Of a stretch of DNA of 64,000 nucleotides, positions 1-64,000 are shown one piece after another. The notes under the pieces were generated by a model that saw only the letters and a list, made by a program, of their open reading frames with translations, did no database searches and was not told where the DNA came from. A program made the translations under genes and the position numbers. Every line of letters begins with the position of its first letter. Positions within the stretch are counted from its first letter, which is position 1. Origin of the DNA: Deinococci bacterium (GTDB lineage Bacteria > Deinococcota > Deinococci > Deinococcales > Trueperaceae); the NCBI GenBank assembly GCA_030149325.1, contig JASBRS010000002.1:1-64000 (forward strand), written 5' to 3'.

Positions 1-1243
1 GCACCTGCCGGTCGTACTGGAAGCGCCCGCCGACCTCGCCGATGACGCGCTCGCGCTCGGCGGCGCGGCGCTCGTTGACGAAGGTCATCACGTCCTCCCA
101 GAGCTGCAGGTTGCGCTGGATGAACCAGTCGACCATGTCGCCGACCACCAGGTCGACGTCCTTGTCGACGCTCTTCAGCACGCGGCTCTGGAAGGCCTCG
201 CGGACGCGGTCGGTGTTCATGAGCATGAAGATCCGGCGCAGCTGCACGGTGTCGTCGAGGAACTCGTGACCGCGGCGCTCGACCTCGAGCAGGACGTTCT
301 CCATGCGCGACAGGTAGCCCTGGGACTCGCGGCGCATGTCCTTCTCGAACTGCTCGCGCTGGCGCTCGATCTCCTCGAGGGTGTGACGGTCGGTCGACAG
401 CAGCTCGAGCCGGTTGGCGAGCACCCCGTGGTAGTGCTCGGCGGTGCGGCGCGCCACCCCCAGCGGCGACAGCAGCTTCAGCTTGAGGCGGTCGCGGCCC
501 AGCCGTGCGGCGATGGCGCGCTCGAGCTCGCCCAGCCCGCTGGCCTGCACCCCTGCCGCGTCGTCGGCGAGGCGCGCCTTGAACGCCTGCTTGGCCGACA
601 CCCCGAACACCTCGGGCTCGGTCTGCAGCGTCTCCTTGGCGTGGGCGCGAACGTAGGCCACGACCTTCTCGCGTTCCTCCACGGTCTCGAGGATGTCGAG
701 CTTGTTCACCACCATCAGCACCTTCTTGCCCCAGGAGGCGATGAGCTCGAGGAAGGTCCGCTCCGACTCGGTGAAGGGCCGGTCGGCGCTGGTCACGAAC
801 AGCACCAGGTCGGCGCGCGGCACGAAGCGCTCGGTGAGCTCCTGGTGGCGCTGGATGATGGCGTTGGTGCCCGGGGTATCGACCAGGGCGAGGTCGCGCA
901 GGAGCGGAGCGGGGTAGCTGCGGCGCACCAGGGCGGGCGCCTCCTCGCTCTCGCTGGGGGCGTCGGCGTAGGTCACCACGGTGATGCGATCGGTGGTGGG
1001 GGTGACGCCCTCGGGCATCACGTGCTCCCCGACCAGGGCGTTGAGCAGCGACGACTTGCCGGCGTTGAACTCGCCGGCCACCACCAGCATGAAGATGCCG
1101 TCCAGGTCGAGCAGCGCGTTGCGCAGGTCGTCGAGGTGCTCGGGTTGGGCGTCGAGGCGCGCGAGCAGCGACTGCAGGTCGGCGAGTAGCGCCCGCTCCT
1201 GCCCCACGATGTCGCGAGCGACGTCGGTGACGTCGATGTTCAT
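1..1243 (-). CDS. Dynamin-like GTPase, 3'-truncated by window edge
   Basis: Large GTPase of the dynamin superfamily; bacterial members remodel or protect membranes. The gene runs off the left edge, so 414 codons are visible. Reading from ATG at 1243, the P-loop GEFNAGKSS is at residues 57-65, the G3 motif DTPG follows, then NKLD (G4) and a SAK-type G5. The visible C-terminal part is charged and helical, as expected for the dynamin stalk. The start is preceded by GGAGG and also by a TATCGT hexamer (1255-1250) seven bases upstream, so a leaderless start is equally possible. Divergent from the M32 peptidase. Family sure; membrane target unknown. Confidence 0.88.
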   Translation of the reverse strand, partial: MNIDVTDVARDIVGQERALLADLQSLLARLDAQPEHLDDLRNALLDLDGIFMLVVAGEFNAGKSSLLNALVGEHVMPEGVTPTTDRITVVTYADAPSESEEAPALVRRSYPAPLLRDLALVDTPGTNAIIQRHQELTERFVPRADLVLFVTSADRPFTESERTFLELIASWGKKVLMVVNKLDILETVEEREKVVAYVRAHAKETLQTEPEVFGVSAKQAFKARLADDAAGVQASGLGELERAIAARLGRDRLKLKLLSPLGVARRTAEHYHGVLANRLELLSTDRHTLEEIERQREQFEKDMRRESQGYLSRMENVLLEVERRGHEFLDDTVQLRRIFMLMNTDRVREAFQSRVLKSVDKDVDLVVGDMVDWFIQRNLQLWEDVMTFVNERRAAERERVIGEVGGRFQYDRQV

Positions 1244-1351
1244 GCCTCCACGATAGCACGCGACCACGAGCCGCTTTTCGCCTCCACCACGGCAACCGTG
1301 GCGTCCCCGAGGGCGCCCGCGACGTTACACTGGACGTCGGAGGACGATGGC

Positions 1352-2863
1352 ATGAGCGAACCCGACGACCAGCTACGGCGACTCCTCGAGCGGGCGGCCG
1401 TGATCGCCGACCTGACGCAAGCGCGGTCGGTGCTTTCCTGGGACGAGAACACCTACATGCCCGCCGGCGCCGCCGAGGCGCGCGGGCAGCAGATGGCGAC
1501 GCTGGAGACGGTGGCGCACCGCATGCTCACCGACCCCGAGCTGATCGCGTTGGTGGGCGATCTCGAGGCGGCCGGGTTCCCGGACGGCTCGGTCGAGGCC
1601 GCCACGGTGCGGCAGGCGCGGCGCGCCGTCGACCAGGCCACCAAGGTGCCGGTCGAGCTGGTCGAGGCGCTCGGCAAGCACGTCGCCCGGGCGCGCTCGG
1701 TGTGGGCGCAGGCGCGTCAGCAGCAGAGCTTCGCGCCGTTCGCGCCGGAGCTCGAGCGCATGGTCGACCTCAAGCGCCAGGAGGCGGCCGCCCTGGGCTA
1801 CCAGGACCACCCCTTCGACGCCCTGCACGACCAGTTCGAGCCCGGCTCGACCGCGGCGCGCGTGCGGTCGGTGTTCGAGCCGCTCCGCGAGGAGCTGGTG
1901 GCGCTGGTCCGGGAGATCCAGGACTCCGGCAGGACCCTCGACGATGCCGTCCTCCGCCAGACCTTCGACGAGGACGCCCAGCGACGCTTCGCCCTCGACC
2001 TCGCCACCGCCTTCGGCTACGACACCGAGCACGGCCGGCTCGACCCCACCGTGCACCCGTTCGCCATGTCGATGAGCAAGTACGACGTGCGCATCACCAC
2101 CCGCTACCAGCGCCACTACCTCAACACCGCGCTGTTCGGCACCCTCCACGAGACCGGGCACGCCCTCTACGAGCAGGGGATCGACGACGCCTACTACCGC
2201 ACGCCGCTCGAGGCCACGGCCAGCCTCGGCATCCACGAGTCGCAGTCGCGCCTGTGGGAGAACGTGGTGGGGCGCAGCCGCGGCTTCTGGGAGGGCGCCT
2301 ACCCGTGGCTCCAACGCGCCTTCCCCGGCGCCTTCGACAAGGTCCGGCTCGACACCTTCTACGCCGCCATCAACCGCGTCGAACCCAGCTTCATCCGGGT
2401 GGAGGCCGACGAGGTCACCTACAACCTGCACGTGATGGTGCGCTTCGAGCTCGAGCAGGCGCTGCTCGGCGGCGAGCTCGAGGTGCGCGACCTGCCCGAG
2501 GCCTGGAACGCGCGCTACGCGGAGTTCCTCGGCGTCACCCCCCCGAACGACGCGGTGGGCGTCCTCCAGGACGTGCACTGGTCGATCGGGCTGTTCGGCT
2601 ACTTCCCGACCTACACCCTGGGCAACGTCATGAGCCTGCAGCTCTACGAGGCCGCCGTCGCGGCCGAGCCGAGCATCCCGCGCGACATCCGGGAGGGGCG
2701 CTTCTCCCGCCTGTTGGGCTGGCTGCGGGAGAACGTCCACCGGCACGGCTCGCGCTACCTCCCCGAGGAGCTGCTCCGCAACGCCACCGGCTCGGACCTC
2801 GACGCCGGACCCTACCTGCGCTACCTGAAGGACAAGTACCAGGCCCTCTACGGCCTGGCCTGA
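1352..2863 (+). CDS. M32 family metallocarboxypeptidase (TaqCP type)
   Basis: Zinc carboxypeptidase that removes C-terminal residues from peptides, named after the Thermus aquaticus enzyme. The 503-residue product has the HETGH zinc motif at residues 266-270 and the following conserved HESQSRLWEN segment supplying the third ligand region. Length matches the family, about 500 residues. I chose ATG 1352 because GGAGG lies at 1339-1343; an in-frame ATG-less extension to 1298 would add 18 residues unlike the family. A TACACT -10 element sits at 1326-1331. Cytosolic, no signal peptide. Monocistronic as far as the spacing shows: 79 bases separate it from the next start. Confidence 0.95.
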   Translation: MSEPDDQLRRLLERAAVIADLTQARSVLSWDENTYMPAGAAEARGQQMATLETVAHRMLTDPELIALVGDLEAAGFPDGSVEAATVRQARRAVDQATKVPVELVEALGKHVARARSVWAQARQQQSFAPFAPELERMVDLKRQEAAALGYQDHPFDALHDQFEPGSTAARVRSVFEPLREELVALVREIQDSGRTLDDAVLRQTFDEDAQRRFALDLATAFGYDTEHGRLDPTVHPFAMSMSKYDVRITTRYQRHYLNTALFGTLHETGHALYEQGIDDAYYRTPLEATASLGIHESQSRLWENVVGRSRGFWEGAYPWLQRAFPGAFDKVRLDTFYAAINRVEPSFIRVEADEVTYNLHVMVRFELEQALLGGELEVRDLPEAWNARYAEFLGVTPPNDAVGVLQDVHWSIGLFGYFPTYTLGNVMSLQLYEAAVAAEPSIPRDIREGRFSRLLGWLRENVHRHGSRYLPEELLRNATGSDLDAGPYLRYLKDKYQALYGLA

Positions 2864-2906
2864 CGCGCCGCGCGCGGCGCCGCCGATGCCGCCAGGACGG
2901 GCTTCC

Positions 2907-2935
2907 TTGAGCCCGTTCCGGCGGAAGGCTACACT
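2907..2935 (+). promoter_or_regulatory. Promoter of the YbaK-like gene
   Basis: TTGAGC at 2907-2912, a 17-base spacer and TACACT at 2930-2935. The ATG of the downstream gene begins eight bases after the -10, so the predicted transcript starts at or next to the start codon. Confidence 0.75.
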
Positions 2936-2942
2936 GAGCCCC

Positions 2943-3458
2943 ATGGCTCCAGCGACCGTCCTGAGCGAGCGCGACCTGGCGGCGTACGTCGCCGCCCACG
3001 GCGTGCCGGCCGAGCTGGTGCACCCGGGCGTGCCGACCCCGACCGTGCCCGACGCTGCCCGGGCGCTGGGCGTGACGACCGACGCCATCATCAAGAGCCT
3101 GGTCTTCACCGTCGAGGACGAGCCGTTGCTGGTCATCGCGGCGGGCGAGTCGCGGGTGCGGATGCCGGCGCTGGCTCGAGCGCTCGGCACCACCCGACGC
3201 GCCGTGAAGCTGGCGACGCCCGAGCGCACCCTCGACCTGACCGGCTACGCGGTCGGTTCGATGCCGCCGTTCGGGCACCGCAGCGTGCTGCCGACCCTGG
3301 TCGACAGCGTCAGCGTGCCCGTCGGAGGCACGGTCTACGGCGGCGGAGGCGGACGCGACGTGCTGTTGCGCGTGCCCGTCGACGCGCTGCTGCGCATCAC
3401 CCGAGCCCGACACCTGCCCCTCACCGAAGACGAGGGCATGAAGGAGACGACGCGATGA
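2943..3458 (+). CDS. YbaK/EbsC-family aminoacyl-tRNA deacylase
   Basis: 171-residue protein of the YbaK/ProX family, which hydrolyses mischarged aminoacyl-tRNAs such as Cys-tRNA(Pro) or Ala-tRNA(Pro). The fold is recognisable from the conserved lysine in the IIKSLVF strand, followed by a glycine- and proline-rich GSMPPFGH loop in the substrate pocket. ATG 2943 is chosen because it lies eight bases after the TACACT hexamer and has no Shine-Dalgarno, the leaderless pattern of this genome. The stop overlaps the start of the next gene as ATGA, so the two are translationally coupled. The exact tRNA specificity cannot be told from sequence. Confidence 0.88.
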   Translation: MAPATVLSERDLAAYVAAHGVPAELVHPGVPTPTVPDAARALGVTTDAIIKSLVFTVEDEPLLVIAAGESRVRMPALARALGTTRRAVKLATPERTLDLTGYAVGSMPPFGHRSVLPTLVDSVSVPVGGTVYGGGGGRDVLLRVPVDALLRITRARHLPLTEDEGMKETTR

Positions 3459-4510
3459 TCCCACGCCGCCCGGTCCGCACCGCCCCCCTCCTCCTGCTGC
3501 TGACGGTCGCGCTGCTGGTGCCGACGGCGTTCGCGTCGATCGGCGAGGCCCCATCGACCATCCTGGACGCCCTCAAGAGCTACCAGCCCAAGGCGGCCGC
3601 GGGCGGCTTCACGGCCGCGTCGGACTTCGCGTTCCAGGTCGACAGCGCCACCGACATCGCCATCGCCATCAGCGGCAGCGGCACCATGAACGCCGCCAAC
3701 ATCACCTTCGCGAGCGACCTCATCGGCGCGGCCACCGGCTACGGCTCGGCCATCGCGCAGCCGGCGGCGCAGTTCTTCCAGACCCGGCTGGCGGACCTGG
3801 TGGGCAAGGGCCCCACGGCCATCGGCGTCGAGGAGTACGAGCTCAGCCTCACGGTCACGGGGCAGGCGCCCGCGTACCACCTCGACTTCACGCTCCGGCC
3901 CCAGACGGTCGATCCCTCGACCTTCCCGCCGGCCGCCCACAGCTTCGGACCGGCCGACGCCAAGCACGTCATCCGCGAGTTCTCCGACTTCCAGTGCCCG
4001 TTCTGCGCCCGCTTCGCGACCCAGGTGCTGCCGCAGCTCGAGAAGGGGCTGCTGGCCCAGGGGAACGTGCGCTTCGAGTTCCACTACTTCCCGCTCAAGA
4101 GCATCCACCCCAACGCCGTGACGGCGGCCGAGACCGCCGAGTGCGTGGTGGCGGCCAACGACCCGAAGTCGTTCTGGACCTACCACGACCTGCTGTTCGC
4201 CAACCAGGACCACTGGGCGTCGCTCTCCGATCCCGTGCCCACGCTCGTCCAGATCGCCGCCGACGCCGGCCTGAACACCGGTGGCGTGGCCCAGTGCGTC
4301 AAGGACGGCACCTACGCCGCGGCCATCGAGAACGACTACCAGATCGCCCTGAACCAGCTGCACCTGACCGGCACCCCCACGCTGTTCGTGGACGACCTCA
4401 AGGTGGGCGACTACACCAAGCTCGACAGCTACACCCGGCTCATCACCCTCTCCGACGCCATGCACGCGAGCGCGGGAGCGGCGCCGGCGAGCGGCGGCAC
4501 GGGCCCGTAG
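3455..4510 (+). CDS. Exported DsbA-like thioredoxin-fold protein with unique N-terminal domain
   Basis: 351-residue exported protein. Residues 1-28 form a signal peptide with basic start and Leu/Val-rich core ending in AFAS. Residues about 30-165 form a domain I do not recognise. Residues about 170-335 are a DsbA/Thioredoxin_4 fold with a C181-P-F-C184 redox site after FSDFQ and a cis-proline TGTPT loop. The C-terminus is Ala/Gly-rich. Expected to oxidise or isomerise disulfides outside the cytoplasm. Start ATG overlaps the stop of the upstream deacylase (ATGA), suggesting one transcript. Confident about the thioredoxin half, not about the N-terminal half. Confidence 0.88.
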   Translation: MIPRRPVRTAPLLLLLTVALLVPTAFASIGEAPSTILDALKSYQPKAAAGGFTAASDFAFQVDSATDIAIAISGSGTMNAANITFASDLIGAATGYGSAIAQPAAQFFQTRLADLVGKGPTAIGVEEYELSLTVTGQAPAYHLDFTLRPQTVDPSTFPPAAHSFGPADAKHVIREFSDFQCPFCARFATQVLPQLEKGLLAQGNVRFEFHYFPLKSIHPNAVTAAETAECVVAANDPKSFWTYHDLLFANQDHWASLSDPVPTLVQIAADAGLNTGGVAQCVKDGTYAAAIENDYQIALNQLHLTGTPTLFVDDLKVGDYTKLDSYTRLITLSDAMHASAGAAPASGGTGP

Positions 4511-4583
4511 CGACCATGACGCGAGACGCGTGCCGGGGGCGCGCCTCCCGTAGTCCAGCTGGTGTCGCCCGGCGGGGGGGCGC

Positions 4584-6950
4584 ATGAGCGCCACGCTCTT
4601 GCTGCCGGCCGCCGTCTTCGCCCCCTTCGTGGGCGCGGCCCTGGCCCCCTGGCTGGGACCGCGTCTCAAGCGCCGCAGCGGCCTGCTGCTGTGGCTCGCC
4701 TTCGCTCCCGCCCTGGCCCTCACGACGCTGGTGCCGGCGGCCCTGCGCAGCGCGCCGGCCTCGAGCAGCATCGCGTGGGTCCCGACCCTGGGGCTCGACC
4801 TCACCTTCCGGGCCGACGGCTTCTCCTTGCTCTTCGCCCTCATGGTGGGGGTCATCGGGGTGCTGGTGACGCTCTACGCCGCCGCCTACCTGGTGCCGGG
4901 CGAGCGCCAGGGCCGCTTCTTCGGCTACCTGTTGGCCTTCGGCGGCGCCATGCTGGGGCTGGTCCTGGCCGACAACCTGATCGCGCTGTTCGCGTTCTGG
5001 GAGCTGACCTCGGTCACCTCGTTCCTGCTGGTCGGCTACTGGGACAGCCGCGCCGCCGCCCGCGACGGTGCCGTGAAGGCGCTCCTGGTCACCGCCTTCG
5101 GGGGCCTGGCGCTGCTGGTGGCGGTGATCCTGCTGGGCCTGGGGGGCCACAGCGCCACGCTGTCCGGGCTCGACGTGACCGCCCTGCGCTCGAGCCCGCT
5201 CTTCGCTCCGGCGCTGGCCCTGTTGCTGGTGGCCGCGTTCACCAAGTCGGCGCAGCTGCCGTTCCACCTGTGGTTGCCCACCGCCATGGAGGCGCCGACG
5301 CCGGTGTCGGCCTTCCTGCACTCGGCCACGATGGTCAAGGCGGGGGTGTTCCTGATCGCCAAGTTCGGCTTCCTGCTCGACGGCACCGCCTTCGGGCAGG
5401 TGGGGCTGTACGTCGGCCTGGCGACGATGTTCTGGGGCTCCTACCTGGCGCTGAGGCAGAACGACCTCAAGGCGCTGCTGGCGTACTCGACGGTGTCGCA
5501 ACTCGGCATCCTCACCGCCATGTACGCCTCGGGCCACCCCTTCGGAGCCACCGCGCACCTGGTCAACCACGCCGCCTTCAAGGCCACCCTGTTCCTGGTC
5601 GTCGGCATCATCGACCACGCCACCGGCAGCCGCGACATCCGCGCCCTCGGCGGCCTGGCCCGCAAGCTGCCGCTGACGGCGGTGCTGGCGGTGCCGGCGG
5701 CGCTCAGCATGGCGGGCGTCCCGCCGTTCGGCGGCTTCATCTCCAAGGAGCTGTTCTACGAGGCGATGCAGCACGAGGGCGCGCTGGCGGCCGTCCTCGC
5801 GGTCACCGGCAGCGTCATGACGTTCGCCTACAGCCTGCGCTTCCTCACCGTGTTCTTCGGCCCGTACCGGGCCGACGCTCCCGAGGTCCACCGACCCCAC
5901 ACCGCCTTCTGGTTGCCCGTCCTGCCGCTGGCGACGGCCGTGGTGCTGTTCGGCGTGGCGTGGCCGCAGCACACCGTGGCGACGGCGCTGACCGCGCTGG
6001 CGGCGCCGGGCCTGGGTTACGCGGTCAAGCCGCTGGCGCTGTGGCACGGTCTGTCGTCGACGCTGCTGCTGTCGGCGGTGACGTGGCTCACGGGGGTGCT
6101 GCTGCACCTCCTGCGGGCGCGCTTCGCCGCCCTCCAGGAGCGCCTCACCCCCGGCTGGAACGCCAACTCCGTGTACTACGGCCTGTTGGCCTCAGTCGAG
6201 CGCGGCGCCGGGGACTTCACCCGCCTGACCCAGGGCGCACCCTTCGCCACGCACCTGCGGGTGCTGTTCCTGGGGGTGGCGGCGGTGGGGGCGGTGCGCG
6301 GCTTCGGTGTGGCGCTCCCCTCGCTGTCGGCCGTGCCCGTCGACATGGCGGTCGCCACCGGGCTGGTGGTGGCGGGCGTCGGAGGCACCCTGCTGACGCG
6401 CTCGCGCTTGTCGGCGCTGATCTACCTGGGGCTGGCGGGCGTGGCCTCGACGCTGATCTTCGTGCTGCTGCAGGCGCCCGACCTCGCCCTCACCCAGTTG
6501 CTGGTCGACACCGTCACCGTCATCCTGTTCCTGTCGGTGTTCCGTTTCCTGCCGGCGATGCGGCGCTACACGCGGCCCGCCGTACAGGGCGTGCTCGACG
6601 GCGTCCTCGCCACCGCGGTCGGTGCCACCGTGTTCAGCCTGCTGTTGTCGGTGCAGGCGCCGGTGGCTCCCCACATCGACCCCTTCTTCCTGCGCTACAG
6701 CAAGCTGCTGGCCGGCGGGACGAACGTCGTCAACGTGATCCTGGTCGACTTCCGAGGCTACGACACGATGGGCGAGATCACCGTGCTGGCGATCGCCGCG
6801 CTGGCGGTGCTGGCCCTGTTGAGACTGCAGACGCAGCAGCGACTCGAGCCGGAGGCGGAGGGGCCGGCCGAGGGAGGCGCCGATCCGCCGGCGCCCGCGA
6901 CCGTGCCGGGGCCCTCCGAAGGCGACGAGGACCCGGGGGGAGCGTCGTGA
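4584..6950 (+). CDS. mrpA: Mrp antiporter subunit A
   Basis: Largest subunit of the multi-subunit Na+(K+)/H+ antiporter of the cytoplasmic membrane, related to the NuoL subunit of complex I. The 788 residues match the family length. Key proton-path residues are visible: Glu140 in FWELTSVTSF and Lys221 in TKSAQLPFHLWLP. The C-terminal quarter contains the MbhD/MbhE-like (DUF4040) extension. Start ATG 4584 follows a G-rich stretch (GGGGGGG). First gene of a seven-gene operon, with its stop overlapping mrpB. Probably works in alkali or sodium tolerance and ion homeostasis. Confidence 0.96.
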   Translation: MSATLLLPAAVFAPFVGAALAPWLGPRLKRRSGLLLWLAFAPALALTTLVPAALRSAPASSSIAWVPTLGLDLTFRADGFSLLFALMVGVIGVLVTLYAAAYLVPGERQGRFFGYLLAFGGAMLGLVLADNLIALFAFWELTSVTSFLLVGYWDSRAAARDGAVKALLVTAFGGLALLVAVILLGLGGHSATLSGLDVTALRSSPLFAPALALLLVAAFTKSAQLPFHLWLPTAMEAPTPVSAFLHSATMVKAGVFLIAKFGFLLDGTAFGQVGLYVGLATMFWGSYLALRQNDLKALLAYSTVSQLGILTAMYASGHPFGATAHLVNHAAFKATLFLVVGIIDHATGSRDIRALGGLARKLPLTAVLAVPAALSMAGVPPFGGFISKELFYEAMQHEGALAAVLAVTGSVMTFAYSLRFLTVFFGPYRADAPEVHRPHTAFWLPVLPLATAVVLFGVAWPQHTVATALTALAAPGLGYAVKPLALWHGLSSTLLLSAVTWLTGVLLHLLRARFAALQERLTPGWNANSVYYGLLASVERGAGDFTRLTQGAPFATHLRVLFLGVAAVGAVRGFGVALPSLSAVPVDMAVATGLVVAGVGGTLLTRSRLSALIYLGLAGVASTLIFVLLQAPDLALTQLLVDTVTVILFLSVFRFLPAMRRYTRPAVQGVLDGVLATAVGATVFSLLLSVQAPVAPHIDPFFLRYSKLLAGGTNVVNVILVDFRGYDTMGEITVLAIAALAVLALLRLQTQQRLEPEAEGPAEGGADPPAPATVPGPSEGDEDPGGAS

Positions 6951-7462
6951 GGAAGGGCCCCGACGTGTTCTTCCGCACCCTGGTGACGCCCATCGCGTTC
7001 GCCCTGCTGGCGCTCGGCTTCGACTTCTTCCTGCGCGGGCACAACGATCCTGGGGGCGGCTTCATCGCCGGGCTGGTGGTCGCCGCCGCGGCCCTGCTGG
7101 TGCGGATGGCCCGTCGCCGCGGGCTGCTGCGCATCCGCAGCGACGTGCTGATGCCCGTCGGGCTGCTGGTGGCGCTGGCCACCGGCGTCGCCCCGATGCT
7201 GCTGGGGTTCCCGTTCCTGACCAGCGCCCACGGGGAGGTGGCGCTCGGCGCGCTGGGCACGCTGAAGTGGAGCAGCGCCCTGGCGTTCGACCTGGGGGTG
7301 TTCCTGGTGGTGGTGGGCGCCACCGTCACCATCATCGATCTGCTGGCGGAGGAGGGGGGCCTGGCGGAGCTGCGCGAGCGCGTCACCGGGGCCGGGACGA
7401 CGCCCGAGGCGCCAGAGCCCAGCGAGGTCCGACCGGAGCCGAGCGAGGGGGGCGAGGGCTGA
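6947..7462 (+). CDS. mrpB: Mrp antiporter subunit B
   Basis: 171-residue membrane subunit with about four transmembrane segments. The MnhB signature is visible as FFLRGHNDPGGGFIAGL near residue 30. GTG 6947 is the start: it overlaps the mrpA stop in GTGA, and the first residues VRKGPDVFFRTL match the usual MrpB N-terminus. The last 30 residues are a soluble Glu/Pro-rich tail. A longer open frame upstream is only the shadow of mrpA. Required with the other subunits for antiport. Confidence 0.94.
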   Translation: MRKGPDVFFRTLVTPIAFALLALGFDFFLRGHNDPGGGFIAGLVVAAAALLVRMARRRGLLRIRSDVLMPVGLLVALATGVAPMLLGFPFLTSAHGEVALGALGTLKWSSALAFDLGVFLVVVGATVTIIDLLAEEGGLAELRERVTGAGTTPEAPEPSEVRPEPSEGGEG

Positions 7463-7902
7463 TGGAGCTGCTGCTGCCGCTGGTCGCCTCGCTGCTCATC
7501 GGAGCCGGCGTCTTCCTGGTGCTGTCGCGGGCCCTGATCCGGTTGATCCTCGGGGTGGCGTTCATCTCCTACGGCGTCAATATCGCCATCCTGCTGGCCG
7601 GCGAGGGCGAGCGGCACGACGCTCCGCCGCTCCTGCAGCTCCCAGGGCCCCACAACGACCCACTGCCCCAGGCGCTCATCCTGACCGCCATCGTCATCAG
7701 CTTCGCCACCACCGCCCTGCTGCTGGTGCTGGCGCTGCGCGCCTACCAGGTGACCGGCACCGACCACGTCCAGGAGCTGGCCGATCGACCCGACCCGGCG
7801 CGGCCGGTGGTGGTGTACGCCGATCCCGAGTACCCCTCGGTGTCGCCGGAGATCGGCACCGCCAACGACGTCGACGCCGGCGGCGAGGGGGCGGACACAT
7901 GA
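7462..7902 (+). CDS. mrpC: Mrp antiporter subunit C (NuoK-like)
   Basis: 146-residue NuoK-type membrane subunit with three transmembrane helices. The diagnostic LPQALILTAIVI segment is in the third helix. ATG 7462 shares its first base with the mrpB stop (TGATG). Typical MrpC is 110-115 residues; the extra 30 or so are a hydrophilic C-terminal tail. Position between B and D is canonical. Confidence 0.94.
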   Translation: MELLLPLVASLLIGAGVFLVLSRALIRLILGVAFISYGVNIAILLAGEGERHDAPPLLQLPGPHNDPLPQALILTAIVISFATTALLLVLALRAYQVTGTDHVQELADRPDPARPVVVYADPEYPSVSPEIGTANDVDAGGEGADT

Positions 7903-9431
7903 ACGTGCTGGTGCTGCCGGTCCTGCTTCCCCTGCTCGGCGGTTCGGTGCTGCTGGTCGTCCGCCGCAGCGCCGCCCGGCGCGGCGTGGCGACCGCCTTC
8001 GCGACCGCCACCCTGCTGGCCTCGCTGGCGGTGGCGCTGCCGACCTTCCGGGGCCAGGTGCTGGTGGCGCAGATGGCGTCGTGGGCGGCGCCCTTCGGCA
8101 TCTCGCTGGTGGCCGACGGGCTCAGCGGCATGCTGCTGCTCGGCAGCAACGTGCTGGCGCTGCTGACGGTGGTGTTCGCGGGCTCGAGCCTGCAGCACGC
8201 GCCGGTGCGCGGCGGCAGCGCCCTGCTCAACCGCGCCCGCGACGCCTTCGGGGCGCAGGCGCTGCTGCAGTTCCTGTTCATGGGCGTGAACATGAGCTTC
8301 CTCACCGGCGACCTGTTCAACCTGTTCGTGGCCTTCGAGGTGATGCTGGTGGCGTCGTACGGACTGCTGTTGCTGGGCGGCGAGCTGCCGCAGCTCCGCG
8401 AGGGCCTGCGCTACGTGGTCATCAACCTGGTGGCGTCGTCGCTGTTCGTGGCCGCCGCCGGCATGGTCTACGGGCTGATCGGCAGCCTCAACATGGCCGA
8501 CATCGCCGAGCGCGTGGCGGCGCACGGCGCAGACGTCCGCATCACCCTGCTGGCGGCGCTGCTGGCCCTGGTGTTCGCCACCAAGGCGGCGGTGTTCCCG
8601 CTGGGATTCTGGCTGCCCAACAGCTACCCGGTGCCTCCGGCGGCGGTGAGCGCCTACTTCGCGGCCGTCCTGACCAAGGTCGGGGTCTACGCCCTGATCC
8701 GCACCTTCACGCTGATGTTCGCCGGCCAGGGGGCGCTGGTGGCGGTGCTGCTGGCGCTGGCCGGGGTGACGATGCTGGCGGGGGCGCTGGGGAGCGTGGC
8801 GCGGCGTCGCTGGCGCCACGCCATGGCCTTCGCCAACGTCGCCAGCATCGGCTACCTGGTGGCCGGCGCCTTCGCCGGCACGCGGGCGGGCATGGCAGCG
8901 GCGCTCTACTACCTGCTCAACTCCGTGATCGTGATCTTCGTGCTGTTCCTGGTGGCCGCCCTGGCCGAACGCATCGCGGGCCGGAGCTACCGGCGCCACG
9001 GCCACCTCGGCGCCTACCCCTGGCTCGGCGCCGGCTTCTTCGTGGGCGCGCTGGCCCTGACGGGGCTGCCCCCCACCAGCGGCTTCGTCGGCAAGTTCGC
9101 GCTGCTGCAGGCGTTGCTGGCGGCCGGCGGACCGCTGCATGCGGGCGTCGCGGTGGCGGCCGTGGTGACCGGGCTACTGCTGCTCTACGCCGTCATGCGC
9201 ATCTGGCGCGAGTTCTTCTGGGGCGAGGCCGACGCCGTGCACCGCGTCGCCATCCCGCGCGGCATGAGCGCGGTGACGGCGGCGGCGGTGGTCCTGCTGC
9301 TGGCGCTGGCGCTGTTCGCGGGCCCCATCTACCGACTCTCCGAGCGGGTGGCGGGGCAGCTTGACGGCAACGCCGCCTACCGCGCGGCGGTGCTGGTGCC
9401 CGACGCGCCGCCGCGGGAAGGGGCACACTGA
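7899..9431 (+). CDS. mrpD: Mrp antiporter subunit D
   Basis: 510-residue NuoM/NuoN-like subunit thought to carry the main ion-translocation path. Glu147 (in LFVAFEVMLV) and Lys229 (in FATKAAVFPLGFW) correspond by context to the essential Glu137 and Lys219 of Bacillus MrpD. The helix-rich body and the GLPPTSGFVGK loop are typical. ATG 7899 overlaps the mrpC stop (ATGA), indicating coupled translation. Confidence 0.96.
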   Translation: MNVLVLPVLLPLLGGSVLLVVRRSAARRGVATAFATATLLASLAVALPTFRGQVLVAQMASWAAPFGISLVADGLSGMLLLGSNVLALLTVVFAGSSLQHAPVRGGSALLNRARDAFGAQALLQFLFMGVNMSFLTGDLFNLFVAFEVMLVASYGLLLLGGELPQLREGLRYVVINLVASSLFVAAAGMVYGLIGSLNMADIAERVAAHGADVRITLLAALLALVFATKAAVFPLGFWLPNSYPVPPAAVSAYFAAVLTKVGVYALIRTFTLMFAGQGALVAVLLALAGVTMLAGALGSVARRRWRHAMAFANVASIGYLVAGAFAGTRAGMAAALYYLLNSVIVIFVLFLVAALAERIAGRSYRRHGHLGAYPWLGAGFFVGALALTGLPPTSGFVGKFALLQALLAAGGPLHAGVAVAAVVTGLLLLYAVMRIWREFFWGEADAVHRVAIPRGMSAVTAAAVVLLLALALFAGPIYRLSERVAGQLDGNAAYRAAVLVPDAPPREGAH

Positions 9432-9434
9432 GCC

Positions 9435-9902
9435 ATGGGTTCGCTGGTCGCCGTTCTCGGCATGGCGCTGCTGTGGAGCTTCCTTATGGGGCACCTGACG
9501 CCGGCCAACCTGCTGGTGGGTGCCCTGCTGGGGGTGCTGCTGCTGTCGGTGGTGGAGCGCGAGCAGGAGCGCTCCTTCCCACGCCGCCTGGCGGGGCTGG
9601 TGCGCTTCACGGTGCGCTTCTCCTACGAGCTGGTGACCGCCAACGTGATGGTGGCGCTGCTGGCCTTCCGCCCCCGGCCCAGCTACCATCCGCACTTCAT
9701 CGCGGTGCCGCTGCGGGTGCGCACCGACGCCGCCATCAGCCTGCTGTCGGCCGCCATCACGTTGCTGCCCGGCACGGTGGCGATGGGGGTGTCGGAGGAC
9801 CGCAGCCTGCTCTACGCCCACGCCATCCTGCAGGACGACCCGCAGCGCTCGCGCGCCGACGTCCAGCGCATCGAGACGCTGATCCTGGGGTTCATGTCGT
9901 GA
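9435..9902 (+). CDS. mrpE: Mrp antiporter subunit E
   Basis: 155-residue MnhE-type subunit with two or three N-terminal transmembrane helices and a small cytosolic domain. The LLSAAITLLPGTVAMGVS segment is the family hallmark. It starts three bases after the mrpD stop, with AAGGGG about ten bases upstream. Lies in the conserved position of the operon. Confidence 0.92.
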   Translation: MGSLVAVLGMALLWSFLMGHLTPANLLVGALLGVLLLSVVEREQERSFPRRLAGLVRFTVRFSYELVTANVMVALLAFRPRPSYHPHFIAVPLRVRTDAAISLLSAAITLLPGTVAMGVSEDRSLLYAHAILQDDPQRSRADVQRIETLILGFMS

Positions 9903-9948
9903 GCGGCGTCGCGCGCGAGGTCAGGCCCGCGGAGGGAGGTCGTTGGCC

Positions 9949-10209
9949 ATGGTGATCGACATCGCCATCGTCAGTCTGGCGATCTCGGGGGCCCTCGCCA
10001 CCTACCGCGTGCTGCGCGGGCCCACCTGGGGCGACCGCGTGACGGCGTTCGACTACCTCACCGTGAACCTGGCGGTGATGGTGGTGGTGGTCGCGCTGCG
10101 CACGGGCTTCACGCCGCTGCTCGACGCCGCGCTGATCATCTCGATCCTGGGCTTCCTGAGCACGGTGGCACTGGCGCGCTACCTGCTGCGCGGCCGGGTG
10201 ATGCGATGA
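9949..10209 (+). CDS. mrpF: Mrp antiporter subunit F
   Basis: 86-residue membrane protein with three predicted helices; YRVLRGPTWGDRVTAFD is the MrpF signature. I choose ATG 9949 because a strong GGAGGGAGGT Shine-Dalgarno ends at 9940, eight bases before it; a TTG two codons upstream is less likely. The 46-base gap after mrpE is the only sizeable gap in the operon. The stop overlaps mrpG (ATGA). Confidence 0.92.
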   Translation: MVIDIAIVSLAISGALATYRVLRGPTWGDRVTAFDYLTVNLAVMVVVVALRTGFTPLLDAALIISILGFLSTVALARYLLRGRVMR

Positions 10210-10667
10210 CGACGGCGCGTCGCCTGGGCCGGAGACTGGCCGCGCTGGCCGCGCTGGCGGGCGGCGGCATGGCCGCCGCGGCCGGGCCCGAACGGGCCCC
10301 GTCGGCCCTCGACGGCCATCCGGTGGCGCAGGCGCTGGTGTTGCTGGGGTGCGTCTTCCTGCTGGCGGCCGCCGTCGGGCTGGTCCGCTTCCCCGACGTC
10401 TACACGCGCCTGCACGCCGCCACCAAGCTGGTGACGTTGGGCGGCCTGGGCATCTTCGCGGGGGCGGCCATCGCCTTCTACCCGATGGACGGCACCCCGC
10501 GCGTGCTGCTGATCGCCGCCTTCTTCTTCCTCACGGCGCCGCTGTCGGGCTACATGATCGCGCGCTCGGCCTACCTGCGCGGGTTGCCCTGGTACCAGGA
10601 GGACGGCAGCGTCGACGACTGGCAGGCCCTGGGGAGCGAGGCGCAGGCCTCGGCCCAGGAGAGCTGA
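10206..10667 (+). CDS. mrpG: Mrp antiporter subunit G
   Basis: 153-residue MnhG/PhaG-type subunit. The core GLVRFPDVYTRLHAATK segment and three helices are typical. It carries an N-terminal extension of about 40 residues and a short acidic C-terminal tail, so it is longer than the usual 110-125. The start overlaps the mrpF stop. It completes the set A-B-C-D-E-F-G (group 1 Mrp with separate A and B). Confidence 0.92.
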   Translation: MTTARRLGRRLAALAALAGGGMAAAAGPERAPSALDGHPVAQALVLLGCVFLLAAAVGLVRFPDVYTRLHAATKLVTLGGLGIFAGAAIAFYPMDGTPRVLLIAAFFFLTAPLSGYMIARSAYLRGLPWYQEDGSVDDWQALGSEAQASAQES

Positions 10668-10714
10668 GCCGTGCCTTCGGGCCAGGCGGGGGCGGCGGGC
10701 TTACCATGGGAGCC

Positions 10715-11770
<1,056 letters not shown>

Positions 11771-11830
11771 GGCCGAGGCGGGGGCGGCGCGAGACGCCGT
11801 CCCCACGGCGCTCCTCTCGTGGGAGCGCGC

Positions 11831-11859
11831 TTTACCCCGTGCTGCGCGCGGTGTAGACT
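11831..11859 (+). promoter_or_regulatory. Promoter of the CRP/FNR gene
   Basis: TTTACC at 11831-11836, 17-base spacer, TAGACT at 11854-11859. The GTG start of the regulator begins six bases after the -10, so +1 should coincide with the start codon. Confidence 0.78.
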
Positions 11860-11864
11860 CAGTC

Positions 11865-12566
11865 GTGCACGAATATCCGAGCCTGGTGTGGCACCTGAAG
11901 AACACCCAGCTGTTCGAGGACCTCTCGGCAGACGAGCTCGAACAGCTGTCGCGGATCACGCCCTACAAGCGGTTCGCGGCAGGCGAGATCATCTATCACA
12001 TGGAGGACCCGGCCGACGCGCTGTACTTCATCCGCGACGGCATGGTGAAGATCTCCATGTACTTCCCCAACGGCAAGGAGATGATCCTGGGCCTGCTGGG
12101 GCAGTACGACATCTTCGGGGAGCTGCTCCTGCTCGAGAGCGAGCGCCGGCCCAACCAGGCCGAGGCGGTGGTGGACACCACCCTCATCGTGATGCCGGAG
12201 GAGGACTTCCAGCGCCTGCTGGCGCAGCACCCCAAGATCGCCATGAAGTTCATCCAGGTGATGAGCACGCGCCTATGGCAGGCGCAACAGTGGCAGGCGG
12301 AGGTCGGCGCCTTCGACGCCCCCGGCCGCCTGGCGAACCTGCTCCTGCGGCTGGCCAACGACTTCGGCGTCAGCGGCGAGCGCGGCACCGTGATCGACCT
12401 CAACCTCACGCAGCAGGACCTCGCGAAGATGATCGGCGCCACGCGTGAGACGGTCAGTCACTGCCTGGCGCGCCTGCTCGAGTACGGGGCGGTGCGTCGG
12501 CGCCGTGCCCCCATCACCGTCCATGTCGGGCGGTTGCAGCAGTTCCTCGACGAAGCCAGCGAGTAG
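11865..12566 (+). CDS. CRP/FNR-family transcription regulator
   Basis: 233-residue one-component regulator. Residues about 20-125 form a cyclic-nucleotide-binding beta roll (FAAGEIIYHMEDPADALYFI, then GEL/LLLES), followed by a dimerisation helix and a C-terminal winged helix with recognition segment LAKMIGATRETVSHCLARL near residue 190-205. The roll lacks the clustered N-terminal cysteines of FNR, so it is not an iron-sulfur sensor; ligand unknown. GTG 11865 is chosen because it starts six bases after TAGACT with no Shine-Dalgarno. Convergent with the CPA antiporter gene. Regulon unknown. Confidence 0.9.
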   Translation: MHEYPSLVWHLKNTQLFEDLSADELEQLSRITPYKRFAAGEIIYHMEDPADALYFIRDGMVKISMYFPNGKEMILGLLGQYDIFGELLLLESERRPNQAEAVVDTTLIVMPEEDFQRLLAQHPKIAMKFIQVMSTRLWQAQQWQAEVGAFDAPGRLANLLLRLANDFGVSGERGTVIDLNLTQQDLAKMIGATRETVSHCLARLLEYGAVRRRRAPITVHVGRLQQFLDEASE

Positions 12567-12605
12567 GCTACCGCCGCCTCCACGGCCTGGGCCGGGACCC
12601 TCGTC

Positions 12606-14441
12606 TCAGGCGGTCGCGTCGTTGTCGGCGCCGACGTCGGGTCGCGGCTCGAGCACCAGCGCCAGCAGCGCGCTCCCGGGCTCGGGCGGCGGGTCCCCCT
12701 CGGCCAGCACCTCGAGGCGCTTGCCCTCCTGCACGAAGAGCGGCACGCAGCCGCTGCCGTAGCGCTCGCGGTAGGCGTCCAGCCCGAACTGTTCGGTCAG
12801 CTCGGTGCGCTTGATCGAAGCGCCGGCATCGAAGAGCGCCTGCAGCCGTCGGAAGGTCACGTCGTCGGCCGACAGCACCCGGCCGCGGCTCTCGCCGCCG
12901 AGGCGCCCGCGCTCGTGGAGGCTCCGGCCCGGCGCCAGCTGGTAGACGTTGGCGCTGCCGAACTCGCGCGCGTACTTGAGGGCGGTGAGGGCGTTGGCCT
13001 CATCGTTGGAGGTGAGCGCCAGCAGGCGGCCGATGCCGGAGAGTCGCAGCTCGTCGTCGCTGCGGTCGGAGAGCAGGCTGCCGTAGAAGGCGGGGAGTCC
13101 CTCGACGCGCGCGGCGGTGACGTGCGCCCAGTTGGTGTCGGCGACCAGCACCGGCACCTCGGCATCGAGGAGCGCTCGCGCCACGGCGCGCGCCAGCGGG
13201 TGGGCGCCGAGGATCAGCACGCCCTGCGGGTCGGGGTCGGCCACGCCGAGCCGGACCCCCAACGGCCGCGCCGACAGGCTGGCGATCAGTACGGTGCCCA
13301 CGATCATCAGGAACACCAGCGCAGGCAGGGCGCTCGCGCGCTCGAAACCGGCGCCCGCCAGCTTGGCGGCGAAGATCGAGCTCACGGCGGCCGCCACGAT
13401 GCCGCGCGGCGCGATGCCGGAGAGGAAGAGCTTCTCGCGCCACGACAGCGGCGACCCCAGAGCGCTGAGGAACACGCCGGCGGGGCGCAGGACCAGCACC
13501 AGGACGAGCACCAGCACCAGACCCCGCCAGGTCAGCTCGGCCAGCAGCGTGGAGAGCTCGAGGTTGGCCGACAGCACGATGAACAGCATGCTCACGAACA
13601 GCACGCTGAGGTCCTCCTTGAAGCTCAGCAGAGCCTCGAGGTTGGGCAGGCCGGCGTTGGCCAGCAGCACCCCCATGACCACAGCCGCCAGCAACCCCGA
13701 CTCGTCGGTGATCAGGTTCGAGAGGCTGAAGGCCGCGAACAGCGCTGCCAGCGTCACCACGTTGACGAGGTAGTCGGGGAGCGCCCGGCGCTTCAGCATC
13801 CAGGCCAGCGTGCCGCCGGCCAGCACACCGATGGCGGCGCCGACCAGCAGGAAGCGGGCCACCAGCAGCACCGTCTGGCCGGTCTCCACCTCGGCGCGCC
13901 CCAGCAGCAGGGTCTCGAACACCAGCACCGCCACCATGGCGCCGACCACGTCGATGACGATGCCCTCCCACTTCAGGACGTTGGCCACGCGCGCGCTGGG
14001 ACGCACGATGCGCAGCAGCGGGCCGATGACGGTGGGGCCGGTCACGATCACCAGCGAGCCGAACAGCAGTGCCAGCGGTCCGGGCAGCGCGCCCACAACG
14101 TAGGCGACGGCGGCGCTGCCGAGCCAGGTGACCGCCGCTCCGACGGTGACGAGGGCCAGCACCACGCGCCGGGTCTCGCCGAGTTCGGAGAAGCGGAGCG
14201 TGAGGCCACCCTCGAACAGCACCAGTCCGACGGCCAGCGACACCGCCGGGAACAGCAGGGGGTCGCCGAACACCAGCCCCGGACGGAGCCAGCCCAGCAC
14301 CGGGCCCGCCACGAAGCCGGCGGTCAGCAGGGGCAGGATGGCCGGCAGCCGCAGGCGCCAAGCCAGCCACTGCGCGGACGCGCCGAGGGCGATCACGGCG
14401 GCGATGGCGAGCGCGGGATGGGCGGTGAAGAAGGCGGTCAT
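12606..14441 (-). CDS. Cation:proton antiporter (CPA) with TrkA-N domain
   Basis: 611-residue secondary transporter. Residues 1-395 form the 12-helix Na+/H+ exchanger domain; residues about 400-520 form a TrkA-N Rossmann domain (VLILGAHPLARAVARALL) that binds nucleotide and gates transport in related systems; the rest is TrkA-C-like. ATG 14441 is chosen for its GGGGGG Shine-Dalgarno and because the transport domain starts right after it; an upstream extension is a shadow of the neighbouring gene. It lies 19 bases downstream of the APC-permease gene in the same direction, so likely one operon. Ion (Na+ or K+) not determinable. Confidence 0.9.
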   Translation of the reverse strand: MTAFFTAHPALAIAAVIALGASAQWLAWRLRLPAILPLLTAGFVAGPVLGWLRPGLVFGDPLLFPAVSLAVGLVLFEGGLTLRFSELGETRRVVLALVTVGAAVTWLGSAAVAYVVGALPGPLALLFGSLVIVTGPTVIGPLLRIVRPSARVANVLKWEGIVIDVVGAMVAVLVFETLLLGRAEVETGQTVLLVARFLLVGAAIGVLAGGTLAWMLKRRALPDYLVNVVTLAALFAAFSLSNLITDESGLLAAVVMGVLLANAGLPNLEALLSFKEDLSVLFVSMLFIVLSANLELSTLLAELTWRGLVLVLVLVLVLRPAGVFLSALGSPLSWREKLFLSGIAPRGIVAAAVSSIFAAKLAGAGFERASALPALVFLMIVGTVLIASLSARPLGVRLGVADPDPQGVLILGAHPLARAVARALLDAEVPVLVADTNWAHVTAARVEGLPAFYGSLLSDRSDDELRLSGIGRLLALTSNDEANALTALKYAREFGSANVYQLAPGRSLHERGRLGGESRGRVLSADDVTFRRLQALFDAGASIKRTELTEQFGLDAYRERYGSGCVPLFVQEGKRLEVLAEGDPPPEPGSALLALVLEPRPDVGADNDATA

Positions 14442-14460
14442 GGTCGTCCCCCCGGGAGTC

Positions 14461-16677
14461 CTAGTAGGCGATGCGCTCCAGCAGCGTGCCCAGCAGCGTG
14501 CGGCGGTGGGAGAGTTGCGCGTGGACGATGAGGGCGGGGCACTCCAGCTCGGCAGCGAGACGGTGGGCCAGGTCGCGCGCACCGCGGGTGCCGACGTAGC
14601 GGTGGACGGTGGCGCCGAGGACGGCCAGGTCGGCGCCGCGGGAGCCCTCCACCAGCTCCCTGCGGGGATCTGCGGCGCGCCGGATGTCGCTCACCGAGGG
14701 CGCACCGCACAGCGAAGCGAGCTGGTCGTGGTAGCTCCTCAGGGTGGCGAGCTGCTCCGGCAGGGCGCGCTCGCTCACCACGTGCATGAAGCGGATGCGG
14801 GCCCCCTGGGCGACGGCGATGCGGCTGGCGAGGTCGATCTTGAGCGCGTCGAAGGGCCCGCCGGTGCCCATCACCAGGACCTCTCGGACGTCGCCCAGCG
14901 GCTTCGCGCCGAGGACGACGACGTCGGCGCCGCTGCGGTCCATCAGCCAACCGGCGTCGCGGCTCCACGGCCGCAGCGGCGTGGGCGCTCGGATCTCGTC
15001 GGTGAGCACGCGATCGATGCGGTGTTCGCGCACCTGCAGCGCGATGCCCTCCTTCCAGTCGTGGCCGACGACCTCGTCGACGCGGAGGCGGTCACCCAGG
15101 ACGTCGGCGAGGGCCGCGCGCACGCGTTCCTCGAAGGCCAGGTCCTCGGCGGTGGCCTCGCGTGCCAGCGACGCCAGCTCCACTTGCTCCGGGACCTGCT
15201 CGAAGCGCACCACTCGGAGGCGGTCGGCGTCGCGGGTCAACATGGCGGCCAGGCGCAGCAGCTCGCGCTCGCGAGCGAGCGACAGGTGGGGGTGCACCGG
15301 CACCAGCAGGTGGACCGAGGTCGGGGTGTGGAGCGCACGCCGGGCGTGCCCGACGGCAGCGGTGTCGGTGGAGCGGCGCAGGGCGGCCAGCGCCACCCCC
15401 TCGCGCTCGGTACGCGGACGCCCGTAGGCGCGGAACCACAGGAGCCCGACCACCACGATGCCGAGGGCGCCGAGCACCGACAGCCACCCCATCTGGGTGA
15501 TCAACAGCAAGCCCGCTACGATGCCGCCGAGCTGGACCCAGGGGTAGCCCGGTGAGCGGAAGGTGGGGCGGTAGTTCGCGACGTGCCCTTCGCGGAAGGC
15601 GATGAGGGCGAGGTTGACGAAGCACAGCACCAGGATCTGGAAGGCGCTGGCGAGCTTCGCCAGGTCGACCACCGGCACGAACGCGATGAGCGCGACCAGG
15701 ACGACGCCGGTGAGGGCGATCGACGCCACCGGCGTGCCGAAGCGTGGGTGGACGCGTTGGAACAGCGAAGGCGCCAGCTGCCCGCGGCTCATGGCGAAGG
15801 GGTAGCGCGACGAGGACAGCACGCCGGCGTTGGCCATGCTGGTCAACGCCAGCACCGCCGTCAGCGCCACCGCCACCTCGCCGACGCGGCCCAGGATGGT
15901 CTGTGCGGCCAGGGCCATCGGCGTGAGCGAACGGTGGAGCGGCTCGGCGGTGGTGGTGCCGACCACCACGTAGATGAGGGCGGTGTACACCACCATCATC
16001 AGGAAGATGCTGATCAGGATGCCGGCCGGGATGGTGCGCCCGGGCGCGCGCACCTCCTCGGCCACGCTGGCGATCTTGGTGACGCCGGCGTAGCTCACGA
16101 AGACGAAGCCGGTGGCGGCCAGCAGGCCGCCCAGACCATGCGTGAGGAAGGGCTGGTAGCGGGCCACGTCGACCACCGCTGCGCCACGGAACACGAACAG
16201 GAGCAGCACCGCCAGGACGCTCGTGACGATGATCGCCTGCAGCCTGCCCGTCTGCTTGACGCCGAGGGCGTTGACCCCCAGCACCGCCAGCGCCAGCGCC
16301 AGCGCCACCGGTTTGGTGGGGAGGTCGAGGAACAGGATGAGGTAGGCGCCCAGGCCCACCAGGGCGAAGGCGCTCTTGAGGATCAGGGAGAACCACACGC
16401 CGATGCCGGCGACCGTCCCGAGCATGGGGCCGAGGGCGCGGTCGACGTAGAGGTAGGTGCCGCCCGCCTCGGGCATGGCGGTGGCCATCTCCGATTGACT
16501 CAGGGCGGCGGGGAGCACGATGAGGCCTGCCAGCAGGTACGCCAGGATGACGCCGGGTCCGGCGATCTTGGCGGCCAGGCCCGGCAGCACGAAGATCCCG
16601 CTGCCGATCATCGCGCCGACGCTGATGGTGATCACGGCGTAGAGGCCGAGATCGCGTTCGAGACGGCGGCGACTCAC
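14461..16677 (-). CDS. APC-superfamily permease fused to universal-stress-like domains
   Basis: 738-residue protein. Residues 1-430 are a 12-helix amino-acid/polyamine permease (GSGIFVLPG in helix 1 marks the substrate site). Residues about 440-735 hold two UspA-like nucleotide-binding domains, the second with a VLGATVHRYVG segment. Such fusions are known in amino-acid transporter families and suggest control of transport by nucleotide or stress. GTG 16677 lacks a good Shine-Dalgarno but overlaps the stop of a short upstream frame (GTGA), suggesting coupled translation. Upstream gene of the operon with the CPA antiporter. Substrate unknown. Confidence 0.9.
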   Translation of the reverse strand: MSRRRLERDLGLYAVITISVGAMIGSGIFVLPGLAAKIAGPGVILAYLLAGLIVLPAALSQSEMATAMPEAGGTYLYVDRALGPMLGTVAGIGVWFSLILKSAFALVGLGAYLILFLDLPTKPVALALALAVLGVNALGVKQTGRLQAIIVTSVLAVLLLFVFRGAAVVDVARYQPFLTHGLGGLLAATGFVFVSYAGVTKIASVAEEVRAPGRTIPAGILISIFLMMVVYTALIYVVVGTTTAEPLHRSLTPMALAAQTILGRVGEVAVALTAVLALTSMANAGVLSSSRYPFAMSRGQLAPSLFQRVHPRFGTPVASIALTGVVLVALIAFVPVVDLAKLASAFQILVLCFVNLALIAFREGHVANYRPTFRSPGYPWVQLGGIVAGLLLITQMGWLSVLGALGIVVVGLLWFRAYGRPRTEREGVALAALRRSTDTAAVGHARRALHTPTSVHLLVPVHPHLSLARERELLRLAAMLTRDADRLRVVRFEQVPEQVELASLAREATAEDLAFEERVRAALADVLGDRLRVDEVVGHDWKEGIALQVREHRIDRVLTDEIRAPTPLRPWSRDAGWLMDRSGADVVVLGAKPLGDVREVLVMGTGGPFDALKIDLASRIAVAQGARIRFMHVVSERALPEQLATLRSYHDQLASLCGAPSVSDIRRAADPRRELVEGSRGADLAVLGATVHRYVGTRGARDLAHRLAAELECPALIVHAQLSHRRTLLGTLLERIAY

Positions 16678-16745
16678 GCGGTGGCCTCGCCGGCGAGGGG
16701 CGGACGAACGCGGGGGAGGGTGCCGTACCGGGGCGGAGCGGCCAA
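16674..16745 (-). CDS. Possible 23-codon upstream ORF coupled to the permease
   Basis: Reading from TTG 16745, preceded by AGGAGG (16756-16751) at five bases, a 23-residue frame ends in TGA overlapping the permease GTG. A TAGCAT -10-like hexamer lies at 16791-16786, so the frame would be in the leader. The peptide is Pro/Arg/Ala-rich with no known function. It may exist only to deliver ribosomes to the permease start. No conservation data. Confidence 0.4.
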   Translation of the reverse strand: MAAPPRYGTLPRVRPPLAGEATA

Positions 16746-16838
16746 GTGAGCCTCCTGGGCGGAAGACGCGTCGGGGCGGGCGTTCATGCTACCAGCCCGG
16801 GTCCGGCGTCGGGGTGAGCCGTGCTAGGCTATGCCGCG

Positions 16839-17144
16839 ATGACCGCCCCTGTACGACGCTACCTGGTGACGACCGACCACGGCGACGTGGTCGTCACGGT
16901 GAATCCGGCCGCGAACGGTCTCGACCCCGAGCTGCTGTCGTTCCAGATGGCGGACGCGGCCGACGACGTGGGCGTGGCCACCCCGCTCCGCGCCTTCGCC
17001 GCCAAGATGGTCGACCTCATCGAGCTGCACGGCACCGGCGACTTCGCCGGTGGCGAGCGCATGCGCGAGATGCTGGTCCGCGAGAAGGCGACGGCCGACC
17101 TGCGCCGGATCGAGCGCTTCGCACGCGACCACGCGCCAGGCTGA
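16839..17144 (+). CDS. Small protein of unknown function
   Basis: 101-residue soluble protein I do not recognise. It has a beta-rich N-terminal half (RRYLVTTDHGDVVVTVN) and a helical, charged C-terminal half (REMLVREKATADLRRIE). No signal peptide, cysteines or transmembrane segment. ATG 16839 lies nine bases after TAGGCT (16825-16830), with no Shine-Dalgarno. Divergent from the permease operon. Its 3' end is the first copy of a three-copy 17-base repeat. GC-rich third positions support coding. Confidence 0.65.
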   Translation: MTAPVRRYLVTTDHGDVVVTVNPAANGLDPELLSFQMADAADDVGVATPLRAFAAKMVDLIELHGTGDFAGGERMREMLVREKATADLRRIERFARDHAPG

Positions 17145-17194
17145 ACCACACGACCGTGCGCCCGGCTGAGATACGCCACCACGCGCCCGGCTGA
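17128..17194 (+). repeat. Three tandem 17-base repeats, period 25, each ending in TGA
   Basis: Copies at 17128-17144, 17153-17169 and 17178-17194 with consensus ACCACGCGCCCGGCTGA; copies 2 and 3 differ at two positions, copies 1 and 3 at one. The period is exactly 25, so the three TGA triplets fall in three different frames. Copy 1 is the end of the small protein gene. Confidence 0.8.
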
Positions 17195-17219
17195 GCGGCG
17201 CCGGCCGGCCCTCGGCGGC

Positions 17220-17687
17220 TCAGCCCTCGTCGTCCTCGGCGTCCTCCTCGACGACATCGCCGAGGTCCTGCAGGACATCCTTGTACAGCGACAGCGCGAA
17301 CTCGAGGACGGCCGCCCTGGCCTCCTCGCCGCGCAGGTGGTCGGGGATGCGGCGGTCGGCGACCTGCAGGGTGCTGGCCAGCACCGACTCGAACACCGGC
17401 CACGGGCCCTCGAAGGCCTCGTCGCGCGCGGGCGGCGGCGCGGCGGCCGGCTCGGCGGGCAACTCGTCGCCCCCCTGCTCGAGGGCCGTCAGCGCCTCCT
17501 CGGCCGCGCGCCGTTCGGACTCGCGCTTGCTCCCGCCCTGGCCGGTGCCGAGCACCTGGCCGTCGACCAGCACGTCGCTTAGGAAGGTGGGTTGATGGTC
17601 CGGACCGGTACGCTCGCTGCGGAACTCGGGTCGCCCGAGCCCCGCTCTCTGAAGCCGTTCGATCAGGACGCCCTTGGGATGTGCCAT
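17220..17687 (-). CDS. Stand-alone double-stranded-RNA-binding protein
   Basis: 155-residue protein with a dsRBD at residues about 3-70: the helix [14 protein letters not shown], a three-stranded sheet, then [20 protein letters not shown], which matches the conserved G-x-G-x-S-K-K-x-A-E RNA-contact end of the fold. It lacks any RNase III catalytic domain. An Ala/Pro linker leads to a second helical domain (residues about 95-145) and an acidic tail. ATG 17687 has an AGGAGGA Shine-Dalgarno. Divergent from the response regulator. Role and RNA target unknown; could bind structured RNA or influence decay. Confidence 0.8.
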
Positions 17688-17723
17688 GCGTCCTCCTGGA
17701 GGAGTAGATTCCTTCGTCCACGT

Positions 17724-17820
17724 GCAGCTGCCGGGCTCCCGCCACGCCGCCGACCGCACTCGAGCCTGGTGGGGCCATGCGGGTGCGTCCGATCCGGCCT
17801 GGCACGAGCCCGGCAGCTGC
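17724..17820. repeat. Long imperfect inverted repeat between divergent genes
   Basis: A perfect 15-base pair of arms, GCAGCTGCCGGGCTC at 17724-17738 and its complement at 17806-17820, extends inward to 25-base arms with 22 matches. The loop is about 47-67 bases. It lies between the dsRNA-binding-protein gene (left) and the response-regulator gene (right). Confidence 0.8.
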
Positions 17821-17865
17821 AACGCCACGGTAGCACGCGCTCGTCTGCGGTACAGTAGGGCCATC

Positions 17866-18528
17866 ATGATTCGGCTGCTCCTGTGCGACGATCACGCGAT
17901 GTTCCGCCAGGGCCTCCGGAGCATCCTCGAGACCGAGGACGACTTCCGCATCATCGGCGAGGCCTCGACCGGTCGCGAGGCGGTGCGCTACGCTCTCGAG
18001 ACCCGTCCCGACGTCGTCCTCATGGACATCCAGATGCCGGAGCTGGACGGTGTGGCCGCCACCAAGGCGGTGCTTGCCGAGCAGCCCGACGCCAAGGTCA
18101 TCATCCTGACCATGTACCGCCAGGACAAGTACGTCTTCGAGGCGATCAAGGTGGGCGCCCGCGGCTACCTCCTGAAGGACGCCGACGCCAACGACCTGAT
18201 CGACGCCATCCGCCGGGTGGCGGCGGGGGAGACGCTGTTGAACGCCGAGATGGCGGCCTCGATCCTCGACGAATTCCGCAAGGTGGGGGAGCTCCCGGAG
18301 CATCCGGACCACAAGATCAGCGAGCTCACCGAGCGCGAGGAGGACATCCTGCGCCTCCTGGCCCAGGGCGCCTCCAACCAGGAGATCGCCCAGTCGCTGG
18401 GGGTCAGCGAGAAGACGGTGCGCAACCGGCTGTCCGAGATCTTCTCCAAGCTGCGCCTGAACAACCGCACGCAGGCCGCGCTGTACGCCCTGCGTGAGGG
18501 CATCGCGACGCTGCAGGACAACAGCTGA
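17866..18528 (+). CDS. NarL/FixJ-type response regulator, orphan
   Basis: 220-residue response regulator. Receiver domain residues 1-120 with acidic pocket D8-D9, phospho-acceptor D54 ([13 protein letters not shown]) and the lysine of the LLKDAD loop. C-terminal LuxR-type HTH at residues about 150-215 ([15 protein letters not shown], then [16 protein letters not shown]). ATG 17866 lies ten bases after TACAGT (17851-17856); a much longer open frame upstream has no coding character. No histidine kinase gene is adjacent. Target genes unknown. Confidence 0.93.
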
Positions 18529-18529
18529 G

Positions 18530-19636
18530 GTGCCCTCGGGAGCCAGCTCCGCGGTGGGTCAGGAGCTCCAGAGCGCCATCGTCGATCACCTCAGGCGCAT
18601 CACCGAGACCGCGGCCCCGCCCTTCGGCGAGGAGGCGCGCGCCTCCCTCGTCGAGGAGCTGTGGCGTGGCGCCGGCCTGGACGTCGAGCGCGACGCCGTG
18701 GGCAACGTGGTGGCGGCGGTTCCGGGTGGGGATGGGCCGCGGGTCCTGGTGGCCGCCCACCTCGATACCGTGTTCGCCGAGGGCACCGACGTGCGGGTCC
18801 GCAGCGAGGGCGAGCGCCTGTGCGCGCCGGGCATCGGCGACAACAGCGCCAGCCTGGCGCTCCTGACCACGTTCCTCGAGCGCCGCGAGGCCGGCGGCGC
18901 GCGCCCGCGGCTGACGGTCGCGGCCACCGTCGGGGAGGAAGGCGTCGGGGACCTGCGGGGCGCCCGGCACCTGGTGGCGGAGCGAGGGGAGGCGTGCGAC
19001 GCCTTCGTTGCGATCGACGGACACCTCGGCACGGTGGTCGCGCAGGCGGTCGGCTCGCGCCGGTTGGAGGCGCGCTTCCGCGGGCCGGGAGGACACTCCT
19101 GGGGGGACTTCCCGAGCCCCAGCGCGGTGCACGCCGCGGGTTCGGCCATCCACGCGCTCGCCGGTCTGGCGCTCCCCTCCGAGCCGCGCACCTCGCTGAA
19201 CGTGGGGGAGGTGTGGGGCGGTACCAGCATCAACGCCATCGCCCAGCAGGCGGGTTTCAACCTCGACCTGCGGAGCCTCGACCCGACGGTGCTCGATCGG
19301 CTCGACGAACGCGCGCGCGCGGTGATCGCGGCGGCCGCGCGGCGCTCGGGCTGCGAGGTGGAGGTCGTGCAGATCGGCGACAGGCCGGTGGCTCGTGCCG
19401 ACAACGCCTGGTTGGTGGCGTGCGCGCTACGGGCGCTCGAAGGGGTGACCCGCCACCACGCGGTGGTGGCCAGCAGCACCGACGCCAACGCGGCGCTGGC
19501 GCACGGCATCCCGGCCATCGCCTTCGGCGTCTACCGCGGCGGTGACGCCCATCGCAGCAGCGAGTGGCTGGAGACGTCGTCGTTGGTGCCCGGCTACCGA
19601 GCGCTGGAGCGCCTGCTCGCCTGCCTTGCCGCCTAG
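18530..19636 (+). CDS. M20 family metallopeptidase
   Basis: About 368-residue zinc peptidase/deacylase of the M20 family. Metal-binding signatures: VAAHLDTVF, GIGDNSASLAL, the catalytic ATVGEEGVGD glutamate pair, and a late histidine. A lid dimerisation domain occupies residues about 175-290 (RFRGPGGHSWGDF). The start is uncertain: GTG 18530 directly follows the response-regulator stop; GTG 18554 has GGAG about ten bases upstream. Probably co-transcribed with the response regulator. Substrate (dipeptides, acylated amino acids) unknown. Confidence 0.88.
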   Translation: MPSGASSAVGQELQSAIVDHLRRITETAAPPFGEEARASLVEELWRGAGLDVERDAVGNVVAAVPGGDGPRVLVAAHLDTVFAEGTDVRVRSEGERLCAPGIGDNSASLALLTTFLERREAGGARPRLTVAATVGEEGVGDLRGARHLVAERGEACDAFVAIDGHLGTVVAQAVGSRRLEARFRGPGGHSWGDFPSPSAVHAAGSAIHALAGLALPSEPRTSLNVGEVWGGTSINAIAQQAGFNLDLRSLDPTVLDRLDERARAVIAAAARRSGCEVEVVQIGDRPVARADNAWLVACALRALEGVTRHHAVVASSTDANAALAHGIPAIAFGVYRGGDAHRSSEWLETSSLVPGYRALERLLACLAA

Positions 19637-20095
19637 CTAACCCAACGCGCGGCGCTGCTTGCGCGCCTCCAGGGCGAGCCGGTCGACTTCCTCGTTCTCG
19701 GCGTGCCCGGCGTGACCGCGGGTCCACGACCAGCTCACCTGGTGGCGGGCGGTGAGGTCGAGGAGGGTGCGCCACAGGTCCTGGTTCTTGACCGCGGCGC
19801 GCGAAGCGGTGCGCCAGCCGTTGCGCTGCCAGGCGTCGAGCCAACCGTCGGTGAAGGCCTTCTTGAGGTACTGGCTGTCGGTCACGAGGGTGACCTGGCA
19901 GGGTTCGCGGAGCGCCTCGAGGGCGCGTACCGCGGCGGTCAGCTCCATGCGGTTGTTGGTGGTCCCCGCCTCGTAGCCGCTGGCGTGCTTGCGGGCGCCG
20001 TTGTAGACGAGCAGGTAGGCCCACCCGCCGTCGCCGCTGCGCGTCTCGCAGGAGCCGTCGGTGTAGGCGGTGACGTGCTTGCGGGGGTCCGGCAT
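19637..20095 (-). CDS. rnhA: Ribonuclease HI
   Basis: Degrades the RNA strand of RNA-DNA hybrids such as Okazaki primers and R-loops. 152 residues. The four acidic catalytic residues are in AYTDGSCE, NNRMELTA, VTDSQYL and NEEVDRLA, with the basic handle WQRNGWRT. ATG 20095 is chosen because TAGCAT (20108-20103) lies eight bases before it; ATG 20104 overlaps that hexamer. Convergent with the M20 gene, with the two stop codons directly abutting. Confidence 0.95.
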   Translation of the reverse strand: MPDPRKHVTAYTDGSCETRSGDGGWAYLLVYNGARKHASGYEAGTTNNRMELTAAVRALEALREPCQVTLVTDSQYLKKAFTDGWLDAWQRNGWRTASRAAVKNQDLWRTLLDLTARHQVSWSWTRGHAGHAENEEVDRLALEARKQRRALG

Positions 20096-20165
20096 GGCAG
20101 GCATGCTACCGCGACGGTCCGGGCGCGGCCTCCGACGGGCGTCGAGGGGCCCCGGGGTGTACGCA

Positions 20166-20250
20166 CCTTGTACGGGGTTGGGATACGTCCTGGACGCCGA
20201 TGTGTGAGGTTGCTCCGACCCGGGGCTTGACAGCGTACAAGGTCCGTACT
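20166..20250. promoter_or_regulatory. Candidate LitR/CarH operator sites
   Basis: GTAC-starting units at 20235 and 20246 are spaced by exactly 11 bases and overlap the -35/-10 spacer of the regulator promoter. An upstream CCTTGTAC (20166-20173) is the exact reverse complement of GTACAAGG (20235-20242). CarH tetramers are known to bind direct repeats of 11 bases. Binding here is inferred. Confidence 0.5.
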
Positions 20251-20255
20251 ATGCT
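20227..20255 (+). promoter_or_regulatory. Consensus promoter of the B12 photoreceptor gene
   Basis: TTGACA at 20227-20232, 17-base spacer, TATGCT at 20250-20255. One of the two strongest promoters in the window by sequence. It leaves a leader of about 40 bases with a GGAG Shine-Dalgarno. Confidence 0.85.
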
Positions 20256-20301
20256 TCAACCAAGATTAAACAGGGGTTGAACACGCCCCTTGGAGCCCAC
20301 C

Positions 20302-21198
20302 ATGAGCGAGATCGGCAAGTACACCGTGAACGAGGTCGTCGAGCGAACGGACATCGCGGCCGGCACCCTGCGCCAGTGGGAGCGACGCTACGGCGTGCCG
20401 CACCCCGAGCGCTCGCCTTCGGGCTACCGCCTGTACAGCGACGGCGACCTCAGGGCCATCGAGGCCATGAAGCGCCACATCGCCGACGGCGTACCGGCCT
20501 CACGGGCGGCCGAGCTGGTCGCACGGGACGCCCCGAGCGAAGGGGCGCCGCTGCCCGCCGAGGCGCTGCGAGCCCGTCTGGTCGACGCCTTCCTCCGCCT
20601 CGACGAGCAGGCTGCGGAGCGGGCGCTGAGCGAGGCCCACGCCCTGCACTCGGTCGAGACGGTGGTGGCGGAGGTGATCGCTCCGGCCATGGTCGAGATC
20701 GGCGACCTGTGGCATGAAGGCCGCATCGAGACCACCACCGAGCACGTCGCGTCGAGCTTCGTCCAGGGCTGGCTGCGGCAGCTCCTGCGGCTCGCACCGC
20801 GGTCGATCGAGTCCCACCCCATCGTGGTGGCCTGTGCGCCGTTGGACCAGCACCAGCTCGCACCGCTGATGCTGGCCGTGCTGCTGCGGCGTGCCGGGCA
20901 TGCCGTGGTGTTCGTCGGTGCCGACACGCCGATCGAGGACCTGCGCAGCATGGCGCGGTCGCTCGACGCCCGCGCGGTGATGGTCGCCGCTTCCACGCCG
21001 CCCGCCCTCGAGGCGCTCGAGGAGCGCCGCGAGCTGCTCGACGGCATCGCCCCGCTGCTGGTGTTCGGCGGTGCGGCCTTCGACCAGGACCCCAGCCGCG
21101 CCAGCCGGCTCGGCGGGCACTACCTCGCCGACGACGTCGGCGAGGCGGTCCAGCGCTTCGACGATCTCGTCGCTCGCACCCGGGGGACCGAAGCATGA
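20302..21198 (+). CDS. litR: MerR-type B12-dependent light-responsive repressor (LitR/CarH-like)
   Basis: 298-residue regulator. Residues 1-75 are a MerR winged helix (IAAGTLRQWERRYGVPHPERS); residues about 85-165 a four-helix B12-cap; residues about 170-295 a Rossmann-like cobalamin domain. In Thermus CarH, adenosylcobalamin-bound tetramers repress in the dark and fall apart in light. The diagnostic residues are here: W137-H138, then E147-H148 at the same spacing as CarH W131-H132 and E141-H142, and lower-ligand H184 in DQH. ATG 20302 has GGAG upstream. Followed by an LdrP-like gene. Expected to respond to light. Confidence 0.9.
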   Translation: MSEIGKYTVNEVVERTDIAAGTLRQWERRYGVPHPERSPSGYRLYSDGDLRAIEAMKRHIADGVPASRAAELVARDAPSEGAPLPAEALRARLVDAFLRLDEQAAERALSEAHALHSVETVVAEVIAPAMVEIGDLWHEGRIETTTEHVASSFVQGWLRQLLRLAPRSIESHPIVVACAPLDQHQLAPLMLAVLLRRAGHAVVFVGADTPIEDLRSMARSLDARAVMVAASTPPALEALEERRELLDGIAPLLVFGGAAFDQDPSRASRLGGHYLADDVGEAVQRFDDLVARTRGTEA

Positions 21199-21344
21199 CG
21201 GGGCTGCGGCCGCGCCCCGGGGCTTCGCGTCCGCGTGGTGCGAACGACGTGCCCAGCATCCGCAGCGCATCGACCTTCGATGCGATGCCGACCCCAGGAC
21301 CTCGACCTCCCGCCGCCCGGGAGACCGCCCACGGAGGTGGCACC

Positions 21345-21977
21345 ATGGACACCCCCCAGTCGAAGAACCCGTTCCTCCCCAACCCGTCGCAGAACCCCAC
21401 GCTCAACTACCGCCGGCGCCAGACCCTGTACCTCAACGGGGATCCCGCCAGGTCGCTCTACCTCGTCCAGGACGGGCTCATCCGCATCACGCGCATGACC
21501 CCCGAGGGACGTACGCTGACCGTCCGTCACGTCGTTCCCGGTGACTTCTTCGGCGAGGACGCGCTGTCCGACCACGAGCGCTGGGAAGCCGCCGAAGCGC
21601 TCACCAGCGCCCGCATCGAGGCGATCGACCCCGAGCGCATCGAGCCCGACCACCTGATCCGCATCACGCGCTCGCTGAGCGAGCAGATGCGGCGCCTGAT
21701 GGACTACGGCTACCACCTGCAGACCGGGGACCTGCGCACGCGCGTGGCGCGCTACCTGCTGGCCCTGGCCGAGACGCCGTTGGCCAGCGCCGACGAGAGC
21801 GGTCACGTCAAGGTGGCGGCGACCCACGAGCTCATCGCCGAGGGTACGGCCAGCACGCGTGAGAGCGTCTCGAAGATCATCACCGAGCTCCGTCAGGAGG
21901 GCGCCATCGAGACCGGCTACCGCAGCCTGACGCTGCTGGACCCGGAGGCGCTGGCGGACGTCGCCGAGGGCTTCTAG
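21345..21977 (+). CDS. ldrP: CRP/FNR-family regulator, LdrP-like
   Basis: 210-residue regulator of the CRP family located just downstream of the LitR-like gene. A short cyclic-nucleotide-type beta roll (residues about 25-110, LYLNGDPARSLYLVQDGLIRI, PGDFFGEDAL) is followed by a winged helix with recognition helix EGTASTRESVSKIITEL. In Thermus the adjacent LdrP activates carotenoid genes in light. ATG 21345 has GGAGGTGG upstream; the frame is open to 21195, which gives an alternative longer N-terminus. The 3' end shares the CTAG tetranucleotide with the stop of acpS on the other strand. LdrP identity rests mainly on context. Confidence 0.75.
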   Translation: MDTPQSKNPFLPNPSQNPTLNYRRRQTLYLNGDPARSLYLVQDGLIRITRMTPEGRTLTVRHVVPGDFFGEDALSDHERWEAAEALTSARIEAIDPERIEPDHLIRITRSLSEQMRRLMDYGYHLQTGDLRTRVARYLLALAETPLASADESGHVKVAATHELIAEGTASTRESVSKIITELRQEGAIETGYRSLTLLDPEALADVAEGF

Positions 21978-22354
21978 CCGCCGGGAACGGGGTCCGGCCC
22001 CTCCAGCACCACGACCGCTCCGGCGTGCTCGCGGCTGTGGGTGAGGGACAGATGGACCCGCAACGAGCCTGCTGCGAGGGCGGCGGCCAGCGTCGGCGAG
22101 AACGCCAGGCGCGGCCGCCGCCCCTCCTTGGTCACCCACACCTCGCGCCAGCCGAAGGTCTGCGGCCAGCACTTCTGGAACGCCTCCTTGGCCGCGAAAC
22201 GTGCGGCCAGCCCGGGCACGGGGTCGGCACGACCGTCGAGCTGCTCGAGCTCCTCGGGGTGGAAGTGGCGCTCCACGAAGCGGCGGGGGTGGCGCTCGAG
22301 CACCGCCCGGACCCGCGCCAGCTCGATCAGGTCCAGCCCGACCGCGACGATCAC
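21974..22354 (-). CDS. acpS: Holo-[acyl-carrier-protein] synthase
   Basis: Transfers 4'-phosphopantetheine from CoA to acyl carrier protein for fatty-acid synthesis. 126 residues, the usual size. Mg-binding D8 (GLDLIELARV) and E57 (RFAAKEAFQK) are present. GTG 22354 overlaps the rpiA stop as GTGA, so the two genes are coupled. Convergent with the LdrP-like gene. Confidence 0.94.
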   Translation of the reverse strand: MIVAVGLDLIELARVRAVLERHPRRFVERHFHPEELEQLDGRADPVPGLAARFAAKEAFQKCWPQTFGWREVWVTKEGRRPRLAFSPTLAAALAAGSLRVHLSLTHSREHAGAVVVLEGPDPVPGG

Positions 22355-23043
22355 GACGAGGGGGCGACCAGCTCCGTCACCCCGGCCTCGCCGGCGATGA
22401 ACGCCCGCTCGGCCATCCCCAGGAACAGCCCGTGCTCCACCACGCCCGGCACCGCCGCCAGCGCTTCGGCCACCGCCGCTGCATCGAAGGGGCCGTCGAA
22501 ACGCAGGTCGACGATGAGGTTGCCGTTGTCGGTGACCGCAGGGGTCTGCGCCCCGCCGCGAAGCTCGGGTTCGGCGCCGAGCTCGCGGAGCAGCGCGCGG
22601 GTTCGGTTCACCCCGAAGCGCACGACCTCCACCGGCAACGGTGCGCGCTCGCCCAGCCGCGCCACCCGCTTGCGGTCGTCGCCGATGAGTACGAAGCGGC
22701 GGGCGGCGGAGGCGACGATCTTCTCGCGCGTGAGCGCGCCCCCCAGGCCCTTGATGGCGTCCAGCTCGTCGGTCACCTCGTCCATGCCGTCCACGGCCAG
22801 GTCGAGGCCCTCCGCCGGCAGGTCGACGATGGGGATGCCCAGGGCGAGGGCCTGCCGCTCGCTCTCCTCCGACGACGGGACGGCGCGAACGTCGCCCAAC
22901 TCGCCGGCGCTCAGGCGCGCGCCGAGGTCGGCGATGAAGTGACGCGCCGTGCTCCCGGTACCCAGACCGACCAGCATCCCCGACTCCACCAGCTCGACCG
23001 CCCTCAGGGCGGCGGCGCGTTTCCAGCGATCGCTCGCGTCCAT
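22351..23043 (-). CDS. rpiA: Ribose-5-phosphate isomerase A
   Basis: Interconverts ribose 5-phosphate and ribulose 5-phosphate in the pentose phosphate pathway. 230 residues. Conserved motifs GLGTGSTARHFI, DLAVDGMDEV, KGLGGALTREK and a VTDNGN region are present. ATG 23043 has GGGAGG upstream and a TACACT -10 (23065-23060). A longer open frame upstream is the shadow of maf. First gene of the rpiA-acpS pair. Confidence 0.96.
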   Translation of the reverse strand: MDASDRWKRAAALRAVELVESGMLVGLGTGSTARHFIADLGARLSAGELGDVRAVPSSEESERQALALGIPIVDLPAEGLDLAVDGMDEVTDELDAIKGLGGALTREKIVASAARRFVLIGDDRKRVARLGERAPLPVEVVRFGVNRTRALLRELGAEPELRGGAQTPAVTDNGNLIVDLRFDGPFDAAAVAEALAAVPGVVEHGLFLGMAERAFIAGEAGVTELVAPSS

Positions 23044-23169
23044 CCTGGCCTCCCGCGGTAGTGTACCGCCCCGTCGGGGAACGACGAGGCCGCGCTTGCG
23101 GGGCCCGGGCGGCCGTGGAAGATCGGGCCTCGGGGCGACGGAGCGGTGCCCAGGTACACTGTCGGGGTG

Positions 23170-23736
23170 ATGCCGATCGTGCTGGCCAGCGGGTCCCCGC
23201 GACGCAAGGAGCTCCTCGAATCCCTCGACCTGCACTTCGAGGTGCTGCCGGTCGACATCGACGAGCGGCCCACCCCGGGCGAGGCGCCGGCGGCCCTGGT
23301 CGACCGGCTCAGCCGGGAGAAGGCGGGGGCGGCCGCGCGGCGTCGTCCCGATGCCCTGGTCATCGCCGCCGACACCGTGGTGGTGGTCGACGGCGCCATC
23401 CTCGGGAAGCCGCGCGACGCCGGCGAGAACCTCAGCTTCCTGGAACGTCTGGCCGGCAGGCCGCACCACGTCTTCACGGGTCACACGTTGCTCCGCGGCG
23501 ACCGGCACGAGACCCTGGTGGTGGACACCGAGGTCACCATGCGGGCCTTCGACCGCGCCGAGATCGAGCGCTACGTCGCTAGCGGCGAGGGGCTCGACAA
23601 GGCCGGCGGCTACGCCATCCAGGGGCGGGGGTCGGCGCTGGTGCGGGAGCTCTCCGGCTGCTACTTCAACGTCGTCGGGCTGAGCGTCGCGACGGTGGTC
23701 GAGGCCGCGCGCCGGCTGGGGGTGGAGCTTGTCTAG
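23170..23736 (+). CDS. maf: Maf-family nucleotide pyrophosphatase
   Basis: Hydrolyses non-canonical or modified nucleoside triphosphates such as dTTP/UTP or m7GTP. 188 residues with SGSPRRKELLE at the N-terminus, AADTVV and KAGGYAIQG motifs. A TACACT hexamer lies at 23155-23160; GTG 23167 and ATG 23170 are adjacent in frame and either could be the leaderless start. It overlaps mreC, the usual maf-mreC neighbourhood of rod-shape genes, although mreB and mreD are absent here. Confidence 0.94.
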   Translation: MPIVLASGSPRRKELLESLDLHFEVLPVDIDERPTPGEAPAALVDRLSREKAGAAARRRPDALVIAADTVVVVDGAILGKPRDAGENLSFLERLAGRPHHVFTGHTLLRGDRHETLVVDTEVTMRAFDRAEIERYVASGEGLDKAGGYAIQGRGSALVRELSGCYFNVVGLSVATVVEAARRLGVELV

Positions 23737-24511
23737 CCTGCTTCGGGCCTGGTACACGCTGCTGGCACTGGGCCTGCTGACCTTCGTCATCACCGCCTTC
23801 GTGGGGCGCGTCCCCACCGACCTGACGGCCTCGGTAGCGCTGCCGCACGACCTGCTCTATCGCAGCGGCCTGAACGTGCGCGACACCCTGCGCAGCCTCA
23901 CCGACCGCACCAGCCTGCGCAACGAGGTGACGGCCCTGCGGCGTCAGGCCGCTGAGTTGCAGCAGCGCAACCGCGATCTGGAGCTCGAGCTCCAGCGCCT
24001 GCGAGAGGTGCTGTCGGTGCGCCAGGAGCAGTCGCCCGGCGTGGTCACCACCGCGCCCATCATCGGCGGCAGCAGCGGCCCCGCCTTCGCGCGGCTCAGC
24101 CTCGGCAAGGGGCGTCTCGACGGGGTGCTCGTCAACATGCCGGTCACCGTCCCCGAGGGCCTGGTGGGCATCGTGACCGACGTCTCGGCCCACAACGCGG
24201 TGGTGCGCACGGTGCTCGATCCGCAGTCGCGGGTGGGCGTGACGGTGCGCGGGCGCGGCGGCCAGGGCATCGCCGTGGGCGAGGTGGGCGGACGCATCCG
24301 CGTCACCGACTTCATCGCCGAGAAGCCGGTGGAGGTGGGCGACCGCGTCGAGACCTCCAGCTACGGCGGGCTGTTCCCCAACGGCGTGCTGGTGGGGACG
24401 GTGGAGCAGGTGCTGCCGCCGAACCCCAACGAGCTCCGGCGCAGCTTCATCGTGCGCCCGGCTGTCGACATGTCGACCACCAGTGAGGTGGTGCTGCTGG
24501 CGCCGCAGTGA
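23729..24511 (+). CDS. mreC: Rod-shape-determining protein MreC
   Basis: 260-residue envelope protein with an N-terminal transmembrane helix (residues about 8-26), a coiled coil (residues about 60-100, RNEVTALRRQAAELQQRN) and two beta-barrel domains typical of MreC. It scaffolds the elongasome in the periplasm or outer face. The start is TTG 23729, which overlaps maf by eight bases; no better start exists. Neither mreB nor mreD follows, since leuS converges from the right, so the mre set is split in this genome. Confidence 0.9.
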   Translation: MSSLLRAWYTLLALGLLTFVITAFVGRVPTDLTASVALPHDLLYRSGLNVRDTLRSLTDRTSLRNEVTALRRQAAELQQRNRDLELELQRLREVLSVRQEQSPGVVTTAPIIGGSSGPAFARLSLGKGRLDGVLVNMPVTVPEGLVGIVTDVSAHNAVVRTVLDPQSRVGVTVRGRGGQGIAVGEVGGRIRVTDFIAEKPVEVGDRVETSSYGGLFPNGVLVGTVEQVLPPNPNELRRSFIVRPAVDMSTTSEVVLLAPQ

Positions 24512-24523
24512 CGGCGCCAGAGC

Positions 24524-27037
<2,514 letters not shown>

Positions 27038-27107
27038 GATCTCTCCAGTCTACGGGGCGTGCCGGGACGCCCCGGAACGCGCCATCCTCGGCTCCGAACA
27101 AAGCAAC

Positions 27108-27131
27108 GGCCCCGGTCTGCGGACCGGGGCC
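27108..27131 (-). terminator. Attenuator-like hairpin upstream of leuS
   Basis: Perfect 10-base stem: GGCCCCGGTC at 27108-27117 and its complement at 27122-27131, with a 4-base loop. On the minus strand it is followed by GTTGCTTTGTT, a U-rich tail; the other side has none. It lies 28 bases after the leader ORF stop and 71 bases before leuS. Confidence 0.75.
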
Positions 27132-27158
27132 GACGGCGTGCCCTGACGGTATCGGGGC

Positions 27159-27227
27159 TCAGCCGATCGGCCTCCCGAGGGCTAGCTGCTCGCTGGGGTA
27201 CGCGTGCACGACGCGATGCGTCACCAT
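27159..27227 (-). CDS. Putative 22-residue leader peptide of leuS
   Basis: Frame from ATG 27227 to TGA 27159-27161. ATG starts seven bases after a TATGCT -10, so it should be leaderless. Residues 15-17 are Leu-Ala-Leu encoded by CTA GCC CTC; CTA is scarce in this GC-rich sequence. No known homologue. The arrangement promoter, short ORF, terminator hairpin, tRNA synthetase resembles transcription attenuation. Confidence 0.6.
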   Translation of the reverse strand: MVTHRVVHAYPSEQLALGRPIG

Positions 27228-27233
27228 GGGCGA

Positions 27234-27262
27234 AGCATAGCCGCTGACCACGGAGGTGTCAA
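27234..27262 (-). promoter_or_regulatory. Consensus promoter of the leuS leader
   Basis: TTGACA at 27262-27257, 17-base spacer, TATGCT at 27239-27234, on the minus strand. The -35 overlaps the stop codon of the upstream acetyltransferase gene. Confidence 0.85.
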
Positions 27263-28116
27263 CGCGCAGACGCGGCCGTCGGGCACGGGTGCCGAGCCAT
27301 CTGCCACTGCCACAGCGGTCCGCGCGCGAAGCCCTGGCTCTCGAAGAAGCCCGCCAGGGCCTCCGGCAGGAGCGCAGGGACGCGGGTCCCGTCGGAGGGG
27401 TGCAGGTTGCGGAGCGCCCGTAGCAGCGCCCTGCCGTGGCCGCGCTCGCGGTCCGCCTTCTCGACCAGCAGCGACAGGAGCGTCGCGGAGCCGCTGCGGG
27501 GCGGCGCGAGCAGCGCCCAGGCGGGACCGAGGCGGTAGCCTCGCACGGCCGGGCCCCAGGCCAGGGCGGCGGAGGCGCCGAGCTGCCACGGCAGGTCGTT
27601 CGCGCCGTGGCTCGCGATGGCGTCCGCCACGGCAGCGGCCGGGACCGGCTCGAGCGGCGCGTCGCCCCCGTCGCCGTCCCCCGCCGGACCCGCCTCCAGC
27701 GATACCAGCCGCGTCACCGTCGCGAAGCCCAGGCCACGGTAGAGCGCGACCGCAGGCTCGTTCGTACCGATCACCTCGAGCTCCACGCAGGCATCGCCGC
27801 GTTGGCAGGCCTCGTCGAGGAGGTGCTCCAGGAGTGCGCGACCGACACCCCGACCGCGCGCCTCGGGAACGACGCCCATGGTGGCGAGGCGCCGCGGTCC
27901 CCGGTCGCGCGACATCAGCCCGATGGCGGCCAGCGCGCCGTCGACCCGCGCGACCCGACTGAGCGCGGGGTCGACGCCCTGACGCTCCAGGAGCGTCGCG
28001 TAGCCGGGGCCGTCCAGCCGTAGCTCGCCCCCGACGTAGCCGGCGAAGGCGCGGTTGAGGACGTCCGCCAGGTCCGCGACGGGGTGGGCGTCGACGGCTT
28101 CGAAGCTCGGGGTCAT
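27259..28116 (-). CDS. Tandem GNAT-family N-acetyltransferase
   Basis: 285-residue protein with two GNAT folds. The N-terminal one (residues about 5-150) has the acetyl-CoA loop RGRGVGRALLEHLL; the C-terminal one (about 155-280) has a weaker GHGRALLRAL loop. Such double-GNAT proteins acetylate small molecules or proteins; the substrate is unknown. ATG 28116 lies eight bases after a TATACC hexamer (28129-28124); upstream codons in frame are unlikely coding. Its stop lies inside the -35 of the leuS leader promoter. Divergent from lpd. Confidence 0.85.
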   Translation of the reverse strand: MTPSFEAVDAHPVADLADVLNRAFAGYVGGELRLDGPGYATLLERQGVDPALSRVARVDGALAAIGLMSRDRGPRRLATMGVVPEARGRGVGRALLEHLLDEACQRGDACVELEVIGTNEPAVALYRGLGFATVTRLVSLEAGPAGDGDGGDAPLEPVPAAAVADAIASHGANDLPWQLGASAALAWGPAVRGYRLGPAWALLAPPRSGSATLLSLLVEKADRERGHGRALLRALRNLHPSDGTRVPALLPEALAGFFESQGFARGPLWQWQMARHPCPTAASAR

Positions 28117-28339
28117 CGTCGTGGGTATACCACGCGAAGACACCGACCCGATGGCGTCGCGGTGGGCAGGCCGGGCCTCCTGCGCGGCATCGCAGGGGGT
28201 ACCGCGGAGGGTAGACTGAACTGGCATCGGAAGCGTGCGGCGCCGCCCGTCCAGCGGCCGCGCCGCCCGCACGGCCGCCCCTCCCCCCGGGTGGGAACGG
28301 CCCCACCCGACCTGGACGCGTCACCCTTTGGAGGACTCC

Positions 28340-29731
28340 ATGGACTACGACCTGATCGTGATCGGTTCCGGCCCGGGCGGGTACCACGCCGCCCTGCGCG
28401 CCGCTCAGCTCGGCCTCAAGACCGCCTGCGTGGAGAAGGGCGCGGTGGGCGGGGTGTGTTTGAACACCGGCTGCATCCCCACCAAGGCGCTACTGCACGT
28501 CGCCGCCGAGCTGCGCGGCGCCGCGCACGCCTCGGAGTTCGGCGTCAGCTTCGGCGCTCCGAAGCTCGATCTCGAGACCATGAACGGCTGGAAGGACAGC
28601 GTCGTCCAGAAGATGACGGGCGGCGTGAAGATGCTCTTCAAGGGCAACAAGGTCGACCTGCTCGAGGGCGAGGGCCGCTTCGTCGACGCCCACACCCTGC
28701 AGGTCGGCGACAAGAAGGTCACCGCCGAGCGCTTCATCGTGGCGACCGGCTCCCGCCCGATCCAGATCCCGGGCTTCGAGTTCGACGGCGAGCGCATCAT
28801 CGATTCGACGGGCGCGCTGAAGGTCACCAAGGTGCCCAAGCGCTTCATGGCCATCGGCGGTAGCGCCATCGGACTGGAGTTCAGCGACGTCTACAGCGCG
28901 CTGGGCTCGGAGGTCACGGTCGTCGAGATGATGGACCGCATCGTTCCCGTCGGCGACGCCGATGCCTCCAAGGAGCTCCACAAGGCGCTCGAGAAGAAGG
29001 GCATCAGCATCCGGACCGCCACCAAGGCGGTGAGCCAGAAGAAGACCTCCAAGGGCACCGAGGTGGTGCTCGAGGACGCCAAGGGCAAGAAGGAGACCGT
29101 CACCGTCGACACCATCCTGGTGGCGGTGGGGCGCAGCCCCAACGGCAAGGGCCTGGGGCTCGAGGAGATCGGCGTGGAGGTCGACGATCGCGGCTTCGTG
29201 AAGGTCGTCAACGACCACATGCAGACCACGGTCGACCACATCTACGCCATCGGCGACGTGGCCCGTGCACCGCTGCTGGCCCACAAGGCGATGAAGGAGG
29301 GGCTGGCCGCCGCCGAGCACGCCGCCGGCAAGCCCAGCGGCTACGACACCGTGGTGCCCGCCGTCATCTACACCAGCCCCGAGCTCGCCAGCGTCGGCAT
29401 GACCGAGCAGGAGGCCAAGGACGCCGGCTACTCCGTGCGGATCGGCAAGTTCCCGCTGTCGGCGTCGGGTCGCGCGACCACCCTGGGGGTCGACAGCGGC
29501 ATGGTGAAGCTGGTCGGCGACGAGAAGACCGACCTGCTGCTGGGCTTCCACATGGTCGGCCCCGGCGCCGGCGACATCGTATCGGAGGCTGCGCTCGCGA
29601 TCGAGATGGGGGCCACCCTCGAGGACATCGCGCTCACGCAGCACGCCCACCCCACGCTCGCCGAAGCCGTCATGGAGGCCGCCGAACACGCGCACGGCCA
29701 CGCCATCCACATCGCCAACCGGCGCCGCTAG
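28340..29731 (+). CDS. lpdA: Dihydrolipoyl dehydrogenase
   Basis: FAD-dependent E3 component of 2-oxoacid dehydrogenase complexes or the glycine cleavage system. 463 residues. Redox-active C40 and C45 in GGVCLNTGCIPTKA; FAD Rossmann motif GSGPGGYHAA at the N-terminus; NAD-binding region GGSAIGLEF; C-terminal active-site His in HAHPTLAEA. ATG 28340 has GGAGGA at 28330-28335. A TAGACT -10 lies at 28212-28217, leaving a leader of about 115 bases. No E1 or E2 gene is adjacent, so the partner complex is elsewhere. Confidence 0.96.
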   Translation: MDYDLIVIGSGPGGYHAALRAAQLGLKTACVEKGAVGGVCLNTGCIPTKALLHVAAELRGAAHASEFGVSFGAPKLDLETMNGWKDSVVQKMTGGVKMLFKGNKVDLLEGEGRFVDAHTLQVGDKKVTAERFIVATGSRPIQIPGFEFDGERIIDSTGALKVTKVPKRFMAIGGSAIGLEFSDVYSALGSEVTVVEMMDRIVPVGDADASKELHKALEKKGISIRTATKAVSQKKTSKGTEVVLEDAKGKKETVTVDTILVAVGRSPNGKGLGLEEIGVEVDDRGFVKVVNDHMQTTVDHIYAIGDVARAPLLAHKAMKEGLAAAEHAAGKPSGYDTVVPAVIYTSPELASVGMTEQEAKDAGYSVRIGKFPLSASGRATTLGVDSGMVKLVGDEKTDLLLGFHMVGPGAGDIVSEAALAIEMGATLEDIALTQHAHPTLAEAVMEAAEHAHGHAIHIANRRR

Positions 29732-29756
29732 GCGCCGGCCGGGCGGGGCGGGCGCC

Positions 29757-30905
29757 TCAGGTGGTGTAGTCGGCGTTGATGTGGACGTACTCGGGCGTGA
29801 GGTCGCAGCCCCAGGCCTCGCCGGTGCCGTCGCCGGCCGCCAGGTCCAGCTCGATGAGCACCTCGTCGGCCCGCAGCTTCTCGGAGAGGCGGGCGGCGTC
29901 GAAGGCGACCACCTCCCCCTGGTAGACCAGCTCGGCCTGCAGGGCGATGCGCACGTTCGCCAGGTCGGAGACGGCACCCGAGCGTCCCAGCGCGGCCAGG
30001 ATCCGGCCCCAGTTGGGGTCGGCGCCGTGCACCGCCGCCTTGACCAGCAGGCTGCCGGCCACCGTGCGCGCCGCCGCGCGCGCCTCCTCGTCGCTGCGTG
30101 CGCCGGTGGCGCGGACGGTGATCAGGCGGCTGGCGCCCTCGCCGTCCCGCGCGATCTTGCGCGCCAGCTCGGTGGCCACGGCGAGGAGCCCCGACGCGAA
30201 GGCCTGGCGGTCGACCCGCAACTGCCGCGACGACATCAGGACCGCCATGTCGTTGGTCGAGGTGTCGCCGTCCACGGTGAGCTGGTTGAACGTCCGCTTC
30301 ACCACGCCCGGCCACAGCTCGCGCAGCGTCTCCTGGTCGATGTCGGCATCGGTCAGGACGAACGCCAGCATCGTCGCCATCGACGGGTGGATCATGCCGG
30401 AGCCCTTGGCGATGCCCAGGATGCTGCCGCCGCCGGCGAGCGATGCCGACACCTGCTTGGTGCCGGTGTCGGTGGTGAGGATGGCCTCGGCGAAGGCGTC
30501 GGAGTCGGTTCCCAGCGCCGCCGTCAGGGCGGGCGTCGCCTGTCGGATGACGTCGACCTGGAGGGGCTGGCCGATCACCCCGGTGCTGGCCGTCAGCAGG
30601 TCCTGGACGCGCTGCAGGGAGAGCGCCGAGGCCACCACCCCGGCCATGTCCTCGTTGTCCCAGATGCCCCGCTCGCCGGTGGCGCAGTTGGCGTTCCCGC
30701 TGTTGACGACGATGCCGTGGACCGGCAGGCCGCTGGTGAAGCGGGCGCGGTTCCGTGAGACGCACGGCGCCTTGACGATGTTGGTGGTGCTCATCAGCGC
30801 CCACGCCAGCGGTCGGGGCGAGTAGATCAGGCCCAGGTCGGTGCGCCCCGACGGCTTCAAGCCTGCCGTGACGCCGGCGGCCTCGAACCCCAGGGGCACC
30901 TTCAT
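29757..30905 (-). CDS. argJ: Glutamate N-acetyltransferase / amino-acid acetyltransferase
   Basis: Makes N-acetylglutamate by transfer from N-acetylornithine, closing the cyclic arginine pathway. 382 residues. The self-cleavage site is at Ala-Thr178 in KGSGMIHPSMATML, giving alpha and beta chains. ATG 30905 has GGGGGG upstream and overlaps the argC stop as ATGA. Last gene of argF-argC-argJ. Whether it is bifunctional (argA activity) cannot be judged by eye. Confidence 0.96.
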   Translation of the reverse strand: MKVPLGFEAAGVTAGLKPSGRTDLGLIYSPRPLAWALMSTTNIVKAPCVSRNRARFTSGLPVHGIVVNSGNANCATGERGIWDNEDMAGVVASALSLQRVQDLLTASTGVIGQPLQVDVIRQATPALTAALGTDSDAFAEAILTTDTGTKQVSASLAGGGSILGIAKGSGMIHPSMATMLAFVLTDADIDQETLRELWPGVVKRTFNQLTVDGDTSTNDMAVLMSSRQLRVDRQAFASGLLAVATELARKIARDGEGASRLITVRATGARSDEEARAAARTVAGSLLVKAAVHGADPNWGRILAALGRSGAVSDLANVRIALQAELVYQGEVVAFDAARLSEKLRADEVLIELDLAAGDGTGEAWGCDLTPEYVHINADYTT

Positions 30906-31978
30906 GGCCACATCCCCCCTCGCGTGAGGCCCTCGGCCTCGTCGAACCCGTTGGCGACGTTGAAGGCCTGGACGGCCTGGCCCGCGGCGCCCTTGCCGAG
31001 GTTGTCGATGGCGCAGAACGCGACCACGGTGCGGGCACGCGCGTCGTAGCGCACGCTCAGCACGGCACGGTCGCTGCCGGCCGCCGCCTTGGTCTGGGGG
31101 AGGTCGGCCTGGACGACGATCAAGGGATCGCCCGCGTAGTAGTCGCGGAAGGTGTCGAGCAGCGAGGCGTCGGACAGTCCCTCGGCCTCGACCGGCTGGC
31201 TGGTGCAGGTCGCCAGGATGCCCCGCGACATCGGCACCAGGTGCGGGTTGAAGGTCACCGTGTAGGGGCGGAACGGGTCGTGGGTGGTGAGGTCCTTGCC
31301 GCCCGCGCGGGCGCGTCCCACGGTGGCCTCGATCTCGGCGGTGTGACGGTGGCTGCCGGCCACCTTGTAGGGGCGGGCGTTCTCGTTGACCTCGGTGTAG
31401 TGGAGCGCCTGGCTCGGCGCCCGGCCGGCGCCGGAGACCCCGGTGACGATGTCGGCGACGGCGCTGGCGCCGAGCAATCCGGCCGCCGCCAGGGGCGCCA
31501 GCGCCAGCGAGGCGGCGGTGGCGTTGCAACCGGGGCTGGCGATCAGGCGCGCGCCCCGCAGCTCGTTGCGGTGCAGCTCGACCAGCCCGTAGCGGGCCTG
31601 CGGGTAGAGCTCGGGATGCGGATGCTCCAGGCCGTACCAGGTGGCGTACGTCTCGGGCGGCAGCCGGAAGTCGGCGGAGAGATCCACGACCGCGACCCCG
31701 GCGTCCAGCGCCTGCTTCACCAGCGGCGCCGTGGCGCCGTGCGGGGTGGCGCAGAACACCACCTCGCTGTCGGCCAGCACGTCCTCGTTGCTCTGGAACC
31801 GGAGGCCCGGGAAGAGCCCGGCGAACTGCGGCCAGGCGCCCTCGACCCCTTCGCCCTGGTACTGCCGCGAGCCGATGGCGGCGAGCTCCACGCCGCCGTG
31901 CCGCGCCAGTCGCTCGAGCAGCCCGGCGCCGCCGTAGCCGCTCGCACCCAACACCCCGACCCTGAGCGGCCGCGTCAT
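30902..31978 (-). CDS. argC: N-acetyl-gamma-glutamyl-phosphate reductase
   Basis: Third step of arginine biosynthesis, NADPH-dependent reduction of N-acetylglutamyl phosphate. 358 residues. The dinucleotide motif GASGYGGAGL is at residues 10-19 and the catalytic Cys151 is in SPGCNAT; late motif KGAAGQAVQ is typical. ATG 31978 begins one base after the argF stop. Overlaps argJ by four bases. Confidence 0.96.
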   Translation of the reverse strand: MTRPLRVGVLGASGYGGAGLLERLARHGGVELAAIGSRQYQGEGVEGAWPQFAGLFPGLRFQSNEDVLADSEVVFCATPHGATAPLVKQALDAGVAVVDLSADFRLPPETYATWYGLEHPHPELYPQARYGLVELHRNELRGARLIASPGCNATAASLALAPLAAAGLLGASAVADIVTGVSGAGRAPSQALHYTEVNENARPYKVAGSHRHTAEIEATVGRARAGGKDLTTHDPFRPYTVTFNPHLVPMSRGILATCTSQPVEAEGLSDASLLDTFRDYYAGDPLIVVQADLPQTKAAAGSDRAVLSVRYDARARTVVAFCAIDNLGKGAAGQAVQAFNVANGFDEAEGLTRGGMWP

Positions 31979-31979
31979 G

Positions 31980-32930
31980 CTAGTCCTCCGGCAGATCGGC
32001 GAGGAGCTGGACGAGGACGGCCTTGTGGGCGTGGAGGCGGTTCTCGGCCTGGTCGAAGACCACGCTTCGGGGGTGGTAGACGGCGTCCTCGCTGCACTCC
32101 TCCCCGTAGTGGGCGGGCAGGTCGTGCATGAACACGCCGCGCGGAGAGAGGGCGTCGAACCACTCGGGGGTGATGGTGTAGCCGGCGAAGGCGATGCGTC
32201 GCGCCTCGGCTTCCTCCTCCATGCCCATGGAGATCCACACGTCGGTGTAGAGGGCATCGGCGCCCTCGGCCGCCGCGCGGGGGTCGCGCTCGATGGTGAC
32301 CCTACCGCCGCGCTCGCGCGCGCGCTCGAGCACGGCGGCGTCGGGATCGAAGCCCTCGGGGCAGGCGATGGTCAGCTCGACGCCGGCGTGCGTGGCGGCC
32401 TCGATGTGGGAGTTGCAGACGTTGTTGCCGTCGCCGACGAAGGTGAGCTTGAGGCCCCGGAGATCGCCGAAGGTCTCGCGCAGGGTCATGTAGTCGGCCA
32501 GCAACTGGCAGGGGTGGGAGAGATCGGACAGGGCGTTGATGACCGGCACGTCGGCGTGCTCGGCGAGCTCCGTGAGGGTCGCGTGCCCGTACGTCCGCGC
32601 CATGATGCCCTCGACCCAGCGCTCGAGGTTGTGGGCGACGTCGCGGATCGTCTCGCGTACGCCCCAGCCGATGTAGTTCTGGCTCAACAGCACCGAGTGC
32701 CCGCCGAGCTGCGCCATGGCGATGTCGAAGGTCGAGCGGGTGCGCAGCGACTGCTTCTCGAAGATCATGGCGAGGGTCTTGTGCCGGAGCAGATCCGGGC
32801 GCACGCCCGCCTTCCAGCCGCGCTTGAGCTGCAGCCCGCTGTCGAGCAGGCCGTGGAACTCCTCGGAGCTGAGTCCGGCCAGGGAAAGCAGGTCGCGCCC
32901 CTTGAGGCTCGACATCCGCAACACGTCCAT
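31980..32930 (-). CDS. argF: Ornithine carbamoyltransferase
   Basis: Forms citrulline from ornithine and carbamoyl phosphate. About 316 residues. SLRTRSTF is the carbamoyl-phosphate loop, HPCQLLAD the ornithine-transcarbamoylase signature, and MHDLPAHYGEE the late active-site loop with Asp in place of the usual Cys of HCLP. I start at ATG 32930, seven bases after GAGAGGG; GTG 32936 would add two residues. A TAGAGT -10 lies at 33021-33016. First gene of argFCJ; argB, argD and argG are not in the window. Confidence 0.95.
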   Translation of the reverse strand: MDVLRMSSLKGRDLLSLAGLSSEEFHGLLDSGLQLKRGWKAGVRPDLLRHKTLAMIFEKQSLRTRSTFDIAMAQLGGHSVLLSQNYIGWGVRETIRDVAHNLERWVEGIMARTYGHATLTELAEHADVPVINALSDLSHPCQLLADYMTLRETFGDLRGLKLTFVGDGNNVCNSHIEAATHAGVELTIACPEGFDPDAAVLERARERGGRVTIERDPRAAAEGADALYTDVWISMGMEEEAEARRIAFAGYTITPEWFDALSPRGVFMHDLPAHYGEECSEDAVYHPRSVVFDQAENRLHAHKAVLVQLLADLPED

Positions 32931-33059
32931 GCGCACCCCTCTCAGGCTCCGGTGGGCGACGGGTGCCCCTCAGGGCCCCAGGTCGCGACCCCATGGGCCC
33001 GGGCGAATGGCCTCGACTCTACCACGCGATCCGCGTCCCGGTCGGGGCGCAGCGGCCGC

Positions 33060-34202
33060 TCAGCCGGCGCCCAGCAGGCCCAGGTACCAGGTGAGGATGG
33101 GGTGCCCGAGGAACAGGGCGAGGACGCCACCGACGACCAGGGCGGGACCGAACGGGACCACGCGATCGCCGCCGGCCAGGCGTGCCACGATGCCGGCCAC
33201 GGCACCCACCGTCACCGACAGCAGCAGCGCCACCAGGAAGGCCTGCCAGCCCAGCAGCGCACCCAGCACCGCGGCCAGCTTGACGTCGCCGAACCCCATG
33301 GCGACCGGCTCGTCGTCGTCCTCCTCCTCGGCGGCGTCCGGTGCGCCGCGGACGGCGTCGTGGATCCACCAGAAGACGGCGCCCGCCAGGGCCCAGCCAC
33401 CGGCCGCGAGCACGCTGCCGCCGAGGGCGACGTCGATGGGGACGGTGAAGCTGGTGGTGGTCAGCACCAGGGCCACGGCCCACAGGCCGTAGAGCGGGCC
33501 CTCGGGGAGGCGCAGCGTCCTGCGCGTGAGCAGGTTGAGGACGACGCTGGCGGCGCCCACCGCTAGGCCGATCTGCCACCCCCCCAGGGCCCCGCCGAGG
33601 GCGGCGAGGTTGGCCTGGTCGAGGCTCACCGGCCACAGGCGCTCGCGCGTGTCGGCGAAGCGCCGCAGCACCAGCGCGCCCAGGCGGTTGATGAGCAGCA
33701 GCACGCCGGCGCCCACACCGGCCCCCGCCAGCGCTTCCGCGGGCGTCGGCAGCCCGGAGCCGGGCTGGTAGAGCAGGCTCCCGACGAGCGCCAGGGCCAG
33801 CGCCGGCAGGGTCAGGACGTCGGGCAGGATGAAGCGGTCGAGGTCGATGACGGCGGCGATGACGAGCATGGCCAGGACGACCAGCAGCGGGACCAGCGAG
33901 GCGCCGTCGACGACGGGCGACCAGTGCAGGGTCAGGGCCACGAACAGCGCCGCCATGGCGGCCTCGAGCAGCGGGTAACGCCACGAGATGGCGGCGCCGC
34001 AGGCGCGGCAGCGCCCGCGAAGCGCCACGAACGACACGATGGGGACGAGCTCGAGAGGGCCGAGCTGGTGCTGGCAGGCGGGGCAGTGGCTACGCGGGAA
34101 GACGATCGACTCGCCGCGTGGCAGGCGGTGGACGACGACGTTGCCGAAGCTGCCTACGAGCGCGCCCAGCACACCGACGAGAACGACGAAGGCGAGCGTC
34201 AC
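33060..34202 (-). CDS. pilD: Type IV prepilin peptidase, with internal duplication
   Basis: Membrane aspartyl protease that cuts and methylates type IV prepilins and pseudopilins. 380 residues, about 100-120 longer than usual. N-terminal GSFGNVVVHRLP and two zinc-type Cys pairs (CPAC, CRAC) are present. The first catalytic Asp region is DLDRFILPD near residue 120; GFGDVK is at residues 303-308. The extra segment repeats the catalytic half in degenerate form. GTG 34202 start. Divergent from the Skp-like gene. Confidence 0.92.
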   Translation of the reverse strand: MTLAFVVLVGVLGALVGSFGNVVVHRLPRGESIVFPRSHCPACQHQLGPLELVPIVSFVALRGRCRACGAAISWRYPLLEAAMAALFVALTLHWSPVVDGASLVPLLVVLAMLVIAAVIDLDRFILPDVLTLPALALALVGSLLYQPGSGLPTPAEALAGAGVGAGVLLLINRLGALVLRRFADTRERLWPVSLDQANLAALGGALGGWQIGLAVGAASVVLNLLTRRTLRLPEGPLYGLWAVALVLTTTSFTVPIDVALGGSVLAAGGWALAGAVFWWIHDAVRGAPDAAEEEDDDEPVAMGFGDVKLAAVLGALLGWQAFLVALLLSVTVGAVAGIVARLAGGDRVVPFGPALVVGGVLALFLGHPILTWYLGLLGAG

Positions 34203-34315
34203 GAGGCCGCGCCGCGCTTGCCTGGCGAACGTGGGAGAGAGCGTATAAAGCTTGACACAGACGTAACCTCCGCCGACCTAGCTTCTCATCATGCAGGTGG
34301 TACACTACCCCCGCT

Positions 34316-34855
34316 ATGAAGAGACTCACCCTCGTCGGACTGACCGTTCTCCTGCTCGTCGCCGTGGTGGCGGCCAGCCCGGACGTGCAGAGCCAACCCG
34401 CCCATGTCGCCTTCGTCGACTCCCAGGCCGCCATCAACGCCCACCCTGCGGGCAAGACGGCCGAAACCCTCAAGCAGCAGGCCCAGACCGAGATCACCGG
34501 TATCCGGGACAAGATCAACGCCCTGGCCCAGAAGCAGCAGCAGGGCCAGCAGCTCACGGCCGCCGAGCAGGAGCGTTACCAGACCCTGGTGACCACCCTC
34601 AACGCGGTGCAGTCGCGCTACCAGAGCGACATCCAGAAGGCCGCGCAGCCCGCCGTGGAGGCCGTGAACAAGGCCATCAAGGAGGTCGCCGCGCGCGACG
34701 GCTTCACCATCGTGCTGGACAGCCGCGCCGCGGGGCAGAGCGGCAGCGGCCTGGTGGTCTACGCCGACCAGAACCTCGACATCACGCCGCAGGTGATCGA
34801 TCAGATGAAGGCCGACGGAGCCATCCCGGCCTCGGGCTCGAGCTCCGGCAACTAG
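34316..34855 (+). CDS. Skp/OmpH-family periplasmic chaperone-like protein
   Basis: 179 residues. Residues 1-27 are a signal peptide; a beta strand (AHVAFVDSQAAINAHPAGK) is followed by a long coiled-coil hairpin (residues about 50-115) and a C-terminal strand (GFTIVLDSR), the Skp/OmpH layout. Skp holds outer-membrane proteins in the periplasm, consistent with a diderm envelope. A TACACT -10 lies at 34301-34306, ten bases before ATG 34316. Convergent with trmD. No bamA neighbour. Confidence 0.88.
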   Translation: MKRLTLVGLTVLLLVAVVAASPDVQSQPAHVAFVDSQAAINAHPAGKTAETLKQQAQTEITGIRDKINALAQKQQQGQQLTAAEQERYQTLVTTLNAVQSRYQSDIQKAAQPAVEAVNKAIKEVAARDGFTIVLDSRAAGQSGSGLVVYADQNLDITPQVIDQMKADGAIPASGSSSGN

Positions 34856-34894
34856 ATCCCGCCAGCTCGGCGGTGGGCGCCGGCCTCGCGTGAC

Positions 34895-35662
34895 CTAACG
34901 GTCGTCCGCGGGGCTGGCGTCTTCGTCCCCGTCGTCGTCGGCGCGCAGCTCGTCGAGCAGGGCACGGTCGCGGTCGTCGAGCTCGGCGCGCGCCAGCAGG
35001 TCGGGGTGGCGCTGCAGCGTCCGGCGCAGCGCCTCCCGCCGACGCCAGCGCTCGACGTGGCCGTGATGCCCCGAGCGCAACACCTCGGGGACCTCCGCGC
35101 CCTCGAAGGTCGGGGGCCGCGTGTACTCGGGGTAGTCGAGCAGGCCGGTGGTGAAGGAGTCCTGGCGGTGGCTGTCCTCGTCGCCGAGGGCACCCGGCAG
35201 CAGCCGTGCCACCGCTTCCAGGACGGTGAGGGCGGGGAGCTCGCCGCCCATCAGCACGAAGTCGCCGATCGACACCTCGCGCGTCACCAAGGCCTCGGCG
35301 CGGGCATCGAAGCCCTCGTAGCGACCGCTCAGCAGCACCAGGTGATCGAGCCCGGCGAAGTGTTCGACCATGCGCTGGTCGAGGGGCTGCCCGGCGGGGG
35401 AGAGCAGGACCGTCTCGTCGGGCGGCGGGTCATCGGCCACCGCTTCGCGCAGCGCGGCCGCCGCCACGTCGACGCGGATCACCATGCCGGCGCCCCCACC
35501 GTAGGGGGCATCGTCGACGCGGCCGGTGCGGTTGCCGGCGAAACGCCTCAGGTCGCGGACCTCCACCTGCAGCAGGCCGCGGTCGATGGCGCGCCCCAGC
35601 AGCGCCTCGTCGAGGTAGGGGAGGACGAGCTGCGGGAACAGCGTGTAGATGGTGATCCTCAT
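34895..35662 (-). CDS. trmD: tRNA (guanine-N1)-methyltransferase
   Basis: Methylates G37 of tRNAs reading CNN codons, preventing frameshifts. 255 residues with knotted SPOUT motifs YGGGAGMV and SIGDFVLMGGELPAL. ATG 35662 overlaps the rimM stop (ATGA). Last gene of ffh-rpsP-KH-rimM-trmD. The usual rplS is not downstream; instead a convergent Skp-like gene follows. C-terminal 15 residues are acidic. Confidence 0.97.
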   Translation of the reverse strand: MRITIYTLFPQLVLPYLDEALLGRAIDRGLLQVEVRDLRRFAGNRTGRVDDAPYGGGAGMVIRVDVAAAALREAVADDPPPDETVLLSPAGQPLDQRMVEHFAGLDHLVLLSGRYEGFDARAEALVTREVSIGDFVLMGGELPALTVLEAVARLLPGALGDEDSHRQDSFTTGLLDYPEYTRPPTFEGAEVPEVLRSGHHGHVERWRRREALRRTLQRHPDLLARAELDDRDRALLDELRADDDGDEDASPADDR

Positions 35663-36183
35663 GCCGGCTCGAGCAACCCCTCCGGCGCGTCGATCAACTC
35701 GACGCGCTCGGGCGCGAGGCGCACGTAGGGCGCCGCCAGCGGCACCAGGGCCTCGCCGCGAGCGGTGGCCACGACCAGGACCGGGTTGACGGCCGCGAAG
35801 CGCACCTCACGGACGTGCCCCACGGTCGTCCCCGCCACCGCTACCGGCAGGCCCACCAGCGCCTGCACGTCGGTGGCGTCCGCCTCGGCGTCGTCGGGGC
35901 GGGCGGGGACGAACAGCTCGCGACCGGTGAGGGCGGTGGCGGCGTCGCGGTCGCGCACGCCCTCGAGGTACACCACCAGCTCCGAGCCGTGGCTGCGCAC
36001 GCGGCGCAGGTCGGCCGAGCCGAAGCCCGGCACGAAGACGCGCTCGACGCGGTCGAGCGCGGCGGACCCCCGCGGGTCCGTGACGACGAGGCGCACGCCG
36101 CCTTCGAGCTGGAACGCCCGCCCCAGGCGACCGAGGCTCCGGTAGCCGGGCGGGGGGGTGGTGGCAGTAGGGTCTCCGGGCAC
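35659..36183 (-). CDS. rimM: Ribosome maturation factor RimM
   Basis: Assembles the 30S head around S19. 174 residues: N-terminal beta-barrel domain (GRLGRAFQLEGGVRL), then a PRC barrel (VGLPVAVAGTTVGHVREV). I start at GTG 36183, preceded by GAGAGGG; the open frame continues upstream but has no coding character there. Coupled to trmD by an ATGA overlap. Confidence 0.92.
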   Translation of the reverse strand: MPGDPTATTPPPGYRSLGRLGRAFQLEGGVRLVVTDPRGSAALDRVERVFVPGFGSADLRRVRSHGSELVVYLEGVRDRDAATALTGRELFVPARPDDAEADATDVQALVGLPVAVAGTTVGHVREVRFAAVNPVLVVATARGEALVPLAAPYVRLAPERVELIDAPEGLLEPA

Positions 36184-36236
36184 GCGCCCTCTCCCGGGCC
36201 ACGGCGGTGGCCCGCGCCGGCTCTGGGCCCCGCGCC

Positions 36237-36467
36237 CTAGTCGATCAGCTGGACCTCGACGCGCTGCCGGCCGTCGGCGGCGGCGCGCGCCAGCGTGCGG
36301 ATGGCGTTGATGATCCGTCCGCCGCGCCCGATCACGCGACCGGCATCGTCGGGGGCGCAGCGGATCTCGATCCGGAGCCCCTTGTCGCCCCGCTGCGCGG
36401 TGATGCCCAGGTTCTCCGGGTCGGCGACGAGGTTCTGGACGATGAAGGTGACGAGCTCGAGCGGCAT
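36237..36467 (-). CDS. khpA: KH-domain RNA-binding protein (YlqC/KhpA type)
   Basis: 76-residue single KH domain with the RNA-binding loop VIGRGGRI (GxxG). Homologues sit between rpsP and rimM in many bacteria and bind structured RNAs with KhpB. ATG 36467 is 12 bases after the rpsP stop. Part of the translation operon. Confidence 0.94.
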   Translation of the reverse strand: MPLELVTFIVQNLVADPENLGITAQRGDKGLRIEIRCAPDDAGRVIGRGGRIINAIRTLARAAADGRQRVEVQLID

Positions 36468-36478
36468 GACGGGCCTCG

Positions 36479-36781
36479 CTAGGCCTTGGCCTCCGCGCGC
36501 CGGACGTAGGACGCACGCTTCTTGGCGTGAACGCCCGGGACCTCGATGCCCGCCTTCTCCAGGAGGCGCACCACGGTGTCCGTGGGCTGGGCGCCCTGCT
36601 CGAGCCAGTAGGCGGCACGCTCGGCCTCGACCCGCAGCGAGGCGTCGGTGGTCTCGCGGGGGTCGTAGTAGCCGATCTGTTCGATGTAGTCGGCGCTGCG
36701 CTTCTTGCGCGCGTCCACCACGACCATCCGGTAGTGGGGGTTGCGCTTGGAGCCCATGCGCGTCAGGCGGATCTTGACCAT
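36479..36781 (-). CDS. rpsP: 30S ribosomal protein S16
   Basis: 100-residue ribosomal protein. N-terminal [18 protein letters not shown] is diagnostic. ATG 36781 has GGAGGA upstream; an upstream extension of nine residues is not supported. It follows ffh after a gap of 109 bases with its own -10 (TACACT, 36838-36833). Confidence 0.98.
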
Positions 36782-36810
36782 GCTTCCTCCGTCGGTCGGG
36801 CAGGGCACTC

Positions 36811-36838
36811 ACCACTGCCGTCGCAGTGGTCCAGTGTA
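36811..36838 (-). promoter_or_regulatory. rpsP -10 element with adjoining dyad
   Basis: TACACT at 36838-36833 on the minus strand is followed at once by a perfect 8-base dyad, ACCACTGC at 36811-36818 and its complement at 36823-36830. The predicted +1 falls inside the dyad, so it may act as a DNA operator or as a shortened 5' hairpin. Confidence 0.5.
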
Positions 36839-36890
36839 CACGGTTCCCTGCGCGCGACGCAAAGCGCGGGCGCCCCGGCGGTGCGCCCGT

Positions 36891-38207
36891 TCAGCGACCC
36901 AGGCCGCGGGGAAGGCGCCCCCCGGGGCCGCGCTTGCCCATGCGCTTCATGAGCTTGCGCATCTCCTCGTAGTTGCGCATCAGGCGATTGACGTCCTGCA
37001 CCGTGGTGCCGGAACCGCGGGCGATGCGCTTGCGGCGGCTGGCGTTGAGCAGGCGCGGCTTGCGCCGCTCCTCCTCGGTCATGCTCGAGATGATGGCCTC
37101 GACGCGCAGGATCTCGCGCTCGTCGACCTGGGCGCCGGCGGGCATCAGCTTCGACGCGCCCGGCACCATCTTCAAGACGTCGGTGAACGACCCCATCTGC
37201 TTGATCCGCCGCATCTGCGTGAGCATGTCCTGCAGGCTGAAGTCGCTCAGGCCGCGGCCGGCGAGATCGTCGTCGTCGCCCTCCAGGGCGCGGGCCTTCT
37301 CGATGAGGGTGAGCACGTCGCCCATGCCGAGGATGCGGCCGGCGATGCGGTCGGGGTGGAAGGGCTCGAGCCCGTCGATCTTCTCGCTCATGCCCGCGAA
37401 GTACACGGGCTTGCCGGTGACGTGGCGGGCCGACAGCGCGGCGCCGCCGCGGGCGTCGCCGTCGAGCTTGGTCATGACCAGGCCGGTCACGCCCACGCGC
37501 TCATCGAAGCTGTTGGCCACCGGCAGCGACTGCTGACCGGTCATGGCGTCGACCACCAGGATGCGCTCGCTCGGGCCGATGCGGTCGCGCAGCTCGACGA
37601 GCTCGTCCATCAGGGCCTCGTCGATATGCAGGCGGCCGGCGGTGTCGACGATGACCAGGTCGCGGTAGTCCTGGCGCAGGTGCGCCTCCAGGCGCCGGGC
37701 GATGCTGGCGGGGCTCTCGCCGTCCTGCACCTCGAACACCGGCACGCCGATCTGACGCCCGAGCACGGCGAGCTGCTCGCGGGCGGCGGGGCGTTGGGTG
37801 TCGGCCGCCACCAGCAGCGGCCGCCTGCCCTGCGCCTTGTACTTGTAGGCGAGCTTGCCGGCGGTGGTGGTCTTGCCGGCGCCCTGCAGGCCCATCAGCA
37901 TCCACACGTTGCGGTCGCTGGCCAGGGTCGGCTGGACCGCCTTGCCGCCGAGCACCTCGACGAGCTCCTCGTGCACGATGGCGATGACGCGCTGGTCGGG
38001 GTTGAGCGACATCAGGGTGTCGGACCCGACCGCCTTCTCCTGGACCCGCTTGGTGAAGTCACGGGCGACCTCGAGGTTGACGTCGGCCTCCAACAGGGCG
38101 ATGCGCACCTCGCGCAACGCCGCCTTGACGTCGGCCTCGCTGAGACGGCCGCGGCCGCGAAGCCCTTCGAAGACGCTCTGCAATCGATCGCCGAGACTCT
38201 GGAACAT
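36891..38207 (-). CDS. ffh: Signal recognition particle protein Ffh
   Basis: SRP GTPase that targets membrane proteins to the Sec translocon. 438 residues: N-domain helices, G domain with GLQGAGKTTTAGKLA, VDTAGRLHID and TKLDGDARGG, then a C-terminal M domain with SRRKRIARGSG that binds 4.5S RNA. It lacks a long Met-rich tail. ATG 38207 lies nine bases after TACAAT (38221-38216), the best -10 in the window; no Shine-Dalgarno is seen. First gene of the translation cluster. Confidence 0.97.
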   Translation of the reverse strand: MFQSLGDRLQSVFEGLRGRGRLSEADVKAALREVRIALLEADVNLEVARDFTKRVQEKAVGSDTLMSLNPDQRVIAIVHEELVEVLGGKAVQPTLASDRNVWMLMGLQGAGKTTTAGKLAYKYKAQGRRPLLVAADTQRPAAREQLAVLGRQIGVPVFEVQDGESPASIARRLEAHLRQDYRDLVIVDTAGRLHIDEALMDELVELRDRIGPSERILVVDAMTGQQSLPVANSFDERVGVTGLVMTKLDGDARGGAALSARHVTGKPVYFAGMSEKIDGLEPFHPDRIAGRILGMGDVLTLIEKARALEGDDDDLAGRGLSDFSLQDMLTQMRRIKQMGSFTDVLKMVPGASKLMPAGAQVDEREILRVEAIISSMTEEERRKPRLLNASRRKRIARGSGTTVQDVNRLMRNYEEMRKLMKRMGKRGPGGRLPRGLGR

Positions 38208-38336
38208 GGCCCCGCATTGTACAGGCTCGCCCGGCGTCCTCCCGCCGGCCGGCCTACCGCCGCCCGCTGGACCTGGACGGGAGCGACGCAACGAGTACGG
38301 AGCGGCTCTCACGAGGGGCGGTGGTAGACTCGAGGC

Positions 38337-38810
38337 GTGGTGATCGCCCCACGTCCCCGCATGCGCCGCACGGCGTTGCTGGCCGTGCCGGCCCTGCTCG
38401 TGGTCGCCTGGCTGGCCCCGCTGGCGCACGCCCAGCTGCTGGCCGACGTCATGGTGAGCACGGCCATCTCGACCACGTTCGATCCGGCCCTGCGGCTGCC
38501 GCACGGCACGCTGCGGGCCGTGGGAAGCGGTACGGAAGCGGTCATCGCCCGCGTCACGGATCGTGACCGCTGGACCGACTGGGAGGTCTACGAGGCCACC
38601 GGTCTGGTGAAGACGCTGGCCACCGGCTACGTGCACAACATCGAGACGGAGTTCGCCGTCAACGGCTACTTCGAATCGGGCCGCACCGAGACCACGGTCG
38701 GGCCCGAGACGCGTACCCACATCGTCTTCGAAGGTCCCGATGGTGAGCGCCTTCTGTACGTGATCCGTACGTCGCAGGAGGTCGTATGGCTTACCGCTCG
38801 AGCGAAGTGA
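38337..38810 (+). CDS. Secreted protein of unknown function
   Basis: 157 residues. A signal peptide (RRTALLAVPALLVVAWLAPLAHAQ) ends near residue 32. The mature part is about 125 residues, beta-rich with many Thr and charged residues, and I do not recognise it. GTG 38337 starts seven bases after TAGACT (38325-38330); no Shine-Dalgarno. It overlaps the TPR gene by 25 bases, so the two are likely co-expressed and may work together outside the membrane. Divergent from ffh. Confidence 0.75.
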   Translation: MVIAPRPRMRRTALLAVPALLVVAWLAPLAHAQLLADVMVSTAISTTFDPALRLPHGTLRAVGSGTEAVIARVTDRDRWTDWEVYEATGLVKTLATGYVHNIETEFAVNGYFESGRTETTVGPETRTHIVFEGPDGERLLYVIRTSQEVVWLTARAK

Positions 38811-40231
38811 CGCCGCGCCGGGGCCCGCGCCTCGGCCGTCTGATGCTGACGCTGGCCGTGGTGCTGGCGCTGCCGCTCGTCGCCGCCCAGCGCTCGGCCC
38901 AGGCGCAACAACTCTTCGACCAGGCGCAGCAGGCACGCCAGCAGGCGCTGGCCGCCACCGAGCCCGCGCACCCCGATCAGCCGCACTGGCGGAGTGCCTG
39001 GACGCTGGGCGAGCAGGCGCTGCAGGCGGCTCCGCACGACCTGGCCATCGAACGCTTCCTGGCGCGCACCTACGGCGAGCTGCACTGGTACGTGCGCGGC
39101 TACGCGCACTGGCTGGCCTACCTCGCCGATGGCGGATCGCTCGACGACATGAGCGGGCTGCCGGCGGGAGCGCCCAGCAACGCCTCGTTCTTCGAGGAGG
39201 CGGGGACGCAGTTGGGCTACGCCCGCTACCAGGCGGGCGACGTGGCGGCCGCCCTGGAGTACTACCGCAAGGTGCACGAGGTGCTCCCCGACGACCCGCT
39301 GGCGCTGCGTTGGCTCGGCCGCATCCTGTTCGAGCAGGGCCGGCCCGCCGAGGCGCTGCCCTACTGGCAGGCGCTCGTCGCCCAGGCGCCGAACGACGCG
39401 GCGGCGAACTACTACCTCGAGCGCGTCCAGCAGCAGCTCCAGGTCGGCGTGAAGGCCAGCGACGCCTACCAGCGCGGCCTCGACCTCTACGACAAGGGGA
39501 GCAAGGCCGACGCGCTGGCCGCCTTCCAGCAGGCGCTGGCGGCCAACCCCGACTTCATCGACGCTGCGGTGTGGGCGGGCCGCGCCAGCCTCGACCTCGA
39601 TCGACCGCAGGCGGCGGTGGGCTACTGGACGCAGGTGACGCAGGCGCGCCCCAACGACAAGGGGGCCGCCTACTTCCTGCAGCTCGCCAAGGCCGAGGTG
39701 GCCTGGGGCGTGAGCGCGGGCAAGGCCTTCTACGAGGGGCAGTCGCTCTACGAGAAGGGCCAGGTGCAGGCCGCCAACGACGCCTTCGTGCAGGCGCTGC
39801 GAGCGAACGACGGCTACCTCGACGCCTGGGTGTGGGCGGCGCGCACCAGCCAGGAGCTGGGCGACTACGGCGACGCCGTCCTCTACTGGCAGGGGGTGCT
39901 GCGGCGCTCCCCGGGGGACACGCGGGCCAGCTACTTCCTGGAGCAGGCCAAGCAGCAGCTCGACTACGGCACCGAGGCCGGCAAGGCCTACGTGGCTGGT
40001 GTGCAGGAGTACCAGGCGGGCCAGTTCGATGCGGCCGAGAAGGACCTGAAGGCGGCGGTCGCCGCCAACCCCGCGTTCCCGGCGGCGTGGGGCACCCTCG
40101 GTCGGCTGTACTTCCAGCAGGAGCGCTACGCCGAGGCCGCCGACGCCTTCGCGCGCGCGCTGGCCCTGAAGCCCGACGACGCCAACTACGCCTATTTCGA
40201 GAGGGAATCCAAGCGCCTGGCGGGTCCCTGA
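38786..40231 (+). CDS. Exported TPR protein with 87-residue superrepeat
   Basis: 481 residues. A signal peptide or anchor lies at about 15-38. The rest is TPR-like helix pairs. From residue 209 the sequence repeats with an exact 87-residue period (209-295, 296-382, 383-469, then a partial copy from 470); each copy opens with a Y-(Y/F)-L-type helix, then G..A.(D/K)A(Y/F), then two TPRs with conserved W. TPRs scaffold protein complexes. ATG 38786 has AGGAGGT upstream. Overlaps the preceding secreted protein gene. Partner unknown. Confidence 0.85.
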   Translation: MAYRSSEVTPRRGPRLGRLMLTLAVVLALPLVAAQRSAQAQQLFDQAQQARQQALAATEPAHPDQPHWRSAWTLGEQALQAAPHDLAIERFLARTYGELHWYVRGYAHWLAYLADGGSLDDMSGLPAGAPSNASFFEEAGTQLGYARYQAGDVAAALEYYRKVHEVLPDDPLALRWLGRILFEQGRPAEALPYWQALVAQAPNDAAANYYLERVQQQLQVGVKASDAYQRGLDLYDKGSKADALAAFQQALAANPDFIDAAVWAGRASLDLDRPQAAVGYWTQVTQARPNDKGAAYFLQLAKAEVAWGVSAGKAFYEGQSLYEKGQVQAANDAFVQALRANDGYLDAWVWAARTSQELGDYGDAVLYWQGVLRRSPGDTRASYFLEQAKQQLDYGTEAGKAYVAGVQEYQAGQFDAAEKDLKAAVAANPAFPAAWGTLGRLYFQQERYAEAADAFARALALKPDDANYAYFERESKRLAGP

Positions 40232-40262
40232 GACCCGGCGCGCGTGAGAACAGGAGCAGGGC

Positions 40263-41969
40263 ATGAAGCAGTACGAGCGCCACATCGACGACAACGGCGA
40301 CCCCTATCTGGCGACGGACCTCCCCGGTCTGATGCTCACGCGGCTCCCGCTGCTCAACAAGAGCACGGCGTTCACGCCGGAGGAGCGGGAGGCCTTCGGG
40401 CTGGAGGGGCTGTACCCGCCGCACGTGTCGTCGCTCGACGAGCAGGTCCAGCGGACCTACGCCAACTTCCGACGCTTCACCACCAACCTCGACAAGCACA
40501 TCTACCTGCGCGTCCTCCAGGACCGCAACGAGGTGCTGTTCTACGCGCTGATCGAGCGCCACCTCGAGGAGATGCTGCCGATCATCTACACCCCGACGGT
40601 GGCGGAGGCGGTCCAGAAGTTCAGCCTCATCTACCGCTGGCCGCGCGGTCTGGTGGTCAGCACCGAGAACATCGACCGCGTCGACGAGGTGCTCGAGAAC
40701 GCGCCGGTGCCCGACGTGCACCTGGTGGTCGCCACCGACTCCGAGGGCATCCTCGGCATCGGCGACCAGGGCTACGGCGGCATGGCCATCTGCATCGGCA
40801 AGCTGTCGATCTACACCGCTGCCGCCGGCTTCGATCCGGCCACCACGCTGCCCATCGAGCTCGACGTCGGAACCAACCGTCAGGACCTGCTCGACGACCC
40901 GCTCTACCTCGGGGTGCGCCACGAGCGCCTCACGGGTCAGGCCTACGACGACTTCATGGAGCGCTTCGTGCAGGCGTTCAAGCGCCGCTTCCCCGAGGCC
41001 GTCCTGCAGTGGGAGGACTTCTCCAAGCAGAAGGCGTTCAGCGTGCGTGACCGCTACCAGGACGTCCTTCCCAGCTTCAACGACGACATCCAGGGCACCG
41101 GCGGGGTGGTGCTGGCGGGCCTGCTGGCGGCCGCCCGCAAGTCGCGCCGTCCGCTCACCGACGAGGTGTTCCTGGTCCACGGCGCCGGCGCCGGCGGCAT
41201 CGGCGTGGCCAGCCAGATCCGCGACGGGCTGGTGCGGCAGGGGCTGGACGTCCGCGAGGCCTCCGAGCGAGTCTTCGTCGTCGATTCCCGCGGGCTGGTG
41301 CTCTCCGACCGCCCCGGGCTCGACACCTACAAAGCGGAGCTCGCTCAGGACCCCGCCCGCGTGGCCGGGTGGCAGGTCGCGGGGTCGGCGCCGTCGTTGC
41401 TGGAGACGGTGCAGCAGGGCAAGGTCACGGCCCTCATCGGGCTCTCCGGCCAGCGCGGGGCCTTCGACCAGGGCATCGTCGAGGCGGTGGCCGCCAACAC
41501 CCCTTCGCCCATCGTGTTCCCGCTCTCCAACCCCACCGACTACAGCGAGGCCATCCCCGAGGACGTCTACCGCTGGACCGACGGCCGCGCCATCGTGGCC
41601 ACCGGCAGCCCCTTCCCGGACGTGACCTGGAAGGGCGTGCGCTACAGCATCGGCCAGGGGAACAACGCCTTCATCTTCCCGGGTCTGGGGCTGGGCGTGA
41701 AGGTGGCGCGCGCCCGCCGCGTCACGCCGGGCATGCTCAGCGCGGCGGCCGAGGCCCTGGCCGACTACACCGACCAGGGGCGCATCGCGCAGGGCGCGGT
41801 GTACCCGCGGGTGAGCGCCATGCGCAGCGTCAGCCGTCACGTGGCGCTGGCGGTGGCGCAGGAGGCGGTGTCGGCCGGGGTGGCCCGCATCGACGGCGAC
41901 GACGACCTCGCGCAACGGGTGTCGGACGCCATGTGGGAGGCCCGCTACCTCCCCATCCGGAAGCGCTAG
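40263..41969 (+). CDS. maeA: NAD-type malic enzyme
   Basis: Oxidative decarboxylation of malate to pyruvate. 568 residues, the long bacterial/eukaryotic type. Signatures TDSEGILGIGDQGYGGM, DDIQGTGGVVLAG and the GAGAGGIGVA dinucleotide fold are present, with a late FPLSNPTDYSEA. ATG 40263 has AGGAG six bases upstream. Followed after seven bases by the GerMN gene. NAD rather than NADP use is inferred from length class only. Confidence 0.94.
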   Translation: MKQYERHIDDNGDPYLATDLPGLMLTRLPLLNKSTAFTPEEREAFGLEGLYPPHVSSLDEQVQRTYANFRRFTTNLDKHIYLRVLQDRNEVLFYALIERHLEEMLPIIYTPTVAEAVQKFSLIYRWPRGLVVSTENIDRVDEVLENAPVPDVHLVVATDSEGILGIGDQGYGGMAICIGKLSIYTAAAGFDPATTLPIELDVGTNRQDLLDDPLYLGVRHERLTGQAYDDFMERFVQAFKRRFPEAVLQWEDFSKQKAFSVRDRYQDVLPSFNDDIQGTGGVVLAGLLAAARKSRRPLTDEVFLVHGAGAGGIGVASQIRDGLVRQGLDVREASERVFVVDSRGLVLSDRPGLDTYKAELAQDPARVAGWQVAGSAPSLLETVQQGKVTALIGLSGQRGAFDQGIVEAVAANTPSPIVFPLSNPTDYSEAIPEDVYRWTDGRAIVATGSPFPDVTWKGVRYSIGQGNNAFIFPGLGLGVKVARARRVTPGMLSAAAEALADYTDQGRIAQGAVYPRVSAMRSVSRHVALAVAQEAVSAGVARIDGDDDLAQRVSDAMWEARYLPIRKR

Positions 41970-41976
41970 TCGGCCC

Positions 41977-42504
41977 ATGCGCACCGTGGTGCTGCGCGTG
42001 GTCGCGCTGGCACTGCTGCTCCTGCTGGTGCTGGTCTCGGCCATCACGGTGCGCACCCTTCGGCACCTCCCCGACACCGTCGTCTACCTGATCCGGAGCG
42101 ACCCGACCGGCTTCACGCTGGTCCCCGTCTACCGGCGGGCCGCGAGGGGAGGCTCGGTCACGCAGGTCGAGCGGGAGATCGCGGCTCTCGCCGCCGGACC
42201 CACCGCCGACGAAGCAGCGCGCGGCCTCGCCAGCGCCGTGCCCGCGTCCACGCGCCTGCTCGGGGCCCGGCTGGAGGGCACCGCACTGACGGTCGACCTG
42301 TCGGCCGACTTCGAGCAGGGGGGCGGCACCGCCAGCATGGTCGGGCGCCTGAACCAGCTCTTCTACACCCTCACCCGACCGGACGGCGTCGACAGCGTGG
42401 TCCTGGAGGTCGAAGGGCAGACCGTCCACGTCTTCGGCGGGGAGGGGATCGAGGTGCCGCAACCGTGGCGACCCCCGGCCTCCGGTGGTCTCCCGAGCTG
42501 GTGA
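41977..42504 (+). CDS. Membrane-anchored GerMN-domain protein
   Basis: 175 residues. A transmembrane or signal helix (residues about 5-24) precedes a GerMN domain (about 35-155) with the pattern REIAALAAGPTADE, then ADFEQGGGTASMVGRLNQL. GerMN domains occur in GerM and LpqB and act at the envelope. No lipobox cysteine is visible. It starts seven bases after the malic-enzyme stop without a clear Shine-Dalgarno, suggesting coupling. Confidence 0.8.
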   Translation: MRTVVLRVVALALLLLLVLVSAITVRTLRHLPDTVVYLIRSDPTGFTLVPVYRRAARGGSVTQVEREIAALAAGPTADEAARGLASAVPASTRLLGARLEGTALTVDLSADFEQGGGTASMVGRLNQLFYTLTRPDGVDSVVLEVEGQTVHVFGGEGIEVPQPWRPPASGGLPSW

Positions 42505-42566
42505 CCCCCGGGCCCGGGCGTGCAGCCGCACACCGTGGACGGCGCGCGCACGGCCTAGGCTGGGGC

Positions 42567-42584
42567 ATGGAGCCGTGGCGATGA
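42567..42584 (+). other. Five-codon leaderless mini-ORF overlapping the S41 gene start
   Basis: ATG 42567 lies six bases after TAGGCT (42556-42561) and reads ATG GAG CCG TGG CGA TGA; its stop overlaps the ATG at 42581 as ATGA. It could load ribosomes onto the S41 gene, which has no Shine-Dalgarno of its own. Confidence 0.4.
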
Positions 42585-43885
42585 GGCCTGCGCGTGCGGG
42601 CCGGGCGCTCCGGGCGTTGCTGGCCGCCGCGCTGCTGGCGCTGGCGGTGCCGGCGTGGGCAGCGTCGGGGCTGTGGGCGTCGAGCCAGGGCCGCGCCAGG
42701 GTGTTCCAGGCGCTGGTCGACGTCTTCCAGGACCGCTACTGGGACGCCGGTTGGATGGACTGGCAGGCGTGGGCCTCGAGCTACCGCAGCTCGGTGGTGG
42801 AGGCGGGCTCGCGAGCCGCCTTCGACGCGGCCATGCGCCGCATGGTCGAGGCCGTTCACGACGATCACTCGAGCTGGTTGGGGCTGGCCTCGTACGGGGG
42901 GGCCTCGGCCGCCGAGGAGCGCCCCACCTTGGGCGTCCTCACCTCCTACCTGGAGGGGACGGGGCTGGTGATCACCCGGGTCCTGCCGGGATCGCCGGCC
43001 GCCGAGGCTGGCCTGCAGCGCGGCGACGTCATCACCAGCGTGGGCGCGGAGACGCTCCAGGGCGCGGGCCGCTGGGACGCCTCGTCGGCGCTGATGCGCG
43101 CGGTCGAGGCAGGCGACGTCACCCTCGCCCTGCGGCGCGGGCGTCGGCAGTGGGAGCAGGTGCTGCGTCCTCGGACGCTGGCGCAGCGCCCGCTGGCCGA
43201 GGCGCCGGTGGGCCGCATGCTCGACGCCACCACCGGGTACATCTACCTGCCGAGCCTGAACCTCCAGGACACCGGCCGACGCTTCCACGCCCTGCTGGGC
43301 CTCCTCATGCAGCAGGGCGCGACCTCGCTGGTGCTGGACATGCGCGGCAACTACGGCGGGCGGCTGGGCCAGCTCGGGCTGGTGCTGGGCGCCTTCGTCG
43401 AGGGGCCGTGGGCCGACGCCGTGAGCCGCGGCGGGGTGGCCTGGCAGGCGCGCTACAGCGTCGTCGACGGGGTCGGCATCTCGCGCCTGGTGGCCGAGGA
43501 CGGCAGCGTGCTCAGCGAGGACCGCGTGAGCGATCCCGTCCACTTCGCGGGCCCGCTGGTGGTGCTGGTCGATCGCAGCAACAGCTCGGCGGGCGAGGTC
43601 GGGCCGCTGGTCCTGCAGGACCTGGGACGCGCCACGGTGGTGGGCGTCCGCACCTCCGGCAACGTCGAGGCGGTCCAGGGCTTCACGCTGCCGGACGGCA
43701 GCGTGGTGATGGTGGCGGTGGCGAACCTCGAGGGCATCGACGGGCGGGCCTTCGACGGCGGGGTGGTGCCGACGCTCAGCGCGCGCGCCAGCCTCGCGGA
43801 GCTCGCGCGCGGCTACGACGCCCCCGTAGCCGCGGCGGTGGCCCTGCTTCACGGCCTGCCGTTCGACCCCGGCCGCCTCTTCTGA
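42581..43885 (+). CDS. Exported S41-family (C-terminal-processing) protease-like protein with PDZ
   Basis: 434 residues: signal peptide (about 1-28), helical N-domain, PDZ (about 115-200, GLVITRVLPGSPAAEAGLQRGD), then an S41 fold with nucleophile Ser336 in RSNSSAGE. The lysine of the canonical Ser-Lys dyad is replaced: GVRTSGNVEAVQ has Asn where CtpA has GKG. This fits a different S41 subgroup or a reduced-activity protein. Start ATG 42581 (GTG 42575 is possible). Stands before tRNA-Arg. Confidence 0.85.
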   Translation: MRPARAGRALRALLAAALLALAVPAWAASGLWASSQGRARVFQALVDVFQDRYWDAGWMDWQAWASSYRSSVVEAGSRAAFDAAMRRMVEAVHDDHSSWLGLASYGGASAAEERPTLGVLTSYLEGTGLVITRVLPGSPAAEAGLQRGDVITSVGAETLQGAGRWDASSALMRAVEAGDVTLALRRGRRQWEQVLRPRTLAQRPLAEAPVGRMLDATTGYIYLPSLNLQDTGRRFHALLGLLMQQGATSLVLDMRGNYGGRLGQLGLVLGAFVEGPWADAVSRGGVAWQARYSVVDGVGISRLVAEDGSVLSEDRVSDPVHFAGPLVVLVDRSNSSAGEVGPLVLQDLGRATVVGVRTSGNVEAVQGFTLPDGSVVMVAVANLEGIDGRAFDGGVVPTLSARASLAELARGYDAPVAAAVALLHGLPFDPGRLF

Positions 43886-44040
43886 GGCGTGGCCGAAGCG
43901 CAGCGCGGCGCCGGGGCGCCTGGCGGTGCCCGCGTCGCGGGCTGGGAACTCTCATCCGGAGTGCGTGGTACACTTCCTTCGCTTTGCGGCCCGTACCCTT
44001 CACAAGGCATCCGACCTGCGTACGGCGCGAGGGAGACCGT

Positions 44041-44117
44041 TGGTGCGCCCGACAGGATTCGAACCTGTGACCTTTCGCTCCGGAGGCGAACGCTCTATCC
44101 GGCTGAGCTACGGGCGC
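44041..44117 (-). tRNA. tRNA-Arg (anticodon CCG)
   Basis: 77-base cloverleaf on the minus strand with encoded CCA. Acceptor GCGCCCG pairs with CGGGCGC; D arm GCTC/GAGC; anticodon stem TTCGC/GCGAA with loop CTCCGGA; T arm has TTCGAAT. Reads CGG codons. Confidence 0.97.
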
Positions 44118-44133
44118 GCGAAGTCAACTAAGA

Positions 44134-44163
44134 AAGCTAACAGACGCTCTGGGAGGAAGTCAA
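44134..44163 (-). promoter_or_regulatory. Promoter of tRNA-Arg
   Basis: TTGACT at 44163-44158, 18-base spacer, TAGCTT at 44139-44134, minus strand. It overlaps the Shine-Dalgarno region of the divergent PpiD-like gene. Confidence 0.7.
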
Positions 44164-44167
44164 GGCG

Positions 44168-46210
44168 ATGAAGTTCAACCGTCGTACCAACACCGTGATC
44201 CTGTGGGTCATCTCCATCGGGTTGCTGCTCGGCATGATCATCACGTTCACCCCGACCCTCGGTCGCCTCGGCGGCCGGGGCGGAGGCGCCTCGCACGGCG
44301 CCGTCGAGCTCGAGGTCAACGGCCAGCCCGTCTACGAGGACACCGTCGCGCGGCAGCGCCAGAACCCGCTCTACAGCGCCGTGCCCGACGGCCCCGTGGC
44401 CACCGACCTGCAGCTGCTGCTGACGGACACGCTCGTCCAGAACGCGGTCCTCGCTCAGGCCTCGGCCAAGGTCCACGTGGGCAACGGTGAGGTGACCAAG
44501 GCCGTCGACGACTTCCGCAAGTCGCGCGGGGTCGCCGGCCGCAAGAACGACCAGGCCTACCTCAACCTCATCGGCAACGCCGGCTTCACCGACGCCACCT
44601 TCCGCGAGTACGTGCGGGAGTCGTTGCGGCAGAGCAAGTGGGAGGGGCAGCTCACCAAGGACGTGACGGTGAGCGACGCCGAGGTCCAGACCTGGTACGA
44701 CACCCACGCCACCAGCTACCAGACGGACCCCCAGATCCTGGCCCGAGAGATCGTCGTCGACGACGCAACGCAGGCCCTGGAGCTGCAGAAGCAGGCGGTC
44801 GGCGGGGCCGACTTCGCGGCGCTCGCCAGCAAGTACAGCAAGGACCTGGCGGACCGCGGTGGCGCGCTCGGTGCCGCCAAGGGCGAGACCGCGCCCAAGC
44901 CCGTCGGCAAGCCGGCGCTGCCGACGGCCGTGGCCACCGCCGCCTTCGGGCTCAAGGGCCCCGGCATCACCGACGTGGTGAGCGCGGCCGGGCAGTACTA
45001 CATCGTCAAGGTCGAGAAGTACCTGCCGGCCGAGACCCAGCCCTTCGACAAGGTCAAGGACCAGGTCAAGGCCGACGCCCTGAAGGCCAAGCAGTCGGGC
45101 GTGGTGGAGCAGAAGATCGACGACCTGGTCAACGCGGCCAAGGTGACGGTGCCGCAGGGCAGCAGCCTGACCTACGACAACCCGGTCGTGGCCAAGGTCG
45201 GGGACACCTCGGTCACGGCGGCGCAGCTCGACCGTGCGGTGTACACCAACCCGCAGATCCAGCAGGCGCTGTCGCCGCAGAGCGCCACCCTGGTGACGCA
45301 GTTCTTCAAGCCCGCGGTCCTGGGCCAGATCATCGACACCTACGTCGCCGCGGCGGGCGCCGCCGATCTCAAGCTCGACCTCGTCGGGACGCGGCAGATG
45401 ATCGCGCAGGCCGCGCTGAACTACGTGGCCCGCGACGCCAAGGTCACGCAGGACGCCATGAAGACCTACTACGACAGCAACAAGTCGACCTTCACCATCC
45501 CGGCGGAGGCCGAGGCGACGCGGATCGACTTCCAGCAGAAGGCCCAGGCCGACGCCTTCCGCAAGGCGCTGCTGGCCGGACAGGCGCTCGACGCCGCCGC
45601 CAAGGCGGACAGCGGCACCGTGAAGGACCTCGGGACCGTCCAGCCCGGCGATCTGTCGGCCGAGCTGGACACGGCGCTGTTCCGCACCGACGCCTTCACG
45701 GCGCTGCCGTCGAGCAAGCAGGAGATGTCGGACGTGCTGGTGCTGACGCAGCCCGCTCCGACCACCGCCAATGGCTCCAGCACCGCCACCGGCAGCACCA
45801 CCAGCAACACCGGTGGGGACGCCGGCACCAGCGCGCAGCCCAAGACCATCGATACCTACGTGGTGCTGGTGGCCGTTCGCACCCCCGAACGCACCCGCAC
45901 CTTCGCCGAGGTGCAGGACCAGGTCCGAGCGGCCGTGCTCGCGAACCAGCAGCAGCAGCTCCGCACCGATTGGCTCGACAAGGTGCGCAAGCAGGTGAAG
46001 GTCGACAACCTCCTGGCCCAGGTCGAGAAGCAGCAGCAGCAGGCGCAGCCCTCGGCGAACGGCTCGAGCAGCGGCTCGAGCTCCTCGACGTCGACCGGCA
46101 GCGGGAGCGCACCGGCGAGCTCGGCGCCCTCCAGCAGCGGGTCCGGCGGCACCGGCAGCTCCTCGAGCGGCAGCTCCAGCACGTCCGGCTCGAGCACCGG
46201 CGGCAACTGA
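44168..46210 (+). CDS. Membrane-anchored PpiD/SurA-like peptidyl-prolyl isomerase
   Basis: 680 residues. One N-terminal transmembrane helix (about 8-28) anchors a periplasmic foldase: a SurA_N-like region (about 45-170) and a rotamase (PpiC-type) domain (about 185-300, with REIVVDDATQALEL, FAALASKYSKDLADRGGALG), then a second SurA-like block (about 330-600). The last 50 residues are a Ser/Gly/Thr low-complexity tail. ATG 44168 has GGGAGGAAG upstream. It helps exported proteins fold. No clear own promoter between it and tRNA-Arg. Confidence 0.9.
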   Translation: MKFNRRTNTVILWVISIGLLLGMIITFTPTLGRLGGRGGGASHGAVELEVNGQPVYEDTVARQRQNPLYSAVPDGPVATDLQLLLTDTLVQNAVLAQASAKVHVGNGEVTKAVDDFRKSRGVAGRKNDQAYLNLIGNAGFTDATFREYVRESLRQSKWEGQLTKDVTVSDAEVQTWYDTHATSYQTDPQILAREIVVDDATQALELQKQAVGGADFAALASKYSKDLADRGGALGAAKGETAPKPVGKPALPTAVATAAFGLKGPGITDVVSAAGQYYIVKVEKYLPAETQPFDKVKDQVKADALKAKQSGVVEQKIDDLVNAAKVTVPQGSSLTYDNPVVAKVGDTSVTAAQLDRAVYTNPQIQQALSPQSATLVTQFFKPAVLGQIIDTYVAAAGAADLKLDLVGTRQMIAQAALNYVARDAKVTQDAMKTYYDSNKSTFTIPAEAEATRIDFQQKAQADAFRKALLAGQALDAAAKADSGTVKDLGTVQPGDLSAELDTALFRTDAFTALPSSKQEMSDVLVLTQPAPTTANGSSTATGSTTSNTGGDAGTSAQPKTIDTYVVLVAVRTPERTRTFAEVQDQVRAAVLANQQQQLRTDWLDKVRKQVKVDNLLAQVEKQQQQAQPSANGSSSGSSSSTSTGSGSAPASSAPSSSGSGGTGSSSSGSSSTSGSSTGGN

Positions 46211-46218
46211 GCCCTCGT

Positions 46219-46250
46219 CTCCCGGCGGCCCTCGGCAGGGTCGCCGGGAG
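46219..46250. other. Strong hairpin between the PpiD-like gene and purH
   Basis: 14-base stem, CTCCCGGCGGCCCT at 46219-46232 with 46237-46250, containing one G-T pair and a 4-base loop. No U-tract follows. It could act as a weak terminator or an mRNA processing/stability element. Confidence 0.6.
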
Positions 46251-46274
46251 GCGCTCCCCGAAGGAGGACCACCC

Positions 46275-47792
46275 ATGCCTAGAGCGCTCCTGAGCGTCTC
46301 GGACAAGCGCGGCCTGGTGCCGTTCGCGCGGGGCCTGCGCGAGCTCGGCTACGAGCTCGTCTCCACCGGCGGCACGCTCGCCGTCCTGCGGGAGGCGGGC
46401 CTCGAGGCGACGGCGGTGGCCGACGTCACCGGGTTCCCGGAGATCCTCGGCGGCCGCGTCAAGACGCTGCACCCGCGCATCCACGGCGGGTTGCTGGCGC
46501 GTCGTGACGAGGCGCACCTGGCGGAGCTACGCGCCCACGACATCGCCCCGATCGACGTCGTGGTCAGCAACCTCTACCCCTTCCGGGAGACCGTCGCTCG
46601 CCCCGACGTGGGCTGGGACGAGGCGCTGGAGAACATCGACATCGGCGGCCCCAGCATGCTGCGGGCGGCCGCCAAGAACCACCCGGCGGTCGTGGTTGTA
46701 GTCGATCCCGACGACTACGAGGCCGTCCTGCAGGGGCTGCGCGAGGGCCCGGACCTCGACTTCCGGCGCGCCCTGGCGCGCAAGGCCTTCGCGCACACCG
46801 CCGCCTACGACGCCGCCATCGTCGCCTGGATGGAACGCGACCAGCCCCTGCCGGAGCACCTGCCCATCGCGCTGGAGCGGGTGGAGGTGCTGCGCTACGG
46901 CGAGAACCCGCACCAGCAGGGGGCTCGCTACCGTGAGGTCGGGCGTCGCGGCTGGTGGGACTCGGTCCGTCAGCACTCGGGGATGGCGCTGTCGTACCTC
47001 AACCTCTTCGACGCCGAGGCCGCCTGGCGGCTGGCGCACGAGCTGGGCGAGGGGCGCGCGGCGGTCATCGTCAAGCACGCCAACCCCTGCGGGGTGGCGG
47101 TGGCCGGCGACCTGGGCGAAGCCTACGCGCGCGCCTTCGAGGTCGACCCCAAGTCGGCCTTCGGGGGCATCGTGGCCCTGCCCGGCACCGTCGACCTGGC
47201 GCTGGCCCAGGCCATCGTGGGCAACCCCAAGGCCGACGTGCTGATCGCCCGCGGCTACGCTCCCGAGGCGCTGGAGCTGCTGGCCCGCAAGCGCAAGAAC
47301 ACGCGGGTGCTGGAGGCCCAGCCGCCGGGACCGCGCGGGCTCGAGCTGCGGCGCGTCGACGCCGGCTTCCTGGTGCAGGAGCCCGACCCGGTGCGGGTCG
47401 ACCGCTCCGAATGGCGGGTGGTGACGCGCGTGCAGCCCAGCGAGGAGCAGTGGCGCGATCTGGAGCTCGCCTACCGGGTGTGTGCCCACACCTCGTCGAA
47501 CGCCATCGTCTTCGCCGCGAAGGGCAGCGCCGTGGCGGTGGCGGCCGGCCAGCAGAGCCGCGTCGACGCCGTCGACATCGCCGCACGCAAGGCGGCGGGG
47601 CGGGCGGTCGGCGGGGCCTGCGCCAGCGACGCCTTCTTCCCGTTCCGCGACGGCCTCGATGCCGCTGCCGATGCCGGCGTGACCGCGGTGGTGCAGCCGG
47701 GCGGCTCGATCCGCGACGACGAGATCGTGGCGGCAGCCGACGAGCGTGGCCTGGCGATGGTGATGACCGGCGAGCGCCACTTCAAGCACTGA
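46275..47792 (+). CDS. purH: Bifunctional AICAR transformylase / IMP cyclohydrolase
   Basis: Last two steps of IMP synthesis. 505 residues: N-terminal IMP cyclohydrolase (SVSDKRGLVPFARGL, KTLHPRIHGGLLARR) and C-terminal transformylase (RYGENPHQQGA, KHANPCGVA). ATG 46275 has AAGGAGGA upstream. Follows the PpiD-like gene in the same direction after the hairpin. Confidence 0.97.
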   Translation: MPRALLSVSDKRGLVPFARGLRELGYELVSTGGTLAVLREAGLEATAVADVTGFPEILGGRVKTLHPRIHGGLLARRDEAHLAELRAHDIAPIDVVVSNLYPFRETVARPDVGWDEALENIDIGGPSMLRAAAKNHPAVVVVVDPDDYEAVLQGLREGPDLDFRRALARKAFAHTAAYDAAIVAWMERDQPLPEHLPIALERVEVLRYGENPHQQGARYREVGRRGWWDSVRQHSGMALSYLNLFDAEAAWRLAHELGEGRAAVIVKHANPCGVAVAGDLGEAYARAFEVDPKSAFGGIVALPGTVDLALAQAIVGNPKADVLIARGYAPEALELLARKRKNTRVLEAQPPGPRGLELRRVDAGFLVQEPDPVRVDRSEWRVVTRVQPSEEQWRDLELAYRVCAHTSSNAIVFAAKGSAVAVAAGQQSRVDAVDIAARKAAGRAVGGACASDAFFPFRDGLDAAADAGVTAVVQPGGSIRDDEIVAAADERGLAMVMTGERHFKH

Positions 47793-47921
47793 ACCCGGCT
47801 CTCCGTACGTCCGCGGGTCCCGCGCCCGCGTTGCGGCACCGGTTGCGCCTCCATCGGGGGCCGCGGGCGCCGTGAGGCGCGGAGCTTCGCCGATGCGTGG
47901 GGGCCGGCGTGCACGCGCCTA

Positions 47922-47934
47922 CTAGATGTTGTAC
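47922..47934. promoter_or_regulatory. Upstream NrdR-like box
   Basis: CTAGATGTTGTAC is the reverse complement, with one mismatch, of the downstream box GTACAATATCTAG. The core matches 8 of 10 positions of the CwATATaTwG NrdR consensus. Confidence 0.45.
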
Positions 47935-47945
47935 CTGGTAGAGAT

Positions 47946-47969
47946 TGCATAGCCAGATGATGCTATGCA
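47946..47969. promoter_or_regulatory. Perfect dyad operator upstream of the nrdJ promoter
   Basis: TGCATAGC at 47946-47953 and GCTATGCA at 47962-47969 with an 8-base centre, ending five bases before the -35 element. The layout suits a dimeric regulator; the protein is unknown. Confidence 0.6.
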
Positions 47970-47973
47970 GCGC

Positions 47974-48002
47974 TTGAACGGCCCCAGTCGGGGTGGTAGG
48001 CT
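47974..48002 (+). promoter_or_regulatory. nrdJ promoter
   Basis: TTGAAC at 47974-47979, 17-base spacer, TAGGCT at 47997-48002. Predicted +1 near 48009 gives a leader of about 240 bases. Confidence 0.75.
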
Positions 48003-48008
48003 CGGTGG

Positions 48009-48246
48009 CGAGGAGGAGAGCCGCGACGGGGGCTGCGCGGGGGCGCAGAGGGGGTGTCGCATCCCGATCGCGGGGGGAGCTGTGAAACGCGTTACCGCCA
48101 CAAGATGATGTAGGTTGCTAGCGTTGACGTACAATATCTAGCGAAGATCAAGAACGGGATCGTAGGACCCTAGCGGCGCTGCGAGCGCCGCCGAACCAAC
48201 TAGGGAACCGTCTCGAGCGCCCGACGGCGCTCTCGGGATAGGGAGG
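48009..48246 (+). ncRNA. Structured 5' leader of nrdJ (possible cis-regulatory RNA)
   Basis: Visible stems: CTGCGC/GCGCAG (48033-48048) nested in GCGAC/GTCGC; GCGGCGCT/AGCGCCGC (48173-48191) enclosed by CCCTAG (48168-48173) and CTAGGG (48200-48205); GAGCGCC/GGCGCTC (48215-48232) just before the Shine-Dalgarno. A short GTG-TGA frame (48081-48107) with GGGGGGAG upstream is inside. No B12 box seen. Confidence 0.45.
48129..48141. promoter_or_regulatory. NrdR-like box in the nrdJ leader
   Basis: GTACAATATCTAG; its core CAATATCTAG matches 9 of 10 positions of the NrdR consensus. It overlaps TACAAT (48130-48135), a possible second -10 element, without a recognisable -35. Confidence 0.5.
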
Positions 48247-50925
<2,679 letters not shown>

Positions 50926-50956
50926 CCGGCGCCTGACCCCATCAGGAGACGAGGTT

Positions 50957-50986
50957 GGCGGCCCGCGGGCATCCCCGCGGGCCGCC
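50957..50986. terminator. Convergent terminator hairpin after nrdJ
   Basis: 13-base perfect stem, GGCGGCCCGCGGG at 50957-50969 and its complement at 50974-50986, 4-base loop. It lies between the nrdJ stop and the convergent DUF4139 gene; U-tracts are weak on both sides. Confidence 0.7.
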
Positions 50987-51001
50987 TCGCTCGTGCTGCG
51001 C

Positions 51002-53062
51002 TCAGCTGCCGGCCGTGAGCGAGGCCAGCAGGGCGTCGAGCTGCGTCTGCAGCTCGGTCTGCTTCTGCCGCAGGTCGTCCGTGGAGCCACGGAGGTCGGC
51101 CAGGCGGTTCTCCTGCGCCTCCAGGTCCGAAGCGTAGCGCCGGTACAGGGCCGAGTTGAGGTCGAGCGCCGCCATGTTCTGGCGGATGCGGCTCTGGTCC
51201 TGGAAGATGCCGTCGATCTGCGCCTGGAGCTGCTGGACCTGGCGCCCCAGGGCGGCGATGCGCTGCTTCAGGTCGAGCACCTGCGCGAGGGTGGCCCGGT
51301 CGGCCGGGCTCAGCTCGACGTTGGCCAGGTAGAAGGCGAGGTCGTCGGTGGCGACGTTCGACACCGCGAGGCTCTGCTCCACGGTGCGTTCCGTCACCAC
51401 GTCGACGGTGCAGGGCGCGCCGGCGTCGCAGGTCGCGACCGTCGGCACCGTGGCGTCGGGGGCGGGCGAGCTGCCGTCGGCCCCCCGCAGCGCCACCCCG
51501 AAGCGGTAGCTGCTCGCGGTCTCGGCGGGCTTCGCGGCGGGGGCTACCACCGCGTAGCCGGCGCGCTTGGCGTGATCGAGCACCACGAAGCGCGCCTGGC
51601 CGTCGCGCGAGGTCAGGGTGTAGCGGGTGCGCAACCGCTGCTTCAGGGTGGTGACGACGGTGCCGTTCCTCAGCGCCACGGCGCTCACGCGCTGGGGCTC
51701 GTCGCTCCCCTCGCGGGTCACGTCGACGCCCAGATCCACGGCGTAGCTCAGTACCCGCGCGTCGCCGGGCACCACGTCGGCGAGGCGGGCGTCGCCGGAG
51801 AAGCCGCCGGCATCGAGGACCGTCACCGGGCCGCCAGCCAGGTGCAGGCCGGTGTCGTTCGTCAGGCGCACGCTCGAGAGCGGGTGGTCCGACAGCACCG
51901 CGGGGTCGTAGATCGCCAGCTCGCGCGCCGGCACCGAGGCCAGCACGATGGGGATCATCGCCGACTCGTGCCGGGCGATGGTGACCGGCTGGTCGACCCG
52001 GTACTCGAAATTGGCGCCGCCGTCCACGCCCTGCGCCATGGCGGCGACCCCGGAGCCGCTGAGCTGGGGCGCCGCGGGCGCGGGGGCCGCCAGCCCCGCG
52101 CGGCTCTCGAGCGCGCTCGGGGCTATCGCCGCGTCGGCGCTCTTGGCGGCAGGCGCGGTCTCGCTACCGTAGACGGGCGCCACCGGGAGCGTCCCCAGAT
52201 CCAAGGTCACGCGCGGCCGCTGGACGTAGATGGGATCGTAGAGCCCCGTCACGAAGGAGATCGGCCGGCCCGCCACCAGCGAGAGCTGGACCCGGTCGAG
52301 GTCGAGGTCGGTGGGGTTGTCGACGATCGCCCACCCCTGGAGGTCGGCGCGACCCGAGCCGGTCAGCACCAGGCGGTAGCTGGTCTTCCACACCGGCATG
52401 GCGCGGACGTAGCCGATGCGCACGCGGCGCGTCCCCTCCCCGGAGAACAGCACGCGCACCGTGGCCCCGGTGTGGCTGCGGGCCCCAGCGATGGCTGCCA
52501 GGGCGGCTTCGAGGTCGGCCTGCACCGCGGCGTCGCGGAAGCGCACGTCGCGCACCTCGGCCAGGTCGATGCGCCTGAGGCCGTCGGCGGTGAGCAGCGT
52601 GAGGTAGGTCGACGGCCCGTCGGCCGACGCCACCGTCTCGACGTTGACGACGGTGCCGTCGAGGGGCTGCGACGCCTCCACGTGCACCGCCTCGCCGCGT
52701 GCCTGCGACAGCAGTTGCGCCAGCGTCGGGTCGCCCGACAGGTCAAGGCGGTAGCCCGCCAGCAGTCTCCCCAGCGGGTCCTGCGACGGGTAGCGCACCG
52801 GTCGTACGGTGCCGCCGTCGAGGTCCTGGACGACCAGACTCTGCAGCAGGTCGTCCATCTGGTCGGTGGCCACCGGCAGGTCGAGCTGCTGGCTGCCGAC
52901 CACGGTGCCGCTGTGTTCGAAGTAGCCGACCCCGGTGGTGAAGAGCACCACCCGGGTGATCGGCAGGTCTGCCGTGGCGGCATCCTGAGCGGCCGCCACG
53001 GACGCCAGTGCGGCCGCCAAGAGGGCCGCGCATGCCATCCTCCAAACCCCTCGTTGTTCCAT
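51002..53062 (-). CDS. Exported DUF4139-domain protein
   Basis: 686 residues. Signal peptide at about 5-27 (MACAALLAAALASVAAA), an N-terminal beta region starting ITRVVLFTTGVGYFEHSG, a long DUF4139 beta-rich body (about 220-560) and a C-terminal coiled coil (about 610-680, RQVQQLQAQIDG). Related to MuiA-like envelope proteins; function unknown. ATG 53062 lies seven bases after TACCAT (53074-53069), a leaderless pattern. A much longer open frame upstream is the shadow of the aminotransferase. Confidence 0.85.
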   Translation of the reverse strand: MEQRGVWRMACAALLAAALASVAAAQDAATADLPITRVVLFTTGVGYFEHSGTVVGSQQLDLPVATDQMDDLLQSLVVQDLDGGTVRPVRYPSQDPLGRLLAGYRLDLSGDPTLAQLLSQARGEAVHVEASQPLDGTVVNVETVASADGPSTYLTLLTADGLRRIDLAEVRDVRFRDAAVQADLEAALAAIAGARSHTGATVRVLFSGEGTRRVRIGYVRAMPVWKTSYRLVLTGSGRADLQGWAIVDNPTDLDLDRVQLSLVAGRPISFVTGLYDPIYVQRPRVTLDLGTLPVAPVYGSETAPAAKSADAAIAPSALESRAGLAAPAPAAPQLSGSGVAAMAQGVDGGANFEYRVDQPVTIARHESAMIPIVLASVPARELAIYDPAVLSDHPLSSVRLTNDTGLHLAGGPVTVLDAGGFSGDARLADVVPGDARVLSYAVDLGVDVTREGSDEPQRVSAVALRNGTVVTTLKQRLRTRYTLTSRDGQARFVVLDHAKRAGYAVVAPAAKPAETASSYRFGVALRGADGSSPAPDATVPTVATCDAGAPCTVDVVTERTVEQSLAVSNVATDDLAFYLANVELSPADRATLAQVLDLKQRIAALGRQVQQLQAQIDGIFQDQSRIRQNMAALDLNSALYRRYASDLEAQENRLADLRGSTDDLRQKQTELQTQLDALLASLTAGS

Positions 53063-53160
53063 GCTGCGATGGTACTCGGCCGCGCGCCGGCCGCCTGTGG
53101 GCGCTTCCGCACGCCCCGTGCGACCGGGGCGGCTACGCGGGCCCGTGGGCCGCCGCGGGG

Positions 53161-54273
53161 CTAGCCGTCGCGCTCGAGGAAGGCCTCCAGCGCCGCCAAC
53201 GCCTCCGGCAGGTCGGCGCGACCGTAGCCGACCCGCAGGTGGTCGCTGCGATCGAACACGGTGCCCGGCAGCAGCAGCACCTCGGCCCCCTCGACCACCC
53301 GGCGGCAGAAGGCCTCGGAGCCCTCGTCGCCGTGCAGGCGCACGAAGCCGATCGGGCCGGCATCGGGGCGCGCCCACGAGAAGCGCTCGGCGTGGCGCTC
53401 GAGGAAGGCATCGAGGAGCTCCAGGTTGCGCAGCACCAGGCCGCGGTTGCGCTGGGCCAGCGCTTCGCGGTGGCGTAGCGCCAGCTCGGTCAGCAGCTCG
53501 CTGGGGGCGGGGCTGCAGATGGTGGTGTAGTACTTCAGGTCGACCACGCGCGCCAGCAGATCGCGGTCGCGGCTGGCGAGCCAGCCCAGGCGCAGCCCGG
53601 GCAGGCCGTAGGTCTTCGAGATCGAGCCGAGCGACACCGCGCCGGCCGTGACGTCGCAGGCGGCCGGCAGACGCGCCGCCGGATCGTGCTCGAGTTCGCG
53701 GTAGACCTCGTCGCTGAACACCGTGAAGCCGCGCTCGCGCCCCAGCTCCAGCACCCGCTGGTAGGCGTCCCGCGGCATCAGCAGGCCCGTGGGGTTGTGC
53801 GGGGTGTTGATGTACACCACCTTGGTGGTGGGGCGCAGCAGCCCCTCCAGGGCCTCCAGGTCGTGGGCCCAGCCGTCCTCGGCGTGGCGCTCCCAGGTGC
53901 TCACCTCGGCGCCGGTGCTGCGGGCCAGCTCGAGGGCCGACTGGTAGCACGGGGTCTCGACCACGGCGTGGTCGCCCGGCCCGAGGAGCACGTGGTAGAG
54001 GAGGAAGATGGCCTCCTCGGCGCTGGTGCACACCACCGCATCGTCGGGCTCGAGCCCCTGGTAGATGCCGGCGATCTCGCTCCGCAGGGCGCGCGAGCCC
54101 GCGCCCTCGGTGTAGCCCAGGCGCTGCTCGCTCAGGCGCTCGTGCGCGCCGGGCTCGAGCGCCAGCAGCTCGCCGATGCTGCGGCTCTCGGCGTCCGAGG
54201 CCGACAGCACGTAGCGGGTGGTGAACTCGTAGCGCTCGAAGTACTTCTCGATCCGGAACTCGGGGATCTTCAC
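53161..54273 (-). CDS. Fold-type I PLP aminotransferase
   Basis: 370-residue class I/II aminotransferase. The PLP lysine is in SISKTYGLPGLRLGW, with NTPHNPTG and the late arginine in HLRVGYGR. Similar to aspartate/aromatic aminotransferases or capreomycidine-synthase-like proteins; substrate not determinable. GTG 54273 starts seven bases after the MazG-like gene stop, so they form an operon. Confidence 0.88.
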   Translation of the reverse strand: MKIPEFRIEKYFERYEFTTRYVLSASDAESRSIGELLALEPGAHERLSEQRLGYTEGAGSRALRSEIAGIYQGLEPDDAVVCTSAEEAIFLLYHVLLGPGDHAVVETPCYQSALELARSTGAEVSTWERHAEDGWAHDLEALEGLLRPTTKVVYINTPHNPTGLLMPRDAYQRVLELGRERGFTVFSDEVYRELEHDPAARLPAACDVTAGAVSLGSISKTYGLPGLRLGWLASRDRDLLARVVDLKYYTTICSPAPSELLTELALRHREALAQRNRGLVLRNLELLDAFLERHAERFSWARPDAGPIGFVRLHGDEGSEAFCRRVVEGAEVLLLPGTVFDRSDHLRVGYGRADLPEALAALEAFLERDG

Positions 54274-54280
54274 GCGCCGC

Positions 54281-54619
54281 TCAACGCTCGTCGCCGGAGC
54301 CGTGCAGCACCCCGCGGTCGCGTCGGCTGGCGAGCTTCTCGAGGTTGGTGCGCCCCACCGTCTCGAGCGTCAGGCCGAGGTCGGCGGCGAGGTTGGCGAC
54401 GTACCACAGCACGTCCCCGAGCTCCTTGGCGAGGGCGTCGCGTTGCCCGTCGGTGAGCGTGCCGCCGGGCCGCAGGCCCTCGTCGCGCATGAGCTTGCCG
54501 AGCTTCTCCGCGACCTCGCCGGCCTCGCCGGCGAGCTTCAGGGTGGGGTAGAGGACGCGCGCCTCCTCGGGGTAGATGGCGGTGCCGCGCGCCCCTTGCT
54601 GGTACTCGTCGAGGGTCAT
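54281..54619 (-). CDS. MazG-like nucleotide pyrophosphohydrolase
   Basis: 112-residue all-alpha NTP pyrophosphohydrolase. The metal-binding helices are GEAGEVAEKLGKL and KELGDVLWYVANLA (E-x-x-E and E-x-x-D). Such proteins remove aberrant nucleotides. ATG 54619 lies six bases after TAGGAT (54630-54625), with GTGACG 17 bases further upstream, a good leaderless promoter. Heads the operon with the aminotransferase. Confidence 0.88.
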   Translation of the reverse strand: MTLDEYQQGARGTAIYPEEARVLYPTLKLAGEAGEVAEKLGKLMRDEGLRPGGTLTDGQRDALAKELGDVLWYVANLAADLGLTLETVGRTNLEKLASRRDRGVLHGSGDER

Positions 54620-54740
54620 GGGCCATCCTACCGGCCCCGTCCCGCAGCGTCACGCCGTGCACGCCTCAGGACCGGCTCCGGCCCGTCGGGCAGGCCCTGC
54701 CGTGCTCGCGCGAGGGCGTTGGGGACGGAGCCGACCGAGC

Positions 54741-54769
54741 TTGCGCCGGCCTGTGGCCTCTGGTAGACT
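54741..54769 (+). promoter_or_regulatory. Promoter of tRNA-Asn
   Basis: TTGCGC at 54741-54746, 17-base spacer, TAGACT at 54764-54769. Predicted +1 about 35 bases before the tRNA. Confidence 0.7.
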
Positions 54770-54811
54770 ACGCTTCGCTTTCGGCGGGGCTCCGTGCCCC
54801 CGGGCGCGCGG

Positions 54812-54886
54812 TCGGCGGTAGCTCAGTGGTAGAGCGGTCGGCTGTTAACCGATTGGTCGTAGGTTCGAATCCTACCCGCCGAGCCA
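54812..54886 (+). tRNA. tRNA-Asn (anticodon GTT)
   Basis: 75-base cloverleaf with encoded CCA. Acceptor TCGGCGG pairs with CCGCCGA, discriminator G; D arm GCTC/GAGC; anticodon stem GTCGG/CCGAT with loop CTGTTAA; T arm GTAGG/CCTAC with TTCGAAT. Confidence 0.97.
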
Positions 54887-54895
54887 CGATGAAGG

Positions 54896-54916
54896 CCCCG
54901 CCTCAGGCGGGGTTTT
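54896..54916 (+). terminator. Rho-independent terminator of tRNA-Asn
   Basis: CCCCGCC at 54896-54902, loop TCA, GGCGGGG at 54906-54912, then TTTT. One of only two canonical terminators with a T-run in the window. Confidence 0.85.
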
Positions 54917-55064
54917 CTCGTAGGGGGAGTTGGCCCGGTCGCGACCTCCCGCCCCCGCCCCGTCCGTTGGGTCGCGTTCCGTTCGAGGAGCGCCGTCCCA
55001 TCACGGTCCCGACACGGCGCCGCCCCCGTCCCGCCCACTACCGTCGTAGTCGGGAGGCCGCATC

Positions 55065-55493
55065 GTGAGCGAGAACAAGACCCGCCTTACGGGGGAGAGC
55101 GTCGAGGCTTTCCTGGACGCCATCGCGCGCGACGACCGGCGCCGCGACGCGCGTGCCCTCGACGGCCTGCTGCGACGCATCACCGGCGAGGTGCCCGCGA
55201 TGTGGGGCCCGTCGATCGTGGGGTACGGTGCCTACCACTACCGCTACGCCAGCGGGCGGGAGGGCGACTTCCTGCGGCTGGGCTTCGCGCCGGGGGACCG
55301 CCACCTGGTGCTGTACGTGATGCCGGGCCTGGACGCCTTCGACGAGGTGCTGGAGCGGCTGGGAACGCACCGTACGGGCGTCGGCTGCCTCTACCTCCGA
55401 CGCCTCGACGACGTCGACGAGGGCGTCCTCACCGAGCTGCTGGAGCGGGCGTGGCGGGCCATGGCCGAGCGCTACCCCGAGTCGCCGTGGTGA
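55065..55493 (+). CDS. DUF1801-domain protein
   Basis: 142 residues of the DUF1801 (YdhG-like) fold, recognisable by MWGPSIVGYGAYHYRYASGREGD near residue 45. Function unknown; the fold resembles small binding domains. GTG 55065 has GGGAGG at 55052-55057; a TACCGT hexamer lies at 55039-55044. Follows the tRNA-Asn terminator. Confidence 0.88.
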   Translation: MSENKTRLTGESVEAFLDAIARDDRRRDARALDGLLRRITGEVPAMWGPSIVGYGAYHYRYASGREGDFLRLGFAPGDRHLVLYVMPGLDAFDEVLERLGTHRTGVGCLYLRRLDDVDEGVLTELLERAWRAMAERYPESPW

Positions 55494-55511
55494 GGGTGGC
55501 CGCGGCCCGCC

Positions 55512-55781
55512 TCAGCGGGTGAGGCCCAGCGGATCGGAGACGGCGTGGCGGGCGGCCTCCCAGGCGCGCTTGAGTTCGACGGCGTCGGCGTCGAGCTCGG
55601 AGGCGCGCAGGTCGGCGAAGCGCGCCACCTCCTCCTGCTTGGCGTTGAGGATCCGGTTCAGGACGGCATGGAGCGACTGCCGCACGGCCAGGCCCTCACG
55701 GAGCATGTCCTGGAGTTCCAGGACGCGGTTGACGAGATCCTCGTGGCTCATGGCCTCGAGTTCTGCGCGCGTGCGCTGCAT
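55512..55781 (-). CDS. Small helical protein of unknown function
   Basis: 89 residues, nearly all helix and charged (SHEDLVNRVLELQDMLREGL, then KQEEVARFADLRASELDAD), probably a short coiled coil. I do not recognise a family. ATG 55781 lies seven bases after TAGAGT (55793-55788), a leaderless pattern. Convergent with the DUF1801 gene and divergent from the amidase. Confidence 0.7.
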   Translation of the reverse strand: MQRTRAELEAMSHEDLVNRVLELQDMLREGLAVRQSLHAVLNRILNAKQEEVARFADLRASELDADAVELKRAWEAARHAVSDPLGLTR

Positions 55782-55869
55782 GCCCCTACTCTAGCCCGTC
55801 GCGCGCGCGTATCCCCCCAGGCGCGGCGGGGCGGTCGGGTGGCGGCGGGCGGCCGCGGTATGCTGGCCC

Positions 55870-57222
55870 ATGGCCGCCGAACCTACGTCCCTGACCGTTC
55901 TCTCGTTGGCTCGAGCCTACCGGGCCGGCGAGCTGGATCCCGTCGACGTCACCGAGGCGTACCTGCGGGCGATCCGCGAGCACCCCCAGGGGAGCCTCGT
56001 GTACCGCTGCACCACCGAGGAACGCGCGCTGCGGCAGGCCGAGGAGGCGTCGCGGCGGTTCCGCGCGGGCATCGACACGGGGCCCCTGCAGGGCGTCCCG
56101 ATCGCCGTCAAGGACCTTCTCGACATGGAGGGCGAGGTGACGACGGCCGGCGCCAAGGTGTTCCTCGACCGTCCCCCCGCCACCGAGGACGCCCCCGTCC
56201 TGGCGCGCCTCGACGCCGCCGGCGCGACGTTCCTGGGGCGGACCACCATGACCGAGCTCGCCTACTCCGGCATCGGCATCAACCCGCACTTCGGCACGCC
56301 CGGCTGCGCGCGCGATCCGGAACGCGTGCCCGGGGGATCGTCGTCGGGGTCCGGCGTGGCGGTGGCCGCAGGGCTGGCCGCGGCAGCGGTGGGCTCGGAC
56401 ACCGGCGGGTCGGTCCGCATCCCGGCCTCGGTCAACGGCATCGTGGGCCTCAAGACCACCGACGGCCGCATCCCCACCGAGGGGGCGGCCCCGCTCTCGA
56501 CCACCCTCGACACCCTCGGACCGATGGCCCGCACCGCCGACGACGCCTGGGTGCTGTTCCAGGCGATGGCGGCGGAGCCCTTCCGGGAGCTGCCCGAGCC
56601 CGCCGAGCGTCTGGTCGCGCTGGCGCCGACCACGGTTCTCCAGGAGGACCTCGAGGGCCCCGTGGCCGACGTCTTCCGGAGCGCACTGGCACGGCTGGAA
56701 CGACTCGGGGTCGAGGTGCGCGAGGTGGCGATGCCGGTCCTGGCCGAGCTGAACCAGCTCCACGGCCGCTTCGGGAGCTTCGCCAGCGCCGAGGCCTTCG
56801 CGCTCTACGAGGACGTGCTGACGCAACGCGGCGACGCCATGGACCCCAGGGTGGTCCACCGCATCCTGCAGGTACGGGACCGCTCGGTAGCGGACTACAT
56901 CCGCCTCGGTTACGCCCGCGAGGCGCTCCGGCAGCGCTTCTGGCCGGAGCTGGCGGGGGTCGACGCCATCGTGGCGCCGACGCTTCCGATCCTTCCGCCC
57001 AGGATCGCCGACCTCGAGGACGACGAGGCCTACTACCGCGCGAACGGCAGGATCCTGCGCAACACCACCCTCTTCAACCTGCTGGCGTCCCCCGCCGTCA
57101 GCGTGCCGGGCGGCGACACCGCCGAGGGGCTGTCGGTGGGCCTGATGATCGCCACGCGGCCGGGCGAGGAGGCCTTGGCGCTGGGGATCGCGCGCCGCTT
57201 CGCCGACGCGGCGTCCGGCTGA
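55870..57222 (+). CDS. Amidase (amidase-signature family)
   Basis: 450-residue amide hydrolase with a Ser-cisSer-Lys triad: Lys81 in GVPIAVKDLLD, the GGSSSGSG loop at about 156-163, and Ser181 in GSDTGGSVRIPA. GatA-like but stand-alone, with no gatB/gatC nearby, so more likely a general amidase. ATG 55870 lies six bases after TATGCT (55859-55864), leaderless. Convergent with the MaoC-like gene. Confidence 0.9.
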   Translation: MAAEPTSLTVLSLARAYRAGELDPVDVTEAYLRAIREHPQGSLVYRCTTEERALRQAEEASRRFRAGIDTGPLQGVPIAVKDLLDMEGEVTTAGAKVFLDRPPATEDAPVLARLDAAGATFLGRTTMTELAYSGIGINPHFGTPGCARDPERVPGGSSSGSGVAVAAGLAAAAVGSDTGGSVRIPASVNGIVGLKTTDGRIPTEGAAPLSTTLDTLGPMARTADDAWVLFQAMAAEPFRELPEPAERLVALAPTTVLQEDLEGPVADVFRSALARLERLGVEVREVAMPVLAELNQLHGRFGSFASAEAFALYEDVLTQRGDAMDPRVVHRILQVRDRSVADYIRLGYAREALRQRFWPELAGVDAIVAPTLPILPPRIADLEDDEAYYRANGRILRNTTLFNLLASPAVSVPGGDTAEGLSVGLMIATRPGEEALALGIARRFADAASG

Positions 57223-57234
57223 GCGGCCGCCGGC

Positions 57235-57696
57235 TCAGGCGGGCGCCACCAGCAGGTGCAACGCCCGCGCGATCAGGGCAGGGGTGTCCTCCCCCTCGAT
57301 CTCGACCCGGCAGTCGTAGGCGGCCAGCAGCCGGCCCTCTCCCTTGGGCGTCACCTCGGCCACCGTGGCGTGGAGCCGTACGCGTGCGCCCGAGGGGACC
57401 GGTCGTAGGAAGCGCAGCTTGTCGAGACCGTAGTTGATGACGGTGGTGCCGTCGTCCGGGAAGGTGCCCAGCTCCACTAGCATGGGGACGAGCAGCGACA
57501 GCGTCAGGTAGCCGTGGGCGATGGTGCCGCCGAAGGGCCCGGCGGCCGCGCGCTGGCGGTCGACGTGGATCCACTGTCGGTCGTCGGTGCACTCGGCGAA
57601 AGCGTCGATGCGGTCCTGATCGACCCGCATCCACGGCGACGGCCCGAGTTCGCGCCCTTGGGCGTCGGGGAAGGTGGCGAAGGTCAGCGCGGCCAT
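57235..57696 (-). CDS. MaoC-like (R)-specific enoyl-CoA hydratase
   Basis: 153-residue hot-dog protein. The hydratase dyad is in DDRQWIHVD, followed by GPFGGTIAHGYLTLSL, the MaoC signature. Hydrates enoyl-CoA thioesters. ATG 57696 has AGGAG upstream. Convergent with the amidase gene; same direction as the transporter gene upstream after a 71-base gap. Confidence 0.88.
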   Translation of the reverse strand: MAALTFATFPDAQGRELGPSPWMRVDQDRIDAFAECTDDRQWIHVDRQRAAAGPFGGTIAHGYLTLSLLVPMLVELGTFPDDGTTVINYGLDKLRFLRPVPSGARVRLHATVAEVTPKGEGRLLAAYDCRVEIEGEDTPALIARALHLLVAPA

Positions 57697-57767
57697 GCCT
57701 CTCCTCTCGTGCCGGCGCAGAGCGCCGCGCCTCCCAGCCTACCAGCGACGTGCGCCCGCAGCGGAGT

Positions 57768-58682
57768 TCAGGGCAGGTCGGCCGTCGGGCGCCGGAGCAG
57801 GTCGGTCGGCAGCCGGAGCATGCGGGCGGCGGCGGCCATGCTGCTGGCGTACTTCACCACGATGTCGGTGGCGATCACCTGCAGCAGCCAGTGCAGCGTC
57901 GCGAAGGGCTGCCCCACGAACGCCAGCAGCGTGAAGATGAGGGTGTCCATGGGGGCGCTGACGGCGTTCGAGGTGGCGACACGGGTGATCCAGCGGCGGT
58001 GGACCAGGCGCTGGTAGATCTCGGTATCGGCGGTCTCCGACAGGACGATCGACAGGAAGCTGACGCCGACGTAGCGGAGCGGCGTGCCCAGGTGCGACGA
58101 CAGCAGCACGTTGGCGATCGCCGCCGAGAGGATCATGGCGTAGACGGCGCGCCGTCCGAAGCCGTGCACGCGGTCGCGCTGCGTGAACGTCACCCCGAAG
58201 AACAGGGTGCCGACGTTGAGCAGGAAGAAGCCGCCCACCGGCAGGAAGCTGTCGAAGGTGTAGTTGGCGAGCAGGGTGCAGCCGACGTACACCGTCATGG
58301 CCGCCAGCATCACGGCACGGCGAGGCGCGGCCGTGCGCAGCAGAGCGGCCGCGACGACGGCAGCCAGCGGCGCCAGGGCGTAGCGAGGCTCGGCGAACGG
58401 CAGGACCAGCGGCGCCAGGGTGCCCAGCAGCGCAGCGAGGCCCAGGACGAGGGCCGACCGGCGTGCATCGAGCGCGATCGTGAGGTCGACGAGCAGGCCG
58501 GTGAAGAGCAGCCCGAAGAGCGTGACCAGGGCGTACGGCAGGATCGGGTAGGGGTGCTGGCCGAACTGCGACAGCCGCCACAGCAGGCCGTTGCCGAGCG
58601 CGGCCGCCACCGCCAACGCGGGCGCGGCGAGCAGGGCGGTACGCAGAGGGGTGGGACGGGGCGTGGGGTTGCCTCGGGACAC
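57768..58682 (-). CDS. VUT/YhhQ-family transporter, probably queuosine precursor
   Basis: 304-residue membrane protein with about 8-9 helices. The YhhQ signature is visible: ANYTFDSFLPVGG, SETADTEIYQRL, RVATSNAVSAPMDTLIF. YhhQ imports preQ0/preQ1 for tRNA queuosine modification. It is longer than YhhQ (about 220), with an extra N-terminal hydrophobic region. GTG 58682 has GAGGAGG upstream; a TATACT -10 lies at 58752-58747. No preQ1 riboswitch recognised in the roughly 60-base leader. No que genes adjacent. Confidence 0.8.
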   Translation of the reverse strand: MSRGNPTPRPTPLRTALLAAPALAVAAALGNGLLWRLSQFGQHPYPILPYALVTLFGLLFTGLLVDLTIALDARRSALVLGLAALLGTLAPLVLPFAEPRYALAPLAAVVAAALLRTAAPRRAVMLAAMTVYVGCTLLANYTFDSFLPVGGFFLLNVGTLFFGVTFTQRDRVHGFGRRAVYAMILSAAIANVLLSSHLGTPLRYVGVSFLSIVLSETADTEIYQRLVHRRWITRVATSNAVSAPMDTLIFTLLAFVGQPFATLHWLLQVIATDIVVKYASSMAAAARMLRLPTDLLRRPTADLP

Positions 58683-58784
58683 GGGAGCCTCCTCGTGAGA
58701 GCGCCCGGGGCGGTGATGTCACCTCCCGCCCGGGTCAACGGGGCGCAGTATAGCAGGGGCCCGCCGGCGGGTGTAGCCTGACCC

Positions 58785-59234
58785 ATGAGCGAGCCAGGAC
58801 CCGCCCTCCAGACGTCGGGCACGCCCCCCAACACCCTGATGCAGACGCTGGGGATCGAGCTGGTCGGGGCCACCCCCGAGCGGGTGGTGGCCACCATGCC
58901 CGTCACCCCGGCGCACCACCAGCCCTTCGGCATACTCCACGGCGGCGCCTCGGTGGCGCTGGCCGAGACGGTGGCCAGCTACGGTTCCACCGTCAGCATC
59001 GACCTCTCCCGGCAGCGCGCCGTGGGGCTGGAGATCAACGCCAACCATCTGCGCGCGGTGAGCGAGGGGGTCCTCACGGCGGTGGGGACGCCGATCCACA
59101 AGGGCCGGTCGACGCAGCTCTGGGGGGTGGAGATCCGTGACGAGCAGGGGCGCCTGGTGTGCGTGTCGCGCTGCACCCTGGCGCTGCTGCAGCTCCCGGG
59201 CGGCCGGAACGACCGTCGCGAGGACGCCGACTGA
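58785..59234 (+). CDS. Hot-dog thioesterase (PaaI/MenI-like)
   Basis: 149-residue acyl-CoA thioesterase. The pattern [21 protein letters not shown] is the PaaI/DHNA-CoA thioesterase active site. Could act on 1,4-dihydroxy-2-naphthoyl-CoA (menaquinone) or an aromatic acyl-CoA. ATG 58785 lies six bases after TAGCCT (58774-58779), leaderless. Divergent from the transporter. Confidence 0.9.
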
Positions 59235-59244
59235 CGGGCTGCAC

Positions 59245-59282
59245 GGAAGCGGGACCCCCGCCTGTGCGAGGGTCCCGCTTCC
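59245..59282. terminator. 13-base-stem hairpin between thioesterase and tRNA-Pro
   Basis: GGAAGCGGGACCC at 59245-59257 pairs with 59270-59282, 12-base loop. It sits 4 bases beyond the tRNA-Pro CCA end and 10 bases after the thioesterase stop, so it could terminate both, although neither side has a U-tract. Confidence 0.6.
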
Positions 59283-59285
59283 ACT

Positions 59286-59363
<78 letters not shown>

Positions 59364-59374
59364 ACGCAACGAAC

Positions 59375-59404
59375 AATGTACTCGCCACGGGCCGCGAGGG
59401 TCAA
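59375..59404 (-). promoter_or_regulatory. Promoter of tRNA-Pro
   Basis: TTGACC at 59404-59399, 18-base spacer, TACATT at 59380-59375, minus strand, ending 12 bases before the tRNA. Confidence 0.75.
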
Positions 59405-59442
59405 GGCGCCGGGCGCGCCGGCGCGGGCGCCGAGCCCCGCGT

Positions 59443-60000
59443 TCAGCCGTCGTCCTGCCACCAGCCGAGCGCCGCGATCGCGGCCTCGGCGGTCTCGGCC
59501 GTGAATCCCCGACGCGCCAGGAAGGCGAACGCGCGCGCCCGCTCGCGAGCGGCGACGCGCCGCGCCGTCCACGGCTCGTCCGGGTCCGGACCGGGCTCGC
59601 CCTCGGAGGGCGCGCTGCGCGCGGCCAGGCTGCCGGGGCGGTAGCGCCAGGCGGAGCGCCGCAGCAACTCCGCGGCGGCCTCGCGCTGCTGCGCCGCCGA
59701 CAGCGGCTCGAGCTCGCGTTCGATGACGTCGGCATCGACCCCTTTGTGGCGGAGCTCCCGCCTCAGGGCGATCCGGCCCCGCGCGCCGCGGCGCGACGCC
59801 ACGTAGTGTTCGGCGAAGCGTTCGTCGTCGGCCAGCCCCAGTTCCTGCAGCCTCTCGAGCAGCGGCGCCGCGCGATCGTCGGCCAGCCCGCGGCGCCGCA
59901 GCTTGTCGGCGAGCTGCGCGACGGTGTAGTCGCGCCGCGACAGCAGATCGAGCAGGTAGCCCCAGGCGCGGTCGGGGTCGAGCGGTCGGCGGGGGCCCAT
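59443..60000 (-). CDS. recX: Regulatory protein RecX
   Basis: Binds and restrains RecA filaments. 185 residues with three-helix repeats: [38 protein letters not shown], and a third near the C-terminus ([16 protein letters not shown]). An Ala/Pro-rich insertion (about 115-145) separates repeats 2 and 3. ATG 60000 shares one base with the ABC-permease stop (TGATG), so it is translated by coupling. recA is not in the window. Confidence 0.88.
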
Positions 60001-61181
60001 CAGCGGAGCACGTCCACCGGGTCGAGGTCGGCCGCCCGACGTGCGGGGAAGAGCCCGGCCAGCACGCTCGTGCCGATCGACAGCGCGCACACCCACAGCA
60101 CGTCGGTCACCTGCAGTCGGACCGGCAGTTGGGTGATGAAGTAGAGGTTGCCGGGCAGGGGGAAGGGCTGCAACCGGAAGTAGGTGCTGATCCCCAGCCC
60201 GAGCAGCGCGCCGAGCAGCGTCCCCGTGGTCCCCAGCATCAGGCCCTCGAGCGTGAACACCGCCAGCACCTGGCGCCGGTTCGCGCCGAGCGCGCGCAGG
60301 ATGGCGATCTCCTCGGTCTTCTCGGCCACCGTGAGGATCAGGATGTTGGCGATGCCCATGGCCGCCACGATCACGATGAGGAAGACCACCACCGCGATGA
60401 CCGCCTTCTGCAGCCGCAACTGGCTGATGAGGCTGGCGAAGAGGGTGTCCCACGACACCGGGCGCAGGCTGAAGGCATCGCCGAGGCGAACGCCGATGGC
60501 GGCCGCCCGCTCGGGATCCGCCAGGCGCAGGTGGTAGCCGGTGATGCGGTCGCCCACTCCCAGGTACTGCTGCAGGTTGGCCAGCGACATATAGGAGACC
60601 AGACCGTCGATCAGCTCGTTCCCGACCCGGAAGGTGCCGGCCACGGTGAGCTCGGTGGTGTGGCCGGTGATGTCGCGGAGCATCACCTTGTCGCCGGGGA
60701 TGACGCCGAGCTGCTGCGCCAGCGAGGCGCCGAGCACGATGCCGTCCTGCTGCCTCAGGGCGGCCGCCTGCTGCGTCAGCACCGGCAGATCGAGCACCCG
60801 CGTCTCGAGGGCCGGATCGATGCCGAGGATCTGCGTGTATCCCTGGCGGGCGCTGATGCCCAGGCTGGCGCTGGCGCGCCGGGCGATCAGCGCCTGGGTC
60901 GAGAGATAGGGAGCAACGGCCGTGACCGACGGGCGCCCGGCCAGCGCCTGCCGGACCTGGGGATCCTCGGCGATCGTCTGCCCCGGAACGTAGCTCTCCA
61001 GGGCGAGCATCGGCGTGGCCTTGAGGGTGCTGCGGATGAGCTCGTCGACGAATCCGTTGGTGAGCGAAAGCGCCGTGATCAGCACCATCACGCCCACCGC
61101 CACGCCCGCCACGGTCAGCGCCGATTGCAGCCCGCGCCGGCGGACGTGGCGCCACGCCAGGTAGGGGACGAGGCTGCGCAC
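60000..61181 (-). CDS. FtsX/LolC-like ABC transporter permease
   Basis: 393 residues: an N-terminal transmembrane helix (about 15-45), a large extracytoplasmic MacB-type domain (about 50-250) and three C-terminal helices with [17 protein letters not shown]. Related to LolC/E and MacB permeases. No ATPase gene is adjacent, so its partner is elsewhere. GTG 61181 lies six bases after TAGACT (61192-61187), a leaderless GTG. Upstream of recX. Confidence 0.9.
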
Positions 61182-61245
61182 GCGTCAGTCTATCGTGGGG
61201 CAGCGGGAAGCCGTCGGGCCGACGGCGGTCGGCGCCGGGCGGCGC

Positions 61246-61872
61246 TCAGCGCGACGCCAGCAACTGCGGGGTGCCGTTGAAGCCGCTGGCCTGCGTCGGT
61301 TCCAGCGTCGGGCCGTTCCGGCCGTAGCGGACGACCTCGACCCGCACCTTGCGGACGCCCCAGTTGACCGCGCTGGCGTAGTCGGCGAACCAGATGTCGA
61401 TCTGGTCGCGCTTGCGGTAGTGCATGGTGTCCTCGACGACGAACAGGCCCTGGCCGTCGAGCAGGCTCTGGTAGTGACCGTAGCCGCGCCCCGTGTAGTA
61501 GTTGCCGAGGTCCTGGATGCGGACCAGACTGCCGTACGGCAGGTCCTTCGACAGCAGATCCGGGCTGACGGCGATGATGCCGAAGCGCGTGTGCTGCCCG
61601 GTCGAGGTGATGAACGGGGTGGAGTCGGTCTGGTCGACCATCGAGTTGTAGCCGGTGGCGCGCAGCGTGAAGACGGGGTTGGCGATCGGGCCGAGCGAGC
61701 TCGTCGAGCTGCCGTTGGAGACCGCCACCGGGGACGCCAGCACCACCGCACGCGGCGAGATCGCCAGGGACACGTCCCCGTCGATCGCGCTGCGCGGTGA
61801 GATGAACGCGGTGATCAACGCGGCGATCACGAGCCCGAGGGCCGCGAGCTTGCCGCTGATGTGGAGTGCCAT
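61246..61872 (-). CDS. Exported 3D-domain protein
   Basis: 208 residues. Signal or anchor helix at about 8-27, low-complexity region to about 60, then a 3D (three-Asp) domain (about 90-185) with FGIIAVSPDLL, VEDTMHYRK and DQIDIWFADY, as in MltA/YuiC-type peptidoglycan lytic transglycosylases. ATG 61872 has GGAGGT seven bases upstream and TAGCAT (61899-61894) as -10. Probably acts on cell-wall glycan. Confidence 0.82.
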   Translation of the reverse strand: MALHISGKLAALGLVIAALITAFISPRSAIDGDVSLAISPRAVVLASPVAVSNGSSTSSLGPIANPVFTLRATGYNSMVDQTDSTPFITSTGQHTRFGIIAVSPDLLSKDLPYGSLVRIQDLGNYYTGRGYGHYQSLLDGQGLFVVEDTMHYRKRDQIDIWFADYASAVNWGVRKVRVEVVRYGRNGPTLEPTQASGFNGTPQLLASR

Positions 61873-61952
61873 CCACACCTCCCAAACTCCACGATGCTAA
61901 ACCACCCGGGGCCCCGCGCTGTGACGGCTGGGCAACAGCCCTGCACCGGCCG

Positions 61953-62180
61953 ATGGTAGACAAGGTGGCGTACGACCCCCAGGACGAGTCGCAGACGGCC
62001 AGGAAGGCCGCAGGGGACACGGCGACTCCGCGATCCCCGCGCTTCGACCTGGGTACGCACACCACGGATGGGGACTCACTAGATGCCAACGTTCTTCGGC
62101 CTGTCCGCGATGCCTACGACCCTCTTGAACGCGGCCCTCGGGGTCCTCCGAGACCGCAGCGTGCCGGTGCGCGGCCGTGA
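61953..62180 (+). CDS. Possible small ORF overlapping the glycosyltransferase start
   Basis: 75-codon frame from ATG 61953. Its first 43 codons have mostly G or C in third position and a soluble, charged composition (DKVAYDPQDESQTARK), then third-position bias falls once the overlapping glycosyltransferase frame begins at 62083. No promoter or Shine-Dalgarno is clear and no homologue is recognised. May be chance, or a relic of a longer N-terminus. Confidence 0.25.
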   Translation: MVDKVAYDPQDESQTARKAAGDTATPRSPRFDLGTHTTDGDSLDANVLRPVRDAYDPLERGPRGPPRPQRAGARP

Positions 62181-64000
62181 TCGTGTGGCGGTGATCTCGC
62201 CCATGTACAACGAGGAGGCCGGGGCGGCCCGGGCGCTGGCCTCGCTCCTCACCCAGGATCCCGAGCCCGACGAGCTGGCGATCAGCATCAACGGCTCGGG
62301 CGACCGTACCTACGACGTGGTGGCTGCGACGCTGACGAGCTTCGGTTTCCGCCGGCTCGAGCTGGGCACGGCCCCGGGGTTCGCCGCCGGCATGGAGCGG
62401 TGGCACCACGAGGCGCGGGCCATGTCGGTGCTGGTGTTCGTGTACCGGCAGCGCACGGCGAAGTCCGAGGCCATCAACAACCTGGTCGGTTGCCCGGTCC
62501 TCACCGCCGAGCGCCTGCTGGTGGTCGATGGGGACACCGTCTTCGAGCCCGGCTTCATCCGTGCCCTGGGGGACAACTACTACCGTCTGCACTACAGGCG
62601 CGGGCGCCCCGTGATCGAGGACTACGCCTTGCAGTCGGGGTCGGTCACGTCCTTCGTGCCCGACAGCGCCGCCCCGCTCCAGCGCTTCATCTCGGCCGGA
62701 CGAGCGGCCGAGTACGCCTTCGCCGGCGTCCTGCGCCGCGGTCAAGCGACGACCGTCACGCGCTCCGGGGTGTTCGGCGCGACGCGCCTCTACACCGTCG
62801 TGGGCTGCGGCTTCGCCGCGCGGCGCGACGTGTTGCCGATGCCGCCCGATACCCAGACGGAGGACCACGACCTGACGCTCGCCGCCCAGTCGACGTTCAC
62901 CAGGGTCGAGCGGGCCTCGCCGGCGGAGCTCGACCGGCGCGGCTTCCGGCTGGTGCAGGACGGCCGGGAGCTGCCCTTCTCCGAGGCGTTCGACGCGCAC
63001 GACGAGATCGAGATCCGCCACGGCGGCGGCGCGCGCTTCGTGGGCGAGGCCCTGATGGCGACGGAGGACCCGGCGCACGTCGGCGGCTACCTGCGGCAGA
63101 TCGAACGCTGGAACGGCGGCGGCATCCAGAACGCTCTCAAGCGCATCTGGGGCGACGCCTCCGAGCGGCGCCTGACGGCGAACGTGCGCTTCACGGTGTT
63201 GGCGGCCCAGTTCGAGAACGTGCTGGGGCTCTTGCTGCTGTTCCTGTTCCCGGCGCTGCTGGCGCTGGGCCTGGCGGGCACGCTGGACCTCCACGCCATC
63301 GTGCGCAACCTCGGGCTGTGGGTGGGGGTGGACGTGAGCGCCACGCTGTCGATGGCGTTCGTGGGGTTCCATCGCCAGGCGCGGCACCGCGGGCGCGGTC
63401 GGCGTGCGGCCCTGGTCGAGGCCTTCGTCCGGACCGCGAACTCCTGGTTGCCGTACAGCCTGCTCAAGATCGCCAACCCGGTGAGCTTCGTGGCCGCCGC
63501 CACCCACGCCGTTCCCGCCTTCGTACGCGAGCGGCGGATGGCGCGGCAGCGCAGGCCCAAGACGCTGGGGGTCACATGGGAGCGGCCGACCGTCCGCGCG
63601 GTCGACCGGCGCACGGTCGGCACCGCCGCCAGCATGGTGGCGACGTTGACCGTGGTGTTCGCCTCGGTGCTGATGCTGGCGCCCTCCACCAACGCCGATC
63701 GCCTCGCGACCGACCGTCTGCTGCGGACCACCGCCCGCTTGAACATGAACCAGCACGATGGCTTGCCGTTGCACGTCGTTGCCACCATGGCCGGTGCCGG
63801 CGGCGTCTCCGTAGCGCGGCTGCCCGCCCGCGCGGACGTGGCGCGGGTGTCGGTCGCTGCCCTCGGCATCGCGCCGGAGGCGGTGGCGGGCGTGCCCGTG
63901 ACGGGCCCCACCACGGTGGTGCTGCAGCCGCCGAGCGCCCGAGCCGCGGTCGCGCAGGCGATCCCGCGCGCCGCCGCTCCCGTGGGCGCGCTCGGAACCG
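62083..64000 (+). CDS. Processive GT2-family glycosyltransferase, 3'-truncated by window edge
   Basis: At least 639 codons with no stop. GT2 motifs in order: VAVISPMYNEEAG (about 36-48), DGDTVFEPGF (DxD), TEDHDLTL (acceptor Asp region) and QIERWN (Q-x-x-R-W), the set of processive polysaccharide synthases. Transmembrane helices lie at about 385-400, 415-430 and 520-545, and the C-terminal part is a periplasmic-type Ala/Val-rich region. ATG 62083 follows an in-frame TAG. Probably makes an exopolysaccharide; sugar unknown. Confidence 0.88.
   Translation, partial: MPTFFGLSAMPTTLLNAALGVLRDRSVPVRGRDRVAVISPMYNEEAGAARALASLLTQDPEPDELAISINGSGDRTYDVVAATLTSFGFRRLELGTAPGFAAGMERWHHEARAMSVLVFVYRQRTAKSEAINNLVGCPVLTAERLLVVDGDTVFEPGFIRALGDNYYRLHYRRGRPVIEDYALQSGSVTSFVPDSAAPLQRFISAGRAAEYAFAGVLRRGQATTVTRSGVFGATRLYTVVGCGFAARRDVLPMPPDTQTEDHDLTLAAQSTFTRVERASPAELDRRGFRLVQDGRELPFSEAFDAHDEIEIRHGGGARFVGEALMATEDPAHVGGYLRQIERWNGGGIQNALKRIWGDASERRLTANVRFTVLAAQFENVLGLLLLFLFPALLALGLAGTLDLHAIVRNLGLWVGVDVSATLSMAFVGFHRQARHRGRGRRAALVEAFVRTANSWLPYSLLKIANPVSFVAAATHAVPAFVRERRMARQRRPKTLGVTWERPTVRAVDRRTVGTAASMVATLTVVFASVLMLAPSTNADRLATDRLLRTTARLNMNQHDGLPLHVVATMAGAGGVSVARLPARADVARVSVAALGIAPEAVAGVPVTGPTTVVLQPPSARAAVAQAIPRAAAPVGALGT

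Follow-up and report, generated by a model that had tools for sequence, protein, structure and literature searches.

The locus lies on the minus strand of a 64,000-nt stretch of DNA, hereafter the window (positions 1 to 64,000 of contig JASBRS010000002.1), from a member of the Trueperaceae whose assembly (GCA_030149325.1) comprises 3.0 Mb in 102 contigs. Compared by LeuS, its closest named relatives are bacteria of the Trueperaceae, Truepera among them, in agreement with a place in the Deinococcota. Read in the direction of transcription, it consists of a sigma-70-like promoter (P1), a short open reading frame, a stem-loop with a T-rich tail, and leuS, the gene for leucyl-tRNA synthetase (Table 1). 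Upstream, a GNAT-like acetyltransferase gene, the identity of which was checked by profile, is oriented in the same direction as leuS and ends at 27259, 128 nt ahead of the hairpin; its stop codon overlaps the -35 element of P1 in the minus-strand reading. An earlier note on this DNA, made from the letters alone, had described P1 as TTGACA-17-TATGCT, an ATG seven bases further on, and a 22-residue frame containing Leu-Ala-Leu as CTA GCC CTC. The promoter proved exact to the base, six nucleotides separate its -10 element from the ATG, which begins at the seventh, and the frame reads as described, with CTC as codon 17 (27179-27177). A Shine-Dalgarno sequence is absent from the leader. The hairpin and U-rich tail that had been proposed upstream of leuS are likewise present, the stem having eleven pairs and not the ten originally given. 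Up to the terminator, the leader RNA measures about 130 nt, and the leader stop codon is separated from the leuS ATG (27037) by 121 nt which include that terminator.

Table 1. Features of the leuS upstream region and of similar leaders in the source genome (unprefixed positions refer to the window)
Feature	Position	Strand	Details and basis
Promoter P1	27234..27262	-	-35 TTGACA 27262-27257, spacer 17 nt, -10 TATGCT 27239-27234
Leader peptide ORF MVTHRVVHAYPSEQLALGRPIG	27159..27227	-	ATG 27227-27225, 22 sense codons, TGA 27161-27159
Putative regulatory codon CTA (Leu, codon 15)	27183..27185	-	in-frame CTA in 65/65 leaders
Predicted antiterminator hairpin GGAGGCCGATCGGCTGAGCCC...GGGC.CGCCGTCGGCCCC	27126..27175	-	predicted pairing and cross-genus covariation
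Intrinsic terminator stem-loop CGGCCCCGGTC-CGCA-GACCGGGGCCG	27107..27132	-	11 pairs, 27132-27122 / 27117-27107
Terminator T-rich tail TTGCTTTGTT	27097..27106	-	sequence reading
Candidate second -10 TAGACT (P2)	27047..27052	-	would give a terminator-independent leuS transcript
GGAGAG, Shine-Dalgarno-like site of leuS	27041..27046	-	sequence reading
leuS, leucyl-tRNA synthetase, 837 aa, putative controlled gene	24524..27037	-	TIGR00396 (leuS_bact), 1009 bits, cut-off 548
pheS leader MRFRADSAFTR with TTT, then terminator	L226, G000:C76:9334-		own genome
aspS (aspartate--tRNA(Asn) ligase-type) leader MMRMSASSFADDNSRARWLGA, Asp-Asp-Asn GAC GAC AAT, then terminator	L230, G000:C102:4605-		own genome
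leuC leader MRIRRRLRVINLWQSVLLHGGGVVDV (..LWQSVLLHG.., CTG CTA) with terminator	L219 / L291, G000:C8:27863-		own genome
Leaderless ORF MTFQPRGGDAVDDGYGYVRPNPGTLVAAG (..DGYGY..; TAT, TAC, TTC codons) before DAHP synthase gene	L228, G000:C100:12185-	-	

Within 16 kb, two strict sigma-70-like promoter matches were found, P1 among them, while 0.4 were expected from shuffled sequences. Hexamers and spacing identical to those of P1 also occur at window positions 20227-20255 on the plus strand, where they drive the gene of a MerR-like regulator that begins near 20303. The hairpin is the sole terminator-like match in the 16 kb; as shuffling leads to an expectation of 2.8 such matches, the bare hairpin is statistically unremarkable. 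Judged from the sequences compared below, it is conservation in relatives, rather than single-site statistics, that lifts the locus above chance. No Rfam family, the T-box included, reaches its gathering score across the leuS upstream region, as the earlier note had expected for the T-box, and no match was obtained in ten leuS loci of relatives.

Conservation of the leader and its CTA codon

A class-wide search identified leuS in 100 of 111 genomes and yielded 102 upstream regions, second copies included, from 29 genera in five families; a phylum-wide search returned these five families again, without Deinococcaceae (Deinococcus). Leaders were called by rules blind to leucine: a TAnnnT hexamer, a gap of 6-7 nt, an ATG or GTG, 5-45 codons, and a stop codon followed within 5-50 nt by a terminator that had been identified independently. 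All codon statistics rest on the leaders called in this way, and an initial set scored by CTA was excluded from them. The procedure returned 65 leaders in 23 genera, and each of the 65 contains an in-frame CTA. With one leader taken per genus, CTA accounts for 32 of 48 Leu codons where 1.25 would be expected (binomial p 3e-39, genera treated as independent). The codon is otherwise rare, amounting to 3 of 2384 codons and 3 of 228 Leu codons (1.3%) in six coding sequences of the window, and to 2.6% of Leu codons within leuS bodies. Many leaders have just one Leu codon. The peptides differ by family, examples being MSPARLIP, MTRTGLPPA, MQWFIHLELP, MIRSGLPRLGALLE and MINFSQRLLLAGGPGR besides that of the window; thus, it is the codon that is kept and not the peptide. 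Both the terminator and the antiterminator described below are retained in relatives, the former with its T-run mostly at a constant 20-30 nt past the leader stop, so that the conserved hairpin and the conserved short frame with Leu codons for which the earlier note had proposed to look are both found.

A TTGAC -35 element accompanies every leader of families f1, f2 and f5 and no leader of f3 and f4; in Trueperaceae, 16 of 16 geometry-called leaders have it. A small number of genera, g12 and g16 among them, lack the leader and may have lost it or never had it; most of them keep a -10 element adjoining leuS. At 9-10 nt ahead of leuS, 21 of 36 Trueperaceae loci (11 of 22 with a leader and 10 of 14 without) have a -10-like site corresponding to the TAGACT that was proposed earlier as a second promoter; this site lies outside the conserved core. 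In a scan of Chloroflexi, Acidimicrobiia and other groups (66 leuS loci), the geometry rules called leaders at a single locus, where nested frames in an AT-rich region were judged to be due to chance. One assembly (G021) carries two different leuS genes (L017 and L141), each with a CTA leader of its own (MFLQVSNEGFSPLRLGGPRL and MFLQVSNLFLLGGPRP); these could be paralogues or the result of a mixed bin.

Antiterminator pairing and folding

The end of the leader ORF, stop codon included, shows complementarity to the sequence just before and into the left arm of the terminator, and the 3' strand of the predicted antiterminator takes up the first 7 nt of that arm. The alternative pairing of a GGaGGCC stretch with the left arm, which the earlier note had put forward, is thus real and longer than claimed (27175-27126). 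The two strands pair much more strongly when both come from one genus than when they come from different genera, with -21.4 versus -16.2 kcal/mol among 12 Trueperaceae genera and -18.3 versus -13.9 kcal/mol among 24 genera (permutation p = 5e-5 in both cases, the floor for 20000 permutations), indicating that the two strands co-vary. A control with shuffled ORF ends gave a mean z of -1.65, with z<-1.64 in only 12 of 24 genera and p 0.013 for the window; this control bars antiterminator starts less than 9 nt from CTA, and its lower bound is thus built in.

When the window RNA was folded before synthesis of the right arm, energies of -28 to -32 kcal/mol were obtained with CUA in the A site and of -9.9 kcal/mol with the ribosome at the stop codon, and a shift in the same direction was seen in 23 of 24 genera. 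In nearly all Thermus-like genomes (genus g20 of family f4; this assignment and that of g25 as Meiothermus-like are presumptive), the left arm is sequestered to 0.9-1.0 at a CTA stall and to 0.1-0.5 at the stop codon; in many of them sequestration is low again without a ribosome, because GGCCAGGC pairs with GCCTGGCC. For Trueperaceae taken singly, left-arm sequestration was no better than in shuffles. This score is ill-defined for the family because the antiterminator there engages no more than the base of the arm, and the cross-pairing test was used instead. Equilibrium folding of the complete leader revealed no switch in most genomes: P(terminator) stays high when stalled (0.92 in the window), and a drop of more than 0.2 occurs in only 13 of 68 cases. 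Such folding fails to discriminate since the terminator is invariably more stable, and the mechanism would thus need co-transcriptional folding. The folding z-score of the whole leader is only -1.6. Of the mutually exclusive folds that the earlier note had anticipated, the shift is seen before the right arm is made and not in the whole leader at equilibrium. By the geometry of the modeled structures, the predicted antiterminator is mutually exclusive with the terminator, a CUA stall corresponding to antitermination and a ribosome at the stop codon to termination.

Similar leaders elsewhere in the genome

A search of the source genome for the promoter-plus-ATG pattern returned 13 places, and the reversed pattern none. 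Besides leuS, the genes preceded by short ORFs at these places include pheS, an aspS of the aspartate--tRNA(Asn) ligase type, leuC and a DAHP synthase gene (Table 1). Counted by eye, with 5-8 nt permitted between -10 and start and without a separate chance control, pheS leaders occur in 24 of 26 Trueperaceae loci (L231-L256), 22 of them with TTT and usually as ..ASPF.. with one TTT; aspS leaders number 19 among the relatives (L261-L282), AAT together with an Asp codon being present in 18 of the 19 and Asp-Asp-Asn in many; and leuC leaders with CTA were found in about 22 of 30 loci, Thermus-like and Meiothermus-like genomes included. In the coding sequences of the window, TTT is used for none of 72 Phe codons and AAT for none of 51 Asn codons. 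That codons for Asp and for Asn occur together ahead of an aspS of the tRNA(Asn) type suggests control by the charging of two tRNAs at once. At the DAHP synthase gene, the leaderless ORF is followed by no clear T-run terminator, and control might thus be translational.

Sub-threshold T-box matches (best E 1e-6) were observed directly ahead of genes resembling ileS and valS in the same genome (G000:C28:31596-31866, minus strand, and G000:C79:21841-22109, plus strand). The ileS leader opens with a leaderless ORF of seven codons, MQGRRTL (L222).

Discussion

Based on the conservation of the leader and the covariation of the antiterminator, we propose that the leuS leader is a leader-peptide-dependent, ribosome-mediated transcription attenuator, a reading to which we assign a probability of about 0.9. 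RNA polymerase would start at P1, at or adjoining the leader ATG, and a ribosome would translate the leaderless frame. With well-charged Leu-tRNA, the ribosome would pass CUA, reach the stop codon and cover the 5' strand of the antiterminator, upon which the terminator would form and transcription would end before leuS. If charged Leu-tRNA is scarce, owing to too little leucine or LeuRS, the ribosome would stall at CUA; the antiterminator would then form first and take the base of the left arm of the terminator, allowing transcription to enter leuS. The direction of the response, a stall leading to read-through, is predicted here by the logic of classical attenuation, and P2 may supply a basal leuS transcript. 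Through the rare CTA, a lack of charged leucine tRNA would probably be sensed by ribosome stalling, and leuS would be switched on. The leucine-dependent attenuation suggested in the earlier note thus appears largely right, with the refinement that the sensing codon would be CTA specifically rather than the Leu-Ala-Leu run. In its geometry, the 6-nt gap between -10 and ATG agrees with the spacing of 6-7 nt typical of leaderless transcripts in the phylum: in Deinococcus radiodurans, a TANNNT -10 motif, found phylum-wide, is typically located about 6-7 bp before the ORF and drives leaderless transcripts (PMC12340547; leuS, leader peptides and attenuation are unmentioned there).

The features might also be read in other ways. 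The hairpin could be the ordinary terminator of the GNAT gene, with leuS transcribed from P2 alone and the short ORF being a chance frame: the GNAT gene is codirectional and ends 128 nt before the hairpin, a good -10 element adjoins leuS, and GC-rich hairpins are common. However, a GNAT gene precedes leuS in none of 66 relatives, while the leader, its CTA (65 of 65) and the terminator persist, the antiterminator covaries, and in several relatives the long upstream open frame is only on the opposite strand. As the GNAT gene is located upstream of leuS only in the source genome, the hairpin is more than just the terminator of that gene; conservation refutes this reading as a full explanation, and we consider it very unlikely. 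Equally, a leader gene close to a structural gene may feed it ribosomes (PMC4833913), and the ORF could act by translational coupling or reinitiation on leuS translation only, in the absence of termination control. The 121 nt and the terminator between leader stop and leuS ATG, together with the Shine-Dalgarno-like sequence of leuS itself, render this extremely improbable.

The remaining alternatives concern the signal. A T-box riboswitch, in which uncharged tRNA-Leu would be bound by the leader RNA itself, might be considered in view of the weak matches upstream of ileS and valS; yet leuS has no such match (the RF00230 search excludes it there), the leader is only about 130 nt long up to the terminator, and codon bias in a translated frame would be unexpected for a T-box, so that we attach next to no likelihood to it. 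The leader might, on the other hand, respond to slow decoding of a rare codon, to the abundance of tRNA-Leu(UAG), as a sensor of growth rate or tRNA supply, or to the nascent peptide, instead of to leucine or LeuRS supply. What is conserved is the single codon CTA and not leucine in general, many leaders have a single Leu codon, and the sensitivity of the Salmonella leu attenuator is set by its CUA codons (PMC1183508). Against this, the downstream genes match the amino acid (CTA with leuS and leuC, TTT with pheS, GAC/GAT plus AAT with aspS), and the leader peptides vary between families, nascent-peptide arrest being unlikely because they are not conserved. We therefore regard sensing of something other than leucine or LeuRS supply as improbable, and favor attenuation by charged Leu-tRNA.

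The mechanism as such is known. The leu leader of Salmonella and E. coli, which is translated from a Shine-Dalgarno site, also combines CUA codons with an antiterminator/terminator switch, but governs leucine biosynthesis genes and not leuS. CUA codons are the control codons there, and their change to CUG lowers sensitivity (cited in PMC1183508). Attenuators of leuS were predicted for Streptomyces in 2005 (Seliverstov et al., PMC1262725), and a leaderless leuS leader, LeuL2 (MRAVRLLLSEPR), emerged from RNA-seq of S. lividans (PMC8079986). These share with the locus described here a short ORF with Leu codons and antiterminator and terminator hairpins before leuS, and, in S. lividans, the leaderless start; however, they belong to another phylum, the single invariant CTA is particular to the leaders described here, and no obvious sequence is shared with LeuL2. 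Control of a synthetase gene by a leader peptide is also exerted by the gamma-proteobacterial pheST attenuator (pheM), named as an analogue in PMC1262725, although by Phe codons and in a different phylum. Leader peptides without a 5' UTR are listed for amino-acid operons of Corynebacterium and Streptomyces (S. lividans table, PMC8079986), mostly biosynthesis operons and again outside this phylum. T-box riboswitches (RF00230) similarly govern synthetase genes via tRNA charging, with weak matches here at ileS and valS, but lack a leader peptide and have no match at leuS. In the literature we found no earlier report of such leaders for Deinococcota, Lopatovskaya et al. 2010 and de Groot et al. 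2014 being outside that comparison. What appears to be new is the occurrence in this phylum, the fact that a single rare codon is invariant, and the presence of companion leaders at pheS, aspS and leuC.

Considering these leaders jointly, we find it rather likely that leaderless attenuators are used as a set throughout the Deinococcota, with each synthetase or biosynthesis gene following a very short ORF that contains a codon hardly used in the genome (CUA for leuS and leuC, UUU for pheS), including a two-amino-acid Asp/Asn (AAU) sensor at a non-discriminating-type aspartate--tRNA(Asn) ligase. The putative leuS attenuator is ordinary in kind and notable in breadth, as it recurs across the Thermus/Truepera branch. 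The Thermus ribosome is a structural work-horse, and the Thermus-like form, an 8-codon leader of about 77 nt overall that lacks a Shine-Dalgarno sequence and would act in many genomes via one rare codon, would provide a compact and genetically tractable attenuator. Two questions become testable with it: how leaderless initiation keeps ribosome and RNA polymerase synchronized, and why rare codons are chosen by attenuators.
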